The notes below the pieces were generated by a model. It ran no database searches. It was given only the letters and a program-made list of their open reading frames with translations, and was not told the DNA's origin. From Chitinivorax sp. PXF-14 (GTDB lineage: Bacteria > Pseudomonadota > Gammaproteobacteria > Burkholderiales > SCOH01), in contig NZ_JBFNXJ010000006.1 of assembly GCF_040812015.1 (NCBI RefSeq), forward strand, positions 62,001-126,000: a stretch of 64,000 nucleotides of DNA. The letters are read 5' to 3'. The translations under genes and the position numbers were made by a program. Of the stretch, positions 1 through 64,000 are shown piece by piece; the stretch's first letter is position 1; each line of letters opens with the position of its first letter.

Positions 1-555
1 GGCTTCGTGCCAGCTGGCGACGGCTGCCTCCAGCCGGTTGCCGCGATATTGCTGCTCGGCCAGTTGCGCGAGCAGCCCGGTATTGGCCGGCGCGGCCGCA
101 TGGGCGGCTTCGAGCCAGCTCAGCGCCTGCTCATCCATGCCCTGGGCCTGCGCTAGGCCGGCGGCGGCACTGAGCGCGGCCGTGTCGCCCGGCGCGAGGG
201 CGATCACGCGGCGGTATTCATCCAGCGCATCGAGTGGCGCACCCGAGCTGGCCAGCGCCTGCGCCAGGTTGAAGGCATGGCCGCGATGCCCGGGGCTGCG
301 CGCGCAGGCTTCGCGCATCAGCGCAATGCCGGCCTGCGGCTGGCCCAGTTGGAACAGCGCGAGCCCCTGGTAAGCCTGCGCGTCGGCGTGGCCCGGTGTC
401 AGGCGCAGCGCCTGCTGGTAGGCGCCGATGGCATCGGCGGCGCGGCCCTCGCGGTGCGCCGCCAGGCCGAGTTCGATCCAGTGGCGTGAGCGGTCTGCGG
501 CGGGGCTCGCGGCCCCGTTGCTCGATGCTGCCTGACGTCGTTTCTTTTCACCCAT
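1..555 (-). CDS. TPR-repeat protein (partial, runs off the left edge)
   Basis: The first 185 residues of a minus-strand gene are visible, starting at ATG 555 and continuing past base 1 with no stop. After a basic Ser/Ala-rich head (residues 1-24) the protein is a chain of roughly five 34-residue helical repeats with the TPR pattern of small residues (for example the AIGAYQQALRLTPGHAD and ALDEYRRVIALAPGDTA segments). TPR arrays bind other proteins. In this context it could be the N-terminal part of a TPR-fused enzyme such as a sulfotransferase or glycosyltransferase, but the C-terminal part is outside the window. No signal peptide is seen. The family call is firm, the function unknown. Confidence 0.75.
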   Translation of the reverse strand, partial: MGEKKRRQAASSNGAASPAADRSRHWIELGLAAHREGRAADAIGAYQQALRLTPGHADAQAYQGLALFQLGQPQAGIALMREACARSPGHRGHAFNLAQALASSGAPLDALDEYRRVIALAPGDTAALSAAAGLAQAQGMDEQALSWLEAAHAAAPANTGLLAQLAEQQYRGNRLEAAVASWHEA

Positions 556-621
556 GATCGGCCCTGGCTGGTTTGGCGTGGCCATTCTGCCATGGGGCCG
601 CACGGGCTGGAATCGGTGGCG

Positions 622-1506
622 CTACCGAGGCGCGGGCAGACGGGAATCGTGGGCGATGCCGTCGGCGACGGTCGGGTAGCGCGGCACCCAGCGCAGCCCC
701 TTGCGCGCGCGCAGGTTCGACAGCCGCCGCGATTCATCCATGAACGACAGCATTGCCGGCGACAGCTGCTGCGCGGCCTGCTCGCGCGGCAGCCGTGGCG
801 GGCGCGGCAGGCCGAGGTGGTCCGCCACCGCGTCGAAATAGTCGGCCATCCTGAGGCGGTCGTCGTCCACTACGTTGTAGACGCGCCCGTTGCGGCCACG
901 GTACAGCGCGGCCACGGCGGCACGGGCCAGGTCGTCGGCGTGGACGTGGTTGGTATAGCCGTCCTCGGCGGCCAGCAGGGCCGGCAATCCGGCGCGGATG
1001 CGCGCCTCGGGCAGGCGGCCGGCGGTATAGATGCCGGGCACGCGCAGGATGCTGACGATGGCCCCGCTGCGCCGGCCGAAAGCGCGGATCTGCCGCTCGG
1101 CATCGACCCGGCGTCGGGCGCGATCGGTGCTTGGGCGCGGGGTGCGGGTTTCGTCCACCCAGGCGCCGCCACAATCGCCGTAGACGCCGCTGGTGCTGAT
1201 GTAGACCAGCCGCTGTGGTAAAATCTCGCCTTTTGTCAACGCGTTAAGCAGGCGGCCCGTGCGTGGGTCGCGGGTGCCCTGATTGGGCGGCGGCGCGAAG
1301 TGCAGCACGCAGTCGGCAAGGCCGGCGAGGCGGCCCAGGCTGGCCGGCGCATCGAGATCGCCGATGACGGGCACGATGCCCGCGGCGCGCAGCTGCGCGG
1401 CTTTGGCCGGATCGCGGATCAAGCCCAGCACGCGCTGGCGTGGGGGCAGCAGGGCGGCGACGCGCAGGGCGATGTCGCCGCAGCCGATGATGAGAATGCG
1501 TTGCAT
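622..1506 (-). CDS. NAD(P)-dependent epimerase/dehydratase family protein (YeeZ-like SDR)
   Basis: A 294-residue extended short-chain dehydrogenase. The N-terminal Rossmann signature GCGDIA (residues 8-13) binds the dinucleotide, and the segment STSGVYG (about 104-110) supplies the Ser/Tyr region of the SDR active site, as in YeeZ-type proteins. The substrate cannot be told from sequence; members act on nucleotide sugars or remain uncharacterised. It is transcribed away from the flavoreductase gene at 1568 across a 61-bp divergent gap, so the promoters probably face each other there. The length is normal for YeeZ relatives and there is no signal peptide, so it is cytosolic. Confidence 0.8.
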   Translation of the reverse strand: MQRILIIGCGDIALRVAALLPPRQRVLGLIRDPAKAAQLRAAGIVPVIGDLDAPASLGRLAGLADCVLHFAPPPNQGTRDPRTGRLLNALTKGEILPQRLVYISTSGVYGDCGGAWVDETRTPRPSTDRARRRVDAERQIRAFGRRSGAIVSILRVPGIYTAGRLPEARIRAGLPALLAAEDGYTNHVHADDLARAAVAALYRGRNGRVYNVVDDDRLRMADYFDAVADHLGLPRPPRLPREQAAQQLSPAMLSFMDESRRLSNLRARKGLRWVPRYPTVADGIAHDSRLPAPR

Positions 1507-1567
1507 GGGCTACAGTTTAAATGAGTTCGCGCGGCCCGCGCCGCGCCGAAGTAAGGATCAGTGAAAC

Positions 1568-2599
1568 ATGTCGTTTAAGGTCACCGTCAAGCCGAGCGGT
1601 CACGAGTTTGTCGTCAACGAGGGCGAAACCATCCTGGAGGCCGCGCTGCGTGAGAGCGTCATGCTGCCCTACGGCTGCCGCAACGGCGCGTGCGGTGCCT
1701 GCAAGGGTCGCGTGCTCGATGGTCGCGTGAGCCACACCAGCTATGCCGAGAGCAGCCTGACGGCAGCCGAACTGGCCAGCGGCATCAGCCTGTTGTGCAG
1801 CGCCCGGCCGGAAACCGACGTGGTGATCGAGAGTAAGGAAATCGGCGCCATCAAGGACATCCAGGTCAAGAACCTGCCCTGCCGTGTCGAAAAGATCGAG
1901 AAGGTGTCGCACAACGTCGCTGTGCTCTACCTGAAGCTGCCGGTGAACGAGCGCCTGCAGTTCCTCGCCGGCCAGTACATCGACATCGTGATGAAGGACG
2001 GCAAGCGCCGCAGCTTCAGCCTGGCCAACGCGCCGCACGATGACGGCTTCCTGCAGCTGCACATCCGCCATGTCGCGGGCGGGACCTTCTCCGAGCATGT
2101 GTTCCACACCATGAAGCCCAAGGAAATCCTGCGCTTCCAGGGCCCGCTAGGCAGCTTCTTCCTGCGCGAGGAGTCCGCCAAGCCTGTCGTCTTCGTGGCC
2201 AGCGGCACCGGCTTTGCGCCGGTCAAGGGCATCGTCGAGCACATGATCCGGCACGACATCAAGCGCCCGACGACGATCTACTGGGGCGCCTACAACCTGT
2301 CCGACATCTATATGCACGAGTTGCCGCAGCAGTGGGCCAAGGATCACCCGCACATCCGGTACGTGCCGGTGCTCTCCGATCCGCTGCCGGCAGACAACTG
2401 GGCCGGCCGGACCGGCTTCGTCCATGTGGCCGTGGCCGAGGACATCGCCGATTTCGGCAACTATCAGGTCTATGCCTGCGGCGCCCCGGTGATGGTGGAG
2501 GCCGCCCACAAGGCATTCACCGCGCAGGGGCTGGACGAGGGCGAGTTCTTCTCCGATGCGTTCTTCCTGTCGAAAGACCTGAAGCCGGCGGGGCAATGA
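1568..2599 (+). CDS. 2Fe-2S ferredoxin/FAD/NAD reductase (CDP-6-deoxy-delta-3,4-glucoseen reductase-like)
   Basis: A 343-residue soluble electron-transfer flavoprotein. An N-terminal plant-type ferredoxin domain carries the cluster ligands C37, C42 and C45 plus C77. It is followed by an FAD-binding barrel (RRSFSLANAP region) and a C-terminal NAD domain (ASGTGFAPVKG and YACGAPVM segments). It would pass electrons from NAD(P)H to a partner. Homologues in Neisseriales are usually named CDP-6-deoxy-delta-3,4-glucoseen reductase, but no dideoxysugar genes lie nearby, so that substrate is doubtful. A Shine-Dalgarno AAGGA lies about 12 bases before the ATG, and a terminator follows at once. Confidence 0.85.
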   Translation: MSFKVTVKPSGHEFVVNEGETILEAALRESVMLPYGCRNGACGACKGRVLDGRVSHTSYAESSLTAAELASGISLLCSARPETDVVIESKEIGAIKDIQVKNLPCRVEKIEKVSHNVAVLYLKLPVNERLQFLAGQYIDIVMKDGKRRSFSLANAPHDDGFLQLHIRHVAGGTFSEHVFHTMKPKEILRFQGPLGSFFLREESAKPVVFVASGTGFAPVKGIVEHMIRHDIKRPTTIYWGAYNLSDIYMHELPQQWAKDHPHIRYVPVLSDPLPADNWAGRTGFVHVAVAEDIADFGNYQVYACGAPVMVEAAHKAFTAQGLDEGEFFSDAFFLSKDLKPAGQ

Positions 2600-2604
2600 A
2601 TGCG

Positions 2605-2633
2605 AAAAGCGGCAAAATCTTGCCGCTTTTTTT
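2605..2633 (+). terminator. Rho-independent terminator after the flavoreductase gene
   Basis: An 11-bp perfect stem (AAAAGCGGCAA paired with TTGCCGCTTTT) with a four-base loop, ending in a run of seven T. It starts six bases after the stop codon at 2599. Confidence 0.9.
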
Positions 2634-2717
2634 AAGTCCATATATTCTCGTTTGTCATAATCGGGGTCGGGTCTGTGCTCCGACTCGAATCTGACCAAAC
2701 TATTGAGGAGATGGGTG

Positions 2718-3467
2718 TTGAAGCTGCAACCGGATGATGGGTATATAGGGCTGGCGGAGAATCACGAGTGGAGCAAGCGCTTCATGGTGCTCCAGTTCGA
2801 GGGTGGGGGTATTTCGCTGATCCCCCACGGCTTCTTCACCACCTGGCTCGATGCCGAGCCGAACTTCGGCTCCTGCCCGTTTGGCCGCTGTTCCGGCTTT
2901 GGCACCGGCTCCAGGGTCAAGTATGACAACGATCAACAGAAGCTGGTCGTCGGGCGCTTCGTCAGCGCCGGGCAGAACGTCAAGATCGTGCTGAACGGCC
3001 AGCACGAGATCCGCACCATTTCCTCCTACCTTTTCGGGCTGGCCGGCCTGCAGCAGTCTAATGTGCCCATCCTCGGCGACGTGGTGCTCGGCAACGATCT
3101 GTGGATCGGCGACGAGGCGATGATCCTGGGCGGGGCGAATATCGGCTCGGGCTGCGTGGTGGGCGCCCGCGCGCTGGTGACGCAGAACCAGGTGCTGGAG
3201 CCTTACGGCATCTACGCCGGCACGCCGGCGCGGCTGGTGCGCTTCCGTTTCTCCGAGCGCGTGCGCGAGCTGTTGCTGCAGCTGCAATGGTGGGACAAGC
3301 CGCTGTCGTGGGTGAAACAGCACAACGACAAATTCCTGACCTTCCTCACCGAGGACGAAGGCCGCGCGATCGAGATACTCAACGAGCTGATCGCAAGCAA
3401 GCACTCGGCGCAGAGCCCCTACGCCAGCCTGTCGCAGTTCGGTTTCCGGCAGACCTGGAAAGGCTGA
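2718..3467 (+). CDS. CatB-related O-acetyltransferase (left-handed beta-helix)
   Basis: A protein of about 249 residues in the xenobiotic/CatB-type hexapeptide acyltransferase family. The middle contains hexapeptide turns such as VVLGNDLWIGDEAMILGGANIGSG, ending in the GIYAGTPARLVRFRF closing motif typical of the family. These trimeric enzymes move an acetyl group from acetyl-CoA to a hydroxyl of a sugar or small molecule; the acceptor here is unknown. No ATG fits. The strong GAGGAG at 2705-2710 points to TTG 2718 (spacing 7) or GTG 2715 (spacing 4); TTG 2703 lies inside the ribosome-binding site. The gene ends two bases from the end of convergent flhB. Confidence 0.8.
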   Translation: MKLQPDDGYIGLAENHEWSKRFMVLQFEGGGISLIPHGFFTTWLDAEPNFGSCPFGRCSGFGTGSRVKYDNDQQKLVVGRFVSAGQNVKIVLNGQHEIRTISSYLFGLAGLQQSNVPILGDVVLGNDLWIGDEAMILGGANIGSGCVVGARALVTQNQVLEPYGIYAGTPARLVRFRFSERVRELLLQLQWWDKPLSWVKQHNDKFLTFLTEDEGRAIEILNELIASKHSAQSPYASLSQFGFRQTWKG

Positions 3468-3469
3468 AC

Positions 3470-4633
3470 TCAGGATTCGGCGGGCTCTGCCGGCGGCTTG
3501 TCCGCTTCCGGGTCGAGCTCGCTTGGCACCGGCAGTTGATCGGGGGCCGTGGGCTGGTTGCCGCCATAGGTCTGGTAGTGGCGTAGCTGGTAGACGTAGG
3601 CCAGCACCTCGGCCGCGGCGGTATAGAGCTTGGCGGGGATTTCCTGGCCCAGCTCGGCGTGGAAGTAGAGTGCGCGGGCAAACGGCGGTGTGCGCAGGAT
3701 GGCGACCTTGTGCTCGCGCGCGAGCTCGATGATGCGCTCGGCCAAGAGGTGCGAGCCCTTGGCCACGACCTGCGGCGCCGTCATCTTGCCGCTCTGGTAT
3801 TTGATCGCCACCGCATAGTGGGTCGGGTTGGTGACGATCACGTCGGCCTTCGGCACCTCCTGCATCATGCGCTTGCGTGCCGCCTCGCGCTGCATGGCGC
3901 GGATACGGCCCTTGATGTGCGGGTCGCCTTCCGATTCCTTCGATTCCTGCCGGATTTCCTCCTTGGTCATGCGCAGGCTGCGGTGATAGTTCCACAGCTG
4001 GAAGGGGACATCGATCGCCACCAGCAACAGCATCGAGCCGACCACCACCTCCATGGTGTAGGCGATCAGCTGGCCGGTGTGGGCGAAACCGGAAAACGGC
4101 GATTCACCGATCAGGGCGAGGATTTCGCCACGCTCGCGCCAGATGACCCAGCCGGCCACGCCGCCGATCAGCATCGACTTGAGCACCGCCTTGACCATCT
4201 CGGCCAGCGCCTGCACCGAGAACATGCGCTGGATGCCGGGCAGCGGGTTCAGCTTGTCGAACTTGGGGCTGATCGGCTCCAGCGTGAACAGCCAGCCGCC
4301 CATCATCAATGGTGCGAGAATCGCGGCGATCGTCACCGCGACGAGAAACGGCGTGAACACCGTCAGCGCATCGGCGCAGATGCGGTAGAACGCCTCCAGC
4401 ATATTGTGTGGATCGGCCAGCAGCTTGCGATCGAGCGTCAAGCCGTCGCGCATGATGCGCTCGAGCTCGCCGATGAACTGCGGGCCCATCAATACCAGTG
4501 TGGCAACACCGGTCATCACCACGGCAAAGGTCGACAACTCGCGCGAGCGGGCGATATTGCCCCGCTGGCGCGCTTCTTCGAGCCGTCGTGGTGACGCGGG
4601 TTCGGATTTTTCGAGGTCGCTATCTTCTGCCAT
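3470..4633 (-). CDS. flhB: Flagellar biosynthesis protein FlhB
   Basis: An inner-membrane component of the flagellar type III export gate that switches substrate specificity. The N-terminus has the conserved EPASPRRLEEARQRG stretch, then four hydrophobic segments between about 30 and 210, then the cytoplasmic domain with the self-cleavage motif NPTH at about 269-272. That motif favours functional FlhB. At 387 residues the length is normal, with a proline-rich C-terminal tail. ATG 4633 (MAEDSDLEK) matches family starts; an in-frame ATG at 4642 would add three residues, and neither has a good ribosome-binding site. It is the only flagellar gene in the window, whereas flhB usually neighbours flhA. 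Confidence 0.95.
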   Translation of the reverse strand: MAEDSDLEKSEPASPRRLEEARQRGNIARSRELSTFAVVMTGVATLVLMGPQFIGELERIMRDGLTLDRKLLADPHNMLEAFYRICADALTVFTPFLVAVTIAAILAPLMMGGWLFTLEPISPKFDKLNPLPGIQRMFSVQALAEMVKAVLKSMLIGGVAGWVIWRERGEILALIGESPFSGFAHTGQLIAYTMEVVVGSMLLLVAIDVPFQLWNYHRSLRMTKEEIRQESKESEGDPHIKGRIRAMQREAARKRMMQEVPKADVIVTNPTHYAVAIKYQSGKMTAPQVVAKGSHLLAERIIELAREHKVAILRTPPFARALYFHAELGQEIPAKLYTAAAEVLAYVYQLRHYQTYGGNQPTAPDQLPVPSELDPEADKPPAEPAES

Positions 4634-5065
4634 GGCGGGCATGGGGGCCGATCAAGGCTGCCAGTGTAGCCGAATGACGGGCCGCGCGCCGCGCTGGCTG
4701 GGGCCGCGGCCACGGCAGGGGGCTCGCGTCGGCGGCGGTGCCATCATTGGATGCCCGGCGGCAGCCCCGCACGCGGGCACAAAGTTTCACCGGTGAAACT
4801 TGTCGTACATCGGCAGAGCCCTGTTCGTAGCGATACGAGCCTTTACGCTTGCGGCGGGCGGGCGGGCTGGCTGGTTGGTGAGCAGACGCGGCTGGATGGG
4901 CTCCCGCACGCTGGCATCCAGGCCGGCGCCCGGGCGCCAGCGCCAGAACGCTGCCGGATCAATGGCTTGCCCTGGCCGCGCAAGACAGTCCCGGTAAAAT
5001 CGGCTACCATCCGCCGGTTCAGTGTATCCATCAAGGAGTAGCGGGGCTGCCATGCATCCCCGGAT
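4634..5065. other. 432-bp intergenic region between flhB and the CorC-like gene
   Basis: No convincing gene. It holds the divergent promoters of flhB and the gene at 5066, a perfect 20-bp palindrome at 4782-4801, an AAGGAG at 5033-5038 and a five-codon reading frame (ATG 5052) whose TGA overlaps the ATG at 5066. A GGTAAAATC stretch at 4993-5001 resembles a -10 element of the downstream gene. The open frames covering this region are GC-driven and lack family resemblance. Confidence 0.6.
4782..4801. promoter_or_regulatory. Perfect 20-bp palindrome, candidate operator
   Basis: AAGTTTCACC followed directly by its exact reverse complement GGTGAAACTT. It lies about 150 bp before flhB and 265 bp before the CorC-like gene. 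It has no T-run, so it is not a terminator for either; an operator for a dimeric repressor is the simplest reading. The binding protein is unknown. Confidence 0.5.
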
Positions 5066-6388
5066 ATGAGTAGTCAGATAGGTCTCGTTTTTCTCGCTTT
5101 CGTCCTCGTTTTTCTCAACGGCTTCTTTGTCGCGGCCGAATTTGGTCTGGTCAAGCTGCGCCAGACCCGCGTCAAGGCCATCGCCAAGACCTATGGCTGG
5201 CGTGGCCGCATTCTTGCCGAGGTGCATAGCCGCCTCGATGCCTATCTTTCCGCCTGCCAGCTCGGCATCACGCTGGCTTCGCTCGGCCTGGGCTGGGTCG
5301 GCGAGCCGGCCTTCGCCCGGCTTTTGGAGCCCGTCTTCGACTGGCTGCAGGTTGGCAACGAGAAGCTTGCCCACGGCATCGCCTTCTTCGTCGCCTTTTT
5401 CATCATTTCGTTCCTGCACATCGTGGTCGGCGAGCTCGCGCCGAAGTCGATGGCGATCCGCATGTCCGAACGTGTCGGCCTGTGGACGGCTGTCCCGCTG
5501 TACGCGTTCTACTGGGCCATGTACCCGGCCATCTGGGCGCTCAACACGAGCTCCAACTGGGTGCTCAAGCTGTTGCGCCTCGATGAGGAGGGCAGCCACG
5601 AAGCGCACTATTCGCCGGACGAGCTCAAGCTGATCCTGCGCGGCTCGCGCGAGAACGACCAGTACACCAACGAGGACTGGCGTGTGCTGGCGCAGGCGCT
5701 CGATTTCCGCGACTACGAGGTGGCGGACCTGATGCGCCCGATCAGCGAAATGGTGGCGCTGAAAGCTGAGGACGGCATCGAAGCCAATCTCGACCTGATG
5801 GTGCAGAACCGCTACAGCCGCTACCCCTATCTCGGTACGGACGGCGAGGTGAAGGGCATCGTGCACCTGAAGGATGTGTTCTTCGCGTTGCAGAAAGGCA
5901 CGCTGCCCGACTCGCTGGATGCCTTGCTGCGCCCGGCCCAGATCATTTCGCCATCGATGCCGGCGCTCGAATTGTTCCGCCGCTTCCGCGAAGGAGCGCC
6001 GCATTTTGCTGTGGTGACCTACAAGGATGGCCAGCCGCTGGGCTTCGTTACGCTCGACAACCTGCTGTCGGCGCTGGTCGGCGAGATCCGCGACGAATTC
6101 CGCCACACGCAGAACGAATGGACGCAGCTCGACGATGGCTCGCTGATCGGCAAGGGCAGCCTGCCGATCTACACGCTGGAGCGGGCGCTCGGCATCGATA
6201 TCGAGCCCGAGGAAGAAGATGCCGCTGATACGGTGGGCGGCCTGGTGATGTGGAAGCTGCGCGAGCTGCCGAAGGAAGGCGACCGCATCGAGTTCGAGCA
6301 GTTCGATGTCGTGGTCAAGCGCATGAAGGGGCCGCGCATCCTGATGGTCCGGGTCTATCCGAAAGACGACGCGGATATGCTGCACTGA
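5066..6388 (+). CDS. Hemolysin/CorC family membrane protein (DUF21-CBS-CorC_HlyC)
   Basis: A 440-residue protein with the full CNNM-like layout: an N-terminal DUF21 membrane domain with several hydrophobic segments (residues about 5-140), a pair of CBS domains that bind adenine nucleotides (about 210-330) and a C-terminal CorC_HlyC domain (about 345-430, SLPIYTLERALG region). Relatives take part in magnesium or cobalt handling, or are annotated hemolysins on weak grounds; a role in divalent-cation efflux is the better guess. The start at 5066 has only a weak ribosome-binding site, but a five-codon leader ending at the ATG could couple translation. A terminator follows. Confidence 0.85.
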   Translation: MSSQIGLVFLAFVLVFLNGFFVAAEFGLVKLRQTRVKAIAKTYGWRGRILAEVHSRLDAYLSACQLGITLASLGLGWVGEPAFARLLEPVFDWLQVGNEKLAHGIAFFVAFFIISFLHIVVGELAPKSMAIRMSERVGLWTAVPLYAFYWAMYPAIWALNTSSNWVLKLLRLDEEGSHEAHYSPDELKLILRGSRENDQYTNEDWRVLAQALDFRDYEVADLMRPISEMVALKAEDGIEANLDLMVQNRYSRYPYLGTDGEVKGIVHLKDVFFALQKGTLPDSLDALLRPAQIISPSMPALELFRRFREGAPHFAVVTYKDGQPLGFVTLDNLLSALVGEIRDEFRHTQNEWTQLDDGSLIGKGSLPIYTLERALGIDIEPEEEDAADTVGGLVMWKLRELPKEGDRIEFEQFDVVVKRMKGPRILMVRVYPKDDADMLH

Positions 6389-6404
6389 GGTGCAGGGCCC
6401 AACG

Positions 6405-6431
6405 AAAAAGCCGGCTTTCGCCGGCTTTTTT
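6405..6431 (+). terminator. Rho-independent terminator, probably bidirectional
   Basis: Stem AAAAAGCCGGC / GCCGGCTTTTT with loop TTTC, flanked by A-run and T-run. It sits between the convergent CorC-like gene and the lipoprotein hydrolase gene and can serve both strands. Confidence 0.9.
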
Positions 6432-6450
6432 CATGCGGCGAGGCATGGCG

Positions 6451-7377
6451 TTACGCGCCACCCGCGATGAAGGTGCGGTAGGCCTTTGCCGTCTCGGCGG
6501 GCCTTTCCACCATCGGCACATGGCCGACGCCAGGCAGGATGACCGCCCGGGTTTCCACCTGTTTCAGCCCCTGCTGCAGCACCGGCACGCTGGATATGTC
6601 GATTACGCGGTCCTGGTCGCCCCAGACGATCAGCGTGCGTGCCTTGATCTTCGGCAGCTCGCCCTCCAGCGGCAGGCGCTGCGACCACAGCTCGTCGAAG
6701 ATCTTGCGGTTGAACGCGCTGTTGCCATAGGCCTTCTGCGCCAGGTAATCCTTGAAGAAGCCAGGGATGTAGGGCGGGTCGGCGAAGATCAGCTGCAGGA
6801 AATCGTCGAACCGGGCCGGGTCGTCGATGATCAGGCGATTGCTGCCGCCGTCGAGAATCTGCTTGAGCACCGGCGACAGCGTCGGGCTGTTGATGCCGGC
6901 GGCGTCGAACAGCGCGAGGCTCTTCACTCGCTCGGGGTAGGTGGCGGCGAACCAGGCGGCGATATAGCCGCCCATCGAGTTGCCGCCGATATGGACCTTG
7001 TCGATGCCCTTCTGGTCGAGCAGCAGGCGCACGCGCTCGACCTGCTGCCGCACGCCGTAAGAGGCCGCCGGCAAGCGGCTGGATTCGCCAAAGCCCGGCA
7101 GGTCGGGTGCGATCACATGGTAGTCGTCGGTAAGGTGGCGCGAAAAGCGCGTCCAGTTGTCGGCGTCGCCACCGAAGCCGTGCAGCATGACGACGGTTTC
7201 GCCGCTGCCGCCTTCGAGGTAATAGACGGTATGGCCGTCGATCTCGGCATGGTTGCGGTCGAGCCCGGACAGCGTGCGTTCGAAGCCGATGGCGGCATGG
7301 ACGGTCTGCTCGGTGGAGCAGCCCGCCAATTCGAACAGGCTCAGGGAGAGCAGCAGGATGGCGAGGAAGCGCGACAT
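6451..7377 (-). CDS. Alpha/beta-hydrolase lipoprotein (lipase/esterase-like)
   Basis: A 308-residue lipoprotein with a clear type II signal: hydrophobic stretch then lipobox LAGC with Cys about 20. The mature part is an alpha/beta hydrolase with oxyanion region HGFGG (about 66-70), nucleophile elbow GNSMGG (Ser about 134), acid in WGDQDR and catalytic His in GVGHVPM. It probably hydrolyses an ester or lipid at the membrane; the substrate is unknown. ATG 7377 places the signal peptide at the start; ATG 7407 and longer extensions would bury it. Two TTGTAATG direct repeats lie just upstream. It is probably monocistronic. Confidence 0.85.
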   Translation of the reverse strand: MSRFLAILLLSLSLFELAGCSTEQTVHAAIGFERTLSGLDRNHAEIDGHTVYYLEGGSGETVVMLHGFGGDADNWTRFSRHLTDDYHVIAPDLPGFGESSRLPAASYGVRQQVERVRLLLDQKGIDKVHIGGNSMGGYIAAWFAATYPERVKSLALFDAAGINSPTLSPVLKQILDGGSNRLIIDDPARFDDFLQLIFADPPYIPGFFKDYLAQKAYGNSAFNRKIFDELWSQRLPLEGELPKIKARTLIVWGDQDRVIDISSVPVLQQGLKQVETRAVILPGVGHVPMVERPAETAKAYRTFIAGGA

Positions 7378-7540
7378 GGCTTTGTCCGACAGTTGTAATG
7401 TCGGCATTGTAATGGCGCTTGGCGGTCTTGTGTCGGCCGACGTTGTATCCTGGCCGGCCTTCAACCGCTGCCGCCAGCCTTGGTGCCAGGCTGCCAGCCA
7501 TCCTGGCGACGTCGGCACGACGAGGTGATGCCGTGCCGGG

Positions 7541-8335
7541 TCAGCCCTTGCGCGTCGCGACACGGGCCGGCATGGCCTTGGTCTCGAGTTCGCGCACATG
7601 CGGGATCAGCTTGTTGACCGAATCCAGGAAGGCGGCCGAGATCACCTTACCCTCGTTGGTGTTGCTCCAGCCCGCCATGCCGGCTCCGCCCGCGGCGCCG
7701 ATCATCAGGCCGGCGGTGCCGAGATCGGTGGCGCGCGACGAGCCCTCGGCGCTGGCCAGCTGCTCGGTGGTCTGCGCATCGGTCAGCGTCAGCACCACCT
7801 GAGCCTCCTTGAATTTGACCTTGTCGGCCAGGCCGGCAAACTGCCCGATGACCGGGATGCGCGCGAGGATGCCCTCCAGGCCGCCGCCGGCATTCTGTTC
7901 GGAAAACACCAGGGTGGGTGTCAGCACATATTGCGCTTCGAGCACATTGCCGCGCGGGTTTACCGTGCTGTCCTTGCGCGTCAGGCCGGATTCCTGCAAT
8001 TCCAATTCCTGCTTGGTGCCTTTCAGGCCAAGATTGCGGTCGACCACGCGGAAGCAGCCGCTCTGTTGCAACATCAGGCGAACCAGCGGCACCGGCGATT
8101 CGGGCAGATTGCCGCGGCCACTGCTGTAGGTATAGCCGTTCGGGTTCTCGACCACGCCCACCGTGGCTACCGCCGCATCGCACTTCTCGATCTTGCGCGT
8201 CTCGCCCGATGCGCTTTTCTGCCCGGCGCTGCCTGTCACCAGGCCGCCGGCGTTGCCGGTCTCGATACCGCCGGGCTTGCATCCGGCGAGGGCCATCACG
8301 GCGAGAATTGGCAGCAGACGGGTACTTGGGCTCAT
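7541..8335 (-). CDS. CsgG/HfaB-like lipoprotein
   Basis: A 264-residue lipoprotein with lipobox ALAGC (Cys19). The mature part resembles the CsgG/HfaB/Peptidoglycan-synthesis LpoB fold: a segment reading VPLVRLMLQQSGCFRVVDR, then a region stating a default form (AQYVLTPTLVFSEQNAGG), and a Gly-rich amphipathic stretch (LMIGAAGGAGMAG). CsgG makes the curli secretion pore, but no csgA/B/E/F genes are nearby, so a curli role is not supported. It is an outer-membrane-associated protein of unknown job. The 163-bp gap to the downstream hydrolase gene argues for separate transcription. Family assignment is moderate. Confidence 0.65.
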   Translation of the reverse strand: MSPSTRLLPILAVMALAGCKPGGIETGNAGGLVTGSAGQKSASGETRKIEKCDAAVATVGVVENPNGYTYSSGRGNLPESPVPLVRLMLQQSGCFRVVDRNLGLKGTKQELELQESGLTRKDSTVNPRGNVLEAQYVLTPTLVFSEQNAGGGLEGILARIPVIGQFAGLADKVKFKEAQVVLTLTDAQTTEQLASAEGSSRATDLGTAGLMIGAAGGAGMAGWSNTNEGKVISAAFLDSVNKLIPHVRELETKAMPARVATRKG

Positions 8336-8997
8336 GGCGGGAAACTTATGTCATTTGGATGGGCGCTTATCTTAACCGATGACATGCGGGCAGGCGAGCG
8401 GCCCCGGGTAAGTAATGCTTAGTGCGGTTTCGGCGTAGGGGGGCATGGCGATGAGCCACGATTTCGCCAACAAGCCTGTGCATGTCCACGCCAAGCTGGC
8501 GGGCTGGCTGTTGATGGCGGCCATGGGCGTGTGCTAGCGGGGCGTACCGTCGCACGCGCCGCCGGCGGCGGCCCATTTCAGGCGGCATAACGCCGGCCTG
8601 TCGCTTTTGCCGGGGGGCTATCTGGTCCACCATGGGCTCGCTCACGCCGGCGCTCGGTTTCGCCCTGTTTGCCGTCAACGCCTGGAAGAATGCCGACACC
8701 GGACGCCGCGGCGAAATACGCTGGCCCGAGCAGACGCTGAAAATGCGGGGCGATGCTGGCATGCAGGTGCCCAGCGTCGAGCCTGGATATATCCGCCCGG
8801 CTACAGTTCTGCGGTCGGGATTTTTCATTCCGGCGATCGCCGCGATCGCCCCGCCTTGCCTGGCTCTCAGCCATCTTGCCTACTGCCGATTTGGCTGTGT
8901 CGACGATTATATTTTCCTGTATAAAGAAATTAGCTACCCACCCGCTGCCAGGGCCTGCCGACCGGCAAGGGGCGGGTGGCAGTATTGCGCTACCTGC
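8336..8997. other. 662-bp stretch without a convincing gene
   Basis: This gap lies between divergent genes. A 30-codon frame (ATG 8445, TAG 8535) encodes a start followed by a short hydrophobic segment (AKLAGWLLMAAMGVC). Beyond the stop, another frame reads SLTPALGFALFAVNAWKNADTG. Together these look like a possible decayed small membrane protein, but neither frame is supported by length or by a family. The last 120 bases are AT-richer (TATATT 8908, TATAAA 8920) and probably hold the promoter of the kinase gene. Confidence 0.45.
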
Positions 8998-11418
8998 ATG
9001 GATGCGGGACAAGACAACAAGCTGGACAACTATTTCATGGCGCAAGCGACACAGCCGAAGCAAGTCGGGCGATATCAGATCATCAAGTTGCTGGGCAAGG
9101 GCGGGCAGGGTGCCGTCTATTTCGCCCATGACCCCAAGCTGCAGCGCCCGGTAGCGCTGAAGACCGTCCGCCTTGACCGGCAGAGCCCGGAAGCGAAAGA
9201 GGCGTTGCTGATCGAGGCGCGCACCGTGAGCCAGGTGCAGCACCGTAATATCGTCACGCTGTACGACGTGATCGAGCAGGACGACTCGCTCTACCTGGTA
9301 TTCGAATATGTCGAGGGGCAGCCGCTGTCCCAGCTCCTGCGCGGTGGCCAATCGCTGGCGCCCGAGCGCGCGGTGGAGATCGCCCTGCAGGTGCTCGATG
9401 GGCTCGCCTACGCCCACGGCAAGAACATCATTCATTGCGACATCAAGCCCGCCAACATCATGATCGACGCGCAAGGCGTGGCGCGCATCATGGACTTCGG
9501 CATCGCGCGGAGGAGCGGCGACCGCAGCGAGCCATTGAACGGAACCGTGGCCTACATGGCGCCCGAGACGATAGAGGGCCAGGCGCAGGGCAAGGCGGTC
9601 GATGTGTTCGCGATGGGCATGGTGCTGTACGAGATGCTGGCGGGGCGCCCGCCCGTGTCCGGCGACAATGCGTTCAGACTGATGCATGCGATCGCCAACG
9701 AGCGCTTCCAGTCGCCCTCGGCGCTCAACCACGAGGTTGACGAAGCGTTGGATGGCATCGTCATGCGCGCGCTGCTCAAATCGCCCGACGACCGCTACCA
9801 CAACGCCGACGACATGCGCACCGCGCTCAAGCAGTACGCGGAACCGAGCAGTGCCGAGGAGGAGGTCGTCGACGCCAGCCAGAGCACGCTGGAATTCCTG
9901 CTGCGGCGCATCCGCCTGAAGAATGACTTCCCCGCGCTGTCTCAGTCCATCAGCGCCATCAACAAGATCACCAACGCCGATTCGGAAAGCCTGCACGCGC
10001 TGTCCGCGGTCATCCTCAAGGATTTCTCGCTGACCAACAAGCTCCTGCGGCTGGTCAACTCGGCGGTGTACGGCCATTTCGGTGGCACGATCAGCACGAT
10101 CTCGCGTGCGGTCATCATTCTCGGCTTCGAGACCGTGCGCAATCTGGCGATCACGCTGATCCTGTTCGAGCATCTGCAGAACAAGAGCCAGGCGCTGCAG
10201 CTGCGCGACGAGGTCATCCGCACCTTCTTCAACGGCCTGGTGGCGAAGCAGATCGAGCACAAGCTCGGTGGGCGCGGGGCGGAGGAAAGCTTCATCTGCG
10301 CCATGTTCCACAATCTGGGCCGGCTGCTGGCGCATTTCTATCTGTACGACGAGGCGATGGAGATCCGCCGCCGCGTACAGGCCGAGGAGATGAGCGAGCC
10401 ATCGGCCGAGATCGCGGTGCTCGGGCTGTCTTATGCCGAGCTGGGCATGGGCATCGCACGGGCCTGGAATTTCCCGGAGAAGATCGTCGAGAGCATGAAG
10501 CCGCCGGCCGATCATGTGCGCGCGCCGCAGAACCAGATGGAAAGGCTGCGTGCGGTCTCCGGCATGGCCAACGAGCTGACGCGCATCGCCACCGCGAGCC
10601 CGCCCAAGGAAAAGGCCAATCGGCTGTCCGCGCTGAGCCGGCGCTTCTCGTCCGCCTTGCCGCTGAGTGAAAGCGAGCTGACGCGGCTGGTCGACGAATC
10701 GATCAAGGAATTCATTAACGAGGCAGCACTGTTCGGTGTCAACTCGTCGCAGAGCGAGGCCCTGCGCAATGCGCGCGAATGGGCGGGGCTGCCGACCGCC
10801 AGCCGTGGCGCCAGCGACGAGCCGGCCGACACCATCGAGCGGCAAATCCTCGAGACTGAGGCCGTGGCCGCCGAGCTGATGCAGGAGCCCGACCGGCAAG
10901 ATGCCAAGGCGGTGCTGTCGGCGGGTATCCAGGACATCACCAACTCGCTGGTCGACAATTACAACCTCAACGACCTGCTGCGCATCATTCTGGAAACCAT
11001 GTATCGCGGCATGGGGTTCGACCGCGTGCTGCTGTGCACGCGCGATGTCCGCAGCAACGCACTGGCGGCCCGCATCGGCTTTGGCCCCAATATCGACATG
11101 ATACTGAAGCGTTTCGTCATTCCGCTGGGCAAGTCGCAGGATGTGTTCCAGGTTGCGCTCGACCGGCAGGCCGACATCTTTCTCAACGACGTCAACCAGG
11201 AAAACATCCGCGACCGCATCCCGCAGTGGTACAAGGACGCGCTTGGCGCGCAGACCTTCATCCTGCTGCCGCTGATCATCGACAAGAAGATCATTGGCCT
11301 GTTCTATGGTGACAAGGCGCGTGCAGGGGAGCTCCACATCCCGCCGGCGGAGCTGAATCTGCTCAAGACCCTGCGCAATCAGGCTGTGCTCGCCATCCGC
11401 CAGAAACAGATGGGCTGA
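8998..11418 (+). CDS. Ser/Thr protein kinase - HDOD - GAF fusion protein
   Basis: An 806-residue cytosolic signalling protein. The N-terminal Hanks-type kinase (about 24-285) has the glycine loop GKGGQGAV, invariant Lys in VALK, a catalytic loop HCDIKPAN (HCD rather than HRD) and MDFGIA. A central HDOD domain (about 297-500) carries NSAVYG and FHNLGR segments, and a C-terminal GAF domain (about 640-804) could sense a ligand. HDOD proteins are linked to c-di-GMP-related and stress signalling. An ATG at 9037 would remove 13 residues; the open frame continues upstream to 8632, but that part looks non-coding. No operon partner: flanking genes are an opposite-strand lipoprotein and phasin. Confidence 0.85.
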   Translation: MDAGQDNKLDNYFMAQATQPKQVGRYQIIKLLGKGGQGAVYFAHDPKLQRPVALKTVRLDRQSPEAKEALLIEARTVSQVQHRNIVTLYDVIEQDDSLYLVFEYVEGQPLSQLLRGGQSLAPERAVEIALQVLDGLAYAHGKNIIHCDIKPANIMIDAQGVARIMDFGIARRSGDRSEPLNGTVAYMAPETIEGQAQGKAVDVFAMGMVLYEMLAGRPPVSGDNAFRLMHAIANERFQSPSALNHEVDEALDGIVMRALLKSPDDRYHNADDMRTALKQYAEPSSAEEEVVDASQSTLEFLLRRIRLKNDFPALSQSISAINKITNADSESLHALSAVILKDFSLTNKLLRLVNSAVYGHFGGTISTISRAVIILGFETVRNLAITLILFEHLQNKSQALQLRDEVIRTFFNGLVAKQIEHKLGGRGAEESFICAMFHNLGRLLAHFYLYDEAMEIRRRVQAEEMSEPSAEIAVLGLSYAELGMGIARAWNFPEKIVESMKPPADHVRAPQNQMERLRAVSGMANELTRIATASPPKEKANRLSALSRRFSSALPLSESELTRLVDESIKEFINEAALFGVNSSQSEALRNAREWAGLPTASRGASDEPADTIERQILETEAVAAELMQEPDRQDAKAVLSAGIQDITNSLVDNYNLNDLLRIILETMYRGMGFDRVLLCTRDVRSNALAARIGFGPNIDMILKRFVIPLGKSQDVFQVALDRQADIFLNDVNQENIRDRIPQWYKDALGAQTFILLPLIIDKKIIGLFYGDKARAGELHIPPAELNLLKTLRNQAVLAIRQKQMG

Positions 11419-11546
11419 CCTGGGTCGGCGCACGCCTGCGTCGGCCTTTCTCCTGATCCGTCAGCGACTTGGCGCCGCACCCGGCGCAACTTCCGTTCAT
11501 CAATCCGTCATCTCGCTCAGGCAATCTTGGCCAATTGGATAATGCA

Positions 11547-11563
11547 TTTGTGCGGTGCACAAA
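11547..11563. promoter_or_regulatory. Inverted repeat upstream of the phasin promoter, candidate PhaR-type operator
   Basis: TTTGTGC-GGT-GCACAAA, seven-base arms around GGT. Its core TGCGGTGCA recurs at 11608-11616, just past the promoter. Phasin genes are commonly repressed by PhaR, which is known to bind TGC-rich repeats; identity of the protein here is inference. Confidence 0.55.
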
Positions 11564-11569
11564 AGTATC

Positions 11570-11597
11570 TTGACATTAATAATGGGCCCACTAGAAT
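11570..11597 (+). promoter_or_regulatory. Sigma-70 promoter of the phasin gene
   Basis: -35 TTGACA (11570-11575, perfect) and -10 TAGAAT (11592-11597) separated by 16 bp. The predicted start of transcription is about 55 bp before the phasin ATG. The near-consensus sequence suits an abundant granule protein, and the flanking TGCGGTGCA copies suggest repression. Confidence 0.8.
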
Positions 11598-11607
11598 TGA
11601 GTCATGG

Positions 11608-11616
11608 TGCGGTGCA
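11608..11616. promoter_or_regulatory. Second copy of TGCGGTGCA (candidate operator half of the phasin control region)
   Basis: An exact nine-base repeat of the core found at 11551-11559, 57 bp downstream of it and just after the -10 element, where bound repressor would block transcription. Only the core TGC-GGT-GCA is palindromic in this copy. Confidence 0.45.
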
Positions 11617-11660
11617 ATATCAAGTCGTTAGTCTTTTAATTTCAAGGAAAGAGGTGTGTC

Positions 11661-12233
11661 ATGTTCGTAACTCCGGAAAAGCTCGCTGAGCTGAACGAAG
11701 CCAGCCTGACCAAGGCTCTGCGTGTATCCAACATTGCTCTGGCCGGCATCGAGCGCCTGGTCAGCCTGCAACTCGAAGTCACCAAGGAACTGCTGGCCGA
11801 CAGCAGCGAATCCGCCAAGGCTGTAGCCAAGGTCAAGGACGTACAAGGCTTGAGCTCGCTGCAGGACACGCTGGCCAAGCCGTCGCTGGACAAGGCCTTT
11901 GGCGTTGCCAAGAGCTTCTACGATGCGGCTGCCAGCACCCAGGCCGAGTTTGCCAAGGTGATCGAGGAAGAAGTCGTTGCCGCCAACAAGAGCGTTGCCG
12001 GCCTGATCGACAACCTGCAGAAGTACGCACCGGCTGGTTCCGATGTTGCCATCAACGCGATCAAGACCGCCGTTGCCGCTGCGACCTCGGCCTACGACAA
12101 CGTGACCAAGGCAGCTCAAAAGGTAACGACCGACCTGGCCGAAGCCGGTGTGGCTGCTGCTACCTCGTCGGCTAAGGCTGTTGGTGCCGCTGCTGCGCCG
12201 CGCAAGAAGCCTGCTGCCGCTGCTGATGCATAA
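11661..12233 (+). CDS. Phasin family protein (PHB granule surface)
   Basis: A 190-residue, almost entirely helical protein of the Phasin_2/PhaP type. The first residues FVTPEKLAELNEA and the GIERLVSLQLEVTKELL region are typical; the middle is amphipathic helix and the tail is an Ala/Lys-rich low-complexity segment (PRKKPAAAADA). Phasins coat polyhydroxybutyrate granules and control their size and number. A strong promoter, a ribosome-binding site (AAAGAGGTG) and a terminator frame it as a single-gene unit. No PHB synthesis genes are in the window. Codon use is more biased than its neighbours, as expected for high expression. Confidence 0.9.
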   Translation: MFVTPEKLAELNEASLTKALRVSNIALAGIERLVSLQLEVTKELLADSSESAKAVAKVKDVQGLSSLQDTLAKPSLDKAFGVAKSFYDAAASTQAEFAKVIEEEVVAANKSVAGLIDNLQKYAPAGSDVAINAIKTAVAAATSAYDNVTKAAQKVTTDLAEAGVAAATSSAKAVGAAAAPRKKPAAAADA

Positions 12234-12285
12234 TCCAGCCAGGGCGGATGCCTGATCGCTGCGCACGGCGCGGCGTCGGACAAAG

Positions 12286-12314
12286 AAAAACGGGCTCCAA
12301 CGGAGCCCGTTTTT
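12286..12314 (+). terminator. Rho-independent terminator after phasin
   Basis: Eight-base GC stem CGGGCTCC / GGAGCCCG with loop AAC, preceded by AAAAA and followed by TTTTT. Confidence 0.92.
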
Positions 12315-12525
12315 ATTACTTCCACATTCAGGATGCGAAACTGGGTTTTCCCCTACCCCAACCTGCCAGCTGAGCAGCCCCGATCGCACATCCCATGCTT
12401 GCCCATCCAGATCGTGCATGGTGGTCAAGTCGTTATGTTATAAATTTATAAAACACTAATATTCCAAAGTCAAGGACCTGTTCCGCTCACCGCCCAGGCT
12501 CTGGAATCGTGGCATAATCGCCGCC

Positions 12526-14733
12526 ATGGTTTCCGTCGTACGTCCCATTTCTCCCACTGCTGCTGCCACCCTGGATCGCCAGGCTTTTCTGCAGCAACTG
12601 TCCGGTCAATACGCCGAGGCCGATCTCGACTTGCTCGATCGGGCGCTGGGCACCATTGCGCCGCTGTATGAAGGCCGCAGCATTGCCAGTACCGGCGAGG
12701 CGTTGCTGCCCCATGCGATCGGCACCGCAGCCATCGTGGCGCAGCTCAAGCTCGATGCCGAGGCCGTGGCTGCTGCCCTGCTGTTTGCCTGGCCCGATTA
12801 TGTGGCGGACTGGCGCGAGCCGTGCGAGCAGCGCTTCGGCACCACGATCACGCATCTGGTCGAGGGGGTGGGGCGGGTGCGCAAGATACAGGAGCTGCAG
12901 AAGCTCGATCATCCGGAGCTCAAGGCGGAAGAGCGCCATGCCCAGGCTGAGGCGCTGCGCAAGATGCTGCTGGCCATGGTGGAGGACATCCGCGCGGTGC
13001 TGGTGAAGCTCGCCTGGCGCACGCAGACCATGCATTACCTGTCCGAGGTGGATGCCGACACGGCCCGCCGCGTGGCGCGCGAGACGCTCGACGTATTCGC
13101 GCCGCTCGCCAACCGGCTTGGCGTGTGGCAGATCAAGTGGGAACTGGAGGATCTGGCCTTCCGCTTTCTCGAGCCGCAGCTGTACAAGAAGATTGCCAAG
13201 CTGCTCGACGAAAAGCGCCTCGACCGCGAGCAGTTCATCGCCGACGTGCTGCGCATCCTGCGCGGCGAACTCCAGGCGCTGGGCATCCACGGCGAGGTTA
13301 GCGGCCGTCCCAAGCACATCTACAGCATCTACAAGAAGATGCAGAAGAAGCACCTCGACTTTTCCGAGGTGTACGATGTGCGCGCGGTGCGTGTGCTGGT
13401 TGATGACATCAAGGACTGCTACACCGTGCTCGGCATCGTGCACAACCTGTGGCAGCCGATTCCCGGCGAGTTCGACGACTACATCGCGCATCCCAAGGGC
13501 AATTTCTACCGCTCGCTGCATACCGCCGTGGTGGGGCCGAACGACAAGGCGCTCGAAGTGCAGATCCGCACCTACGACATGCACAAGCATGCCGAGCTCG
13601 GCGTGGCGGCACACTGGCGCTACAAGGAGGGCGGCAAGCAGGACCCGAAATACGAAGAGAAGATCGCCTGGCTCAGGCAGATTCTCGAATGGCGCGACGA
13701 GGTCAGCGATGCCAGCGATCTCGCCCAGCAATTCAAGACGGAGCTGTTCCAGGACACGGTCTACGTGCTGACGCCGCAAGGCCGCGTGATCGCGCTGCCC
13801 AAGGGGGCCACGCCGGTCGATTTCGCTTATCACGTGCACACCGATCTGGGCCACCGCTGCCGCGGCGCCAAGGTGAACGGCAAGATCGTGCCGCTCGATA
13901 CCACGCTCGAGAACGGCCAGCGCATCGAGATCATGGCAGCGAAGCAGGGGGGGCCAAGCGTGGATTGGCTGCACCGCGGCTTCCTCAAGAGCCCGCGCGC
14001 GATCAACAAGGTGCGCGCCTGGATCCGTGCGCAGAATACCGACATCGCCGTTGCCGAAGGGCGCCAGGTGTTCGAGCGTGAGGCTGCGCGGCTCGGGCTG
14101 CTCAATGTGAATGTCGAGCAGGTGGCCCAGCGGCTCGATTTTGACGATACCGAAGAGTTCTTCAAGGCACTTGGTCACGATGACATCGGCCTGCGTCAGC
14201 TTGCCAGTGCGTTGCAGACAGTAGTGGCGCCCGAGCCGGCGCCTGCCGTCGAGGCGGCCGACCTGGTGCGGCAGCCCAAGGTGCAGAAGCATGGCCAGGG
14301 GGTGCTCGTCGTCGGTGTCGACAAGCTGATGACCGTGCTCGCCAAGTGCTGCAAGCCCGTGCCGCCGGATGAGGTGGTCGGCTTCGTCACGCGTGGGCGC
14401 GGCATCAGCATCCACCGCAGCAACTGCCTCACGCTCAAGCGGCTCTCCGCCAACGCGCCGGAGCGCCTGCTGGAGGCAAGCTGGGGCGCGTCGGGCGGCA
14501 GTGTCTTCTCGGTCGATATCGAGGTGGAGGCGCACGACCGCCAGAGCCTGCTGCGCGACGTGTCGGATGCCATCATGCGCGACAAGGTCAATATCACCGG
14601 GGCGAACACGCTGTCGAAAGACCAGCGCGCTTTCATGCGCTTTACCGTCGAGGTCAACAATGCGGAACAGCTGCGCCACCTGCTGCACCTGATCCTCGAT
14701 GTGCCGGGCGTGATCCGCGCATCAAGGCGTTGA
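12526..14733 (+). CDS. relA: GTP pyrophosphokinase RelA ((p)ppGpp synthetase)
   Basis: A 735-residue long RSH protein. The N-terminal HD hydrolase domain is degenerate: where active enzymes have the HDxxED motif this reads FAWPDYV (about 87-93), so it should be synthetase-only, like gammaproteobacterial RelA. The synthetase domain (about 245-360) keeps SGRPKHIYSIYKK, YDVRAVRV and the LEVQIRT strand. A TGS domain (about 411-470), a zinc-finger-like CC motif (about 607-633) and a C-terminal ACT domain (about 660-735) follow, which mediate ribosome and uncharged-tRNA sensing. It makes the stringent-response alarmone from GTP and ATP. A palindrome TTATAAATTTATAA lies 75 bp upstream. Confidence 0.95.
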   Translation: MVSVVRPISPTAAATLDRQAFLQQLSGQYAEADLDLLDRALGTIAPLYEGRSIASTGEALLPHAIGTAAIVAQLKLDAEAVAAALLFAWPDYVADWREPCEQRFGTTITHLVEGVGRVRKIQELQKLDHPELKAEERHAQAEALRKMLLAMVEDIRAVLVKLAWRTQTMHYLSEVDADTARRVARETLDVFAPLANRLGVWQIKWELEDLAFRFLEPQLYKKIAKLLDEKRLDREQFIADVLRILRGELQALGIHGEVSGRPKHIYSIYKKMQKKHLDFSEVYDVRAVRVLVDDIKDCYTVLGIVHNLWQPIPGEFDDYIAHPKGNFYRSLHTAVVGPNDKALEVQIRTYDMHKHAELGVAAHWRYKEGGKQDPKYEEKIAWLRQILEWRDEVSDASDLAQQFKTELFQDTVYVLTPQGRVIALPKGATPVDFAYHVHTDLGHRCRGAKVNGKIVPLDTTLENGQRIEIMAAKQGGPSVDWLHRGFLKSPRAINKVRAWIRAQNTDIAVAEGRQVFEREAARLGLLNVNVEQVAQRLDFDDTEEFFKALGHDDIGLRQLASALQTVVAPEPAPAVEAADLVRQPKVQKHGQGVLVVGVDKLMTVLAKCCKPVPPDEVVGFVTRGRGISIHRSNCLTLKRLSANAPERLLEASWGASGGSVFSVDIEVEAHDRQSLLRDVSDAIMRDKVNITGANTLSKDQRAFMRFTVEVNNAEQLRHLLHLILDVPGVIRASRR

Positions 14734-14772
14734 ATCGTAGGTAAAAATACTGGGGCGTGATGGCTTTCCTGC

Positions 14773-14802
14773 TTGGCAGTTTCACGGGATTCTTGCTATA
14801 TT
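14773..14802 (+). promoter_or_regulatory. Promoter of the 68-residue protein gene
   Basis: -35 TTGGCA (14773-14778), 18-bp spacer, -10 TATATT (14797-14802), about 33 bp before the ATG at 14835. Confidence 0.6.
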
Positions 14803-14834
14803 AGCGACGATTAATTTAACGGCAGGAGGAGAAG

Positions 14835-15041
14835 ATGAACGTCAACGGTTTGAAGAGTTACAACTCCGCCATGTCGCAGGCCCTGACCCAATCCACACGG
14901 CAGATTTTCGACGATGTGCGCAAGAGTGCCGATTCGGTCGACAACAAGAAGCAGCAGCTGGCCGACCAGAGCCTGAAGAGCGTACAGGATCAGAACTCGC
15001 GTGCCGAACAGCGTAGCCGGCTGATCGATACCTACGCCTGA
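14835..15041 (+). CDS. Small hydrophilic protein of unknown function (68 aa)
   Basis: A real gene by its signals: a promoter at 14773-14802, an excellent ribosome-binding site (GGCAGGAGGAG) eight bases before the ATG, and a hairpin just after the stop. The 68 residues are hydrophilic, rich in Ser, Gln, Asp and Lys, without Cys, signal peptide or membrane segment, and predicted mainly helical (SAMSQALTQSTRQIFDDVRK then VDNKKQQLADQ). I do not recognise the family. It stands alone between relA and fumC on the same strand, with its own transcription signals. Confidence 0.7.
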   Translation: MNVNGLKSYNSAMSQALTQSTRQIFDDVRKSADSVDNKKQQLADQSLKSVQDQNSRAEQRSRLIDTYA

Positions 15042-15063
15042 AGCCGCGCCCGTTTTGAATGCC

Positions 15064-15095
15064 GCAGAGCCCGCCCATGCGGGCTCTGCGCATTT
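15064..15095 (+). terminator. Hairpin terminator after the 68-aa gene
   Basis: Perfect 11-bp stem GCAGAGCCCGC / GCGGGCTCTGC with a four-base loop (CCAT) followed by GCATTTT. The T-run is short, so termination may be partial and could leak into fumC. Confidence 0.7.
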
Positions 15096-15257
15096 TGGCG
15101 CTTGCCGCGGGCGGCGGTGCTATCTTGGAGATTGATCCCATCCCGCATCAAGCTGGCCGCATTGCATGCCCATGCCGCCAGCCTTCGCCGGCGTGTTGCG
15201 GCGAGTGCGCGCCAGCCCCCGTGGAGCGGATTGTTTGCCAGTCAGCCAGGAGCCAAT

Positions 15258-16652
15258 ATGTCCAAGCGAACCGAAACCGACTCGATGGGGGCGATCGAGG
15301 TCCCTGCCGATCGCTACTGGGGGGCGCAAACCCAGCGCTCCATCGAACATTTTCCGATCGGCGTTGCACGCTTTCGCTGGCGGCGCCCCATCATCCGCGC
15401 GCTCGGCATCCTCAAGCAGGCCGCAGCGCAGGCCAACGCCGAGCTGGGTGAGCTGCCCGCCGAGCTGGCGGGCTATATCGTCCGTGCCGCCGGCGAGGTA
15501 ATCGACGGCCGCCTCGATGGCCATTTTCCGCTGGTGGTGTTCCAGACTGGCTCGGGCACCCAGTCGAACATGAATGCCAACGAGGTGATCGCCAATCGCG
15601 CCATCGAGCTGGCCGGCGGCGTGATCGGCTCGAAGCAGCCCATTCATCCGAACGACCACGTCAACCGCAGCCAGTCGTCCAACGACACCTTCCCCACCGC
15701 GATGCACATTGCCGTTGCGGAATGCCTGCATGGCCAGCTGCTGCCGGCAGTGGGCGGCTTGCGCGATACGCTGGCGGACAAGTCCGATGCCTACCGGGAC
15801 CTCGTCAAGACGGGGCGAACCCATCTGCAGGATGCCACCCCGGTTACCCTCGGGCAGGAAATCGGCGCCTGGGTGGCACAGCTCGATTTCGCGCTGGATG
15901 GGGTCAGGCAGGCCTTGCCCGGCATTTACGAGTTGGCGATCGGCGGCACGGCGGTCGGGACGGGGCTCAACGCCCATCCGCAATTTGGCGAGCGTGCGGC
16001 GGCCCACATCGCGGCGCTGACGCAGCTGCCGTTCCGCGCCGCGGCGAACAAGTTCTTCGCCTTGTCGGCGCATGATGCGCTGGTGCAACTGTCGGCCTCG
16101 CTGCGCCTGCTCGCGAGCAGCCTGATGAAGATGGCGAACGACGTGCGCTGGCTTGCCAGCGGCCCCCGTTGCGGCATCGGTGAGCTGCTGATCCCCGAAA
16201 ACGAGCCGGGCTCGTCGATCATGCCCGGCAAGGTCAACCCGACACAGTGCGAGGCGCTGACCATGGTCTGCGTGCAGGTGTTCGGCAACGATGCCGCCGT
16301 TGCTTTCGCCGGCAGCCAGGGGCATTTCCAGCTCAATGTGTTCAAGCCGGTGATGGTGCACAACGTGCTGGAGAGCATCGAGCTGCTGTCCGACGCCTGC
16401 CGGGCCTTCAACCGCTATTGCGCCGCGGGTATCGAGCCTAATCGGGCCAGGATTGCCGACAACCTCGAGCGCAACCTGATGCTGGTGACGGCTCTGAATC
16501 GCCATATCGGCTATGACAAGGCCGCCAGTATTGCCAAGCAGGCAAACCAGCAGGGGCTGACGCTGAAGGAGGCGGCGCTGCGCTCCGGCTACGTCAGTGC
16601 GGTGCAATACGCGCAATGGATCGTACCGCTCGACATGACCCATCCGGGGTAA
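15258..16652 (+). CDS. fumC: Class II fumarate hydratase FumC
   Basis: A 464-residue iron-independent fumarase of the aspartase/fumarase superfamily, interconverting fumarate and malate in the TCA cycle. Recognisable parts are [13 protein letters not shown], the [17 protein letters not shown] region that binds substrate, [11 protein letters not shown], and the superfamily signature [11 protein letters not shown] (about 318-328). ATG 15258 is preceded by AGGAG with six-base spacing and gives the usual N-terminus; the frame extends upstream to 15102 but that part is non-coding. The second-helix region is slightly unusual (VARFRWRRP), though catalytic segments are intact. Confidence 0.95.
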
Positions 16653-16842
16653 CAGGAAGGCCCCATGCCTTGCCTGCCGGGGCTGGGAGGCGGGAAATCT
16701 ACATCAGCAGTTCATGGAACGCTGTTTGTTGCAGTGCGGCAACTCGTGTAGCATGACATGTGAATTACTAAATATAAAAAAAATTATCCGGATGGAAAGA
16801 GTGATGGGTAGTTGCATTCAACGGATAACACAGGGAGTTTAC

Positions 16843-17517
16843 ATGTCCAAGTTCGCATTTTTTGCCACTGCCGGGCTGGTGCTGGCCAGCCTGTCCGCTG
16901 CTGTCAGCGCCAATACCAACCTGGTGCAGAACGGCAGCTTCGAGGCGCAGAACATCAACGGCAAGCACGATGTACTCGAACTCTTCGCCGACACCAAGGA
17001 AATCAGGCAGACCGACGGCTGGGCTGCCGGCCACCAGACAGCCCACGGCTGGAAAAGGGATGAGATCCACCTGTATCGCGACGGCCTGTTCTCGACGGCT
17101 GCCGATGGCCGCCAGTATGTCGGGCTGGGCGAACTGCTCAACGTCGACGGCATCAGCCAGTCGCTGGCGACCAACGCCGGCAGCTTCTATTCGCTGAGCT
17201 TCGCGCTGAACACGCATTGGCTGGCGCTCAACCCGCTGCATTCCCTGCAGGTCAGCTTTGGCGATTCGTTCTCCGCGCTGGTGCAGAAGAGCCCGCTGCT
17301 CAACCTCAGCGGTGACTGGCAGACCTTCACCTTCGATCACCTGCGCGCCAGCAGCGCCAGCACCTTGCTGTCGTTCAACAATGTGGGCGGCCGGGTGTAT
17401 CTCGATAACGTCAGCGTGATCGCTGCGCCGGTGCCGGAGCCGCAAACCTGGGCCATGCTCGCCGCTGGCCTGGGCGTGGTGATGGTGGGCATTCGTCGTC
17501 GGGCCAACGTTCAGTAA
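16843..17517 (+). CDS. PEP-CTERM sorting-domain exported protein
   Basis: A 224-residue secreted protein. It has a signal peptide (residues 1-23, cut after VSA), a beta-rich body beginning NLVQNGSFEAQ and ending VYLDNVSV (DUF642/carbohydrate-binding-like pattern), and a C-terminal PEP-CTERM signal: VPEPQTWAML, hydrophobic helix, then basic RRRANVQ. Such proteins are recognised by exosortase EpsH/XrtA and are associated with exopolysaccharide and floc or biofilm formation. No exosortase gene lies in the window. GGGAG seven bases before ATG 16843 fixes the start. The upstream region is AT-rich, and a strong bidirectional terminator follows. Confidence 0.85.
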   Translation: MSKFAFFATAGLVLASLSAAVSANTNLVQNGSFEAQNINGKHDVLELFADTKEIRQTDGWAAGHQTAHGWKRDEIHLYRDGLFSTAADGRQYVGLGELLNVDGISQSLATNAGSFYSLSFALNTHWLALNPLHSLQVSFGDSFSALVQKSPLLNLSGDWQTFTFDHLRASSASTLLSFNNVGGRVYLDNVSVIAAPVPEPQTWAMLAAGLGVVMVGIRRRANVQ

Positions 17518-17532
17518 GCTGCCGCAGCAAGC

Positions 17533-17560
17533 AAAAAGGCCGGGTGACCCCGGCCTTTTT
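17533..17560. terminator. Bidirectional rho-independent terminator between PEP-CTERM gene and moeA
   Basis: AAAAAGGCCGGG paired with CCCGGCCTTTTT over a four-base loop. It separates convergent genes and carries T-runs on both strands. Confidence 0.92.
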
Positions 17561-17577
17561 GCTTTTCTGGCGCGCCG

Positions 17578-18798
17578 TCAGCCAAGCAGGCTGGCGTAAG
17601 ACAGGAAAGGGATAGTGTCGCCGCGTGCGATCGCCCGGCCCGGTGCGACGTCGATCAGGCCATCTGCCCAGCTGCACGAGGTCAGCACGCCCGAGCCCTG
17701 GTTGGGGAACAGCGATGCTTCGAGCCCGCCGCCGGCCGTCGGTGTGAGTTGTACGCGCAGGAACTCGCGCCGCTTGTCCGGCTTGATCCAGTCGAAACCG
17801 GCCGTGACCGGCATGGCCGGGGCTGCGGTGGCGTCGGCCCCCTGGCGTTGCAGGATGAACGGGCGCACGAACAGCAGGAAGGTGATGAAGCTCGACACCG
17901 GGTTGCCAGGCAGGCCGACGAATGGTGTCTGTGCCACCCGGCCGAAGGCCAGTGGCTTGCCCGGCTTCATGGCGATCTTCCACAGTTCGAGCGCACCCTC
18001 GGCCTCGACGGCGGCCTTGACGTGATCCTCCTCGCCCACCGATACGCCGCCGCAGGTCAGCACCAGGTCGTGGGCATCGGCGGCAGTCCGCAAGGCGGCG
18101 CGCGTGGCCGCCAGATCGTCGCGCACGATGCCGAGATCGGTTACGTCGCAGCCCAGGCTGTCCAGCAGGCCGCGTAGTACATAACGATTGGAGTTGTAGA
18201 TCTGGCTGGGGCCGAGATCGTTGCCCGGCATCACCAGCTCGTCGCCAGTGAAGAACACTGCGACCTTGAGCCGGCGCACGACGGCCATGCTGGCGATGCC
18301 GACGGATGCCGCCAGCCCCAGGTCCTGCGGCTTCAGTCGGCTGCCCGCGTGCAGGATGGCGCTGCCGGCGCGGATATCCTCGCCGCTGCGGCGTATGTTC
18401 TGCCCGGACCTGGGCGGGGTGTCGAAGCGCACCATCTCGCCCTCTACCGTTGCGAGCTCCTGCATGACCACGGCGTCGCAGCCCGGTGGGATGGGCGCCC
18501 CGGTAAAGATGCGCGCGGCACAGCCGGGCTGGAGTGGCTCGCCGGTGTGGCCGGCCGGGATGCGCTGCGAGACCCGCAGCGGGGCGCCGCCGGCCAGGTC
18601 CGCCAGGCGGATGGCGTAGCCATCCATGGCGCTGTTGTCGTGTGGCGGCACATTGTGCGGGGAGATCAGGTCGCGGGCCAGAATGCGGCCCGTGGCCAGC
18701 TCGGTCGCGACGGTCTCGTGCTCGGTGAGGGGCGCGGCGCCGTTGAGCAGCTGGCTCAGGGCGTCGTCGACGGACATCATGGGCTTGTCGTGTGTCAT
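17578..18798 (-). CDS. moeA: Molybdopterin molybdenumtransferase MoeA
   Basis: A 406-residue enzyme that inserts molybdate into adenylylated molybdopterin, the last step of basic molybdenum-cofactor synthesis. It contains the N-terminal NVPPHDNSAMDGYA motif, the central MPT-binding domain with TGDELV, PSQIYNSN and GGVSVGEEDHVK, and the GLPGNPVSS loop before the C-terminal beta-domain. Its ATG overlaps the stop of mobB by four bases (ATGA), so translation is coupled. It is the last gene of an HDOD-mobB-moeA unit. The length is standard. Confidence 0.95.
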   Translation of the reverse strand: MTHDKPMMSVDDALSQLLNGAAPLTEHETVATELATGRILARDLISPHNVPPHDNSAMDGYAIRLADLAGGAPLRVSQRIPAGHTGEPLQPGCAARIFTGAPIPPGCDAVVMQELATVEGEMVRFDTPPRSGQNIRRSGEDIRAGSAILHAGSRLKPQDLGLAASVGIASMAVVRRLKVAVFFTGDELVMPGNDLGPSQIYNSNRYVLRGLLDSLGCDVTDLGIVRDDLAATRAALRTAADAHDLVLTCGGVSVGEEDHVKAAVEAEGALELWKIAMKPGKPLAFGRVAQTPFVGLPGNPVSSFITFLLFVRPFILQRQGADATAAPAMPVTAGFDWIKPDKRREFLRVQLTPTAGGGLEASLFPNQGSGVLTSCSWADGLIDVAPGRAIARGDTIPFLSYASLLG

Positions 18799-19286
18799 AG
18801 TTCGAGTGTGTGGAGGATGAAGTCGGCAATCGGCGCCGGCGAATTCAGGTCAAAACGGGGTAGCTCGGTGGCAATCTCCATATCGCTGGCCAGCGCGACG
18901 ATATGCGGGTCGTGGCCGAACAGCAGGGGCTTGCCGAGCGCAGGCCGGTGTATCTCCAGCTTGGGGATCGCTTCGTGCTTGTAGCCTTCGATCAGCACCA
19001 GGTTGCAGGGGGCCAGCCGGCTGAGCAGCTGGGCCAGTGTGGGCTCTGCGTCCTCGCGGTTCTCGTGCAGCAATGCCCAGCGTTGCCCACCGGCCAGCAG
19101 CACTTCACTGGCGCCGGCCTGGCGGTGGCGCCAGCTGTCCTTGCCGGGCTGGTCGAGATCGAAGGCGTGGTGAGTGTGCTTGATCAGCGAGACGGTGAGC
19201 CCGCGCCCGGTGAGCAGTGGGATCAATTGCTCGATCAGTGTCGTCTTGCCGCTGCCCGAATAGCCACAGAAGCCGAATACCTTCAC
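18795..19286 (-). CDS. mobB: Molybdopterin-guanine dinucleotide biosynthesis protein MobB
   Basis: A 163-residue GTP-binding protein with P-loop GYSGSGKTT (about 8-16), the KHTHHAFDLDQPGKDSWRHR stretch and VLIEGYKHE typical of MobB. It assists MobA in attaching GMP to the cofactor. The start is GTG 19286, which overlaps the stop of the upstream HDOD gene (GTGA); its own stop overlaps the moeA ATG. This double overlap shows one tightly coupled operon. A longer frame exists upstream but belongs to the HDOD gene in another frame. Confidence 0.92.
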   Translation of the reverse strand: MKVFGFCGYSGSGKTTLIEQLIPLLTGRGLTVSLIKHTHHAFDLDQPGKDSWRHRQAGASEVLLAGGQRWALLHENREDAEPTLAQLLSRLAPCNLVLIEGYKHEAIPKLEIHRPALGKPLLFGHDPHIVALASDMEIATELPRFDLNSPAPIADFILHTLEL

Positions 19287-20134
19287 CGGCCGGCTTCCAG
19301 CAGTTGCTGCACGTCGTCGCACAGTTCCGCGTACTCGGCCTGGCTCAGGCCCAGGTATTCGAGGATCAGCGAGCCATTGCGCTGCCAATCCTGGTCGCGC
19401 GGCAGGTGGAGAAAGCTGTGCGCGATCTGCTCGGCGAGCTTGGTCACGGCGACCAGCACGCGCGTGTCCTCGGTGATCTCTTCGCTGGGCTCGGTGTAGA
19501 GCGCGGGGTCGTGGTGCATCAGGATGGCGAGGCCGATCTCCTCCGGTAGATACCAGCAGCGCGCCACCAGGTGGCCGACGATGGCGTGATGCGTGCCATG
19601 GCGCTCCTGCTCGATGGTGGTGAACGGCTTCTGGCGCGAGGCGTAGGCCAGGTCCAGCGTGTCCTGATAATCCTTGAAGCGCGCCAGCAACAGCGGGATG
19701 CCGCAATTCTGGAACAGGCCGAAGGTATAGGTCTGGTCACGCTGCGGCAGATTGAGCTGGGTGGCGATGAAGGCCGCCACCTGCGCGTCGAGCGCCGCCG
19801 TTTCCCAGAAGCGCTGCACATGGTGGTTGTCGGCGATATTCAGCGTGTTGCGCAGCGCCAGGCCGGTCGCCAGACTGATGGCGTTCGGCGCGCCCAGCAG
19901 CAACACGGCATGCCTGACCGAGGCCACGCGCTGCGGCAGCGAGAAAAACGGCGAGTTGACGGTCTTCAGGATGGCGGCGGACAGGCTGACATCCTGGCTG
20001 ATGATCTCTGCGATCCGGCCCGGCTCCAGTGTCGGCTGCTCGCGTTCGGCGGCAAGCTCCAGCATGACGGCGGGGCGGGGCGGGATGACGATACCGCGCA
20101 GGAGTTGGGCCGCATCTTGTTGGCTGATCTGCAT
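19283..20134 (-). CDS. HDOD domain protein, first gene of the moco operon
   Basis: A 283-residue protein consisting mainly of one HDOD domain (residues about 15-215; segments RPAVMLEL, SLSAAILKTVNSPFFSLP, AVLLLGAPNA, GLFQNCGIPLLL). HDOD is a non-catalytic relative of HD phosphohydrolases found in bacterial signalling proteins. ATG 20134 is the first methionine giving the usual N-terminus. It ends by overlapping the mobB start by four bases, and lies 181 bp from a divergent HD-GYP gene. Why an HDOD protein is co-translated with molybdenum-cofactor genes is not known; it could tune them or simply be co-transcribed. Confidence 0.85.
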   Translation of the reverse strand: MQISQQDAAQLLRGIVIPPRPAVMLELAAEREQPTLEPGRIAEIISQDVSLSAAILKTVNSPFFSLPQRVASVRHAVLLLGAPNAISLATGLALRNTLNIADNHHVQRFWETAALDAQVAAFIATQLNLPQRDQTYTFGLFQNCGIPLLLARFKDYQDTLDLAYASRQKPFTTIEQERHGTHHAIVGHLVARCWYLPEEIGLAILMHHDPALYTEPSEEITEDTRVLVAVTKLAEQIAHSFLHLPRDQDWQRNGSLILEYLGLSQAEYAELCDDVQQLLEAGR

Positions 20135-20260
20135 GGCTGGCTCGAAATATGTCTGCCGCCATTTTACCCGTACCGCCGACACGGTGCAGCAGCCGGTTGT
20201 CGCATCGCTGCCTTCGCCGGGCCGGTGCCCCCGCTTCATCGCCGCAAAAGCGCTACAGGC

Positions 20261-20289
20261 TTGCGATGGCGAGGGGGCTGGCTTATAAA
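20261..20289 (+). promoter_or_regulatory. Promoter of the HD-GYP gene
   Basis: -35 TTGCGA (20261-20266), 17-bp spacer, -10 TATAAA (20284-20289). Transcription would start about 20 bases before the ATG at 20316, giving a short leader without a clear ribosome-binding site. Confidence 0.6.
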
Positions 20290-20315
20290 ATAGCGATCCC
20301 CTTGCGCATTGCAAC

Positions 20316-21596
20316 ATGTCATCTTACGACGCTACCCGCGGCAACCCACACTTCCTTGACCGAGTCATGTCGCTGGCCGAGCATGAGGCGGTTGTTGCGT
20401 CCGAGGACATCTATTCCGAGTCGGGCATCAAGCTGCTGGCCAAGGGGAAGCCGCTCTCACCGGTGCTGCGGGAGCGGCTGCTGTTGCAGCGCTTGCGCCG
20501 CCCGCTCGAAGCCTGCCTCGCGCCAGCCCAGGGGGTGGCCGCGACAGATATCGGGCAGATCGCCCATGAACTGATCGAGAGCTGGCCGATACTGGCGCCC
20601 TTGTGCCTGGATGAGGGCCGGCCCTGGCCACTGTCCTGGCTGGCACAGGTACCCGTGAATCAGGTGACGGCCTTGCTGCTGAGCGTGAGTGCGCGGGCCG
20701 GCGCCGGGGTGTTGCGCCATGCCGTGCTGGTCACGCTCGTGGCGCTGGGCCTGGCACGCCGGATGCAGGCCTCGCCCGAGGTGATGCGCACGCTGGCAAT
20801 TGCCGGCCTGCTGCACGACGTTGGTGAGTTGTATGTCGCGCCGGAAGTCCTGTCCTCACGTGCCGATCTGTCGCTCGACGACTGGCGAGCACTCGCGGTG
20901 CATCCGCTGACCGGGGCCAAGGTGATCGAAGGCATTGCCGGCCTGGGGGCGCCCGTGGCACTGGCGGTGCTGCAACACCACGAGCGCCATGACGGCACCG
21001 GCTACCCGCGCCGCCTGGCGGGCGCTGCCATGAGCCCTGCCGCGAAGATTCTGGCGACGGCGGAGGCCATGGCGGGGCTCATCCCTGGGCCGGAGGAATC
21101 GTCACTGCGGGCATCGGTCGCCTTCAAGGTGATCACTTCCGATCATGCGCCGGCGGTGGTGGCGGCCGTGCGTTCGGTACTGAACGAGATGTCCGATGCG
21201 CCGGATGTCGAGATGACGCCGCTCGAAGCCGTGGTGGAAATCCATCGGCTGATTGCCTACATCGGGGATGTCTTCATGGTGATCGAGCTGGCGGGCGAGC
21301 GGCTTGCCACGCCCGGTGCCCAAGCGCTGCTGGGTGACATCGAGGCGCGCTTCACCGAGCTGCACCGCGCCTTCTCGCGTACTGGGCTGGGCGGCGTGAC
21401 GGCTGGCTATGAGGTCAGCTGGCTCGATTATGAATCCCCTGACGAGGGCGTGGCGGAGGTCGCCGCCGTGGCGCGCGAGATCCGCTGGCGCCTGCGCGAG
21501 CTGGCCCGCGACATCGCGCTGCGGGCCAGTTCGCTGGCGGACGATGAGCGTACCGTGTTTTCTACGCTGATCGGCACCCTGACCCGGCGGCGCTGA
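20316..21596 (+). CDS. HD-GYP domain protein (putative c-di-GMP phosphodiesterase)
   Basis: A 426-residue cytosolic protein. The HD-GYP domain occupies about 130-260: LLHDVGELYV (HD pair about 165-166), HPLTGAKVI, and HHERHDGTGYPRRL with an intact GYP-type HDGTGYP. These residues bind the metal centre that cleaves cyclic di-GMP, so catalysis is plausible. The N-terminal part (PHFLDRV... IYSESGIKLLAKG) resembles the small beta domain often preceding HD-GYP, and the C-terminal 150 residues are helical and unassigned. It faces the HDOD-mobB-moeA operon, which may share regulation. Confidence 0.85.
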   Translation: MSSYDATRGNPHFLDRVMSLAEHEAVVASEDIYSESGIKLLAKGKPLSPVLRERLLLQRLRRPLEACLAPAQGVAATDIGQIAHELIESWPILAPLCLDEGRPWPLSWLAQVPVNQVTALLLSVSARAGAGVLRHAVLVTLVALGLARRMQASPEVMRTLAIAGLLHDVGELYVAPEVLSSRADLSLDDWRALAVHPLTGAKVIEGIAGLGAPVALAVLQHHERHDGTGYPRRLAGAAMSPAAKILATAEAMAGLIPGPEESSLRASVAFKVITSDHAPAVVAAVRSVLNEMSDAPDVEMTPLEAVVEIHRLIAYIGDVFMVIELAGERLATPGAQALLGDIEARFTELHRAFSRTGLGGVTAGYEVSWLDYESPDEGVAEVAAVAREIRWRLRELARDIALRASSLADDERTVFSTLIGTLTRRR

Positions 21597-21625
21597 TTGC
21601 GGCAAGCCGTGGCGGCCTGCCCGCG

Positions 21626-22582
21626 CTAACTTGCCGGCTGTGTCTTCGACGGTTTGGCGGGCGACAGGCGGGTGACGCCGAACATGACCAGCGCCAGGCC
21701 GGCCAGCTGGACCAGCGATAATTGTTCACCGAGCAGCCACCAGGCAGCGGCTACCGTCAACACAGGGCCCAGCGAACCAATCGCCGCCGCTTCGCCGGCG
21801 CCCATGCGACGGATGGCCTGCGCCAGTGCCCAGATCGGCAGCACGGTGGACAGCAGGGCCATCAGCGCCGCATCGAGCCACACCTGGGCGGGCAGGGCCA
21901 GCAACTGGTGTGGCTCGCCGCGCAGCAACCAGTGCGCCAGCACCATCAGCGACGAGGCCGCGCCGGTCAGGCCAGTGAGGCGCATCGAGCCGAGCTTGCC
22001 AACCACATTGCCGGTACCGAGATAGTACAGCGCGTAGGTGACGGCGCTGGCCAGCACCCAGCCGGCGCCGATCAGGGCATCGGCCGAGGTGCCGGTCTGC
22101 CGTAGATCGTGCGCAAACGCGACTGCCAGGCCCAGGTAGCAGCAGGCTATTGCCTGCCAGGCGCCGCGGCTGGGCTTGCGCTTGGAGAACCAGGTCTGCA
22201 GCAGCAGCACGAGCGTCGGGTAAATGTAGAGAATCAACCGTTCGAGCCCGGCGGAGATATAACGCAGCCCCTCGAAATCGAACAGGCTCGACAGGTAGTA
22301 GCCCAGGCAGCCGAGCAGCAGCACCTGGCCGACGGTCGAACGATCGAGCGGTGCCGCCTGCCCGTCGGTGGGCGTACGGGCGAGCCACAGGAAGAAGGGC
22401 AGCGCGATACCCATGCGCAGCGCCAGCAGCGTCGATGCATCCACCGGCGCGGCGGCGTAGGCAAGTTTGACGAAGATGGCCTTCAGCGAAAAGCCGAATG
22501 CGGCCAGCACCGCGAATGTCCGGCCATCGAGCTGGGTATGCCAGCTTTCTTTAATTGATAAGGATTGGGTCTGGCTGCTCAT
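21626..22582 (-). CDS. EamA/DMT family transporter
   Basis: A 318-residue inner-membrane protein with about ten hydrophobic helices in two EamA repeats (AFGFSLKAIFVKLAYA in the first, GAGEAAAIGSLGPVLTV in the second). Drug/metabolite transporters of this size export amino acids, cofactor precursors or other small metabolites; the substrate cannot be named. It is divergent from a LysR regulator gene 104 bp away, a common arrangement for regulated exporters. ATG 22582 is preferred; an in-frame ATG at 22594 would add four residues. It ends close to the convergent HD-GYP gene with no clear terminator. Confidence 0.85.
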   Translation of the reverse strand: MSSQTQSLSIKESWHTQLDGRTFAVLAAFGFSLKAIFVKLAYAAAPVDASTLLALRMGIALPFFLWLARTPTDGQAAPLDRSTVGQVLLLGCLGYYLSSLFDFEGLRYISAGLERLILYIYPTLVLLLQTWFSKRKPSRGAWQAIACCYLGLAVAFAHDLRQTGTSADALIGAGWVLASAVTYALYYLGTGNVVGKLGSMRLTGLTGAASSLMVLAHWLLRGEPHQLLALPAQVWLDAALMALLSTVLPIWALAQAIRRMGAGEAAAIGSLGPVLTVAAAWWLLGEQLSLVQLAGLALVMFGVTRLSPAKPSKTQPAS

Positions 22583-22649
22583 GCGCACTACCATCTATCA
22601 TCTATGGATAATGCTGATTCTGCCGATGTATCTGCGAAAGTAGAATGCG

Positions 22650-22677
22650 TTTTCGATGAACTTACCTTTCTCGAAAA
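22650..22677. promoter_or_regulatory. Dyad TTTTCGA-N14-TCGAAAA before the LysR gene
   Basis: Seven-base perfect arms (22650-22656 and 22671-22677) immediately upstream of the LysR start at 22687. Position and spacing suit an autoregulatory or shared operator of the divergent pair, though the arms do not follow the plain T-N11-A pattern. Confidence 0.4.
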
Positions 22678-22686
22678 AAGAAGGCT

Positions 22687-23583
22687 ATGCGGCATTTTGA
22701 TCTCAATGACTTACGCCTGATCCTGTCCATCGCCGAGCATGGCAGCCTGAGCCGCGCGGCGGCGGCCTTCCCGATTGCGCTGTCGGCCGCCAGCAACCGG
22801 CTGCGGCAGGTGGAGGAGCGGCTCGGCTTGCCCTTGTTCGTCCGCCACGCCGACGGCATGACGCCTACCATCGCTGGCCGCCTGGCACTCGATCATGCTC
22901 GCCGTGTGCTGAACGAAGCCGATGCGCTCGAATCGACCATGAACGGGCTGCGCGGCCAGGCGCGGGTGGTCTTGCGCCTGGCGGCCAACACGGTTGCCAA
23001 CAGCACGTTCTTGCCGGTGGCCCTGGGGCCCTTCCTCACCCGTTTTCAACTGGTCGATCTGCAGATCGACGAACTCAGCAGCCGTGACATCGCAGCCGCA
23101 GTGCGTGCGGGCGAGGTCGACATGGGGGTGCTGGATGGCAATGTCGCCACCGAAGGCCTGACCAGCCTGCCGTTCCGGCAGGACAGGCTGGTGCTGTTCG
23201 TGCCGGCCGCGCATCGGCTCGCCGCAGCCGGTCATTGCCGCTTTCAGGAGGTGGCGGGGGAGGCCTTCGTCGGCTTGCCGGAGGCACGTGCGATGCAACG
23301 GTTCGTCGAGGGCATGGCACGGCTCGCGGGCAAGGCGATGACGGTGCGTGTGCGTGCCCCCAGCTTTTTCGCGATTGCACAGCTGGTCTCGCAGGGAGTG
23401 GGCGTTGCCGTGCTGCCTGAGGCGGCCGCCATCCGCCACCGCAGCAGCCTGGCCGGCGCCATCGTCGAAATCGAAGACAGCTGGGCCACGCGCGAGCTGC
23501 GCCTATGCTTGCGTGCGCCCGATGATCTGGGGCCGGAGGCACGCGCGCTGGTGGCGCACCTGACCGGCGCGTCGCCGCTGTAG
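22687..23583 (+). CDS. LysR family transcriptional regulator
   Basis: A 298-residue regulator. The N-terminal winged helix-turn-helix (about 5-62: DLNDLRLILSIAEHGSLSRAAAAF then SNRLRQVEERLG) is typical of LysR; the rest forms the type-2 periplasmic-binding-like effector domain (about 90-295). The GSLSRAAA segment is the recognition region. It is divergent from the EamA transporter gene, which is the most likely target. The start has a purine-rich AAGAAGG just before it with very short spacing. The effector is unknown. Confidence 0.9.
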   Translation: MRHFDLNDLRLILSIAEHGSLSRAAAAFPIALSAASNRLRQVEERLGLPLFVRHADGMTPTIAGRLALDHARRVLNEADALESTMNGLRGQARVVLRLAANTVANSTFLPVALGPFLTRFQLVDLQIDELSSRDIAAAVRAGEVDMGVLDGNVATEGLTSLPFRQDRLVLFVPAAHRLAAAGHCRFQEVAGEAFVGLPEARAMQRFVEGMARLAGKAMTVRVRAPSFFAIAQLVSQGVGVAVLPEAAAIRHRSSLAGAIVEIEDSWATRELRLCLRAPDDLGPEARALVAHLTGASPL

Positions 23584-23647
23584 CCTGGGACTCTGCGGCG
23601 ATTGAGGGGGAAGCTGTTGCTGTGGCTGAATGCTCGGTGAGCCGGAT

Positions 23648-24211
23648 TCAGCGCGGGCTGTGGGGCGGGGCCGATGCGGCGCTGATTGTTCTGCCGGCGC
23701 CAATCGCCGGCAAATGCACCTGCAGCGCCAGCCAGCGCTGCTGCTTTTGCGGATAGGCCAGGGTGTGCGCAGGGCTCGACGAGGGGAGGTCAATCAGCGC
23801 GAGCCTGTGCCCTGCCTCCCTGAGCTGGCGGCGACCAAGTCTGGCCGCCGTGCCGCCGTTGAAGGCAATGGCCTGCAGGCTCGGCAGCTGCATCAGCAGT
23901 GCCTGTAGCGGATTGTGTGTCTCGTTGCGGATGGCCGCGTCGAGGCTGCCGGCACGCTCCGCCTCGGCGATCACGTCCCACAGGCCGATGCCATGATGCA
24001 ATAGCGATGCCAGCCTGGCGTCGTAGGGCAGGGTGCGCAGGTCGGTGTCGATGACCGAGCCCACCAGCTCCCAGAATCGGTTCTGGCGATGCGCATAGTA
24101 TTGGCCCGCTGCCAGCGAGGCGTCGCCCGGCAGGCTGCCGAGAATCAGCAGCCGGGTATCCGGGCCGATAACCGGCGGAAAGCTGCGCTTGCGGGCTGCT
24201 TCCCCTGTCAT
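23648..24211 (-). CDS. DNA-deoxyinosine (hypoxanthine) glycosylase, UDG superfamily
   Basis: A 187-residue base-excision-repair enzyme. It has the family opening SFPPVIGPDTRLLILGSLPGDASL and the QYYAHRQNRFWELVG segment, followed by GIGLWDVI and a C-terminal PSSSPAHT loop, matching the hypoxanthine-DNA glycosylase group rather than classical Ung. It would remove hypoxanthine formed by adenine deamination. It lies seven bases after the stop of a MoxR ATPase gene and is probably co-transcribed with it. The last 25 residues are low-complexity. Assignment rests on motif pattern. Confidence 0.85.
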   Translation of the reverse strand: MTGEAARKRSFPPVIGPDTRLLILGSLPGDASLAAGQYYAHRQNRFWELVGSVIDTDLRTLPYDARLASLLHHGIGLWDVIAEAERAGSLDAAIRNETHNPLQALLMQLPSLQAIAFNGGTAARLGRRQLREAGHRLALIDLPSSSPAHTLAYPQKQQRWLALQVHLPAIGAGRTISAASAPPHSPR

Positions 24212-24218
24212 GGCGCAA

Positions 24219-25079
<861 letters not shown>

Positions 25080-25141
25080 CTGTTGTCAAGCTAACGCTTG
25101 ATTGTATCGTAATTGCCCGGGTGTGCACCCGCGCCGTTGAA

Positions 25142-25168
25142 ACAAAAACGGCCGCATCATGCGGCCGT
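25142..25168 (-). terminator. Terminator of the thioesterase/TerB-like operon
   Basis: Nine-base stem ACGGCCGCA / TGCGGCCGT with loop TCA. Read on the minus strand it is followed by TTTTTGTTT, so it ends transcription of the genes at 25192-26054. Confidence 0.85.
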
Positions 25169-25191
25169 TCGCGTCACCGGGTGGGGCGCCG

Positions 25192-25608
25192 TCATTCGTC
25201 GGCAAACGCGGTTTCGATGTCTTCCAGCGTCAGGTGCCAGCGATCCAGCATATGGGTCAGGATGGCCATCTCGATTTCGCTGAACTCGGCATCCGCCTTG
25301 GACATGTCGAGCACCATCGCGCACAGCAGCAGTCGCTTCTTGGGCTCTTCCACCGTGTCGAGCAGCGCGTCGATACGGGCTCGATCCACCGGGTGTACCT
25401 TGCCGTCCGCATCTGCCGATTCCGCCAGTTCTTCGCAGTAGTCGTGCAGCACCTCGATGAAGTCGCGCCGATTGATGGCGAGGATGTCATAGAGCTTGAG
25501 TTGCTCCAGCAGGTCGAGCTCGCGTTCGTCCATGTGGCCGTCGGCTACCATGACCATCGCCAGGATGCGTGCCATTGCCTTGGGGCTGTTGTGCGGATAG
25601 GTTTTCAT
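25192..25608 (-). CDS. TerB-like helical protein
   Basis: A 138-residue soluble, acidic, all-helical protein resembling TerB/DjlA-N domains: two similar halves with acidic patches (MVMVADGHMDERELDLLEQL and ADADGKVHPVDRARIDALLD) that look like metal-binding helical hairpins. TerB-like proteins are linked to tellurite and stress responses, but no other ter genes are present, so resistance is not implied. The ATG overlaps the stop of the thioesterase gene by four bases (ATGA), indicating translational coupling. A terminator follows. Confidence 0.75.
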   Translation of the reverse strand: MKTYPHNSPKAMARILAMVMVADGHMDERELDLLEQLKLYDILAINRRDFIEVLHDYCEELAESADADGKVHPVDRARIDALLDTVEEPKKRLLLCAMVLDMSKADAEFSEIEMAILTHMLDRWHLTLEDIETAFADE

Positions 25609-26054
25609 TCTTCACTTGCCTCTCTACGATGGTGCTCGATCCGGGCCAGGAAGGCCGAAGGAACGACTGCCACCTTGCGTGCCGCATAGTCGAAAAACAC
25701 GACGCCAGTCTTGGCGCGCGCCACTTCCACACCGCTATGTTGGTTGCTGAGCCGGTAGTACAGGTCACAACCGTATTTGTTGAACTCTTCCGCGGTAACC
25801 TCGACCGTCAACTCATCCCCATGGAAGGCTTCGCTTTTGTACACCACGACCGAGTCGGCCAGGATGATGCCAAACCCTTCCACGTCCAGCTCCGCGAAGC
25901 CGAGCCACGCCATGAACTGCATGCGGCCTTCGTGCATGATCGACAGGACCGCATCGTTGCCAAGGTGCCCACCGTAGTTGATATCGCTGATACGGACTTT
26001 GACACTGGTCTGGAACATAAAGCGTTCCGGCAGGTCTAGCTTGACTCGAGGCAT
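25605..26054 (-). CDS. Acyl-CoA thioesterase, hotdog fold (4HBT family)
   Basis: A 149-residue hotdog enzyme. The helix-strand segment RISDINYGGHLGNDAVLSIMHEGR matches 4-hydroxybenzoyl-CoA thioesterase-type proteins, with the Asp of DINYGGH in the catalytic position. It probably hydrolyses a medium- or long-chain acyl-CoA. ATG 26054 (MPRVKLDLPERF) is the natural start; the frame stays open far upstream but that part antisenses the UspA gene. It is the first gene of a two-gene unit with the TerB-like protein, transcribed away from uspA over a 171-bp gap. Confidence 0.85.
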   Translation of the reverse strand: MPRVKLDLPERFMFQTSVKVRISDINYGGHLGNDAVLSIMHEGRMQFMAWLGFAELDVEGFGIILADSVVVYKSEAFHGDELTVEVTAEEFNKYGCDLYYRLSNQHSGVEVARAKTGVVFFDYAARKVAVVPSAFLARIEHHRREASEE

Positions 26055-26225
26055 GTGTTTCCGGGAAGCCAGATGGACGTTGGCCAGTGTATTAGCTGGT
26101 TTCGGAATTTTCAACCGGGCTGGCCCTGCTTTTGCTAGACTGGCCAGAGAAGCGGGCTGCGCTGCGGTGGGGCCTGTTGGTGCGGTGCCTGGCAGCGGGT
26201 TGCCAGGGTTTGAGAGGATGACACG

Positions 26226-26669
26226 ATGTATCAGCGTATTCTGGTTCCGGTGGACGATAGCGAAACCTCCCATCGGGCGCTCGACGAAGCTGGCAAGTTC
26301 GCCAAGGACCAGCGGGCGGTGCTGCGCCTGGTCAGCGTGATCGATCTGGCCCAGTTCAGCTGGGGGGGCGCCGAATTTCTGGATACTTCCGATCTGCAAG
26401 CCTCCTTGCGCGAGGCCGGCAAAAAGACGCTGGAAGCCGCCCAGGAGCGGCTCAAGGCTGACGGCGTGGAGGCCGAGACCGCACTGGTCGAGACCTGGGG
26501 CGGGCGCATCGCCGGCCTCGTGGTCGAAGAGGCCACACGCTGGCAGGCCGATGTGATCGTGATGGGCACGCACGGTTGGACGGGGCTTGATCACCTGATT
26601 CTGGGGAGCGTGGCGGAAGGTGTCGTACGGATAACGCCGGTACCGGTGTTGCTGGTGCGCACCCGTTGA
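26226..26669 (+). CDS. Universal stress protein (UspA family)
   Basis: A single-domain 147-residue Usp. The N-terminal strand YQRILVPVDDSETS and the C-terminal nucleotide motif G-2X-G-9X-GS (GTHG then nine residues then GS) are both intact, so it probably belongs to the ATP-binding class. Such proteins accumulate in starvation or oxidative stress. A ribosome-binding site (AGAGGA) precedes the ATG. A radical SAM gene follows 24 bp later on the same strand and may be co-transcribed. It is divergent from the thioesterase gene. Confidence 0.9.
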   Translation: MYQRILVPVDDSETSHRALDEAGKFAKDQRAVLRLVSVIDLAQFSWGGAEFLDTSDLQASLREAGKKTLEAAQERLKADGVEAETALVETWGGRIAGLVVEEATRWQADVIVMGTHGWTGLDHLILGSVAEGVVRITPVPVLLVRTR

Positions 26670-26693
26670 AGTGGGAGTTGCCGGGGATGTGTT

Positions 26694-27566
26694 GTGAATG
26701 ATGTGAGCAGGGGGGCGTCGGTGCTCTCCGTGGTCAACCATGATCGTGATGCGGCTGGGCTGACCTATGTCTACCCCGTCGTTTCCCGCCGTGCCGGCGG
26801 TCTGTCGGTTGGTATCAACCTGAATCCGAACAACGCCTGCAACTGGCGTTGCGTGTATTGCCAGGTGCCGGGCCTGGAGCGTGGTGCCGCGCCGGCGATC
26901 GATCTGGCGCTGCTGCGCCGTGAGCTGAGCGGGTTCCTGCAGCAGGTCGTGCATGGTGATTTTTTGCTGCAGCATGTGCCTGCCGAGGCACGACGTCTCA
27001 ACGACATTGCGCTGTCCGGCAATGGCGAGCCAACCAGTGCGGAGGAGTTTGATCAGGTCATTGATCTGGTCGGCGAGGTCGTGGCGGAGTTTGGCCTAGT
27101 CGGGCAGATCAAGCTGGTGCTGATCACCAACGGCAGCCTGATGCATCGCCCGCAAGTCCAGCACGGCATCGCCCGCATGAACGAGCTCAATGGCGAGGTC
27201 TGGTTCAAGCTGGATCGTGGCACCGCCGAGGAAATGCTGGCGGTCAATCAGTCCGCCATCACGCCCGCACGGGTTCGGCGCCATATCGGCATAGCATCGA
27301 GACTGTGCCGGACCTGGGTGCAGACCTGCATGTTTGCGATGGACGACCACCTGCCCGACGAGGCCTCGCTCACGGCTTATCTCGATCTGTTGCAAACCAT
27401 CATGCAGAAGGATTTGGCGCCGTTGGCCGGGGTGCTGCTGTATGGGTTGGCTAGGCCGTCGATGCAGATCGAGGGGCAACGGCTGAGCCCTGCACCAGCG
27501 GAATGGATGCAGGCGCTGGCCGAACGCATCGAGCCATTGGGGCTGCCCGTCAAGCTCAGTGTGTGA
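26694..27566 (+). CDS. Radical SAM protein of unknown substrate
   Basis: A 290-residue radical SAM enzyme with cluster motif CNWRCVYC (C49, C53, C56, the usual CX3CX2C) and the SAM-binding GNGEPT segment. A Gly-rich VGINLNPNNA precedes the motif. It could modify a peptide, RNA or small molecule; nothing nearby identifies the target and no precursor peptide or partner was seen. It starts with GTG 26694; GTG 26703 is an alternative. It follows uspA by 24 bp, so stress-linked co-expression is possible. A strong terminator follows. Confidence 0.82.
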   Translation: MNDVSRGASVLSVVNHDRDAAGLTYVYPVVSRRAGGLSVGINLNPNNACNWRCVYCQVPGLERGAAPAIDLALLRRELSGFLQQVVHGDFLLQHVPAEARRLNDIALSGNGEPTSAEEFDQVIDLVGEVVAEFGLVGQIKLVLITNGSLMHRPQVQHGIARMNELNGEVWFKLDRGTAEEMLAVNQSAITPARVRRHIGIASRLCRTWVQTCMFAMDDHLPDEASLTAYLDLLQTIMQKDLAPLAGVLLYGLARPSMQIEGQRLSPAPAEWMQALAERIEPLGLPVKLSV

Positions 27567-27575
27567 CAGGGAGTC

Positions 27576-27616
27576 ACAAAAAAATGGCCGAGTCGCAGTG
27601 CTCGGCCGTTTTTTTA
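27576..27616. terminator. Bidirectional terminator between the radical SAM and XRE genes
   Basis: Stem GGCCGAG / CTCGGCC with an eight-base loop, flanked by seven A on the left and seven T on the right. Confidence 0.88.
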
Positions 27617-27629
27617 GGTGATGCAGGCC

Positions 27630-27950
27630 TCAGTTGGCCATGTCGGTGGGCGCCTGCTGTGTTTCGCTGCGCGCACGGACTGCCTTTTTCAGGCTCTTGT
27701 ACAGGTCCGGGTGTGTGTCCTTGAGGTATTCGATGATGTCGAAGTCCTCTTTCCGAACCTTGGTAAGGTCCAGTTGTTCAACGTGCACCAGGCGCAGCAG
27801 TTCGCGTACTGGCTTGGGCATGTTGCGGCCGCTCTCGTAGCGGGAGCCGCCGCTTTGAGTCACGCCGATCTTGGTCCAGAATTCCTGCTGGTTGAGGCCA
27901 AGTTTGCGACGAATCTCGCGCGGGTTAAGAATCTTGTCAAAGAGTTTCAT
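27630..27950 (-). CDS. XRE-type helix-turn-helix regulator
   Basis: A 106-residue DNA-binding protein. The helix-turn-helix (about 9-60) reads NPREIRRKLGLNQQEFWTKIGVTQSGGSRYESGRNMP, an Xre/Cro pattern. A charged helical tail follows. ATG 27950 (MKLFDKIL) is chosen over the upstream in-frame start at 28013, which lacks family support. The 371-bp region upstream holds an 18-bp AT-rich palindrome about 150 bp before the start, a candidate operator. The target genes are unknown. No partner toxin gene is seen next to it, so it is not an evident antitoxin. Confidence 0.82.
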   Translation of the reverse strand: MKLFDKILNPREIRRKLGLNQQEFWTKIGVTQSGGSRYESGRNMPKPVRELLRLVHVEQLDLTKVRKEDFDIIEYLKDTHPDLYKSLKKAVRARSETQQAPTDMAN

Positions 27951-28321
27951 GGTGGGCCCAATCCTGTTGATGTAGGAAATAACGTGAAAGCCGTGCGATT
28001 TCCCTAAATCCAATCAGGTCGTATTAGTTATACAGACATCCAGTTAACTGCTTGATTCCGTGCATCCCGACCTGTTGAATGCCGAATGAATGTCTGTCTA
28101 TTATCATATGATAATATATAATGCCATTGGGCTCAATAGCTACTATGCAATTTCCATACTTTCGAACGGAAAGCATGAATACCCGCCTGTCATTACCAAG
28201 TTAAGACGAGTTTTTGGGGGATTTCAACTGGAATTTGACGAAAATATGTCGTGACAAAATCGAGTAGCCACAACGGCTATGCCGAGTGGCTAAAATGAGA
28301 CGCGAACAAGAAGGTGAGGGT
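27951..28321. other. 371-bp AT-richer region between the XRE gene and ffs
   Basis: No supported gene. It contains an 18-bp perfect palindrome at 28099-28116. A 27-codon frame at 28121-28204 has no ribosome-binding site and no recognisable product. Base composition is visibly lower in GC than the rest of the window. The minus-strand transcript from ffs would run into it. Confidence 0.55.
28099..28116. promoter_or_regulatory. 18-bp AT-rich palindrome, candidate XRE operator
   Basis: TATTATCAT followed directly by its reverse complement ATGATAATA. It lies upstream of the XRE regulator gene (start 27950) in the least GC-rich stretch of the window. Binding by that regulator is inference. Confidence 0.45.
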
Positions 28322-28418
28322 GGCGAGCCCGACCCCCGGCACTTGCAATAAATGGCTGTGGCTGCTTCCTTCCGGACCTGACCAGGTTCACCACCTTGCA
28401 ATGCGGGGAGGCCCGCCC
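28322..28418 (-). ncRNA. ffs: 4.5S / small bacterial SRP RNA
   Basis: Read on the minus strand, the sequence contains the universally conserved SRP Alu-less domain: GGTCAGGTCCGGAAGGAAGC with the GGAA tetraloop and the asymmetric AGCA loop bound by Ffh. The ends GGCGGGCC and GGGCTCGCC pair to close the hairpin. At about 97 nucleotides it matches the short betaproteobacterial form. It scaffolds Ffh and targets nascent membrane proteins to FtsY. It lies 44 bp after tRNA-Ser on the same strand and may be co-transcribed with it. Confidence 0.93.
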
Positions 28419-28462
28419 TTGAAGCTGTAGCGCCAAAAGATTCAAACAGGCGCTGCGAAAAG

Positions 28463-28553
28463 TGGCGGAGAGAGGGGGATTCGAACCCCCGTCAGGGTAT
28501 TACCCTGAACACGCTTTCCAGGCGTGCGACTTAAACCACTCATCCATCTCTCC
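28463..28553 (-). tRNA. tRNA-Ser (anticodon GGA)
   Basis: The minus strand gives a 91-nucleotide class II tRNA: acceptor stem GGAGAGA / TCTCTCC, D-arm, anticodon loop CTGGAAA (anticodon GGA, reading TCC/TCT), a long variable arm TCAGGGTAATACCCTGA, T-arm GGGGGTTCGAATCCCCC, discriminator G and encoded CCA. The long variable arm is specific for serine-type tRNAs. Confidence 0.97.
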
Positions 28554-28562
28554 AAAGAGGCG

Positions 28563-28583
28563 CGGAGATTATACCAATCTCCG
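28563..28583. promoter_or_regulatory. -10 element of tRNA-Ser/ffs within an inverted repeat
   Basis: On the minus strand a perfect TATAAT (28568-28573) lies about 15 bp before the tRNA. It overlaps the dyad CGGAGATT-ATACC-AATCTCCG with eight-base perfect arms. The -35 is unclear (TTGCGC at 28589-28594 has 15-bp spacing). The dyad could be an operator over the -10 or a chance property. Confidence 0.5.
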
Positions 28584-28662
28584 TGATTGCGCAAGTCATT
28601 GTTCGGTAGGCGGGCACGCGCGCCGCGCCGGGCGCTGCCGGCATTTCTGGTAGAATCCGCGC

Positions 28663-30540
28663 ATGACTTATCAAGTACTCGCCCGCAAATGGCGCTCACG
28701 TAATTTCGCCCAGGTTGTCGGGCAGGAGCACGTGGTGCGCGCGATCAGCAACGCGCTGGAAAAGCAGCGCCTGCATCACGCCTACCTGTTTACCGGTACG
28801 CGCGGTGTCGGCAAGACATCGATCGCGCGTATTCTGGCCAAGTCGCTCAATTGCGAGACCGGCATTACGGCTGAGCCGTGCGGTCAATGCTCGGCGTGCA
28901 CGCAAATCGATGCCGGGCGCTTTGTCGACCTGCTCGAGCTGGATGCGGCCTCGAATACCGGCATCGACAATATGCGCGAAGTCATCGATAACGCGCAGTA
29001 CGCGCCGACGGCCGGGCGCTTCAAGGTCTACCTGATCGATGAAGTGCACATGCTGTCGAAGTCGGCATTCAACGCGATGCTGAAGACGCTCGAAGAGCCG
29101 CCGGCACACGTCAAGTTCATCCTGGCGACGACCGATCCGCAAAAAGTGCCGATCACCGTGCTGTCGCGCTGCCTGCAGTTCAATCTGCGGCAGATCCCGC
29201 CGCAGACGGTCGCCGAGCATCTGTGCTACGTGCTCGACCAGGAGCAGATTCCCTATGAGCCGGCCGCATTGTTGCTGCTCGGCCATGCGGCTGCGGGCTC
29301 GATGCGTGATTCGCTGAGTCTGCTCGACCAGGCGATCGCCTATGGCGCCGGGCGGGTGGAAGAGGCCGGGGTGCGCGCCATGCTGGGCGCCATCGATCAG
29401 ACCTATCTCTATGCCTTGCTCGAGGCGCTGGCGGCGCGTGACGGCCAGGCGCTGATCGCCCAGGCCGACGCCATGGCAAAGCGCTCGATTGCCTTCGATG
29501 CTGCGTTGCAGGACCTGTCCGCTGTGCTGCAGCGCATCGCGCTGGCGCAGGTGGTGCCCGCATCGCTGGAGGCCTCGCCGGACGCGTCGCGCATGCTTGC
29601 GCTGGCTGGCCAGTTGCCCGCGGAGGATGTGCAGCTCTATTACCAGATCGCCCTGCACGGCCGCCGTGACCTGGCCTTGGCGCCGGATGAGTACGCGGGC
29701 TTCTCCATGGCGCTGCTGCGCATGCTCGCGTTCGCGCCCGGTAACGCCGCAGCAGGCCTGCCACCGCCGGTGACGCCGCCTGCCCGCCGTCCAGAAACCC
29801 CGCCGCCGCCGGCGCCGACCCAGGCCGCCCCACGCTCGAATCCAGGCGACCCGATGGCGCAGGTGCGGTCGATGCTGGCCGTCAAAGGCGTGGCCAGTGC
29901 GGGGCGTCCGGCGACATTGACGCGCGAAGTACCCGCGGCGCGAGTGCCCGAGCCTGTTCCGCCGCGCCCGGTGCCGCCTGTCGCGCCGGCACCGCGTGTT
30001 GCCCAGAATACGCCGCCGGCGCGCGATGAAGTGCCACCGTGGGTGGACGACGAGCCTGCGCCTGTGGCGCAGCAGCCCCGCGCGGTCGAAGATCAAGTAT
30101 CGCCGGCCGAGCCGGCTGTTCCGGCGCTCGAGCTGCCTGCATTAGCCGATAGTGCCCTGGCCTTCGACGGGGACTGGCACAGCTTGGTGTCCGTGCTACC
30201 GCTCGGTGGCATGGCCAAGATGCTGGCGCAGAATTGCGTCGTAAAATCGTTTTTGGCCGGAGAGTTCCGCCTGGGCTTGCCGATGGAGCATAAGGCGCTT
30301 GCCGATCGCACCTACCAGGACAAATTGAAGCAGGCGCTTGAGCAGCATTTTGCCGCCGCTGTCCGTCTGCACGTGGAAGTGAGCGAGATTCAGCTCGATA
30401 CGCCCGCCGCCATCGATCAGAAGGCGCGCGAAGCCAGGCTGCAGGCCGCAGAGCTCGCGATTCATGTGGATCCTTTTGTGCAGGATCTAAAACAACACTT
30501 CGGCGCACGTGTCGTCGAAGGTTCAATCAAACCTATTTAG
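28663..30540 (+). CDS. dnaX: DNA polymerase III subunits gamma/tau
   Basis: A 625-residue clamp-loader ATPase. Walker A GTRGVGKT (about 45-52), a zinc module with C64, C73, C76 and C79, Walker B LIDEVHML and sensor [11 protein letters not shown] lie in the first 160 residues. Domain III extends to about 360, followed by a Pro/Ala-rich linker and a C-terminal tau-like domain that binds the polymerase. It loads the beta clamp. No A-rich slippery site like that of E. coli is seen at the domain boundary. A TAGAAT only seven bases before the ATG, with no ribosome-binding site, hints at a leaderless transcript. ybaB and recR follow. Confidence 0.95.
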
Positions 30541-30550
30541 GAGCAGGAAC

Positions 30551-30877
30551 ATGATGAAAGGTGGCTTGGGCAATCTGATGAAGCAGGCCCAGATGATGCA
30601 GGACAATATGAAGCGCGCGCAGGAGCAGCTCGGCCAGGTCGAAGTCGAGGGACAGTCCGGCGCTGGCATGGTCAAGGTGGTCATGACCTGCCATCACGAC
30701 GTCAAGCGCGTCACCATTGATCCGAGCCTGATGGGTGAGGACAAGGAGATGCTGGAGGACCTGCTGGCCGCCGCGGTGAACGACGCCAATCGCCGCGTCG
30801 AAACCACCTCGCAGGAAAAGATGGCCGGCTTCACCGCCGGCATGGGCTTGCCGCCGGGCTTCAAGCTGCCGTTCTGA
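30551..30877 (+). CDS. ybaB: YbaB/EbfC family nucleoid-associated protein
   Basis: A 108-residue DNA-binding protein of the classical dnaX-ybaB-recR cluster. The N-terminal Met/Gln-rich helix ([18 protein letters not shown]) and the central sheet ending in TIDPSLMG are typical; the C-terminus [10 protein letters not shown] is characteristic. It binds DNA as a tweezer-shaped dimer and coats the nucleoid. AGGAG overlapping the dnaX stop gives eight-base spacing to ATG 30551, implying coupled translation; the second ATG (30554) is also possible. Confidence 0.95.
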
Positions 30878-30947
30878 TGCCGCCGAGAATTGATGCATCA
30901 ATCTGTGGCGAGCGCCGCCTCGACGTTCGGCCTGGGCGGGTGAGGCC

Positions 30948-31544
30948 GTGAAATCTCCGTCCAGCTTGGAGCAACTGATCGACGCCTTGCGCGTATTGCC
31001 CGGAGTCGGCCCCAAATCGGCGCAGCGCATGGCCTACCACCTGTTGCAGCGCGACCAGGCCGGTGCCCAGCGCCTGGCGCGGGCGCTGGAGGGCGCGCTT
31101 TCCAGCCTGCGCCATTGCTCGCGTTGCAATACCTTCACCGAATCGGTGCTGTGCCCGCTCTGTGCCGATGAGCGCCGGGACCATAGTCAGCTTTGCGTGG
31201 TGGAGATGCCGGCGGACCTGCTGATGGTGGAGCAGGCCATGGCCTACCACGGGCTGTATTTCGTGCTGATGGGGCGATTGTCCCCATTGGACGGGGTCGG
31301 CCCGCGCGATGTTCACCTCGACCGGCTGCTGCAGCGCGCGCTCGATGGCGTGGTGACCGAGGTCATTCTGTCGACCAATTTCACGGTGGAAGGCGAGGCA
31401 ACCGCCCACTACATCGCGGAGATGCTCAAGGCGCGAGGCATCAAGGTCAGCCGTATCGCCCGCGGCTTGCCGGTCGGCGGCGAACTCGAGCACGTCGACT
31501 CGGGCACCCTGGCGCAAGCCGTCATCGAACGACGGGCAATGTAG
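30948..31544 (+). CDS. recR: Recombination protein RecR
   Basis: A 198-residue RecFOR-pathway protein that helps load RecA at gaps. It has an N-terminal helix-hairpin-helix ([15 protein letters not shown]), a C4 zinc finger (C57, C60, C69, C72), a Toprim domain (about 80-175) and the C-terminal Walker-like tail. It starts with GTG 30948 preceded by TGAGG. It lies 70 bp after ybaB and is the third member of the conserved dnaX-ybaB-recR operon. Confidence 0.95.
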
Positions 31545-31551
31545 GCGGCTT

Positions 31552-32199
31552 ATGGCGACACCTCTACAGTCCATCCTCGTGGCGAACCCCAAGGGCGGTT
31601 CGGGCAAGTCGACCCTGGCAACCAACCTCGCCGGCCATTTCGCCTGGGCTGGCGAACGTACCATGCTGGGTGATATCGACCGCCAGCAGTCGTCGTTGCG
31701 CTGGCTCCAGCGCCGGCCGGACAACTTGCCTGCCATCCAGGGATGGGATGTCGAGCCGGACGAGCCGGCGAAGCCCCCCAAGGGCACCACCCGGGTTGTG
31801 CTCGATACCCCGGCCGGCCTGCATGGCAAGAAGCTGGCCCAGGTGCTCAAGCTGGTAGGCCGGATCATCGTGCCGGTTCAGCCGTCGGCATTCGATATGT
31901 GGGCGAGCGAAGATTTTTTTGCGCAGCTGGCCGAGGAAAAGGCCGTACGCAAGCAGCAGGCCTTCATTGCCGTGGTCGGCATGCGGGTCGATGCCCGCAC
32001 GCGGGCGGCACAACAGCTGGAGGCTTTTCTTGCCGGCTTTGACCTGCCGGTGCTGACCTACCTACGGGAAACTCAGCTCTACGTGCAGCTGGCGGGGCAG
32101 GGGCTGACGCTGTTCGACATGCCGCGGTCGAAAACCGAGCGTGATCGCGCGCAATGGCAGCCGCTGGTCGACTGGCTGCGTACCCCGATCGTGGGGTGA
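31552..32199 (+). CDS. ParA-family ATPase (orphan)
   Basis: A 215-residue deviant Walker A protein: NPKGGSGKST (about 12-21), a Switch I-like GDIDRQQSS and Walker B-like VVLDTPAGL. Relatives position plasmids, chromosomes, chemotaxis arrays or other cargo. No parB or parS-like site is adjacent, and it follows recR by seven bases as if added to that operon, so it is probably not a plasmid partition gene. Its cargo is unknown. The following gene is on the opposite strand. Confidence 0.8.
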   Translation: MATPLQSILVANPKGGSGKSTLATNLAGHFAWAGERTMLGDIDRQQSSLRWLQRRPDNLPAIQGWDVEPDEPAKPPKGTTRVVLDTPAGLHGKKLAQVLKLVGRIIVPVQPSAFDMWASEDFFAQLAEEKAVRKQQAFIAVVGMRVDARTRAAQQLEAFLAGFDLPVLTYLRETQLYVQLAGQGLTLFDMPRSKTERDRAQWQPLVDWLRTPIVG

Positions 32200-32219
32200 C
32201 TGTTGCCCTACCCGAGAAG

Positions 32220-32531
32220 TCAGAGAAACTTGTTCGGGTAGATTTCTTCGATCAGCTGGCGGCAGTCCACCACCCGCAGGTCGTTGTCCTTGGCGAAGCA
32301 CATCAGGAAACTGAACACGTTCGGGTCGATCTTCTCCAGCTGCTTGTCCACCGCCACGCAGCGTACCCCGTCCAGATTGAGCGGCCGGACATAAGGGTGA
32401 TAAGACATTTTCTGGTCGTGGCCGAAGGTGGAGAGAATCCCGGACAGGCGCTCTGCCCAGTCACTCGGTCGAAAGGTCCGGCCGTTGGAGGTGACGCCTT
32501 GAATGATGACTTCGTAAGGGTTGCAGATCAT
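32220..32531 (-). CDS. DUF3579 domain protein
   Basis: A 103-residue protein matching DUF3579, a small conserved betaproteobacterial family, with the hallmark VIIQGVTSNGRTFRPSDWAERL near the N-terminus. Members often sit beside arginine-biosynthesis genes, as here, 340 bp from argF and on the opposite strand. No function is established. ATG 32531 (MICNPYEV) gives the family start; the frame could extend 13 residues upstream. No signal peptide. Confidence 0.8.
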   Translation of the reverse strand: MICNPYEVIIQGVTSNGRTFRPSDWAERLSGILSTFGHDQKMSYHPYVRPLNLDGVRCVAVDKQLEKIDPNVFSFLMCFAKDNDLRVVDCRQLIEEIYPNKFL

Positions 32532-32871
32532 GGCCGGGCAGGGGAAAGTAGTCCACGAATTATATAACACTAGGCAAAAAGACCCGCTTTGGGTAATTCC
32601 CTATAGCCAAAGAGAAATCAGACAAGAATTCGTGACGATGGCGTGGCCGGTATGTTGCCGATGCGCCATGGATGGGGCGCCCTGCCTTGGCCATCCGGCT
32701 GTCGCTTGGCTGACCGTCCGTGTCGCGCCGCAATAATTTTTATTGCGCCCAGGTGGTTAATGCGATAATTGTTTCTTTTCCCCGACTGCAGCGGCTGTTT
32801 CGTTGCGGCCAACGCGGCCAAGATGTCCGCAGATTACCTATGGAAAGCCCGCCCCGGCGCGGTCATGAGTT
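32532..32871. other. 340-bp divergent region upstream of argF
   Basis: No supported gene. It contains the control region of argF and the DUF3579 gene. The most notable element is an AT-rich dyad at 32729-32747, about 125 bp before argF. A TATATAAT-like sequence near 32560 on the minus strand may be the DUF3579 -10. Confidence 0.5.
32729..32747. promoter_or_regulatory. Dyad CGCAATAA-TTT-TTATTGCG upstream of argF
   Basis: Eight-base perfect arms with a three-T centre. Size and AT-rich centre recall an ArgR ARG box, but the odd spacing and GC ends depart from the 18-bp TGAAT/ATTCA consensus, so ArgR binding is uncertain. It is not followed by a T-run. Confidence 0.45.
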
Positions 32872-33783
32872 ATGGCGATAAAACACTTCCTGCAATTCAA
32901 GGACTTCACGCGCGAAGAGTTCGAGTACCTGTTCCAGCGTTCGAAGTGGATAAAGCATCAGTTCAAGAATTACCTGGCCTACCAGCCACTGAAGGATCGT
33001 ACGCTGGCCATGGTGTTCGAGAAGCAGTCCACCCGCACACGCGTCAGTTTCGAGGCAGGCATGTACCAGATGGGTGGTATTGCGCTCAACCTGACCACCG
33101 GGCAGACGCAGCTGGGCCGCGGTGAGCCGATCGAGGATGTGGCGCGCGTGATTTCCCGCATGGTGGATATCGTGATGATCCGCACCTACAACCAGGACAT
33201 CATCGAACGCTTCGCGCTGTATTCGAGAGTACCCGTCATCAATGGCCTGACCGACGAGCACCATCCGTGCCAGATCATGGCGGACATCTTTACCTTCATC
33301 GAGCATCGCGGCTCGATCGAAGGCAAGATCGTCGCCTGGGTTGGTGACGGCAACAATGTTGCGCGCTCCTGGCTGCAGGCCGCCAAGATTTTCGGCTTCA
33401 CGCTCCACGTCTCGACGCCACCCGGCTTCGAGCTCGCGGCTGGCGAGGATGACGGCCCGCATCTCAAGGTCTTTGCCGACCCGATGGAAGCTGCCAAGGA
33501 TGCGGACCTGGTGACCACCGACGTGTGGACCAGCATGGGCTGGGAAGACGAGGAGGCGGACCGCAAGGAAAAATTCGCCGATTGGCAGGTGGATGCCGAC
33601 ATGATGCGGGTGGCGAGGCCTGATGCGCTGTTCATGCATTGCCTGCCGGCGCATCGTGGCGAGGAGGTATCGGCCGAGGTGATCGACGGCCCGGCCTCCG
33701 TCGTCTGGGACGAAGCGGAGAACCGCATGCATACGCAGAAGGCTGTGCTCGAATATTTGCTGCTGGGTAAACTCGCCGGCTAG
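32872..33783 (+). CDS. argF: Ornithine carbamoyltransferase
   Basis: A 303-residue enzyme converting ornithine and carbamoyl phosphate to citrulline. It shows the carbamoyl-phosphate site STRTR (53-57), the HPCQ motif, and the ornithine-binding segments DVWTSMG and HCLPAHRG. The length matches anabolic ArgF. The ATG at 32872 has only a weak ribosome-binding site. It heads a same-strand run with a VOC protein, a CHMI-like isomerase and argG; the gaps are 41, 12 and 13 bp, which implies one arginine operon with two unexpected members. Confidence 0.95.
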   Translation: MAIKHFLQFKDFTREEFEYLFQRSKWIKHQFKNYLAYQPLKDRTLAMVFEKQSTRTRVSFEAGMYQMGGIALNLTTGQTQLGRGEPIEDVARVISRMVDIVMIRTYNQDIIERFALYSRVPVINGLTDEHHPCQIMADIFTFIEHRGSIEGKIVAWVGDGNNVARSWLQAAKIFGFTLHVSTPPGFELAAGEDDGPHLKVFADPMEAAKDADLVTTDVWTSMGWEDEEADRKEKFADWQVDADMMRVARPDALFMHCLPAHRGEEVSAEVIDGPASVVWDEAENRMHTQKAVLEYLLLGKLAG

Positions 33784-33824
33784 GACCAAGCATCTGCGCC
33801 GGTACAACGCGACAAGGAACCGAG

Positions 33825-34211
33825 ATGATTGATCATACTGGATTGAGCGTGAGTGACTACGGTGTCAGCAAGGCGTTCTATCAGGCTGCATTGGCGCCGC
33901 TCGGCTATTCTGTGTTGATGGAATTTACGGCTGAACAGACCGGTGGTTTTGAAGGGGCTGGCCTCGGTGTTGCCCCCACGCCGGATTTCTGGCTCAGCCG
34001 TGGCGAGCCGCAGAAGCCGCCGCTGCATATTGCTTTTCGTGCTGACAGCCGCGCCCAGGTCGATGCGTTTTACGCGGCGGCGATCAAGGCCGGTGGGCGG
34101 GATAACGGTGGCCCCGGTTTGCGTCCTCACTATCATCCAGATTACTACGGCGCATTCGTGTTCGACCCTGACGGCAACAATATCGAAGCCGTCTGCCATC
34201 TGCCCGAATGA
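33825..34211 (+). CDS. VOC superfamily protein (glyoxalase-like)
   Basis: A 128-residue single-domain vicinal-oxygen-chelate protein with two beta-alpha-beta-beta-beta halves: DHTGLSVSDY at the start and DYYGAFVFDPDGNNIEAVCH at the end. His and Glu in those segments are likely metal ligands. Family members include lactoylglutathione lyase, dioxygenases and antibiotic-resistance proteins, so the reaction is not assignable. It lies between argF and a CHMI-like gene with short gaps, so it is probably in the arg operon. Confidence 0.8.
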   Translation: MIDHTGLSVSDYGVSKAFYQAALAPLGYSVLMEFTAEQTGGFEGAGLGVAPTPDFWLSRGEPQKPPLHIAFRADSRAQVDAFYAAAIKAGGRDNGGPGLRPHYHPDYYGAFVFDPDGNNIEAVCHLPE

Positions 34212-34223
34212 GCAAGGTCATCC

Positions 34224-34586
34224 ATGCCGCATCTCGTGCTTGAATACACAGCGAATCTGGCCGGGCAGGTTGATCACCGTGCATTGTTTGGCAAGCTGCA
34301 CGCCACGATGATGGCGAGCGGCGAGTTCCGTCAGGAAGAGATCAAGAGCCGCGCCGTTCGGCTCGACGATTACTATATCGGCAATGGCGACCCGGAGAAT
34401 GCATTTGTGCACCTCAAGGTCTCCATGCTCGACAAGCGTGGCGATGTCGCCATGCAACGTATTGCCCAGAGCCTGCTGCCGGTGCTTGAAGATGGCTACC
34501 GGCAGGCATTTGAAACGCACAAGTGCCAGATTTGTGTCGAGGCTGTTGGCATGCAAACCGATTGTTACTTCAAAGTTGTTGCTTAA
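34224..34586 (+). CDS. 5-carboxymethyl-2-hydroxymuconate delta-isomerase family protein
   Basis: A 120-residue tautomerase-fold protein. After Met removal it would start with Pro (MPHLVLEYTANL), the catalytic residue of this superfamily, as in CHMI of the homoprotocatechuate pathway. Ending CYFKVV also fits. No other aromatic-degradation genes are present, and the gene lies 13 bp before argG, so the annotated pathway role is doubtful; it may serve a different tautomerisation or be a passenger in the operon. Confidence 0.8.
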   Translation: MPHLVLEYTANLAGQVDHRALFGKLHATMMASGEFRQEEIKSRAVRLDDYYIGNGDPENAFVHLKVSMLDKRGDVAMQRIAQSLLPVLEDGYRQAFETHKCQICVEAVGMQTDCYFKVVA

Positions 34587-34599
34587 GAAGGTTTAACCC

Positions 34600-35817
<1,218 letters not shown>

Positions 35818-35833
35818 CATCAGGCCTGACGTG

Positions 35834-35874
35834 ACGAACAGAAACGGCGCCCATAGGGCGCCGTTTCTGTTCGT
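35834..35874 (+). terminator. Long perfect hairpin terminator after argG
   Basis: A perfect 19-bp stem from 35834 to 35874 (arms begin ACGAACAGAAACGGC) closed by loop ATA. The U-run is included in the stem (GTTTCTGTT), which is unusual, but its position 16 bp after the stop marks it as the operon end. Confidence 0.8.
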
Positions 35875-36006
35875 ACAGGTGTTTGAATTGACGCAGCAAA
35901 ATGCTGCGCAGCAGCTAAGTATCTGTTAGTATTTATATCAGTAGCGCTGCTGCCCATTCAGATCGGCAGCAGCTTTATTTTGACCATTATTTTGTGCGTT
36001 GCAACA

Positions 36007-36204
36007 ATGAACGAAGAGCTCTTCACGGAATTGTCGCTGCAAATCTGCGTTACCGCCCTGATCCTGTACATGGGGTTCATCATTTACAATCTGGCGAAGG
36101 AATCCAAAGCCGGAAAATATGGAACCATGGTGATGTTCGGCACGCTTGGTTTTGGCGTGGTGGGCTTTCTGATCAAGACCGTGCTGACCAAGGTCATTGC
36201 GTAG
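36007..36204 (+). CDS. DUF2788 small membrane protein
   Basis: A 65-residue inner-membrane protein with two hydrophobic helices (about 10-28 and 42-62) joined by a short basic loop ([11 protein letters not shown]), matching DUF2788, which is confined largely to beta- and gammaproteobacteria. Its function is not known. ATG 36007 is the natural start, lacking a clear ribosome-binding site; a TTG at 35980 would add nine residues. ppnP follows 19 bp later. Confidence 0.75.
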
Positions 36205-36223
36205 TCAACTAACGGAGCAGGGT

Positions 36224-36538
36224 ATGTCTCTTCAATTCGATAATGTGAGCGTCGTCAAAAAGGCCAATGTCTATTTTGACGGCAAGTGTGTCAGCCACAC
36301 CGTGGCGTTTGCCGATGGCAGCCGCAAGTCGGTCGGCGTGATTTTGCCGTCGAGCTTGACTTTCAATACGGGCGCACCGGAAGTGATGGAGCTGATCGCC
36401 GGCAAGTGCAAGGTGAAGCTGGCTGGCGCTGCCGATTGGGTTGCCTATGAAGGTGGCCAGTCGTTCGATGTACCCGGCAACTCCTCGTTCCAGATCGAGG
36501 TGACGGAAACCCTCGATTACGTCTGTCACTTCGGTTAA
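36224..36538 (+). CDS. ppnP: Pyrimidine/purine nucleoside phosphorylase PpnP
   Basis: A 104-residue cupin-fold protein (former DUF1255/YaiE). Key stretches are [14 protein letters not shown], the central [23 protein letters not shown] and the C-terminal [16 protein letters not shown]. PpnP releases bases from several nucleosides using phosphate. GGAG lies seven bases before ATG 36224. It follows the DUF2788 gene closely and may be co-transcribed. The length is normal. Confidence 0.9.
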
Positions 36539-36693
36539 GCCATAGCGCCGATATCGGAGCGATGTATATCAAAAGCCTGGCTCTGTGAGTCAGGCTTTTT
36601 TGTGCGTGGATGCAAAGCGGTGTACGACGCAGAATCTTCGGCTGTGAATCGAGTAAAATGAAACATTGGAAAACTGCATAGGAAGCTGGCGCA

Positions 36694-37179
36694 ATGCCCT
36701 CGTTTGATATTGTCTCGGAAGTGAATGAAGTCGAAGTCCGTAATGCCGTTGATCAGACAAACAAGGAAGTCGGCACGCGTTTTGACTTCAAGGGCAGTGA
36801 TGCCCGTGTCGAGCAGGCAGAGAAAGTCCTGACGATGTTTGCCGATACCGAGTTCCAGCTCGATCAGGTGAAGGATATTCTGAAAACCAAGCTGGCCAAA
36901 CGTGGTGTCGATATCCGCTGCCTGGATGAAGGCTCGGTGGAGAAGGTCAGCGGCAACAAGGTCAAGCAGGCGATCACGGTCAAGGTCGGCATCGAGACCG
37001 AACTGGCAAAGAAGATCGTAAGGCTGATCAAGGATAGCAAGCTCAAGGTGCAGGCCAGTATCCAGGGTGATGCAGTACGTGTGTCGGGTGCCAAGCGAGA
37101 TATCCTGCAAGATGCCATTGCGCTTGCACGCAAGGAAATCACCGAGTTCCCGTTGCAGTTCCAGAATTTCCGAGATTGA
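36694..37179 (+). CDS. yajQ: YajQ family nucleotide-binding protein
   Basis: A 161-residue protein of the UPF0234/YajQ family, two ferredoxin-like domains that bind nucleic acid or, in Xanthomonas, cyclic di-GMP. The opening [20 protein letters not shown] and the ending [11 protein letters not shown] are diagnostic. In a window that also has HD-GYP and HDOD genes a c-di-GMP link is possible but unproven. A ribosome-binding AGGAAG is present. A retropepsin-like gene follows in 12 bp and may share the transcript. Confidence 0.92.
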
Positions 37180-37191
37180 TCGGAGCATGTG

Positions 37192-37827
37192 ATGAAGCTT
37201 GAGTTTGCCGTTGTGCTGGCGCTGCTGACCTCACCCGTTGCCGCAACCGAGGTTGCCCTGGTCGGCATGATGGGGCAGAAGGCGCTGGTCTCGATCGACG
37301 GAGGCAAGGAACGCATTCTGACCGCGGGCCAATCGACCTCCGAAGGTGTGCGCTATCTCGGCCCGGAAGGTGGCCGTGCCCTATTCGAGGTCAACGGCAA
37401 GCGCAAGGCGCTGACGCTGGGAGAGGCGGCTTATCGCAGCAGCGGCGACAGTGGCGCAGGCAAGACCGTGCTTCAATCCGATGGACAGGGGCATTTTCTG
37501 ACCGATGTCATGATCAACGGGGCGACAGTGCGTGGCCTAGTCGATACCGGGGCGACCTATGTCTCGATGAGCATGTCGCAAGCCAGATCGCTGGGCATCA
37601 AGCTTGATGGGGCTCCCAAGGGGGCCATGCAGACGGCCAACGGCGCGGTGCCGGCCTATCTCGTCAAGTTGCAGTCGGTCAAGGTTGGTGATATCACGCT
37701 CTCCAATATCGACGGATTGGTGAGCGCGGGCGATCAGGGCGGGGTCGTGTTGATCGGCATGAGCTTTCTGAACCGCCTGTCGATGCAACGTGATGGCGAG
37801 AAGATGGTGCTGACCAAGCGTTACTGA
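37192..37827 (+). CDS. Retropepsin-like aspartic protease, periplasmic (TIGR02281-type)
   Basis: A 211-residue exported protein. The signal peptide (about 1-19, cut near VAA) is followed by a small N-terminal beta domain, and the C-terminal half is a retropepsin-like single-Asp domain: LVDTGATYVSMS (catalytic DTGA) and IGMSFLNRLSM, as in clan AA aspartic proteases, which act as dimers. Substrate unknown. ATG 37192 is preferred: GGAG sits six bases upstream, whereas GTG 37189 is too close. A terminator follows. Confidence 0.85.
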   Translation: MKLEFAVVLALLTSPVAATEVALVGMMGQKALVSIDGGKERILTAGQSTSEGVRYLGPEGGRALFEVNGKRKALTLGEAAYRSSGDSGAGKTVLQSDGQGHFLTDVMINGATVRGLVDTGATYVSMSMSQARSLGIKLDGAPKGAMQTANGAVPAYLVKLQSVKVGDITLSNIDGLVSAGDQGGVVLIGMSFLNRLSMQRDGEKMVLTKRY

Positions 37828-37849
37828 TGCGCGGTCCACCCGTCGGCGC

Positions 37850-37889
37850 AATAGAAAAAGGCCACCAAGTCTGCTGGCCTTTTTCTATT
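37850..37889. terminator. Bidirectional terminator between the protease gene and sspB
   Basis: A 15-bp perfect stem (arms start AATAGAAAAAGGCCA) with a ten-base loop. Its arms contain A5 and T5 runs, so it works on either strand; it overlaps the last codons of sspB. Confidence 0.88.
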
Positions 37890-38286
37890 TGATGACCTGC
37901 AGCTTTGCACGGCCCTTGGGGCGGTCGTCCGTTGGTGCCGCTGGCGGCGGCGCCTCCGGCGGCTCGGCCTGCTCCTCGATGTCGAAGCTCATGCCACCGC
38001 CCGTCTCGCGGGCAAAAATCGAAATTACGGCGCCGACCGGGACGACGATGTCGCGCGAGACCCCGCCGAAGCGTGTCGAGAAACTGACCCAGTCGTTGCC
38101 GATGTCGAGATTACGCGTCGCCCCATAACTCACGTTCAGGACGATCTGGTCATCCTTCACATACTCAAGCGGCACCTGCACCTTGTCGCCAATCACGGCA
38201 ACGGCCAGATACGGCGTGTAGTTATTGTCCACGCACCATTGATGGATGGCCCGGATCAGATACGGCTTGGTCGAGATCTCGCTCAT
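37885..38286 (-). CDS. sspB: ClpXP protease specificity-enhancing factor SspB
   Basis: A 133-residue adaptor that delivers ssrA-tagged proteins to ClpXP. The fold-defining segments are PYLIRAIHQWCVDNNYTPYLAV and VSFSTRFGGVSRDIVVPVGAV; an acidic Pro-rich linker ends in the ClpX-binding tail RAKLQVIK. AGGAG lies seven bases before the ATG. It follows sspA on the minus strand after 23 bp, the usual operon order downstream of petABC. Confidence 0.93.
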   Translation of the reverse strand: MSEISTKPYLIRAIHQWCVDNNYTPYLAVAVIGDKVQVPLEYVKDDQIVLNVSYGATRNLDIGNDWVSFSTRFGGVSRDIVVPVGAVISIFARETGGGMSFDIEEQAEPPEAPPPAAPTDDRPKGRAKLQVIK

Positions 38287-38309
38287 CGGCTTGCTCCTGG
38301 CTATTGCAC

Positions 38310-38915
38310 TTACTTGCGCATCGCCTTTTCGGCTGGGGTCAGCGAATCGATAAAGGCCTGGCGGCTGAACAGGCGCTCAGCATACTTCAGCAGGTGCGGA
38401 TTGGGTTTGCCGAACTCGATACCGTAATGCTCCAGGCGCCACAGCAGCGGAGCCACGGCCACATCGAGCATGGAGAATTCGTCGCCCAGCATGTATTTCT
38501 GCTTGGAGAAGACCGGTGCGATCTGGCTCAGGTTGTCGCTGATCGCCTTGCGCGCCTTTTCCTGATCCTTCTTGCTGCTGCCGCCATTTTCCAGTACGCG
38601 CACATAGCCAAACAGCTCTTGCTCGAAACGATGCAGGAACAGGCGCGCGCGCGCACGCATGATCGGGTCGGCCGGCATCAGTTGCGGGTGCGGGAAGCGC
38701 TCGTCGATGTACTCGTTGATGATATTGGCTTCGTGCAGGATCAGATCGCGCTCGATCAGGACAGGAACCTCGTTGTACGGGTTCATGATGGCCAGATCTT
38801 CGGGTTTGTTGTGGATATCCACATCGTTGATCTGGAAGTCCATGCCCTTTTCGAACAGGACGATGCGGCAGCGATGGCTGAACGGGCAAGTGGTGCCGGA
38901 GTACAGAGTCATCAT
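38310..38915 (-). CDS. sspA: Stringent starvation protein A (GST fold)
   Basis: A 201-residue glutathione-S-transferase-like protein that binds RNA polymerase and alters transcription in stationary phase. It starts MMTLYSGTTCPFSHRCRIV, the conserved SspA opening; the middle NPYNEVPVLIERD corresponds to the thioredoxin-fold cis-Pro region, and helices fill the C-terminal half. It lies between petC and sspB in a conserved order, but a terminator upstream (39024-39050) suggests its own promoter in the 158-bp gap. Confidence 0.93.
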   Translation of the reverse strand: MMTLYSGTTCPFSHRCRIVLFEKGMDFQINDVDIHNKPEDLAIMNPYNEVPVLIERDLILHEANIINEYIDERFPHPQLMPADPIMRARARLFLHRFEQELFGYVRVLENGGSSKKDQEKARKAISDNLSQIAPVFSKQKYMLGDEFSMLDVAVAPLLWRLEHYGIEFGKPNPHLLKYAERLFSRQAFIDSLTPAEKAMRK

Positions 38916-39023
38916 GGTGAAGGGGGCCCTCGGTGTTGCGTGAATTTGACAGGGAATTGGCTATTTTATCAAATTGACAATGGCAATTTCCAGTGTTTAT
39001 CGTCAAGCCTTTGTTTATATAAA

Positions 39024-39050
39024 GAAAAACGGGGAGCAAAGGCTCCCCGT
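39024..39050 (-). terminator. Terminator of petABC
   Basis: Minus-strand stem ACGGGGAGC / GCTCCCCGT with a four-base loop followed by TTTTTCTTT, directly after petC. Confidence 0.9.
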
Positions 39051-39073
39051 TCTCACTGCGTTGCACTGCAGGC

Positions 39074-39829
39074 TTAGTGCACGTCTTTCCAGTACTCTTT
39101 CTTGAGAGCGTAGGACAGCGGTACCAGCACTAGGATCAGGAACAGCAGGACCACATAGCCAATGGTCTCACGCTTGTTCTGCGCGGGCTCACCCATGTAG
39201 ACAAGGTAATTGACCAGATCATTGACCATTTGGTCGTAGTCCGCGGTATTGGCCTTGCCGTCCTTGAGGCTGGTCAGTGTGCCGGCCTTGACCAGCTTCA
39301 CTTCCTTCTCTTCGTGGCCTTCGGCATTCTTCTTGATCTCGACCTGCTGCTCGCCCTGCAGCTCGTACAGGACGTGCGGCATGCCGACCTTGTCGAACAC
39401 CGTGTTGTTCCAGCCAGTCGGGCGGCTGTCGTCGCGATAGAAGCCGCGCAGATAGGTGTAAAGCCAGTCGGCGCCACGCGAACGGGCGATCACGGTCAGG
39501 TCCGGCGGTGCTGCACCGAGCCATTCCTTGGCATCCTTGCTGGTCATGGATACCTTCATCAGATCACCGATCTTGGCATCGGGGCTGAACAGGAAGTTTT
39601 CCTTGATCTGCTGTTCGGTCAGGCCCAGGTCCTGCAGACGGTTGTAGCGCATGTAGCCGGCGCTATGGCAGTTCAGGCAGTAGTTGACGAAGGTCTTGGC
39701 ACCGCGCTGCAGCGACTCATAGTCGCGGGTGTTGACCTGAGCTTTGTCGAGATGAACATCCTCGTTGGCAAAGGCCATGACCGGCACGACCAGCAGCGCA
39801 AGCAGAAATTTGCTAATCAGTTTTTTCAT
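39074..39829 (-). CDS. petC: Cytochrome c1 subunit of the bc1 complex
   Basis: A 251-residue periplasmic cytochrome anchored by one C-terminal helix. Signal peptide (about 1-21, ending AFA), haem c site CLNCH (about 51-55), methionine ligand region PHVLYELQG and a C-terminal hydrophobic helix (about 225-243) before a basic KKEYWKDVH tail. It passes electrons from the Rieske protein to a soluble cytochrome c. It is the last gene of petABC, 14 bp after petB. Confidence 0.95.
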   Translation of the reverse strand: MKKLISKFLLALLVVPVMAFANEDVHLDKAQVNTRDYESLQRGAKTFVNYCLNCHSAGYMRYNRLQDLGLTEQQIKENFLFSPDAKIGDLMKVSMTSKDAKEWLGAAPPDLTVIARSRGADWLYTYLRGFYRDDSRPTGWNNTVFDKVGMPHVLYELQGEQQVEIKKNAEGHEEKEVKLVKAGTLTSLKDGKANTADYDQMVNDLVNYLVYMGEPAQNKRETIGYVVLLFLILVLVPLSYALKKEYWKDVH

Positions 39830-39843
39830 CTTGTTGTGCTCCC

Positions 39844-41079
39844 TTAACCGGTCACGCGATCCGGTACTGGCTTGGTCGAGTCATTCTTGGTGTACCACGG
39901 CATCAGGAAGAAGAAGCCGAAATAGATGAACGACAGGATCTGGGCCACGATGGTGCGGGCATTGGTCGTCGGCAGTGCGCCGAGGATGCCAAGGCCAATG
40001 AATGCAACGACAAACAGTGCCAGTGCGATCTTGAACTTGGGGCCGCGGTAGCGGATCGACTTCACCGGGCTCTTGTCCAGCCACGGCAGGAAGGCGATGA
40101 CGACGACAGCCACGCCCATGGCGATCACGCCCCAAACCTGGGTGCCGGCGAACGACGGCACCGCACGCAGAATGGCGTAGAACGGCGTGAAATACCATAC
40201 TGGCGCAATGTGCGGCGGTGTCTTCAGCGGGTCGGCCGGGATGAAGTTGTTGTCTTCCAGGAAGTAGCCGAAGAAGTTGGGCAGGAAGAACACGATCGCG
40301 CTGAACACCACCAGGAACACGGCCACGCCGAAGATGTCCTTGACCGTGTAGTACGGGTGGAACGGGATGCCGTCGAGCGGAATGCCGGTCTTCGGGTCCT
40401 TGTTCTTCTTGATCTCGATGCCATCCGGGTTGTTCGAGCCGACTTCGTGCAGTGCCACGAGGTGGGCAACGATCAGCAGCAGCAGGACCAGCGGAACGGC
40501 GATGACGTGCAGCGCGAAGAAGCGGTTCAGCGTTGCATCGGATACGACGAAGTCACCACGAATCCAGGTCGACAGATCCGGGCCGATGACCGGGATCGAT
40601 GCGAACAGGTTGACGATTACCTGGGCGCCCCAGAACGACATCTGGCCCCACGGCAGCAGGTAACCCATGAAGGCTTCCGCCATCAGGCACAGGAAGATCA
40701 GCATGCCGAATACCCACACCAGTTCGCGTGGCTGACGGAACGAGCCGTACAGCAGGCCGCGGAACATGTGCAGATAGACCACGACAAAGAACATCGAGGC
40801 GCCGGTCGAGTGCATGTAGCGGATGATCCAGCCGCCCGACACGTCGCGCATGATGTATTCGACGGAGGCGAAAGCCTGGGCGGCATCCGGCTTGTAGTTC
40901 ATCGTCAGGAAGATGCCGGTGACGATTTGCAGCACCAGTACGAGCAGGGCCAGCGAGCCGAAGAAGTACCAGAAGTTGAAGTTTTTCGGCGCGTAGTATT
41001 CCGAAATGTGCGCCTTCCAGGTTGCGGTGAGCGGGAAGCGCTCATCGATCCAGTTGAGGACCTTGTTTTCAGTCGTCAT
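39844..41079 (-). CDS. petB: Cytochrome b subunit of the bc1 complex
   Basis: A 411-residue integral membrane protein with eight or nine helices. The four haem-ligand histidines sit in RYMHSTGAS and YLHMFRG (helix B) and in FALHVIAVP and VALHEVGSNNP (helix D). It holds the quinol-oxidising and quinone-reducing sites of complex III. It is unsplit, as in most beta- and alphaproteobacteria. It follows petA after 12 bp and precedes petC by 14 bp. Confidence 0.97.
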   Translation of the reverse strand: MTTENKVLNWIDERFPLTATWKAHISEYYAPKNFNFWYFFGSLALLVLVLQIVTGIFLTMNYKPDAAQAFASVEYIMRDVSGGWIIRYMHSTGASMFFVVVYLHMFRGLLYGSFRQPRELVWVFGMLIFLCLMAEAFMGYLLPWGQMSFWGAQVIVNLFASIPVIGPDLSTWIRGDFVVSDATLNRFFALHVIAVPLVLLLLIVAHLVALHEVGSNNPDGIEIKKNKDPKTGIPLDGIPFHPYYTVKDIFGVAVFLVVFSAIVFFLPNFFGYFLEDNNFIPADPLKTPPHIAPVWYFTPFYAILRAVPSFAGTQVWGVIAMGVAVVVIAFLPWLDKSPVKSIRYRGPKFKIALALFVVAFIGLGILGALPTTNARTIVAQILSFIYFGFFFLMPWYTKNDSTKPVPDRVTG

Positions 41080-41091
41080 GTCGTGGCTTCC

Positions 41092-41676
41092 TTATTTGTC
41101 TTCACCGACGAGGACACGGGTGTCGCTCAGGTATTTGTGCGGCGGAATGACGAGGTTGCTCGGTGCCGGAACGCCCTTGTAGACGCGGCCTGCGAGGTCG
41201 AACTTGGAGCCGTGACAGGGGCAGTAGAAGCCGCCGAGCCATTCCGGGCCCAGATCGGCTGGCGCCAGATCGGGGCGGAAGGTCGGCGAACAGCCCAGGT
41301 GTGTACAGATGCCGACGGCGATCCAGATTTCCGGCTTGATCGAGCGGCCGGCATTCTTGGCGTAGTCAGGCTGCTGGTCCGCATCCGACTTCGGGTCTGC
41401 GAGCTTGTCGTCGAGCTTGACCAGGTTGGCGAGCTGCTCCTTGGTGCGGTTGACAATCCAGACTGGCTTGCCGCGCCATTCGACGTTGATCTTCTGGCCA
41501 GGCTCGAGTTTGCTGATATCGACCTCTACCGGTGCGCCGGCCGCTTTGGCTCGTTCGCTCGGGAAGAAGCTGATCAGAAACGGCGTCGCCACCCCGGCAG
41601 CCGCCACGGCGCCAGCGGCACCGGTTGCCGCGACAAGAAAGCGGCGCTTGCTGTTATCGACAGGTGTATCGCTCAT
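41092..41676 (-). CDS. petA: Rieske iron-sulfur subunit of the bc1 complex
   Basis: A 194-residue protein with an uncleaved Tat-type anchor (SKRRFLVAATGAAG, twin Arg, then a hydrophobic helix) and a Rieske domain: cluster ligands in CTHLGC and CPCHGS. It takes electrons from quinol and needs the Tat pathway encoded 3 kb away. ATG 41676 has AGGA with six-base spacing; ATG 41682 would abut the ribosome-binding site. An unusual dyad lies about 50 bp upstream. It is the first gene of the petABC operon. Confidence 0.95.
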   Translation of the reverse strand: MSDTPVDNSKRRFLVAATGAAGAVAAAGVATPFLISFFPSERAKAAGAPVEVDISKLEPGQKINVEWRGKPVWIVNRTKEQLANLVKLDDKLADPKSDADQQPDYAKNAGRSIKPEIWIAVGICTHLGCSPTFRPDLAPADLGPEWLGGFYCPCHGSKFDLAGRVYKGVPAPSNLVIPPHKYLSDTRVLVGEDK

Positions 41677-41716
41677 CGTCATTCCTAAATGATGGAAACC
41701 ATTACCCTAAAACTCT

Positions 41717-41753
41717 CGGATTTTACCCGATATCACTACCCGGGTAAAACCCG
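41717..41753. promoter_or_regulatory. Large imperfect dyad upstream of petABC
   Basis: Arms CGGATTTTACCCG (41717-41729) and CGGGTAAAACCCG (41741-41753) pair in 12 of 13 positions around an 11-base spacer. It lies 40-77 bp before the petA ATG, where an operator would control the promoter. No T-run follows, so termination for nif3 is less likely. Confidence 0.55.
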
Positions 41754-41804
41754 TAGAGCCTTGTTGGAAGGGGGAATCCGCGAAGTTGTGGGGGTGGGGG
41801 CCGC

Positions 41805-42554
41805 TTATGCCGGGCTATCGATGTCGACGAAGTGGTGAGCCAGATCAAATCGCTCGGCCAGATGTCTGCCCAGCGCATCTATGCCGTAGCGCTCAGTCGC
41901 ATGATGGCCCGCCGCGATGAACAGCGTGCCGGCCTCGCGTGCGGTGTGGACGACGGGCTCGGAGATTTCTCCGGTCAGGTAGGCGTCGACGCCCTGCAAC
42001 AGGGCATCGTTGAAATAGCCCTGCGCGCCACCGGTGCACCAGGCGATGCGTCGAATTGGCGTGGAGGCCTCGCCGACCATCAGTGGGGGACGCTGCAAGG
42101 CCGCTTCGATGCGCGCTCCCAGCTCCGTGGCGGAAAGCGCTTGGGGGAGGGTGCCGACCGCACCCAGCGCCTGATCGCCGAAATTACCCTCGACGCTCAG
42201 GCCGAGGCGCAAGCCCAGTTGCGCGTTGTTGCCGAGTTCGGGGTGGGCATCGAGTGGCAGGTGATAGCCAAACAGGTTGATATCGTGCGCCAGGAGCTGT
42301 GCGATGCGCTGCCGTTTGATGCCAACGATGCGTGCATCCTCATTTTTCCAGAAAAAACCGTGGTGAACGAGAATCGCATCGGCACCAAGCTCGATTGCCT
42401 GCTCGATCAGCTGCCGGTTGGCGGTCACGCCGGTGACGATGGTCTGGATCTGCTCCCGGCCTTCGACTTGCAGGCCATTGGGGGCATAGTCCTTGAAGCG
42501 CCAGACTTCGAGCAGTTGCTGTGTATAATTTTCCAATTCCTGGCGCGTGACCAT
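41805..42554 (-). CDS. Nif3-like dinuclear metal-centre protein (DUF34)
   Basis: A 249-residue member of the Nif3/YbgI family. Metal-binding segments LVHHGFFWK (about 62-70) and AGHHATERYG (near the C-terminus) are intact. Members form hexamers with two metal ions and are suspected GTP cyclohydrolase-like or hydrolase enzymes, but the substrate is not settled. GGAAG lies before ATG 42554. The start is only 13 bp from the divergent HtrA-like gene. Its presence next to petABC follows the betaproteobacterial order. Confidence 0.9.
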   Translation of the reverse strand: MVTRQELENYTQQLLEVWRFKDYAPNGLQVEGREQIQTIVTGVTANRQLIEQAIELGADAILVHHGFFWKNEDARIVGIKRQRIAQLLAHDINLFGYHLPLDAHPELGNNAQLGLRLGLSVEGNFGDQALGAVGTLPQALSATELGARIEAALQRPPLMVGEASTPIRRIAWCTGGAQGYFNDALLQGVDAYLTGEISEPVVHTAREAGTLFIAAGHHATERYGIDALGRHLAERFDLAHHFVDIDSPA

Positions 42555-42567
42555 CTGAACTTCCCGC

Positions 42568-43737
42568 ATGTTGAAAAAACTCTGGCTGATTTTCGCACAA
42601 AGCGCCACGGTCGCGTTGGCGCTCTGGTTTGTCGTGTCGCTGGCCCACCCGGACTGGCTGGGGCGGCGCGAACCGCAACAGGTCGTGACCTTGAGGGAGG
42701 CCTCTCAGCCAAACTCGGTCGCCGCCCCTCGCGAGCGTGGCCCAGTTTCCTATCGTGATGCTGCGGCAAAGGCCCAGCCGGCGGTGGTCAACATCTACAC
42801 CAGCAAGGAAGTGAAGGTACCGCGTCACCCGCTGGCCAATGATCCTTTCTTCCGCCAGTTTTTCGGCGATCGCGGCATGGCGACGCAGCGTGCGTCAAGC
42901 CTGGGCTCCGGCGTGATCGTCAGCGACGAGGGCTACATCGTCACCAACCATCACGTGGTCAAGGCGGCGGACGAAATCGAGGTGGCGCTGGCCGATGGCC
43001 GGACTGCGTCCGCGAAATTGGTCGGCACCGACCCGGAAACCGATCTGGCGGTCATCCGAGTCGGCTTGGACAAACTCCCGGTGATGACCTTGGCCGACTC
43101 CGACAAGTTGGCTGTCGGTGATGTGACGCTGGCCATCGGCAACCCGTTCGGTGTGGGCCAGACCGTGACGATGGGGATCGTCAGCGCGCTGGGGCGCAGC
43201 CAGCTTGGCATCAACACCTTTGAGAACTTCATCCAGACGGATGCCGCGATCAATCCCGGTAACTCCGGTGGTGCGTTGATCGATGTCGACGGCAATCTGG
43301 TCGGCATCAACACTGCCATTTATTCGCAAAGTGGTGGCTCGCTGGGTATCGGGTTTGCCATACCGGCCAATTCCGTACGGCAGATCATGGAACAGATCAT
43401 CCGTAACGGCACGGTGACACGCGGCTGGATCGGCGTCGAAATGCGCCCGCTCAACGCCGAGCTGGCGGTTGCCTATGGTTTGAAGCAGGGGGCCGGTGTG
43501 CTGGTGTCGGGGATTGTGCGTGACGGGCCGGCGCATCAGGCCGGCCTGTTGCCTGGCGACGTGCTGGTGGAAGTGGCGCGGCAGCCTGTCGGCGATGTGG
43601 CGGGGGCCATGAACCGGATTGCCGCGCTGTCACCGGGCACGCGCCTGCAGCTGGGCGTGATGCGCGACGGGCAGCGGATCGAGGTCGAATCGGTGGTGGC
43701 GAGGCGGCCGCACTTCAGCCGCAATGGCCTGGAGTGA
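42568..43737 (+). CDS. HtrA/DegS-type membrane-anchored serine protease with one PDZ
   Basis: A 389-residue protease. A single N-terminal hydrophobic helix (about 5-27) anchors it, with the rest periplasmic. The catalytic triad is His about 129 (TNHHVV), Asp about 159 (PETDLAV) and Ser about 233 (NPGNSGGAL). One PDZ domain follows (about 285-375). One PDZ plus an anchor suits DegS, which senses misfolded porins and starts sigma-E activation, while the sequence is also DegQ-like. It sits opposite nif3 and converges with tatC six bases away. Confidence 0.9.
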   Translation: MLKKLWLIFAQSATVALALWFVVSLAHPDWLGRREPQQVVTLREASQPNSVAAPRERGPVSYRDAAAKAQPAVVNIYTSKEVKVPRHPLANDPFFRQFFGDRGMATQRASSLGSGVIVSDEGYIVTNHHVVKAADEIEVALADGRTASAKLVGTDPETDLAVIRVGLDKLPVMTLADSDKLAVGDVTLAIGNPFGVGQTVTMGIVSALGRSQLGINTFENFIQTDAAINPGNSGGALIDVDGNLVGINTAIYSQSGGSLGIGFAIPANSVRQIMEQIIRNGTVTRGWIGVEMRPLNAELAVAYGLKQGAGVLVSGIVRDGPAHQAGLLPGDVLVEVARQPVGDVAGAMNRIAALSPGTRLQLGVMRDGQRIEVESVVARRPHFSRNGLE

Positions 43738-43743
43738 AGCGGC

Positions 43744-44499
43744 TCAGCTGTGGATCGTCGGCAGATTGCCGGCACGCCGCTGATCCGCCTTGACCATCAT
43801 GGCCGCGACGATCACGCCGGCTTCGTACAGCAACCAGAGCGGGACGGCCAGCATGATTTGCGACAGCACGTCGGGCGGGGTCACCACGGCGGCGACGATG
43901 AACGCGCCAACGATCACATAGGAGCGCGCCTCCCTCAGCTTGTCGACGCTGACCACGCCGAATTTCACCAGCAAGATCACTGCGATCGGCACTTCAAAAG
44001 TCACGCCGAACGCCAGGAACATGCCGAGCACGAAATCCAGATACTTGCTGATGTCCGTCATCACGGCCACGCCGGCTGGCGCGACGGAATTCATGAAGTG
44101 GAAGACGACGGGGAATACCAGGAAATACGCAAAGCTCATGCCGAGCATGAACAGTAGGGTGCTGGCGACGATCAGCGGCGCAATCAGGCGTTTTTCGTGG
44201 TCGTACAGGCCCGGCGCGACGAAAGCCCAGGCCTGGTAGAGCGTGTGCGGCAGCGTGATGAGGAAGGCCGCCATCATGGTCACCTTCATTGGCACGAAGA
44301 AGGGCGTGGTGACTTCGGTTGCGATCATCTGGCCGCCCCGTGGCAGCGAATGCAGCATGGGCATCGCAATCAGGGCGTATATGTCGCCAGACCAGTGGAA
44401 CAGTGCCACGAATACCACCACCAGCCCGATGATGGCGCGCAGCAGCCGGGTCCGCAGCTCGATCAGGTGCGAGATGAAGGATTGGACTTCGTCGGTCAT
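43744..44499 (-). CDS. tatC: Sec-independent translocase TatC
   Basis: A 251-residue six-helix membrane protein that recognises twin-arginine signal peptides. It has the N-terminal SHLIELRTRLLRAI, the periplasmic FVPMKVTMMAAF segment and the later helices with FGVTFEVPI. Its ATG overlaps the tatB stop by four bases (ATGA), so translation is coupled. It is the last gene of the tatABC run and ends next to the convergent protease gene. Confidence 0.96.
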   Translation of the reverse strand: MTDEVQSFISHLIELRTRLLRAIIGLVVVFVALFHWSGDIYALIAMPMLHSLPRGGQMIATEVTTPFFVPMKVTMMAAFLITLPHTLYQAWAFVAPGLYDHEKRLIAPLIVASTLLFMLGMSFAYFLVFPVVFHFMNSVAPAGVAVMTDISKYLDFVLGMFLAFGVTFEVPIAVILLVKFGVVSVDKLREARSYVIVGAFIVAAVVTPPDVLSQIMLAVPLWLLYEAGVIVAAMMVKADQRRAGNLPTIHS

Positions 44500-45008
44500 G
44501 GGTGATGGGTTTCGGCGTGGGGCGTGGGCGCAGTGTCTGCAAACAGATCAAGCTGGCGGGAGCGAAACTCGGTTTCCTCGGGTGTGAACACCGGAGGGGG
44601 CGGCTCGGCGAGGGGCTGGCTGAACAGGTCGACAACAGGAGCAGACACGGCTGGCGGAGCTTCGCCCAGCACGTCATTGCGCAGCTGTTGAGAGAAGTCG
44701 GGGATGGATGCCGCATTTGCCTCGGCTTCCTGTCGCATCTTGTCGACTTCAGCCTGGGCCAGCTGCACCTCGTTGTGTATCTGTTGTTCGAGCTGCCTGG
44801 CCGCCTGGCTGATTTCGCCTTGCACCTTGCGCAACTCGTCCAGCTCGATCTCGCGGCTGACGTCTGCCTTGACCTGAGCTACGTAACGCTGGGCGCGGCC
44901 AACCAGATGGCCCAGCGTCCGTGCGACCTTGGGCAGTCGTTCCGGGCCGATCACGACCAGGGCAACCGCCCCGATCACGACCATCTCTCCAAAGCTGATA
45001 TCGAACAC
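44496..45008 (-). CDS. tatB: Twin-arginine translocase subunit TatB
   Basis: A 170-residue protein with N-terminal MFDISFGEMVVIGAVALVV (one membrane helix) and the hinge GPERLP, followed by a long amphipathic helix (RTLGHLVGRAQRYVAQVKAD) and a Pro-rich tail. It forms the substrate-binding complex with TatC. It lies between tatA (36-bp gap) and tatC (overlap). Confidence 0.95.
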   Translation of the reverse strand: MFDISFGEMVVIGAVALVVIGPERLPKVARTLGHLVGRAQRYVAQVKADVSREIELDELRKVQGEISQAARQLEQQIHNEVQLAQAEVDKMRQEAEANAASIPDFSQQLRNDVLGEAPPAVSAPVVDLFSQPLAEPPPPVFTPEETEFRSRQLDLFADTAPTPHAETHHP

Positions 45009-45044
45009 CCGTCTACCGCCCCGTCACTGATGGGATGTTTCTGC

Positions 45045-45245
45045 TCAGCGCTTTTCGCTGTCGGCGTCGATGACGCGACCGTTTTCTTTCTTCTCGGCCT
45101 GGTCGGCTGGGCCGTTCATGCCTTCCTTGAAGTTCTTCACGGCCGCGCCGAGGTCGCCGCCGACATTGCGCAATTTCTTGGTGCCAAAGACCATGACAAC
45201 GATCAGCAGGACGATAAGCCAATGCCAGATGCTAAAGGAACCCAT
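45045..45245 (-). CDS. tatA: Twin-arginine translocase subunit TatA
   Basis: A 66-residue pore-forming Tat component: N-terminal helix [17 protein letters not shown], hinge GTKKL, and amphipathic helix [22 protein letters not shown] precedes the ATG. It is the first of tatABC. The Tat pathway exports folded proteins, including the Rieske subunit encoded nearby. Confidence 0.95.
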
Positions 45246-45321
45246 GATGATTACTCCTTGATGATCGGGCTAGATTGCCCAATGCATGCGTCAACAGTGT
45301 AAGAAACCGGCGGTGGGCCGC

Positions 45322-45684
45322 TCAGTTGTGATTCAGTTGTTCGAGTGTTTCCGACATCTTGCCGCTGCCGCCGCCAAAGACGTGGACGTGCAGGTGGAAC
45401 ACCACCTGGCCACCGCCGTGGCCGGTATTGATGGCGGTGCGGAAGCCCGCCTCCAGGCCTTGCTCGCGGGCGAGCTTGGGGGCCAGCAGCAACAGCTTGC
45501 CGAGCAGTCTCTCGTGCTCGTCATTGCATTGGACCAGCGATTCCACGTGCTGTTTCGGCACCAGCAGGAAATGTACTGGGGCGATCGGGTTGATGTCGTG
45601 GAAGGCGATGACCTCGTCGTCCTCGTAGACCTTCTTCGACGGGATGTGCCCGGCGGCGATCTTGCAGAAAATGCAGTCAGTCAT
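45322..45684 (-). CDS. Histidine triad (HIT/HINT) nucleotide-binding protein
   Basis: A 120-residue HINT protein. CIFCKIAAGHIPSKKVYED opens it and the catalytic histidine triad HLHVHVFGG lies near the C-terminus. It hydrolyses nucleoside phosphoramidates such as AMP-lysine. In betaproteobacteria it regularly lies between hisE and tatA, as here: 12 bp after hisE and 76 bp before tatA. Confidence 0.93.
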   Translation of the reverse strand: MTDCIFCKIAAGHIPSKKVYEDDEVIAFHDINPIAPVHFLLVPKQHVESLVQCNDEHERLLGKLLLLAPKLAREQGLEAGFRTAINTGHGGGQVVFHLHVHVFGGGSGKMSETLEQLNHN

Positions 45685-45696
45685 GAGGCTTTCCTG

Positions 45697-46023
45697 TCAG
45701 CTTTGCGGGCGCGAGGCTTTTTCGTCGATGCCGGAGATGCCTTCGCGGCGGTGCAGTTCGGCGAGGACGTCATCCGGGCCTAGGCCGTGCCAGGACAGCA
45801 GCACCATGCTGTGGAACCACAGGTCTGCCACTTCGCGCACGATGTGCAGGCGGTCGTTGTCCTTGGATGCCATGACGGTTTCGGTGGCCTCTTCGCCAAC
45901 CTTTTTTAGAATGGCATCCTGCCCCTTGTGAAACAGCTTGGCGACATAGGAGGACTCCGGGTCCGCATGCTTGCGGGTTTCCAGCGTTTCCGCCAAGCGG
46001 TGTAATACTTCTGCGCTGATCAT
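45697..46023 (-). CDS. hisE: Phosphoribosyl-ATP diphosphatase HisE
   Basis: A 108-residue all-alpha MazG-fold enzyme, second step of histidine synthesis. [17 protein letters not shown] is the metal-binding helix. It is separate from HisI rather than fused, as usual in betaproteobacteria. An 89-bp gap divides it from hisI, larger than the other gaps in the operon, and a Tat-adjacent HIT gene follows. Confidence 0.94.
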
Positions 46024-46112
46024 GTTTGCGTTATCAGTATTGGCCGAAAGCCATATTGTAATGGCGGAGTGTGAAAAAAGTGTAAAACAAGCGTCACACG
46101 CCCAAGCTGCGC

Positions 46113-46499
46113 TCAGTGCTTGTGGTAGATCGCGTCCGGGTCCTTGAGCACGGCATCGGTGACGACCCAGCTCCCGCCTTCCAGCCTGCGGTAGAAGCAG
46201 CTCTCCCGCCCGGTATGGCAGGCAATGCCACCTTGTTGCTCGATCGAATAGATGATCACGTCCTCATCGCAGTCGAGCCTGATTTCGTGCACTTTCTGGA
46301 AGTGGCCGGACTCTTCGCCCTTGTGCCACAACCGGTTGCGGCTGCGCGACCAGTAGTGGGCCGTGCCCTTGTCCGCCGTGAGCGCGAGGGCTTCGCGGTT
46401 GGCGTAGGCGAACATCAGCACGCGGCCGCTCTGCCAGTCCTGGGCAATGACCGGGATCAGCCCTTGGGCATCCCAGCGGATCTCGTCGAGCCAGCTCAC
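46113..46499 (-). CDS. hisI: Phosphoribosyl-AMP cyclohydrolase HisI
   Basis: A 128-residue zinc enzyme catalysing the third step of histidine synthesis. The diagnostic segments are [17 protein letters not shown], the metal-binding LDCDEDVI and [12 protein letters not shown] with the zinc Cys. It starts with GTG 46499, overlapping the hisF stop (GTGA) so that translation is coupled. No fused hisE domain. Confidence 0.95.
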
Positions 46500-47266
46500 A
46501 GGCGAACCTCGATACCCTGGCTGCGCATCAGCTCCTTGGCCTCGCGCACCGTGTATTCGCCAAAATGGAAGATGCTGGCGGCGAGCACGGCGTCGGCGTG
46601 TCCTTGCAGGACGCCATCGGCCAGATGCTGCAGATTGCCGACCCCGCCCGAGGCGATGACCGGGATGTCGACCGCATCGGAGACGGCGCGCGTCAGCGGC
46701 AGGTTGAAGCCGATCTTGGTGCCGTCGCGGTCCATGCTGGTCAACAGGATTTCGCCGGCGCCGAGCTGCTGCATCTTGCGTGCCCATTCGACGGCGTCGA
46801 GGCCCGTCGGCTTGCGGCCGCCGTGTGTGAAGACTTCCCACTTGGGCTGACCGGGCGCCCCGACATCCTTGGCGTCGATGGCGACGACGATGCACTGCGA
46901 GCCGAAGCGACCCGCGGCATCCGCCACGAGTCGGGGATTGGTCACCGCCGAGGTGTTGATCGACACCTTATCGGCACCCGCATTGAGCAAACGACGGACA
47001 TCTTCGACCTGACGTACGCCACCGCCCACGGTGAGCGGAATGAACACCTGAGATGCGACGGCCTCGATGATGTGCAGGATGATGTCGCGCTCGTCGGAGC
47101 TCGCTGTGATGTCGAGAAAGGTCAACTCGTCGGCACCCTGGTCGTCGTAGCGCTTGGCAATTTCGACCGGGTCGCCGGCATCGCGCAGGCCAACGAAATT
47201 GACACCCTTGACGACCCGGCCGGCGGTGACGTCAAGACAGGGGATGATGCGTTTGGCTAGTGACAT
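46496..47266 (-). CDS. hisF: Imidazole glycerol phosphate synthase subunit HisF
   Basis: A 256-residue TIM barrel that, with HisH, makes imidazole glycerol phosphate and [20 protein letters not shown] holds the first catalytic Asp, and VAIDAKDVG the second; the phosphate-binding loops GGGVR and ASGGVG are present. It follows hisA after 88 bp and overlaps hisI by four bases. Confidence 0.96.
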
Positions 47267-47354
47267 GGCTTAACTCAGGGCTGGTCGGGGGCGGCAGGGG
47301 AATAGACAGCGGGCGGACATCAAGCTGGCGGCAGTGACTGCCGCCAGACGCGGA

Positions 47355-48095
47355 TCACGCACGCAGTTGATCGGCCAGATCCTGCGCTGCCTTGAAGTCG
47401 ATGGTGCCTTCGTAAATGGCGCGGCCGGTGATGGCACCGACGACCCCTTCATCCTCGACCTTGCACAGTTGTTTGACGTCGTCGAGATTGGTCAGGCCGC
47501 CGCTGGCGATCACCGGGATATGCAGGTGTTGCGCCAGTTTCACCGTTGCCTCGATGTTCACGCCGTTGAGCATGCCATCACGACCGATGTCGGTATAGAT
47601 GACCGATTCCACGCCGTAGTCCTCGAAGCGCTTGGCTAGGTCGATCACGTCGTGACCGGTGATCTTCGACCAGCCATCCACCGCCACCTTGCCGTCCTTG
47701 GCGTCGAGGCCGACGATGACGTGGCCGGGAAAGGCGTCGCATGCCTCATGCAGGAAGCCCGGCGTCTTGACGGCGGCGGTGCCGATGATGACGTAGCTGA
47801 TGCCGATGTCGAGGTAGCGTTCGATCGTTTCCAGGTCGCGAATGCCGCCGCCCAGTTGCACCGGGATCTCGGCGTTGATCACCGACATGATTTCCTGGAT
47901 GGCGGACAGGTTCTTGGGCTTGCCGGCAAAGGCGCCATTCAGGTCGACCAGGTGCAGGCGACGCGCGCCTTGGTCGAGCCAATGCTTGGCCATGGCAGCC
48001 GGATCTTCGGAAAACACGGTCGCGTCTTCCATGGCGCCTTGCTTGAGTCGGACACACTGACCGTCTTTGAGGTCGATAGCGGGAATAAGCAGCAT
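47355..48095 (-). CDS. hisA: Phosphoribosylformimino-AICAR ribotide isomerase HisA
   Basis: A 246-residue TIM barrel performing the Amadori isomerisation. [16 protein letters not shown] at the start carries the catalytic Asp, and [12 protein letters not shown] the second Asp; the GGGIRD and ASGGLT phosphate loops are present. It lies between hisH (37 bp) and hisF. Confidence 0.96.
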
Positions 48096-48132
48096 GATGT
48101 TGTGGCGTTACGTGAACAAATAAAAACCAGGC

Positions 48133-48780
48133 TCAGGCCTGGCCATCCCATAGAACAAAATTCTTCAGCAGCTGCAGCCCGGCGTTGTGGCTCTTTTCCG
48201 GGTGAAACTGCGTGGCGAACACATTGTCCTTGCCGACCGCACAGGTAAAGCGGAACGGGTAATCCGACTCGCCGGTGACGAGTGCCGGCTCCGGCGTGTC
48301 GACATAATAGCTGTGAACGAAGTAGAAGCGCTCGCCATCGGCAATGTCTTTCCACATCGGGTGCGGCCGTTTTTGCCAGACTTCGCTCCAGCCCATGTGC
48401 GGCACCTTGAGTTTCTGTCCGTTGGCATCGAACATCTTGTCGGCGGGGAAGCGCACGACATTGCCCGGCAGGATGCCGATGCCTGGTGTGTCGAACTCCT
48501 CGCTATGCTCGAACAGCATCTGTTCTCCGATGCAAATGCCAAGGAAGGGCTTGCTTGCCGCGCTTGCCGTCACCGCTTCGCGCAGGCCGCGCTGGTCGAG
48601 CTCGGCCATGCAGTCACGCATGGCGCCCTGGCCGGGAAACACGGCCTTGTCGGCGCGATGGATGATGTCGGGGTCGCTCGTGAGCACGATGTTCGCCTCC
48701 GGGGCGACGTGTTCGAGTGCCTTGGTGACAGAGCGCAGGTTGCCCATGCCATAGTCGATGACCGCAATCGTCTGTTTCAT
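48133..48780 (-). CDS. hisH: Imidazole glycerol phosphate synthase glutaminase subunit HisH
   Basis: A 215-residue class I glutamine amidotransferase supplying ammonia to HisF. It has the nucleophile elbow FLGICIGEQML (Cys), DYGMGNLRSV at the start, and the His/Glu pair in QFHPEKS. It lies between hisB and hisA in the conserved order. Confidence 0.95.
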   Translation of the reverse strand: MKQTIAVIDYGMGNLRSVTKALEHVAPEANIVLTSDPDIIHRADKAVFPGQGAMRDCMAELDQRGLREAVTASAASKPFLGICIGEQMLFEHSEEFDTPGIGILPGNVVRFPADKMFDANGQKLKVPHMGWSEVWQKRPHPMWKDIADGERFYFVHSYYVDTPEPALVTGESDYPFRFTCAVGKDNVFATQFHPEKSHNAGLQLLKNFVLWDGQA

Positions 48781-48801
48781 TTCGATGTCTGTGTAATGGG
48801 T

Positions 48802-49389
48802 CTAGAGCGTGCCCTTGGTCGACGGCATCTGGCCGGCCATGCGCGGATCGAACTCGACGGCCATGCGCAAGGCGCGGCCGAATGCCTTGAACACTGTCTC
48901 GGCCTGATGGTGCGAGTTGGTGCCGCGCAGATTGTCGATGTGCAGCGTGCACGCGGCATGGTTCACGAAGCCTCGGAAAAACTCGAGGAACAGGTCGACG
49001 TCGAACTGGCCGATCTGCGCCCGTGTGAACGGGATGTGGTACTCGATGCCGGGACGGCCCGAAAGATCGACCACGACGCGTGACAGTGCCTCGTCGAGCG
49101 GGACATAGGCATGGCCGTAGCGGCGCACGCCCTTCTTGTCGCCCACTGCCTTGGCGATGGCCTGGCCCAGCGTGATGCCGGTGTCTTCGACGGTATGGTG
49201 GGCATCGATATGAAGGTCGCCCTTGGCGACGATATCGAGATCGATCAGGCCATGGCGGGCGATCTGGTCGAGCATGTGGTCGAGAAACGGGACGCCGGTA
49301 TTCAGATTGGCCTGGCCGGTGCCGTCGAGATTGACCTTGACCGTGATCTGGGTCTCGAGGGTGTTGCGGGTGACTTCTGCTGTGCGCAT
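48802..49389 (-). CDS. hisB: Imidazoleglycerol-phosphate dehydratase HisB
   Basis: A 195-residue monofunctional dehydratase. The manganese-binding motifs are [12 protein letters not shown]-like [12 protein letters not shown] and [11 protein letters not shown]. It is not fused to histidinol-phosphatase, which must be elsewhere. It lies between hisC and hisH. Confidence 0.95.
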
Positions 49390-49423
49390 TACGGTTTCGC
49401 TGCTTAAAGGGTTAGGCGCAGGC

Positions 49424-50524
49424 TTAAATTAAAGCCGATTTAAGCGCTTCGAACAACATCTGGTTCTCTTCGGGGGCGCCAACAGTCAGGCGCAGGCAGT
49501 TTTTCAGCGAGGGGTGCGCCGCATCGAGATTCTTGATCAGGATACCCTGCGCCCTCAGCTTCGCGTTGACTGCATTGGCGTCTGGTACGCGCACCAGGAT
49601 GAAGTTGGCATCCGACGGAAAGGTTTCGATGCCGGGCAGGGTGGTCAGTGCCGAAAACAGCTTGGTGCGTTCCTCACGTAACACCTGTGTCTGCGCGTTG
49701 AGCACGTCGATGTGGCCGAGCACGGTTTCGGCTGCATGCTGGGTCAGCACATTGATGTTGTAGGGCAGGCGCAGTTTTTCGAGTTCATCCAGCCATTGTG
49801 CCGCACCGACCAGGTAGCCAAGGCGCAGCCCGGCTAGCCCGAGCTTCGATACGGTGCGCATCACCAGCACGTTGTCGAATTCGGCCAAGCGCGGCAAGAA
49901 GCTGTCGCGTGCGAACGCCTGGTAAGCCTCGTCGATGACGACGAGGCCTGGCGTGGCGTGGATGATGCGCTCGATCTCGGCGGGCTCGAAATGGTTGCCG
50001 GTCGGGTTGTTCGGGTAGGCGAGGAAGACCAGCGCGGGCTGCTCGCGTTTGATCGCGGCCAGCGTGGCATCGAGATCGAGCGTGAAGTCCGCTTTGAGCG
50101 GTACGCCGACATAACGCATATTGCAGAACGTCGCGATCATGCGATACATCACGAAGCTAGGCTCGACGCTGAGAATGGCCGTACCCGGCTTGGCGACCGC
50201 CATGGCGAGGATCTGGATGATTTCATCCGAGCCGTTGCCGAGCAGTAGCTGCATGTCGTCCGGCAGGCTGAACGCCCTGCGCAGGCTGGCTTTCAAGGTG
50301 GCGTAGCTGGCGTCGGGATAGCGATTGACGGGGAGCTTGCCCAGCGTTTCGCCGAGTTCGTCGCACAAGGTTGGCGGCAGCCCGAACGGGTTCTCCATCG
50401 CGTCGAGCTTGACCATATTGGCGGCCGGCTGCACGTGGTAGGCCTTGAGCGCCAGGATGTCGGGGCGGATCAGTTGTTGTGGATTGCTCATCTGCGTTGC
50501 GTGTCCGGTGTCTGTCGCACTCAT
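49424..50524 (-). CDS. hisC: Histidinol-phosphate aminotransferase HisC
   Basis: A 366-residue fold-type I PLP enzyme. The PLP lysine is in [25 protein letters not shown] and the Asp/Tyr of [10 protein letters not shown] are also present. ATG 50524 overlaps the hisD stop by four bases, which supports this longer start over MSNPQQ at 50491. It converts imidazole-acetol phosphate to histidinol phosphate. Confidence 0.94.
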
Positions 50525-51825
50525 GGCTGGTCGAGGCGGTATTCCGCCGAGCGGGCGTGGGCTTGCAGGCCTTCGCCATGGGCTAGCGTCGAGGCGATGC
50601 GTCCCAGCGTCTGCGCGCCGTTGCGCGACACCATGATCAGGCTGGAGCGCTTCTGGAAGTCGTAGACGCCCAGCGGGCTGGCGAATCTCGCCGTACGCGA
50701 TGTCGGCAACACGTGGTTGGGGCCGGCGCAGTAGTCGCCGAGCGATTCCGAGGTGTAGCGGCCCATGAAGATGGCGCCGGCATGCCGGATCTTGCCGACC
50801 CAGGCCTGCGGATCGGCCACCGACAGCTCGAGGTGTTCCGGCGCAATCCAGTTGGCGATCTCACAGGCCTCGTCGAGATCGGCGACCTGGATCAGTGCGC
50901 CACGGTTGCCGAGTGAGGCCTCGATGATGTCGTGGCGCGGCATGGTCGGCAACAGCTTGGCGATACTGGCCTGGACTCGTTCGAGGAATGCGACGTCGGG
51001 GCTCAGCAGGATGGATTGTGCAATTTCGTCGTGCTCGGCCTGGCTGAACAGGTCCATCGCGATCCAGTCCGGGTCGGTTTCGCCGTCGCAGATCACCAGG
51101 ATCTCCGATGGGCCCGCTACCATATCGATACCGACCACGCCGAACACATGGCGTTTGGCCGCCGCGACATAGGCATTGCCTGGGCCGACGATCTTGTCGA
51201 CCTGGGGGATCGTTTCGGTACCATAGGCCAGTGCCGCCACGGCCTGCGCGCCACCGATATTGAATACGCGGTGCACGCCGGCCAGGTAGGCGGCGGCCAG
51301 TACGAGCTGCTGCTCGCCACCGTCCCGCGCGGGCGAGACCATGATGATCTCGCCGACGCCTGCCACTTGGGCCGGCATCGCGTTCATCAATACCGACGAG
51401 GGGTAGGCCGCCTTGCCGCCTGGCACATAGATGCCGACACGATCGAGTGGCGTGACCTGCTGGCCGAGCAGGGTGCCGTCGTCTTCGGTGTAATGCCAGG
51501 AGGGCTGTTTCTGATGCTCGTGATAGCGCTTCACGCGCTCGGCTGCGGCGCTGAGCGCCTGCTTCTCGGCCTCGGGCAGGCCGTCGTAGGCCGCCTTGAG
51601 CGTCGCGTGCGGCAATTCCAGCTCAGCCATCGTCTGCGCCGACGAACGGTCGAAGCGCTGCGTGTAGTCGATCACGGCCGCATCGCTGCGGGCCTTCACA
51701 TCGGCCAGTATGTTCAATACGGCGGCATCGACTTGCGGATCTTGCGCGGTTTCGAAGGCCAGCAGGCGGGAGAGTTCAGCGCGGAATTCGGCGCTGCGCG
51801 AATCGAGGCGGCGGATAGTGGCCAT
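50521..51825 (-). CDS. hisD: Histidinol dehydrogenase HisD
   Basis: A 434-residue zinc enzyme making histidine from histidinol in two NAD-linked oxidations. Signature [14 protein letters not shown], metal-binding SQAEHDE and the GPNHVLPT segment are present. ATG 51825 (MATIRRLDS) is the family-like start. It overlaps hisC and follows hisG after 112 bp. Confidence 0.95.
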
Positions 51826-51937
51826 GGCAGTTGGTCTCAAGCGAAGCAAGATTATAGCGTTCGCGCGACATCTGAGCGATTTAAATTGCGCTCATCGCGA
51901 CCCGAGCAGGGCCGCGCTTGCCTGCTTGGGCCGTTGT

Positions 51938-52588
51938 TCAGACGGGATGATGATGCTGGATGGCGTTGGCGAAGGTATCCAGAATCGGTTTCAACTGTGC
52001 GCGCTTGAGCTTGTAAGCGGCCTGATTCACCACCAGGCGGGAGCTCACGTCATAGATGTGCTCGACGGCGACCAGGTTGTTGGCCTTGAGTGTGCCGCCG
52101 GTGCTCACCAGGTCGACGATCGCATCGGCGAGTCCGACCAGCGGGGCCAGCTCCATCGAGCCATACAGCTTGATCAGGTCGACGTGCACGCCTTTCGCCG
52201 CAAAGTGCTCGCGCGCCGAATCGGTGTACTTGGTGGCCACGCGCAGACGCGCGCCACGCTTGACCGCGCCTTCATAATCGAAGCCTGCGCGTACGGCTAC
52301 CATGAGCCTGCACTTGGCAATTTCGAGATCGAGGGGCTGGTACAGGTTGGCACCGCCATGCTCGCGCAGTACATCCTTGCCGGCCACGCCCAGGTCGGCC
52401 GCGCCATGTTGGACATAGGTCGGCACGTCGCTTGCACGCACGATGATCAGGCGCACGCCGGGCAGGTTGGTGCCGATGATCAGCTTGCGCGAGGTTTCCG
52501 GGTTCTCCGTCGGCACGATGCCTGCTGCTTCCAGTAGTGGCAGGGTCTCGTCAAAGATGCGGCCCTTGGAGAGGGCGATGGTCAACAT
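51938..52588 (-). CDS. hisG: ATP phosphoribosyltransferase HisG, short form
   Basis: A 216-residue enzyme for the first, feedback-controlled step of histidine synthesis. It starts [15 protein letters not shown] and holds the PRPP-binding [12 protein letters not shown]. At this length the regulatory C-terminal domain is absent, the form that needs HisZ as partner. No hisZ is in the window. ATG 52588 is chosen; TTG 52594 would add two residues. First gene of the his operon. Confidence 0.94.
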
Positions 52589-52662
52589 AGTCAATGCAAT
52601 GTCCGTAATGCGGGCAAGATTGCCGCAATTTTAACCCAAAGCGGCGAATTTGTTGCGCCGCA

Positions 52663-53175
52663 TCAGCTTTTCTTGTTGGGGTTGAGGAAGTTTTCGAATT
52701 CGTCGAGCGAGATTTCCTCGACGGCGATCGACTGTTTCCTGAGCAGGCGGAGGTCGTCCACCAGTTGTACCTCTTCCCGCTCGGGCGGCTTCGCCTCGCC
52801 GTCTGCCTCGGCGGGGGGCGCTGCATTCGGGGCGTCGGGATAAGCGGGTTCGGCATCGTAATCCGCCTGCTCCGGTGCCTGGTCATCGCTGTAATCGGTG
52901 CGAAAGCGCCAGAACACCGCGGGGATCTCGATCCCGGCGTGTTCCTTGACGAACTGGCGGATCTGGATCTCGAGGATGTTCGAGAAACGCAGCTTTTTCT
53001 GTGGCTGCGCCTTGACGAGCACGATGGGCTGCCGGTCGAACAGCACCACGTATACCTTGACGTTCTCGATCTGCCGAAGCTCGAAGAAACGGTTGACCAG
53101 CGTCTGGGTGACGGCAACCGTCTGTACATCGGTCTGCTGGGGCTTGTCTTCCTTGCCTAGCGAGAAAAAGCCCAT
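52663..53175 (-). CDS. Hypothetical protein between murA and hisG
   Basis: A 170-residue soluble protein I do not recognise. Residues 15-90 look folded (VNRFFELRQIENVKVYVVLFDRQPIV, then RFSNILEIQIRQFVKEH). A Pro/Glu/Ala-rich disordered middle (about 105-135) follows, then an acidic conserved-looking C-terminus (EVQLVDDLRLLRKQSIAVEE, FENFLNP). No signal peptide or membrane helix. It sits where the betaproteobacterial murA-hisG junction is normally empty or nearly so. Coding is likely from codon bias and length, and the start ATG 53175 is the only good choice. Confidence 0.7.
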   Translation of the reverse strand: MGFFSLGKEDKPQQTDVQTVAVTQTLVNRFFELRQIENVKVYVVLFDRQPIVLVKAQPQKKLRFSNILEIQIRQFVKEHAGIEIPAVFWRFRTDYSDDQAPEQADYDAEPAYPDAPNAAPPAEADGEAKPPEREEVQLVDDLRLLRKQSIAVEEISLDEFENFLNPNKKS

Positions 53176-53298
53176 GGGGTCTGCTCCAGCGATGGCGGCA
53201 GGGCTTGTCGCAGTCCGATCCCACGACCCAATCCCGCCGGGTTTTCGTTTTGACCGCGGCAGGCCGGGGCCGGTTCAGTGCCCCGCTGCCCTGGCGTA

Positions 53299-54630
<1,332 letters not shown>

Positions 54631-54690
54631 TCAGCCGTAGCTGGCGCCCAGTGACAGGAGGCTTGCCTTGGCCTCCGCTTCCTTGCGTGA

Positions 54691-54933
54691 TTACGCTTGC
54701 GTTGCGGCCCATTGCTCCGGGCTGTAAGTCTTCATCGACAGCGCGTGAATCTCCTCGCGCATGCGGTCCCCCAGGGCCTGGTAGACGCGCTGGTGCTGCT
54801 GGATGCGGGTTTTGCCGGCAAATTCGCGGCTGACGATCAATGCCTCGAAGTGATGGCCGTCGCCGGCAACTTCGAGGATGTCACAGGGCAGGCCTGCGGC
54901 GATGTATTGCTTCAGTTGTTCTGGGGTCACCAT
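54691..54933 (-). CDS. BolA family protein (IbaG-like)
   Basis: An 80-residue BolA/IbaG protein with the fold-defining VAGDGHHFEALIVSREFAGKTRIQQHQRVY; the His in GDGHHFEA and its neighbours bind iron-sulfur clusters with monothiol glutaredoxins. IbaG-type members often precede murA, as here (138 bp). ATG 54933 fits; the frame runs further upstream without support. Confidence 0.92.
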   Translation of the reverse strand: MVTPEQLKQYIAAGLPCDILEVAGDGHHFEALIVSREFAGKTRIQQHQRVYQALGDRMREEIHALSMKTYSPEQWAATQA

Positions 54934-54985
54934 GGTCTGTGCTCGGGTGTGTTGAGGAGTGCGCGTTGCCTGCGGCAAGGCACGC

Positions 54986-55741
54986 TTAGTGTCGTAGTTT
55001 ATATCCGCGCTTCAGCAGCTGCAGCGTCAGCAGGCCAAGCGCGATGGTACAGGTGCTCACCACGGCCAGACTGGTGCCGGGCGGCACGTCCGAGGCGCCG
55101 AGAAAGCCGTACCTGAAGCCGTCGATCATGTAGAAAAACGGGTTCAGGTGCGAGGCTCTCTGCCAGACGGCTGGCAGGGAGTGGGTCGAATAGAACACGC
55201 CGGCCAGGAAGGTCATCGGCATGATCAGGAAGTTCTGGAAGCCGGCGAGCTGGTCGAATTTCTCCGCCCAGATACCGGCGATCAGGCCCAGCGTGCCCAG
55301 CATGGCGCAGCCGAGAAAGGCGAAGAGCAAGGCCCATAGCGGATGCGGGAGCGCTGGCGGGATGAACCAGAGCGTCACCACGAACACCCCTGCGCCGACT
55401 GCCAGGGCGCGCATGACCGAGGCGATCACGTAGGCGCCGAAGAACTCGAACTCGGCCAGCGGCGGCAATAGGATGAACACGATATTACCGGTGATCTTGG
55501 ACTGGATCAGGCTCGACGAGCTGTTGGCGAATGCGTTCTGCAGCATCGACATCATGATCAGGCCGGGCACCAGGAAGCTATTGTAGGTGACCCCCTGGTA
55601 CACCTGCACGCGGTCACCCACGGCGTGGGAAAAAATCAGCAGGTAGAGCAGGGCAGTCACGACGGGAGCGAGCACCGTCTGCAGGCTGACCTTCCAGAAG
55701 CGCAGCACCTCTTTGTAGAGCAGGGTAGGAAATCCGGTCAT
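54986..55741 (-). CDS. ABC-2 type transporter permease
   Basis: A 251-residue permease with about six hydrophobic helices and the ABC-2 signature region (GFQNFLIMPMTFLAGVFYS then LNPFFYMIDGFRYG). With the ATPase encoded seven bases upstream it forms an exporter, of the YadGH type. The substrate is unknown; in betaproteobacteria the pair always lies between mla and bolA-murA, suggesting an envelope role. ATG 55741 is the family start. Confidence 0.9.
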   Translation of the reverse strand: MTGFPTLLYKEVLRFWKVSLQTVLAPVVTALLYLLIFSHAVGDRVQVYQGVTYNSFLVPGLIMMSMLQNAFANSSSSLIQSKITGNIVFILLPPLAEFEFFGAYVIASVMRALAVGAGVFVVTLWFIPPALPHPLWALLFAFLGCAMLGTLGLIAGIWAEKFDQLAGFQNFLIMPMTFLAGVFYSTHSLPAVWQRASHLNPFFYMIDGFRYGFLGASDVPPGTSLAVVSTCTIALGLLTLQLLKRGYKLRH

Positions 55742-55748
55742 CGTGGTG

Positions 55749-56648
55749 TTATGGCTTGTGCATGACCTGGACGAATACGTCTTCCAGGTTCGGTTGTTCC
55801 AGCACCAGATCCTGCACGGTAACGCCCGCCTCGCGCAGCGTGGCAAGTATCGCCTCCAGCTGGTTGATTGCGGGCAGTTTCAGCCGATAGTAGCCGTCAG
55901 CCTCGTCTGCCAGCAAAGCGTGCAGGCTTGCCGGCAGCTGCTTGGGCGACAACTGCACGCGCAAGGTATGTGATGCGTGGCTGTGCAGAAAGTTTTCCTT
56001 GCGGTCCAGCGCGATGATGCGGCCCTGCTTGAGCATCGCGATGCGGTTGCACAGTGTCTCGGCTTCTTCGAGATAGTGCGTGGTGAGCACGATGGTATGG
56101 CCGGCCTGATTGAGTCGCCTGATGAAATCCCACAAGCTTTGGCGCAGCTCGACATCGACCCCGGCTGTCGGCTCGTCCAGCACGATCACCGGCGGGCGGT
56201 GGACCAGGGCCTGCGCCACCAGCACGCGCCGCTTCATGCCGCCGGACAGCGCGCGCATGTTGACATTGGCCTTGTTCATGAGGTCAAGGTTGCTCATGAT
56301 CTCGTCGATCCAGTCGTCGTTGCGCGTGAGCCCGAAATAGCCGGACTGGAGGCGCAATGTCTCGCGCACCGTGAAGAAGGGGTCGAATGCCAGTTCCTGC
56401 GGCACGATGCCGAGGTTGCGGCGAGCATCGCGGTATTGGCTGGCGACGTCGTAGCCCATCACCGAGATGTGGCCGGCGTCGGCGCGCGCCAATCCTGCCA
56501 TGATCGAAATCAGCGTCGTCTTGCCTGCGCCGTTGGGGCCGAGCAGCGCAAAGAACTCGCCGGGCTCGATGTCGAAGCTGACATTGTCGAGTGCCTGCAA
56601 GTGCTTGTAACGCTTGGAAATATTGCGGATGCTGAGGGCGGCCGTCAT
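55749..56648 (-). CDS. ABC transporter ATP-binding protein
   Basis: A 299-residue ATPase. Walker A GPNGAGKTT (about 37-45), signature LSGGMKRR (about 137-144) and Walker B VIVLDEPTAGVD with H-loop TTHYLEEAE are complete. A long C-terminal extension (about 235-299) is typical of the YadG type. It pairs with the permease gene after a seven-base gap. In most relatives it directly follows the mla genes; here a GDSL autotransporter and a kinase gene intervene. Confidence 0.93.
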   Translation of the reverse strand: MTAALSIRNISKRYKHLQALDNVSFDIEPGEFFALLGPNGAGKTTLISIMAGLARADAGHISVMGYDVASQYRDARRNLGIVPQELAFDPFFTVRETLRLQSGYFGLTRNDDWIDEIMSNLDLMNKANVNMRALSGGMKRRVLVAQALVHRPPVIVLDEPTAGVDVELRQSLWDFIRRLNQAGHTIVLTTHYLEEAETLCNRIAMLKQGRIIALDRKENFLHSHASHTLRVQLSPKQLPASLHALLADEADGYYRLKLPAINQLEAILATLREAGVTVQDLVLEQPNLEDVFVQVMHKP

Positions 56649-56718
56649 GGGCTGACGTGGCGGGTGGCAAAACCGCTATTCTACACGAAGGCACAGGCTG
56701 GGGCCGACCCCGCTGTGG

Positions 56719-56748
56719 AAAGAAAAACGGCCGCCATGCGGCGGCCGT
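56719..56748 (-). terminator. Terminator of the GDSL autotransporter gene
   Basis: Minus-strand stem ACGGCCGCC / GGCGGCCGT with a four-base loop then TTTTTCTTT. It ends the autotransporter transcript 19 bp after the stop and before the ABC genes. Confidence 0.88.
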
Positions 56749-56766
56749 CGGACGGTGAGACGGTGA

Positions 56767-58836
56767 TCAGAAACGCGAGGACAGGCTGACGCTTGCCGAA
56801 CGATCCTTGACGTTGTCCATACCCACCACCTGGTTGTAGTTCACGCCAACGCTGGTGGTCTTGCCGAGATCGACGTTGACGCCGAGCGACACCGTGCCGT
56901 AGTTCGCATCGGGCGAGCCGACCGGCAGCTGGAAGCTGGTGAAACCGTTGCTCAGGCCGAGTGTGAGCGAACGTTCACTGTCCTCGTACTCGTGACGCGC
57001 GGCCACGTCGACGAACGGACGCACGCCGCCGAAGCTGGTGGCCAGTGTGGCCTCCATGGCGAGGCCGACGCTGGCGACGGTGGACTTCACGTTCTGGTTA
57101 CCAAAGCTCATGGCGGTGCTCGAGCCGCTGTTTTCCTGGTAGGCCGAGACGCCGGCACTCTGCACCGTGACGCCCGCATTCGGTGTCAGCTTGAGCATGC
57201 CCATGGCCAGGTTGTAGCCGCCACCGAGACGGAACATGGTGCGATCGCCCGAGGTGCTGCCGGTTTCGGTGCGCGTGACGGGGCCGAGCTTGATGTTGCG
57301 CTCGATCTTGCCGATATCGGTCTTGGCGACGCTGCCCAAACCGTCGATATAGGCATTGCCGAAGCTGCCGCGGCCGTACACGGTGATCGCGATTTCGCGG
57401 CTTTCCATCTTGCCTGCGCTGTCGCCGACCGAACCGGACTGGCGGCTCTGGGTCAGTGCCAGGCCGACGTTGACGTTGTCTTGCAGGATGACGTCGGCGC
57501 CAACCGTGGCGTTCCATTTGTTGTCGCCATCGAAGCGGCCCAGGCCATCGTGCGCGTCGGTGTCGGTGCGCGCGGCGCCGGCATCGACAAACACGCGCAG
57601 GCCGCCGCCAGCCTTGCTGGTGCCGTCGAGCATGCGCAGGTGGTTGCCGATCGTGCTCTCGATGCGGCGCCCGCCGGCCAGTTGCAGGTCCGCCAGCGGC
57701 GCGACGGCGCGCGGGGCATCGACGATGGACTCGATGTAGTCGGCGATCAGCGCGTTGGTGGTCGGGCTGACGTGACGGTCGTCGGCGAAGAAGTAGGCCT
57801 TGCTGGCATCAAAGCCGGGCTTGCTTGCCGTGCACGACAAGGACCATGCACCGCTGGCGGTGGGTGGGCAGGCAGAGCCAGTGACGTTGGCGATGCCGTA
57901 GGCGGTGTGATTGGCGATCACTTCGTTGACGAAGTTGTAGATGTCGACCGAGATGGCATTGGTGCCTTGCTGGTACAGCCCCGAGCCGGTCGCCAGATTG
58001 AAGCCTTGGGACAGCTGCTGGGCGCCGCCGGCCAGCTGGGTGTAAGCGCCGTTGAGCTGGGTTTCCAGGTTGGGGAGACCCGCGCCTTGCAGGATCGTGG
58101 CGGCTGCCCTGAATGCGTTGGCCCGCGCGGTGGCTGGGTCGTCGCTGGCGCGCAGCTGGGCGAGCATGGCGGGCACGGCCTGCCCCAGCAGGGCCGTCTG
58201 TTGTGCCTGGCTCAGCGGGGTCTGCGCCAGCGTGGCTTGTACTGCGGCATAGGTGATCGCCGGGGTGACGGCAAAGTTGGGCAGGTTGGGGACGATGATG
58301 TAGCGCGCCCCGGTGGCCTTCAGCGTGGCCACCTGCGTCACCAGACCGGTGGCCGAGCGGACGACTTCGGCCTGGGCTGCTGCCGGGTTGGTTGCGGCGA
58401 GCGACAGGGCGACAGGAATATCGTTACCGCCGCTGAACACGACATAGAGCGAATTCGGGTTGCTTCTGCCTGCCTGTACGGCGAGACCGACCTGGGTCGG
58501 CAGGTCCAGGATGTCGCCGAACGGGCCGGTGTTGGTGCTCTCGACCGAGCGTGCGCCGCCTTCGGCGTAGTTGTTGCCGGTGGCGCCCAGGTTCGGGTTG
58601 TTCGGATTGATCGGGATGGCGGTGAAGCCATAGTGTGCCGCCAGCAGGTCTGCATAGTTCGGCTCGGGGTTGACCGTGAAATGGGCGCCCGCCGCCACGC
58701 CGGAGGCGCCGGTGAAGGCGCCGGTGTCTGTCAGGCTGTCGCCGAAGAAGTAGATGTTCTGGAAGTCCACGGCCTGCGCTGCACAGCTGAAGGAGGCGGC
58801 AATCGCAAGGGAGAGCAGGGATTTCTTGTAAGACAC
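56767..58836 (-). CDS. GDSL-type esterase autotransporter (EstA-like)
   Basis: A 689-residue type V secreted esterase. Signal peptide (1-22, ending AQA); passenger with block I FGDSLTDTG (Ser34), block II NYAEGGA, block III GGND (about 137) and block V DDRH (Asp352, His355), a complete catalytic set; then a C-terminal beta-barrel (about 400-689) ending in the Phe required for BamA insertion (SLSSRF). Start is GTG 58836 with AGGAA upstream. It resembles Pseudomonas EstA, which affects motility and surfactant. It breaks the usual mla-to-ABC gene order. Its own promoter and terminator are visible. Confidence 0.92.
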   Translation of the reverse strand: MSYKKSLLSLAIAASFSCAAQAVDFQNIYFFGDSLTDTGAFTGASGVAAGAHFTVNPEPNYADLLAAHYGFTAIPINPNNPNLGATGNNYAEGGARSVESTNTGPFGDILDLPTQVGLAVQAGRSNPNSLYVVFSGGNDIPVALSLAATNPAAAQAEVVRSATGLVTQVATLKATGARYIIVPNLPNFAVTPAITYAAVQATLAQTPLSQAQQTALLGQAVPAMLAQLRASDDPATARANAFRAAATILQGAGLPNLETQLNGAYTQLAGGAQQLSQGFNLATGSGLYQQGTNAISVDIYNFVNEVIANHTAYGIANVTGSACPPTASGAWSLSCTASKPGFDASKAYFFADDRHVSPTTNALIADYIESIVDAPRAVAPLADLQLAGGRRIESTIGNHLRMLDGTSKAGGGLRVFVDAGAARTDTDAHDGLGRFDGDNKWNATVGADVILQDNVNVGLALTQSRQSGSVGDSAGKMESREIAITVYGRGSFGNAYIDGLGSVAKTDIGKIERNIKLGPVTRTETGSTSGDRTMFRLGGGYNLAMGMLKLTPNAGVTVQSAGVSAYQENSGSSTAMSFGNQNVKSTVASVGLAMEATLATSFGGVRPFVDVAARHEYEDSERSLTLGLSNGFTSFQLPVGSPDANYGTVSLGVNVDLGKTTSVGVNYNQVVGMDNVKDRSASVSLSSRF

Positions 58837-58987
58837 GGTGTTGATTCCTATTCCAAGGGGCGCTAATTGTTATCGTGATTGGCGCCGGGGGCGACGCGAA
58901 TCCGTCCGGCCGGCGAGCAGTGCTAAGGTACTGAGTAATTGCTCCATAGGCAACTGTTGCGTGCTCGGATCGGCGCGCTGCAGCTGT

Positions 58988-59017
58988 TTTATATGAGATG
59001 TGTAATGTATTTGTCAG
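58988..59017 (-). promoter_or_regulatory. Promoter of the GDSL autotransporter gene
   Basis: On the minus strand CTGACA (-35, 59012-59017), 18-bp spacer, TATAAA (-10, 58988-58993). Transcription would begin near 58981, leaving a leader of about 145 bases. Confidence 0.6.
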
Positions 59018-59116
59018 CATCGATAGTCAGAATGGCGGGTGAAATCAGTTACACTTGCAAACCACCATAGACGCTGTTTGCCGGCTCAATTTCCGGGATC
59101 GCCGGTTTCACCACTC

Positions 59117-60544
59117 ATGCATTCGTTCGAACACTACAAGATCATCGGCAAGCTGGGCCAAGGCGCGATGGGCGTGGTCTACAAGGCCATCGACACGCGC
59201 CTGGAGCGGCCTGTCGCGCTCAAGGTGGTCAGCATCGATCTCGACGAATCCGAGCGTGTGCAATTTGCCGCGCGGCTGCAGCTCGAAGCGCGTGCGGCGG
59301 CCAAACTCAACCATCCGAACATCATCACCATCTACGAGTGCGGTGAGGTCAACGGCCTGCCTTATATCGCGATGGAATTCATCGATGGGCCGACCCTGCG
59401 TGAGCTGTTGTCGTCGGGCAAGCGCCTGTCGGTGGACAAGGTGCTCAAGATCACCGGACAGTTGCTCAAGGGGGTCGCCTATGCACACCAGAACGGCATC
59501 GTGCATCGCGACATCAAGCCGGCCAACCTGATGTTCACCTCGAACGGCGTGCTCAAGATCACCGATTTCGGCATTGCCAAGGTGTCGGCATCGAACATGA
59601 CGCACACCGATACCTTGCTTGGCTCGCCGCGCTACATGTCGCCCGAGCAGCTGTCCGGCAAGGTGGTGGATGGCCGCTCCGACATTTTCTCGGTGGGCTC
59701 GGTACTGTACGAGATGTTGGCTGGCCGGCCGCCGTTCGATAGCGATAATGTCGCCAGCATTGTCTACCAGATATTGTTCGAGCCGCCGCCATCATTGCCC
59801 GAGCTCAATGGCGAGGTGCCGACCTGGCTCGATGAAGCGGTCGGCTGCTGCCTGGCAAAGAGCCCGGCCGAGCGCTTTCAGACGGCTGATGAGCTGATCG
59901 AGCTATTGAAGCAGGGGCGCCGCGAAGCGAGGCTGGCCGATACAGTGGTCGTGCAACCGGAGGACCCGCCGCCATCTCCGCTTGTGGCCGGCCCACACCG
60001 GGCACGGTGGGGGCTGCTGGGCGGTGCCGTGGTGGCCTTGCTTGCCGGCGGCGTGTGGCTGGGCACGGCAATCAAAGCACCGAGTGTGCCGCCGGTACAA
60101 ACCTCGCTGGTCGCGCCGGCCAAACCCGATGCCGCCACTTTGTCGCCGCAGATGAACTGGTCCGACAAGGGCGCGGTGACATTGAAGACGGCGCCGCCCA
60201 GCGATGTGGCGGCAAGCGAACCCGCGAAGGAAGAGAAGCCGCACCAACCCGTTGCGAATGACAAGCCGGCGCCAGCCGTGTCGCCGGTAAAACACTCGCC
60301 GAAGGGGGCGACTCGCGCCGGCCAGCCGGCACAGGACGATGGCAGCAAGTCGGCCCGGGTACCCGAGGCGGTGGAGCGTAGCCATGACTCGGATCGTGGC
60401 GAGCTTGCCAAGCATGCAGAGGTGCCAAGGCATGCCGAGACGGTCAAGCCGGCCGACAAGAAATCGTTCTGGGAAAAGCAGGTTGATTGTCTGAAGGAAG
60501 GGCTCTGCGAACAGCCGGTCCAGCGCAGGCAGAGCGCCAAGTAG
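59117..60544 (+). CDS. Membrane-anchored Ser/Thr protein kinase
   Basis: A 475-residue Hanks-type kinase. It has glycine loop GKLGQGAMG (about 11-19), Lys36 (VALK), HRDIKPAN (Arg131, Asp132), DFG (about 150-152) and APE-like MSPEQ, so catalytic residues are complete. One membrane helix (about 297-317) separates the cytosolic kinase from an extracytoplasmic Pro/Lys/Ala-rich tail of about 155 residues without a recognised sensor domain. ATG 59117 suits the kinase N-terminus, though no ribosome-binding site is seen; GTG 59039 is open upstream. It is divergent from the GDSL autotransporter gene. Confidence 0.9.
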   Translation: MHSFEHYKIIGKLGQGAMGVVYKAIDTRLERPVALKVVSIDLDESERVQFAARLQLEARAAAKLNHPNIITIYECGEVNGLPYIAMEFIDGPTLRELLSSGKRLSVDKVLKITGQLLKGVAYAHQNGIVHRDIKPANLMFTSNGVLKITDFGIAKVSASNMTHTDTLLGSPRYMSPEQLSGKVVDGRSDIFSVGSVLYEMLAGRPPFDSDNVASIVYQILFEPPPSLPELNGEVPTWLDEAVGCCLAKSPAERFQTADELIELLKQGRREARLADTVVVQPEDPPPSPLVAGPHRARWGLLGGAVVALLAGGVWLGTAIKAPSVPPVQTSLVAPAKPDAATLSPQMNWSDKGAVTLKTAPPSDVAASEPAKEEKPHQPVANDKPAPAVSPVKHSPKGATRAGQPAQDDGSKSARVPEAVERSHDSDRGELAKHAEVPRHAETVKPADKKSFWEKQVDCLKEGLCEQPVQRRQSAK

Positions 60545-60560
60545 CGCTAGGTGTGACGTA

Positions 60561-60587
60561 AAGAAAAGGGGCCTGTTGGCCCCTTTC
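60561..60587 (+). terminator. Terminator after the kinase gene
   Basis: Stem AAAGGGGCC / GGCCCCTTT with four-base loop TGTT, between the kinase gene and convergent mlaA. The T-run is weak (TTTC). Confidence 0.8.
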
Positions 60588-60650
60588 TCATTGCTTCTTG
60601 CGCCAGCCGATCACGTCGATGGCGGTGGGCTGCTGCTGCCGGCCCCGTGT

Positions 60651-61388
60651 CTACTTCGCTTCATCGGCTTTCGGTTCGTCGGCGAATGGGTCATCCGGAT
60701 CGACCAGCACCGGCGGCGCGCCATCGTAGATTTCGCTCTGGCGCCGCTGGAGGTAGGCGTCGCGGGTAAAGGCGTAGGGGTCGAGCGCTGCTGTGTCGAG
60801 CACGTTGCTGATGCCTAGCAATTCGCTGCGCAGATGGATGGTGCGCAGGCCGTCCACGCTGTTCCGTGCGGGGACGTCGCTGGCGTGCGATACCGGATCG
60901 GCCTGGTAGTCGCCAATCAGTGCCACCGAATCGCGCAATGTGGATGGCCCCAGTAGCGGCAGCACCAGATATGGCCCGCTGCCGACGCCCCAGTAGCCGA
61001 GTGTCTGCCCCAGGTCTTCGCGGCGTGCGGCAAAGCCTGCTGGTGTCATGATGTCGATGAAGCCGGCCAGGCCCAGCGTCGAGTTCACTGCAAACCGGCC
61101 GAAGCTGACCAGGGTGGCTTCCGGCTTGCATTGCAGCGCATTGTTGAGCGTATTGCGAACTTCGCTGAGATTGCTGAAGAAGTTGCTGAGGGCGGTGCGC
61201 ACCGGTTCGGGCAGCACCGTCGAGTAAGCCTCGGCGACGGGGCGAATGACGTACTTGTCGGCGTTCTGGTTGAAGCTGTCCACCTTGCGGTTGACTGGCT
61301 CGAACGGGTCGCTACGCGTGGGCGAGGCGGCACAGCCAGCCAGCACGAGCAGGGAGGAGACGACGGCAGCGATGGGAAGACGCAGCAT
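60651..61388 (-). CDS. mlaA: MlaA (VacJ) outer-membrane lipoprotein
   Basis: A 245-residue lipoprotein (lipobox VLAGC, Cys about 19) forming the outer-membrane part of the Mla system, which removes misplaced phospholipids from the outer leaflet. DPFEPVNRKVDSFNQNAD and the GVGSGPYLVLPLLGPSTLRDSVALIGD segment are diagnostic. The acidic C-terminus (DPDDPFADEPKADE) is typical. GAGGTAAGG precedes ATG 61388. It is last in mlaFEDCBA, seven bases after mlaB. Confidence 0.93.
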   Translation of the reverse strand: MLRLPIAAVVSSLLVLAGCAASPTRSDPFEPVNRKVDSFNQNADKYVIRPVAEAYSTVLPEPVRTALSNFFSNLSEVRNTLNNALQCKPEATLVSFGRFAVNSTLGLAGFIDIMTPAGFAARREDLGQTLGYWGVGSGPYLVLPLLGPSTLRDSVALIGDYQADPVSHASDVPARNSVDGLRTIHLRSELLGISNVLDTAALDPYAFTRDAYLQRRQSEIYDGAPPVLVDPDDPFADEPKADEAK

Positions 61389-61395
61389 CCTTACC

Positions 61396-61659
61396 TCAAT
61401 CGATTGGCACGATGGCTTCGACACCGTACAGCGCGGCCAGCGAGCGCAGGTTTGCCGGCACATTCTCGCAGCGCAGCACGATGGATTGCTCCTCGGCGCG
61501 TCTAAGCCAGGCCAGTACCAGTGCGATGGCGCTCGAATCGACTTCGTTGACCTCGGCGAGATCGAGCACCGTTTCCGGCACCGCCAGTTGCTCGACTACG
61601 CGCGCCATCACCAGCCTGGCTTCGCGGTAGGTCAGATCGCCGGATAGCTTGATGCGCAT
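61396..61659 (-). CDS. mlaB: MlaB STAS-domain protein
   Basis: An 87-residue STAS protein. DLTYREARLV near the start and LDLAEVNEVDSSAIALVLAWLR hold the conserved anti-sigma-antagonist-like fold (Ser in DSSA). MlaB stabilises the MlaF ATPase dimer. It lies between mlaC (4-bp gap) and mlaA (7-bp gap), so it belongs to the operon. Confidence 0.9.
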   Translation of the reverse strand: MRIKLSGDLTYREARLVMARVVEQLAVPETVLDLAEVNEVDSSAIALVLAWLRRAEEQSIVLRCENVPANLRSLAALYGVEAIVPID

Positions 61660-61663
61660 CGAA

Positions 61664-62266
61664 TCAGGCCTTGCCCGCCGGTACGGCGGCGTTCTTGTCC
61701 TTGAGCGACTTGATCAGGCCGTCGATGCCGCTCTGCTTCACCGTCTCGCCGAAGGTGCCGCGGTAGTTGGTCACCAAGCTCACGCCGCCAACAATCACAT
61801 CATAGACTTTCCAGCCCTGTTCTGCCTTGCGCAGCTTGTAGTTGATCGCGACAGGCTGCTGGCCAGCTACGGCGACATCGGTGTTCACCGTGACGTCGGT
61901 GGCGGCTGCATCGGCCTTGACCGGCTTCACATCGATCGCCTGCACCTTGTAGGAGGTCAGCGTTGCGGAGTAGGTGCGTACCAGCAGCGTCTTGAATTCT
62001 TCCGTCAGCTGCGCCTTCTGCGCGTCGCTGGCGGCGCGCCAGTCCTTGCCGACGGCAAGCCCGGTCATGCGCGTGAAATCGAAGCTCGGCAACACTTTCT
62101 GCTCGATCAGCTCACGCAGTTTCTTGTCGTTCTTTTCCTTCTTCATCACATCGAGCACCTCGCTCGATGTTTGCCGTACCAGCGATTCGGCATCGCTGAT
62201 GTTGGCCAGCGCCGCGCCGGCGATCAGGCTGAGGCTCAGGACGAACAGGGAGAGTAGCTTTTTCAT
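61664..62266 (-). CDS. mlaC: MlaC periplasmic phospholipid-binding protein
   Basis: A 200-residue periplasmic carrier with a signal peptide (1-21, ALA). The body carries the Ttg2D/MlaC fold: segments FDFTRMTGLAVGKDW, EFKTLLVRTYSATL and KVYDVIVGGVSLV. It shuttles phospholipids between MlaA and the MlaFEDB complex. It follows mlaD after 34 bp. Confidence 0.94.
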   Translation of the reverse strand: MKKLLSLFVLSLSLIAGAALANISDAESLVRQTSSEVLDVMKKEKNDKKLRELIEQKVLPSFDFTRMTGLAVGKDWRAASDAQKAQLTEEFKTLLVRTYSATLTSYKVQAIDVKPVKADAAATDVTVNTDVAVAGQQPVAINYKLRKAEQGWKVYDVIVGGVSLVTNYRGTFGETVKQSGIDGLIKSLKDKNAAVPAGKA

Positions 62267-62300
62267 GATGGCTCCAATGGTGTCTTGTCTTGTTCGAGCG

Positions 62301-62792
62301 TCAGTTTGCCGCGCTCTCTTCTTTGGGCTTGCCGGCTTTTTCCGCGCTCGAGAACAGGAAGCGACCGATCAGGTCTTCGAGGACAACCGCAGATTGGGTG
62401 ATGGTGATCTTGTCGCCATTTTTCAAGGCCTGATCATCGCCACCCTCGGTCAGACCGATGTATTGCTCGCCGAGCAGACCCGAGGTCAAGATGGCGGCCG
62501 AGGTGTCCTTGGAGAACGGGTAGCGCTGGTCGATGGCGATCGTGACAACGGCGTTGTAGGCCTTGGTGTCGAACTGGACGTTGGTCACGCGGCCGACGAC
62601 CACGCCTGCGCTACGAACCGGCGCACGGGACTTGAGGCCACCGATATTGTCGAAATTGGCGGAGACGGTGTAAGTCGCCTTGGCGTCGAATGAGCCGCTC
62701 AGGTTGCCGACCTTCATGGCCAGGAAAATCAGCGCGGCGATGCCGAGCGAGACGAAGATGCCAACCCACAGGTCAATGGTGGTCCGGTTCAT
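62301..62792 (-). CDS. mlaD: MlaD MCE-domain protein
   Basis: A 163-residue inner-membrane protein with one N-terminal helix (about 8-28) and a single MCE domain (about 38-118; VSANFDNIGGLKSRAPVRSAGVVVG). It forms a hexameric ring in the periplasm. The LLGEQYIGL loop is diagnostic. It lies four bases after mlaE. Confidence 0.95.
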   Translation of the reverse strand: MNRTTIDLWVGIFVSLGIAALIFLAMKVGNLSGSFDAKATYTVSANFDNIGGLKSRAPVRSAGVVVGRVTNVQFDTKAYNAVVTIAIDQRYPFSKDTSAAILTSGLLGEQYIGLTEGGDDQALKNGDKITITQSAVVLEDLIGRFLFSSAEKAGKPKEESAAN

Positions 62793-62796
62793 AATT

Positions 62797-63594
62797 TTAT
62801 GCTACCCCACGAAACATGAATGCAGTCAGAACGAAGTCGAGTGCGAGGATGACTAGTGCAGAGCTGACCACGGTGCGGGTGGTCGCGCGCGACACGCCCT
62901 CGGCGGTCGGCGGGGCGTCGTAACCCTCGAATACGGAGATCAGCGTGACGGCGGCGCCGAACACGAAGCTCTTGACCACGCCGTTGACGATATCGAAACG
63001 GAAGTCGACGGCGGACTGCATCTGCGACCAGAACGCCCCCGAATCGACCCCAATCAGCTTGACGCCGACCAGATAGCCGCCGATCACCCCCATCGACGAG
63101 AACATGGCGGCCAGCAGCGGCATCGAGATCACGCCAGCCCAGAAGCGTGGCGCCACGACGCGCGCGATCGGGTTGACGGCCATCATCTCCATCGCGGCGA
63201 GCTGCTCGGTGGTCTTCATCAGACCGATTTCGGCCGTCATGGCCGAGCCCGCCCGGCTCGCGAACAGCAGCGCGGCGATCACCGGGCCGAGCTCGCGCGT
63301 CAGCGAGAGCGCCACGAGCACGCCGAGCGCATCGGCCGAGCCATAGCGCTGCAGCGTGTCGTAGCCCTGCAGGCCGAGCACCATGCCGACGAACAGCCCG
63401 GAGATCAGGATGATGATCAACGACAGCACGCCGGCGAAATAGACTTCGCGGATGGTCAGGCTGAAACGGCGGAAGGCCATGCCGGAGTAAAGGAGTATCA
63501 CGGCAAAGAAGCGCACCACGAAACCCAGGCGCCAGATACCGTTGATGCAGGTTCTCCCGATGAGGCGGATGCCCGAAGTGAGGGTGTCGATCAT
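62797..63594 (-). CDS. mlaE: MlaE permease
   Basis: A 265-residue inner-membrane permease with five or six helices. The conserved [21 protein letters not shown] segment and [23 protein letters not shown] are diagnostic of the MlaE/Ttg2B family. Its ATG overlaps the mlaF stop by four bases. It forms the membrane channel of the phospholipid transporter. Confidence 0.95.
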
Positions 63595-64000
63595 GCGCCA
63601 TTCCTCCGCAACAGATCGGTGGCGTAATCTGGCGCCGGGTATTGAAACGGCACCGGGCCGTCCGGCTCGCCTTTGACGAACTGGTGGACGAAATCCATCT
63701 TCGAGGCACGGATCTCGTCTGGCGTGCCGTGTGCGACGATGGCGCCTTCCGATACGAAATAGATGTAATCGACGATCTGCAGCGATTCCTGCACGTCGTG
63801 CGTGACCACGATGGAGGTCGCGCCGAGGGCGTCGTTCAGCTTGCGGATCAGTTGGCCGACGATGCCGAGCGAGATGGGGTCGAGCCCGGTGAACGGTTCG
63901 TCGTACATCATCAGCATCGGGTCGAGCGCGATCGCGCGGGCCAGCGCGACACGACGCGCCATGCCGCCCGACAGCTCGGATGGCTTGAGCTTGTGTGCGC
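63591..64000 (-). CDS. mlaF: MlaF ATP-binding protein (partial, runs off the right edge)
   Basis: The C-terminal about 136 residues of the Mla ATPase; the start lies past base 64000. The signature [16 protein letters not shown], Walker [12 protein letters not shown] and switch VVTHDVQES are visible, while Walker A is outside. The tail ([18 protein letters not shown]) matches MlaF. It is the first gene of the mlaFEDCBA operon and overlaps mlaE. Confidence 0.95.

Follow-up and report, generated by a model that had tools for sequence, protein, structure and literature searches.

An HDOD gene overlapping mobB and moeA in Chitinivorax sp. PXF-14: a probable family-specific operon

Why should the gene for an HDOD-domain protein overlap mobB, which in turn overlaps moeA? 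This arrangement is found in a 64,000-nucleotide stretch of DNA from Chitinivorax sp. PXF-14 (the window; source genome 4.42 Mb, 65 contigs), and the coordinates of the features discussed below are collected in Table 1. The original prediction was that synthesis of a signalling protein is locked in ratio to the molybdenum cofactor (Moco) genes and that, with a divergent HD-GYP gene located nearby, c-di-GMP and Moco-dependent respiration may be linked. Part of this interpretation stood, namely that the three genes form an overlapping set, which is conserved in the family of the source organism. The ratio lock, the linkage across the order and the c-di-GMP connection through the HD gene found no support.

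Table 1. Features of the HDOD-mobB-moeA region (positions in the window).
Feature	Position	Strand	Description
Hairpin just 3' of moeA	17529..17564		16-bp stem, 4-nt loop, U-rich 3' arm
moeA	17578..18798	minus	406 aa, ATG start
mobB/moeA overlap	18795..18798	minus	4 bp, ATGA, mobB stop / moeA start
mobB	18795..19286	minus	163 aa, GTG start
HDOD/mobB overlap	19283..19286	minus	4 bp, GTGA, HDOD stop / mobB start
HDOD-domain protein gene	19283..20134	minus	283 aa; first of three overlapping cistrons
Intergenic region between divergent HDOD and HD starts	20135..20315		181 bp
HD_5-domain protein gene	20316..21596	plus	Divergent neighbour; PF13487, E 7.6e-22 (Pfam)

The nucleotide sequence and the translations confirmed both overlaps as predicted, the HDOD stop codon TGA occupying positions 19283-19285 and the mobB start codon positions 19284-19286. 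The HDOD assignment was based on Pfam only, and those of MobB and MoeA on Pfam and NCBIfam. PF08668 matched residues 17-210 of the first protein over the full domain (E 8.9e-42; 143.2 bits, curated cut-off 22.9), Pfam detected HDOD alone, without a second domain, and the nearest solved HDOD sequence was 3hc1 (E 5.1e-14). The second protein matched PF03205 (E 3.9e-51) and the MobB equivalog TIGR00176 (161.5 bits, cut-off 76.2), while the narrower model NF008021 remained below its cut-off (162.6 against 204). In the third, the N, MoCF-binding and C-terminal domains of MoeA (PF03453, PF00994 and PF03454) all scored over their cut-offs, and the best equivalog model, NF007960, slightly under its own (426.2 against 440). 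The adjacency of mobB and moeA in the window is that of a known pair, for which NCBIfam holds a MobB/MoeA fusion model (NF011060); what distinguishes the window from mobB-moeA elsewhere is the HDOD gene that precedes the pair.

Overlaps of the −4/−1 type have the geometry tied to termination-reinitiation, and a passage of PMC10666635 calls the coupling at such junctions tight. Both junctions of the set have this geometry in all five genomes of the family, and the proposal that the overlaps are of the translational-coupling type was borne out to that extent. The ATGA and GTGA pairs described as coupled in passages of PMC6728339 and PMC10666635 share the overlap geometry of the two window junctions; they differ in that the HDOD and MobB proteins have no known common function, and coupling in the window is putative. 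The idea of a locked ratio fared worse, since the strength of coupling differs from pair to pair and equal output would require an efficiency of 100%, as stated in a passage of PMC6728339. Overlaps of this size are also common. The same source gives about 15% of co-directional pairs as overlapping in most groups, and −4 is given as the commonest intergenic distance in PMC10666635. Within the window, a 4-bp overlap occurred in 6 of the 46 co-directional neighbour pairs, HDOD/mobB and mobB/moeA being two of the six, by a crude codon-usage gene call of 68 genes, for which nine window genes, these three among them, served as the training set.

The family of the source organism (SCOH01) consists of five genomes in three genera, one of the genomes being 86% complete. 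The order HDOD, mobB, moeA was found in all five; the linkage is thus not confined to one genome, which the original prediction had named as an outcome that would speak against it. The HDOD proteins of the four relatives share 50-69% identity with the window protein. The HDOD/mobB overlap is 4 bp in four genomes and 1 bp in the other; this junction reads GTGA in the window, TAATG in one of the relatives and ATGA in the other three, and the mobB/moeA junction is a 4-bp ATGA in all five. MoeA_N and MobB each matched once per genome, so that in the source genome mobB and moeA are the single matches of their kind. The conservation appears to be more than chance because the order is kept in all five genomes and the junctions stay −4/−1 although HDOD identity falls to 50%. 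Part of it must be background synteny, however, since all five genomes also keep relA on the side of moeA. Between relA and moeA the window has fumC and a gene for a PEP-CTERM protein (15258-17517); the fetched regions of the four relatives had no match to either.

On the other side of the set the neighbour varies between the genera of the family. In the source genome the HD gene comes next outward from HDOD, with an EamA gene beyond it. In two relatives, both of one genus, EamA lies directly upstream on the HDOD strand at a distance of about 80-180 bp, so HDOD need not open the transcript there. In a further relative (L103) the adjoining gene reads, by eye from its translation, as the large subunit of sulfate adenylyltransferase, and the remaining locus (L104) is on a short contig with the upstream neighbour outside the annotation. 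In the HDOD tree the five family sequences fell into two supported clades, of three and two rows, with a backbone that lacks resolution; for this reason a single origin of the five HDOD genes rests on gene order.

Outside the family the arrangement was not seen. Neither mobB nor moeA was beside HDOD in any of the 25 non-family loci among 30 HDOD loci (1.5-kb flanks), or in any of 62 loci from named genome records (flanks up to 6 kb). From the opposite direction, no HDOD gene was found upstream of mobB in the 25 non-family loci of 30 mobB loci, among the matches listed; in two of these 25 (L110 and L116) the contig stops before any upstream gene, and some of the sampled HDOD, HD and mobB loci likewise end at contig ends. 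Inspection by eye of the matches listed for a 300-genome sample gave no further tight HDOD/mobB pair. Most of the named HDOD relatives came from records of beta- and gammaproteobacteria; three weak ones were Desulfo- records. A MoeA match beside mobB was present in 21 of the 30 mobB loci, the five of the family included, among the matches listed. In these samples, then, the linkage is confined to the family, being neither unique to the source genome nor order-wide. Conservation of HDOD-mobB-moeA synteny, the check proposed with the original prediction, was upheld within the family (five of five genomes) and rejected for the wider order in the loci sampled.

Both HDOD and mobB take varied neighbours elsewhere. 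Ten genes upstream of mobB were scanned, and moaA, a DNA polymerase III-like gene, a transporter, a kinase and a pseudouridine synthase were among them. The mobB gene overlaps an S4/pseudouridine synthase gene by 4 bp in L122 and L125, which belong to one genus, and an EamA gene by 4 bp in L135. In L114 moaA lies upstream of mobB in divergent orientation (several other loci read alike, by eye only), and in L134 the upstream gene encodes an ABC-TOBE protein that, in our reading, could be a molybdate transporter subunit. Since some mobB neighbours are in this way related to molybdenum, a functionally related neighbour would not be surprising. As for HDOD, the next called gene is on the same strand in 41 of 85 places and on the other strand in 44. 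A hydantoinase A/B gene follows HDOD in L017 (1-1473), L055 (7925-11530) and L060 (6800-10498), and other genes found next to it are FapA (L052), Fapy-DNA glycosylase (L061), TGT (L079 and L064), P-type ATPase and MFS; for two of 20 neighbours scanned (L059 and L038) there was no family match. In L055, a Tepidiphilus record with two HDOD genes in tandem, the second of these overlaps the hydantoinase A/B gene by 4 bp, another instance of an HDOD gene joined to a metabolic gene.

Taking the conservation within the family and the varied partners outside it together, we consider it probable that HDOD-mobB-moeA is an ordinary family-specific operon, whose order is kept for the expression of the sole Moco genes and not for an action of HDOD on the cofactor. 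The three genes would form one transcription unit, with an order that dates to the ancestor of the family. Transcription would start upstream of HDOD, the first of the three cistrons, which in the source genome probably lies beside the promoter, and would end at the hairpin after moeA. Ribosomes finishing HDOD would re-initiate on mobB and then on moeA through the −4/−1 overlaps. Any rearrangement that parted the three genes would deprive the sole Moco genes of expression, and the order would be preserved because the only copies of mobB and moeA would depend on the HDOD cistron.

An 81-nt stretch containing the hairpin after moeA folds with a z-score of −5.34, and a pattern scan also gave a site at 17536-17551, with the region's three hits barely exceeding the shuffled mean of 2.0. 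Judging from the sequence, this hairpin is the probable end of the operon, and it possibly serves the convergent gene too. At the other end, the intergenic region between the divergent starts is presumed, by its position, to hold the promoters of both HDOD and HD; repeats in it are short and imperfect. No consensus match to a sigma-70 promoter was found in 17400-20700, which is a weak test. Control of the operon by a Moco riboswitch was considered and discarded, since the leader had no Rfam match; no Rfam family reached its gathering score in 16600-22700.

The overlaps could, on the other hand, carry little coupling if mobB and moeA had their own promoter inside HDOD or a strong independent initiation. 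A GGAAG sequence located 7 nt upstream of the mobB GTG agrees with this possibility. It is rendered rather unlikely by the retention of the −4/−1 overlap in all five family genomes, and the weak promoter search just mentioned, which covered the HDOD gene, gave no promoter-like site. If the operon reading is correct, there is a practical consequence: a mutation in HDOD could be polar on the sole mobB and moeA genes of a family member, and a resulting nitrate-respiration or biofilm phenotype could be misread as signalling.

The alternative closest to the original prediction is that HDOD is functionally tied to the cofactor, binding or regulating MobB or MoeA or gating the use of molybdoenzymes, with coupling fixing the ratio. 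The conserved linkage and overlaps in the five genomes are what it would predict, and short overlaps are enriched among subunits of heteromeric complexes according to a passage of PMC10666635. The source genome has, in addition, eight matches to the molybdopterin oxidoreductase domain, some of which may be NuoG. Co-occurrence points the same way. In a sample of 300 genomes MobB was present in 90 of 100 HDOD-bearing and 119 of 200 HDOD-less genomes (odds 6.1, Fisher p 1.4e-8), a comparison that ignores ancestry and genome size. The control, uncorrected in the same two respects, was weaker, with MobB in 38 of 45 HD-bearing and 171 of 255 HD-less genomes (odds 2.7, p 0.02). The HDOD-MobB association counts against the ordinary-operon reading, and it may reflect small genomes that lack both genes. 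Against a functional tie, MobB is found in nine-tenths of the HDOD genomes and yet none of the loci examined outside the family showed the linkage, HDOD and mobB both pair with other genes elsewhere, and a full-text literature search for HDOD with "molybd" found nothing beyond an unrelated materials paper. We regard such a tie as unlikely. Narrower still is the proposal that HDOD serves the last Moco steps as a dedicated partner or regulator, is made together with MobB and MoeA and sets how much finished cofactor reaches the family's molybdoenzymes, which we find distinctly improbable. Were it true that HDOD governs Moco maturation, a widespread domain whose mechanism is described as unsettled in a passage of PMC6543031 would gain a metabolic target.

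Compared with other HDOD proteins, the one of the window has the HD dyad replaced by Q142-N143 (among the aligned rows, H is present at 142 in 41 of 90 and D at 143 in 51 of 90). Presumably it acts in signalling or as a scaffold, without catalysis and with a role of its own. What HDOD domains do is, according to part of PMC6543031, not yet established; the same paper describes SadB, which has YbaK and HDOD domains and is reported to bind c-di-GMP. The window protein is likewise an HDOD protein, without the second domain. Excerpts of PMC13259868 describe pterin-controlled turnover of c-di-GMP through PruA, PruR and DcpA and a moeA mutant with changed motility, and this system may be taken by analogy as a general precedent for a pterin/Moco link, with other proteins. 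For Burkholderia thailandensis, a title in the reference list of PMC5524735 connects the synthesis of Moco with respiration, biofilm and motility. At the window locus the evidence for a signalling-to-Moco link, or for a c-di-GMP link, consists of adjacency and uncorrected co-occurrence only.

The remaining neighbour is the divergent HD gene, which was confirmed at the predicted distance: 181 bp separate its ATG (20316) from that of HDOD (20134). Its designation as HD-GYP was accurate in part. The extended motifs of HD-GYP domains are HDxGK and HHExxDGxGYP, as given in a passage of PMC3749722, which adds that diverged domains may still regulate. The window protein shares the second motif with the HD-GYP phosphodiesterases (HHERHDGTGYP, residues 221-231) and differs at the first, where E replaces the lysine (HDVGE, residues 167-171). 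Since HDxGE takes the place of HDxGK in 29 of 31 aligned rows, HD-GYP activity is not to be assumed. Solved relatives of the protein include 9rbz, 5z7c and 4mcw.

The gene is probably outside the HDOD-mobB-moeA unit. No match to it was found beside HDOD in the regions fetched from the four family relatives, three of which have a homologue away from HDOD, and it would seem either to have been inserted between EamA and HDOD in the source genome or to have been lost in the other genus. Homologues were present in 45 of the 300 genomes at 1e-20. A reading of HDOD and HD as a divergent pair for c-di-GMP signalling with a shared control region, and of mobB and moeA as its passengers, was nevertheless weighed, because Formivibrio citricus (L046, 4647-6837) has a divergent pair of an HD homologue (36%) and an HDOD homologue (41%), the matches lying 175 bp apart, in a locus where mobB and moeA are absent. 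Genes of the two kinds also co-occur, HDOD-like genes being found in 27 of the 45 HD-bearing and 73 of the 255 HD-less genomes. This reading is nonetheless very improbable. Besides the four relatives, 61 of 62 named HDOD loci have no HD match near HDOD, and 29 of 30 HD loci have no HDOD match in their 1.5-kb flanks, the window's own being the only one (contig ends truncate some loci in both sets). The HD tree placed the window protein with one from another family (97/99) and the Formivibrio protein with a third family (92/83); the other three HD proteins of the window's family fell elsewhere. HD-HDOD as a generally conserved divergent pair was rejected from these counts and clades. A link between c-di-GMP and Moco by way of the HD gene likewise found no support: the four relatives lack the gene at this site, the homologues that three of them have elsewhere do not group with it, and the first motif is HDxGE. 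A more direct connection with c-di-GMP was seen in L045 (6880-10497, a Sulfuricella record), where the next gene after HDOD encodes a HAMP-PAS-GGDEF-EAL protein.

The HDOD and HD proteins of the window are a small part of the repertoire of the source genome, which gave 11 HD_5 matches and 11 HDOD matches, nine of the latter over the cut-off, with three places common to both searches. The genome-wide HDOD search also matched a 928-aa frame on the plus strand of the window (8632-11418), and HDOD proteins are therefore encoded on either side of relA. The orthologue of this frame in L101 has a Ser/Thr kinase region followed by HDOD-like and GAF-like regions, the kinase and GAF being read by eye.
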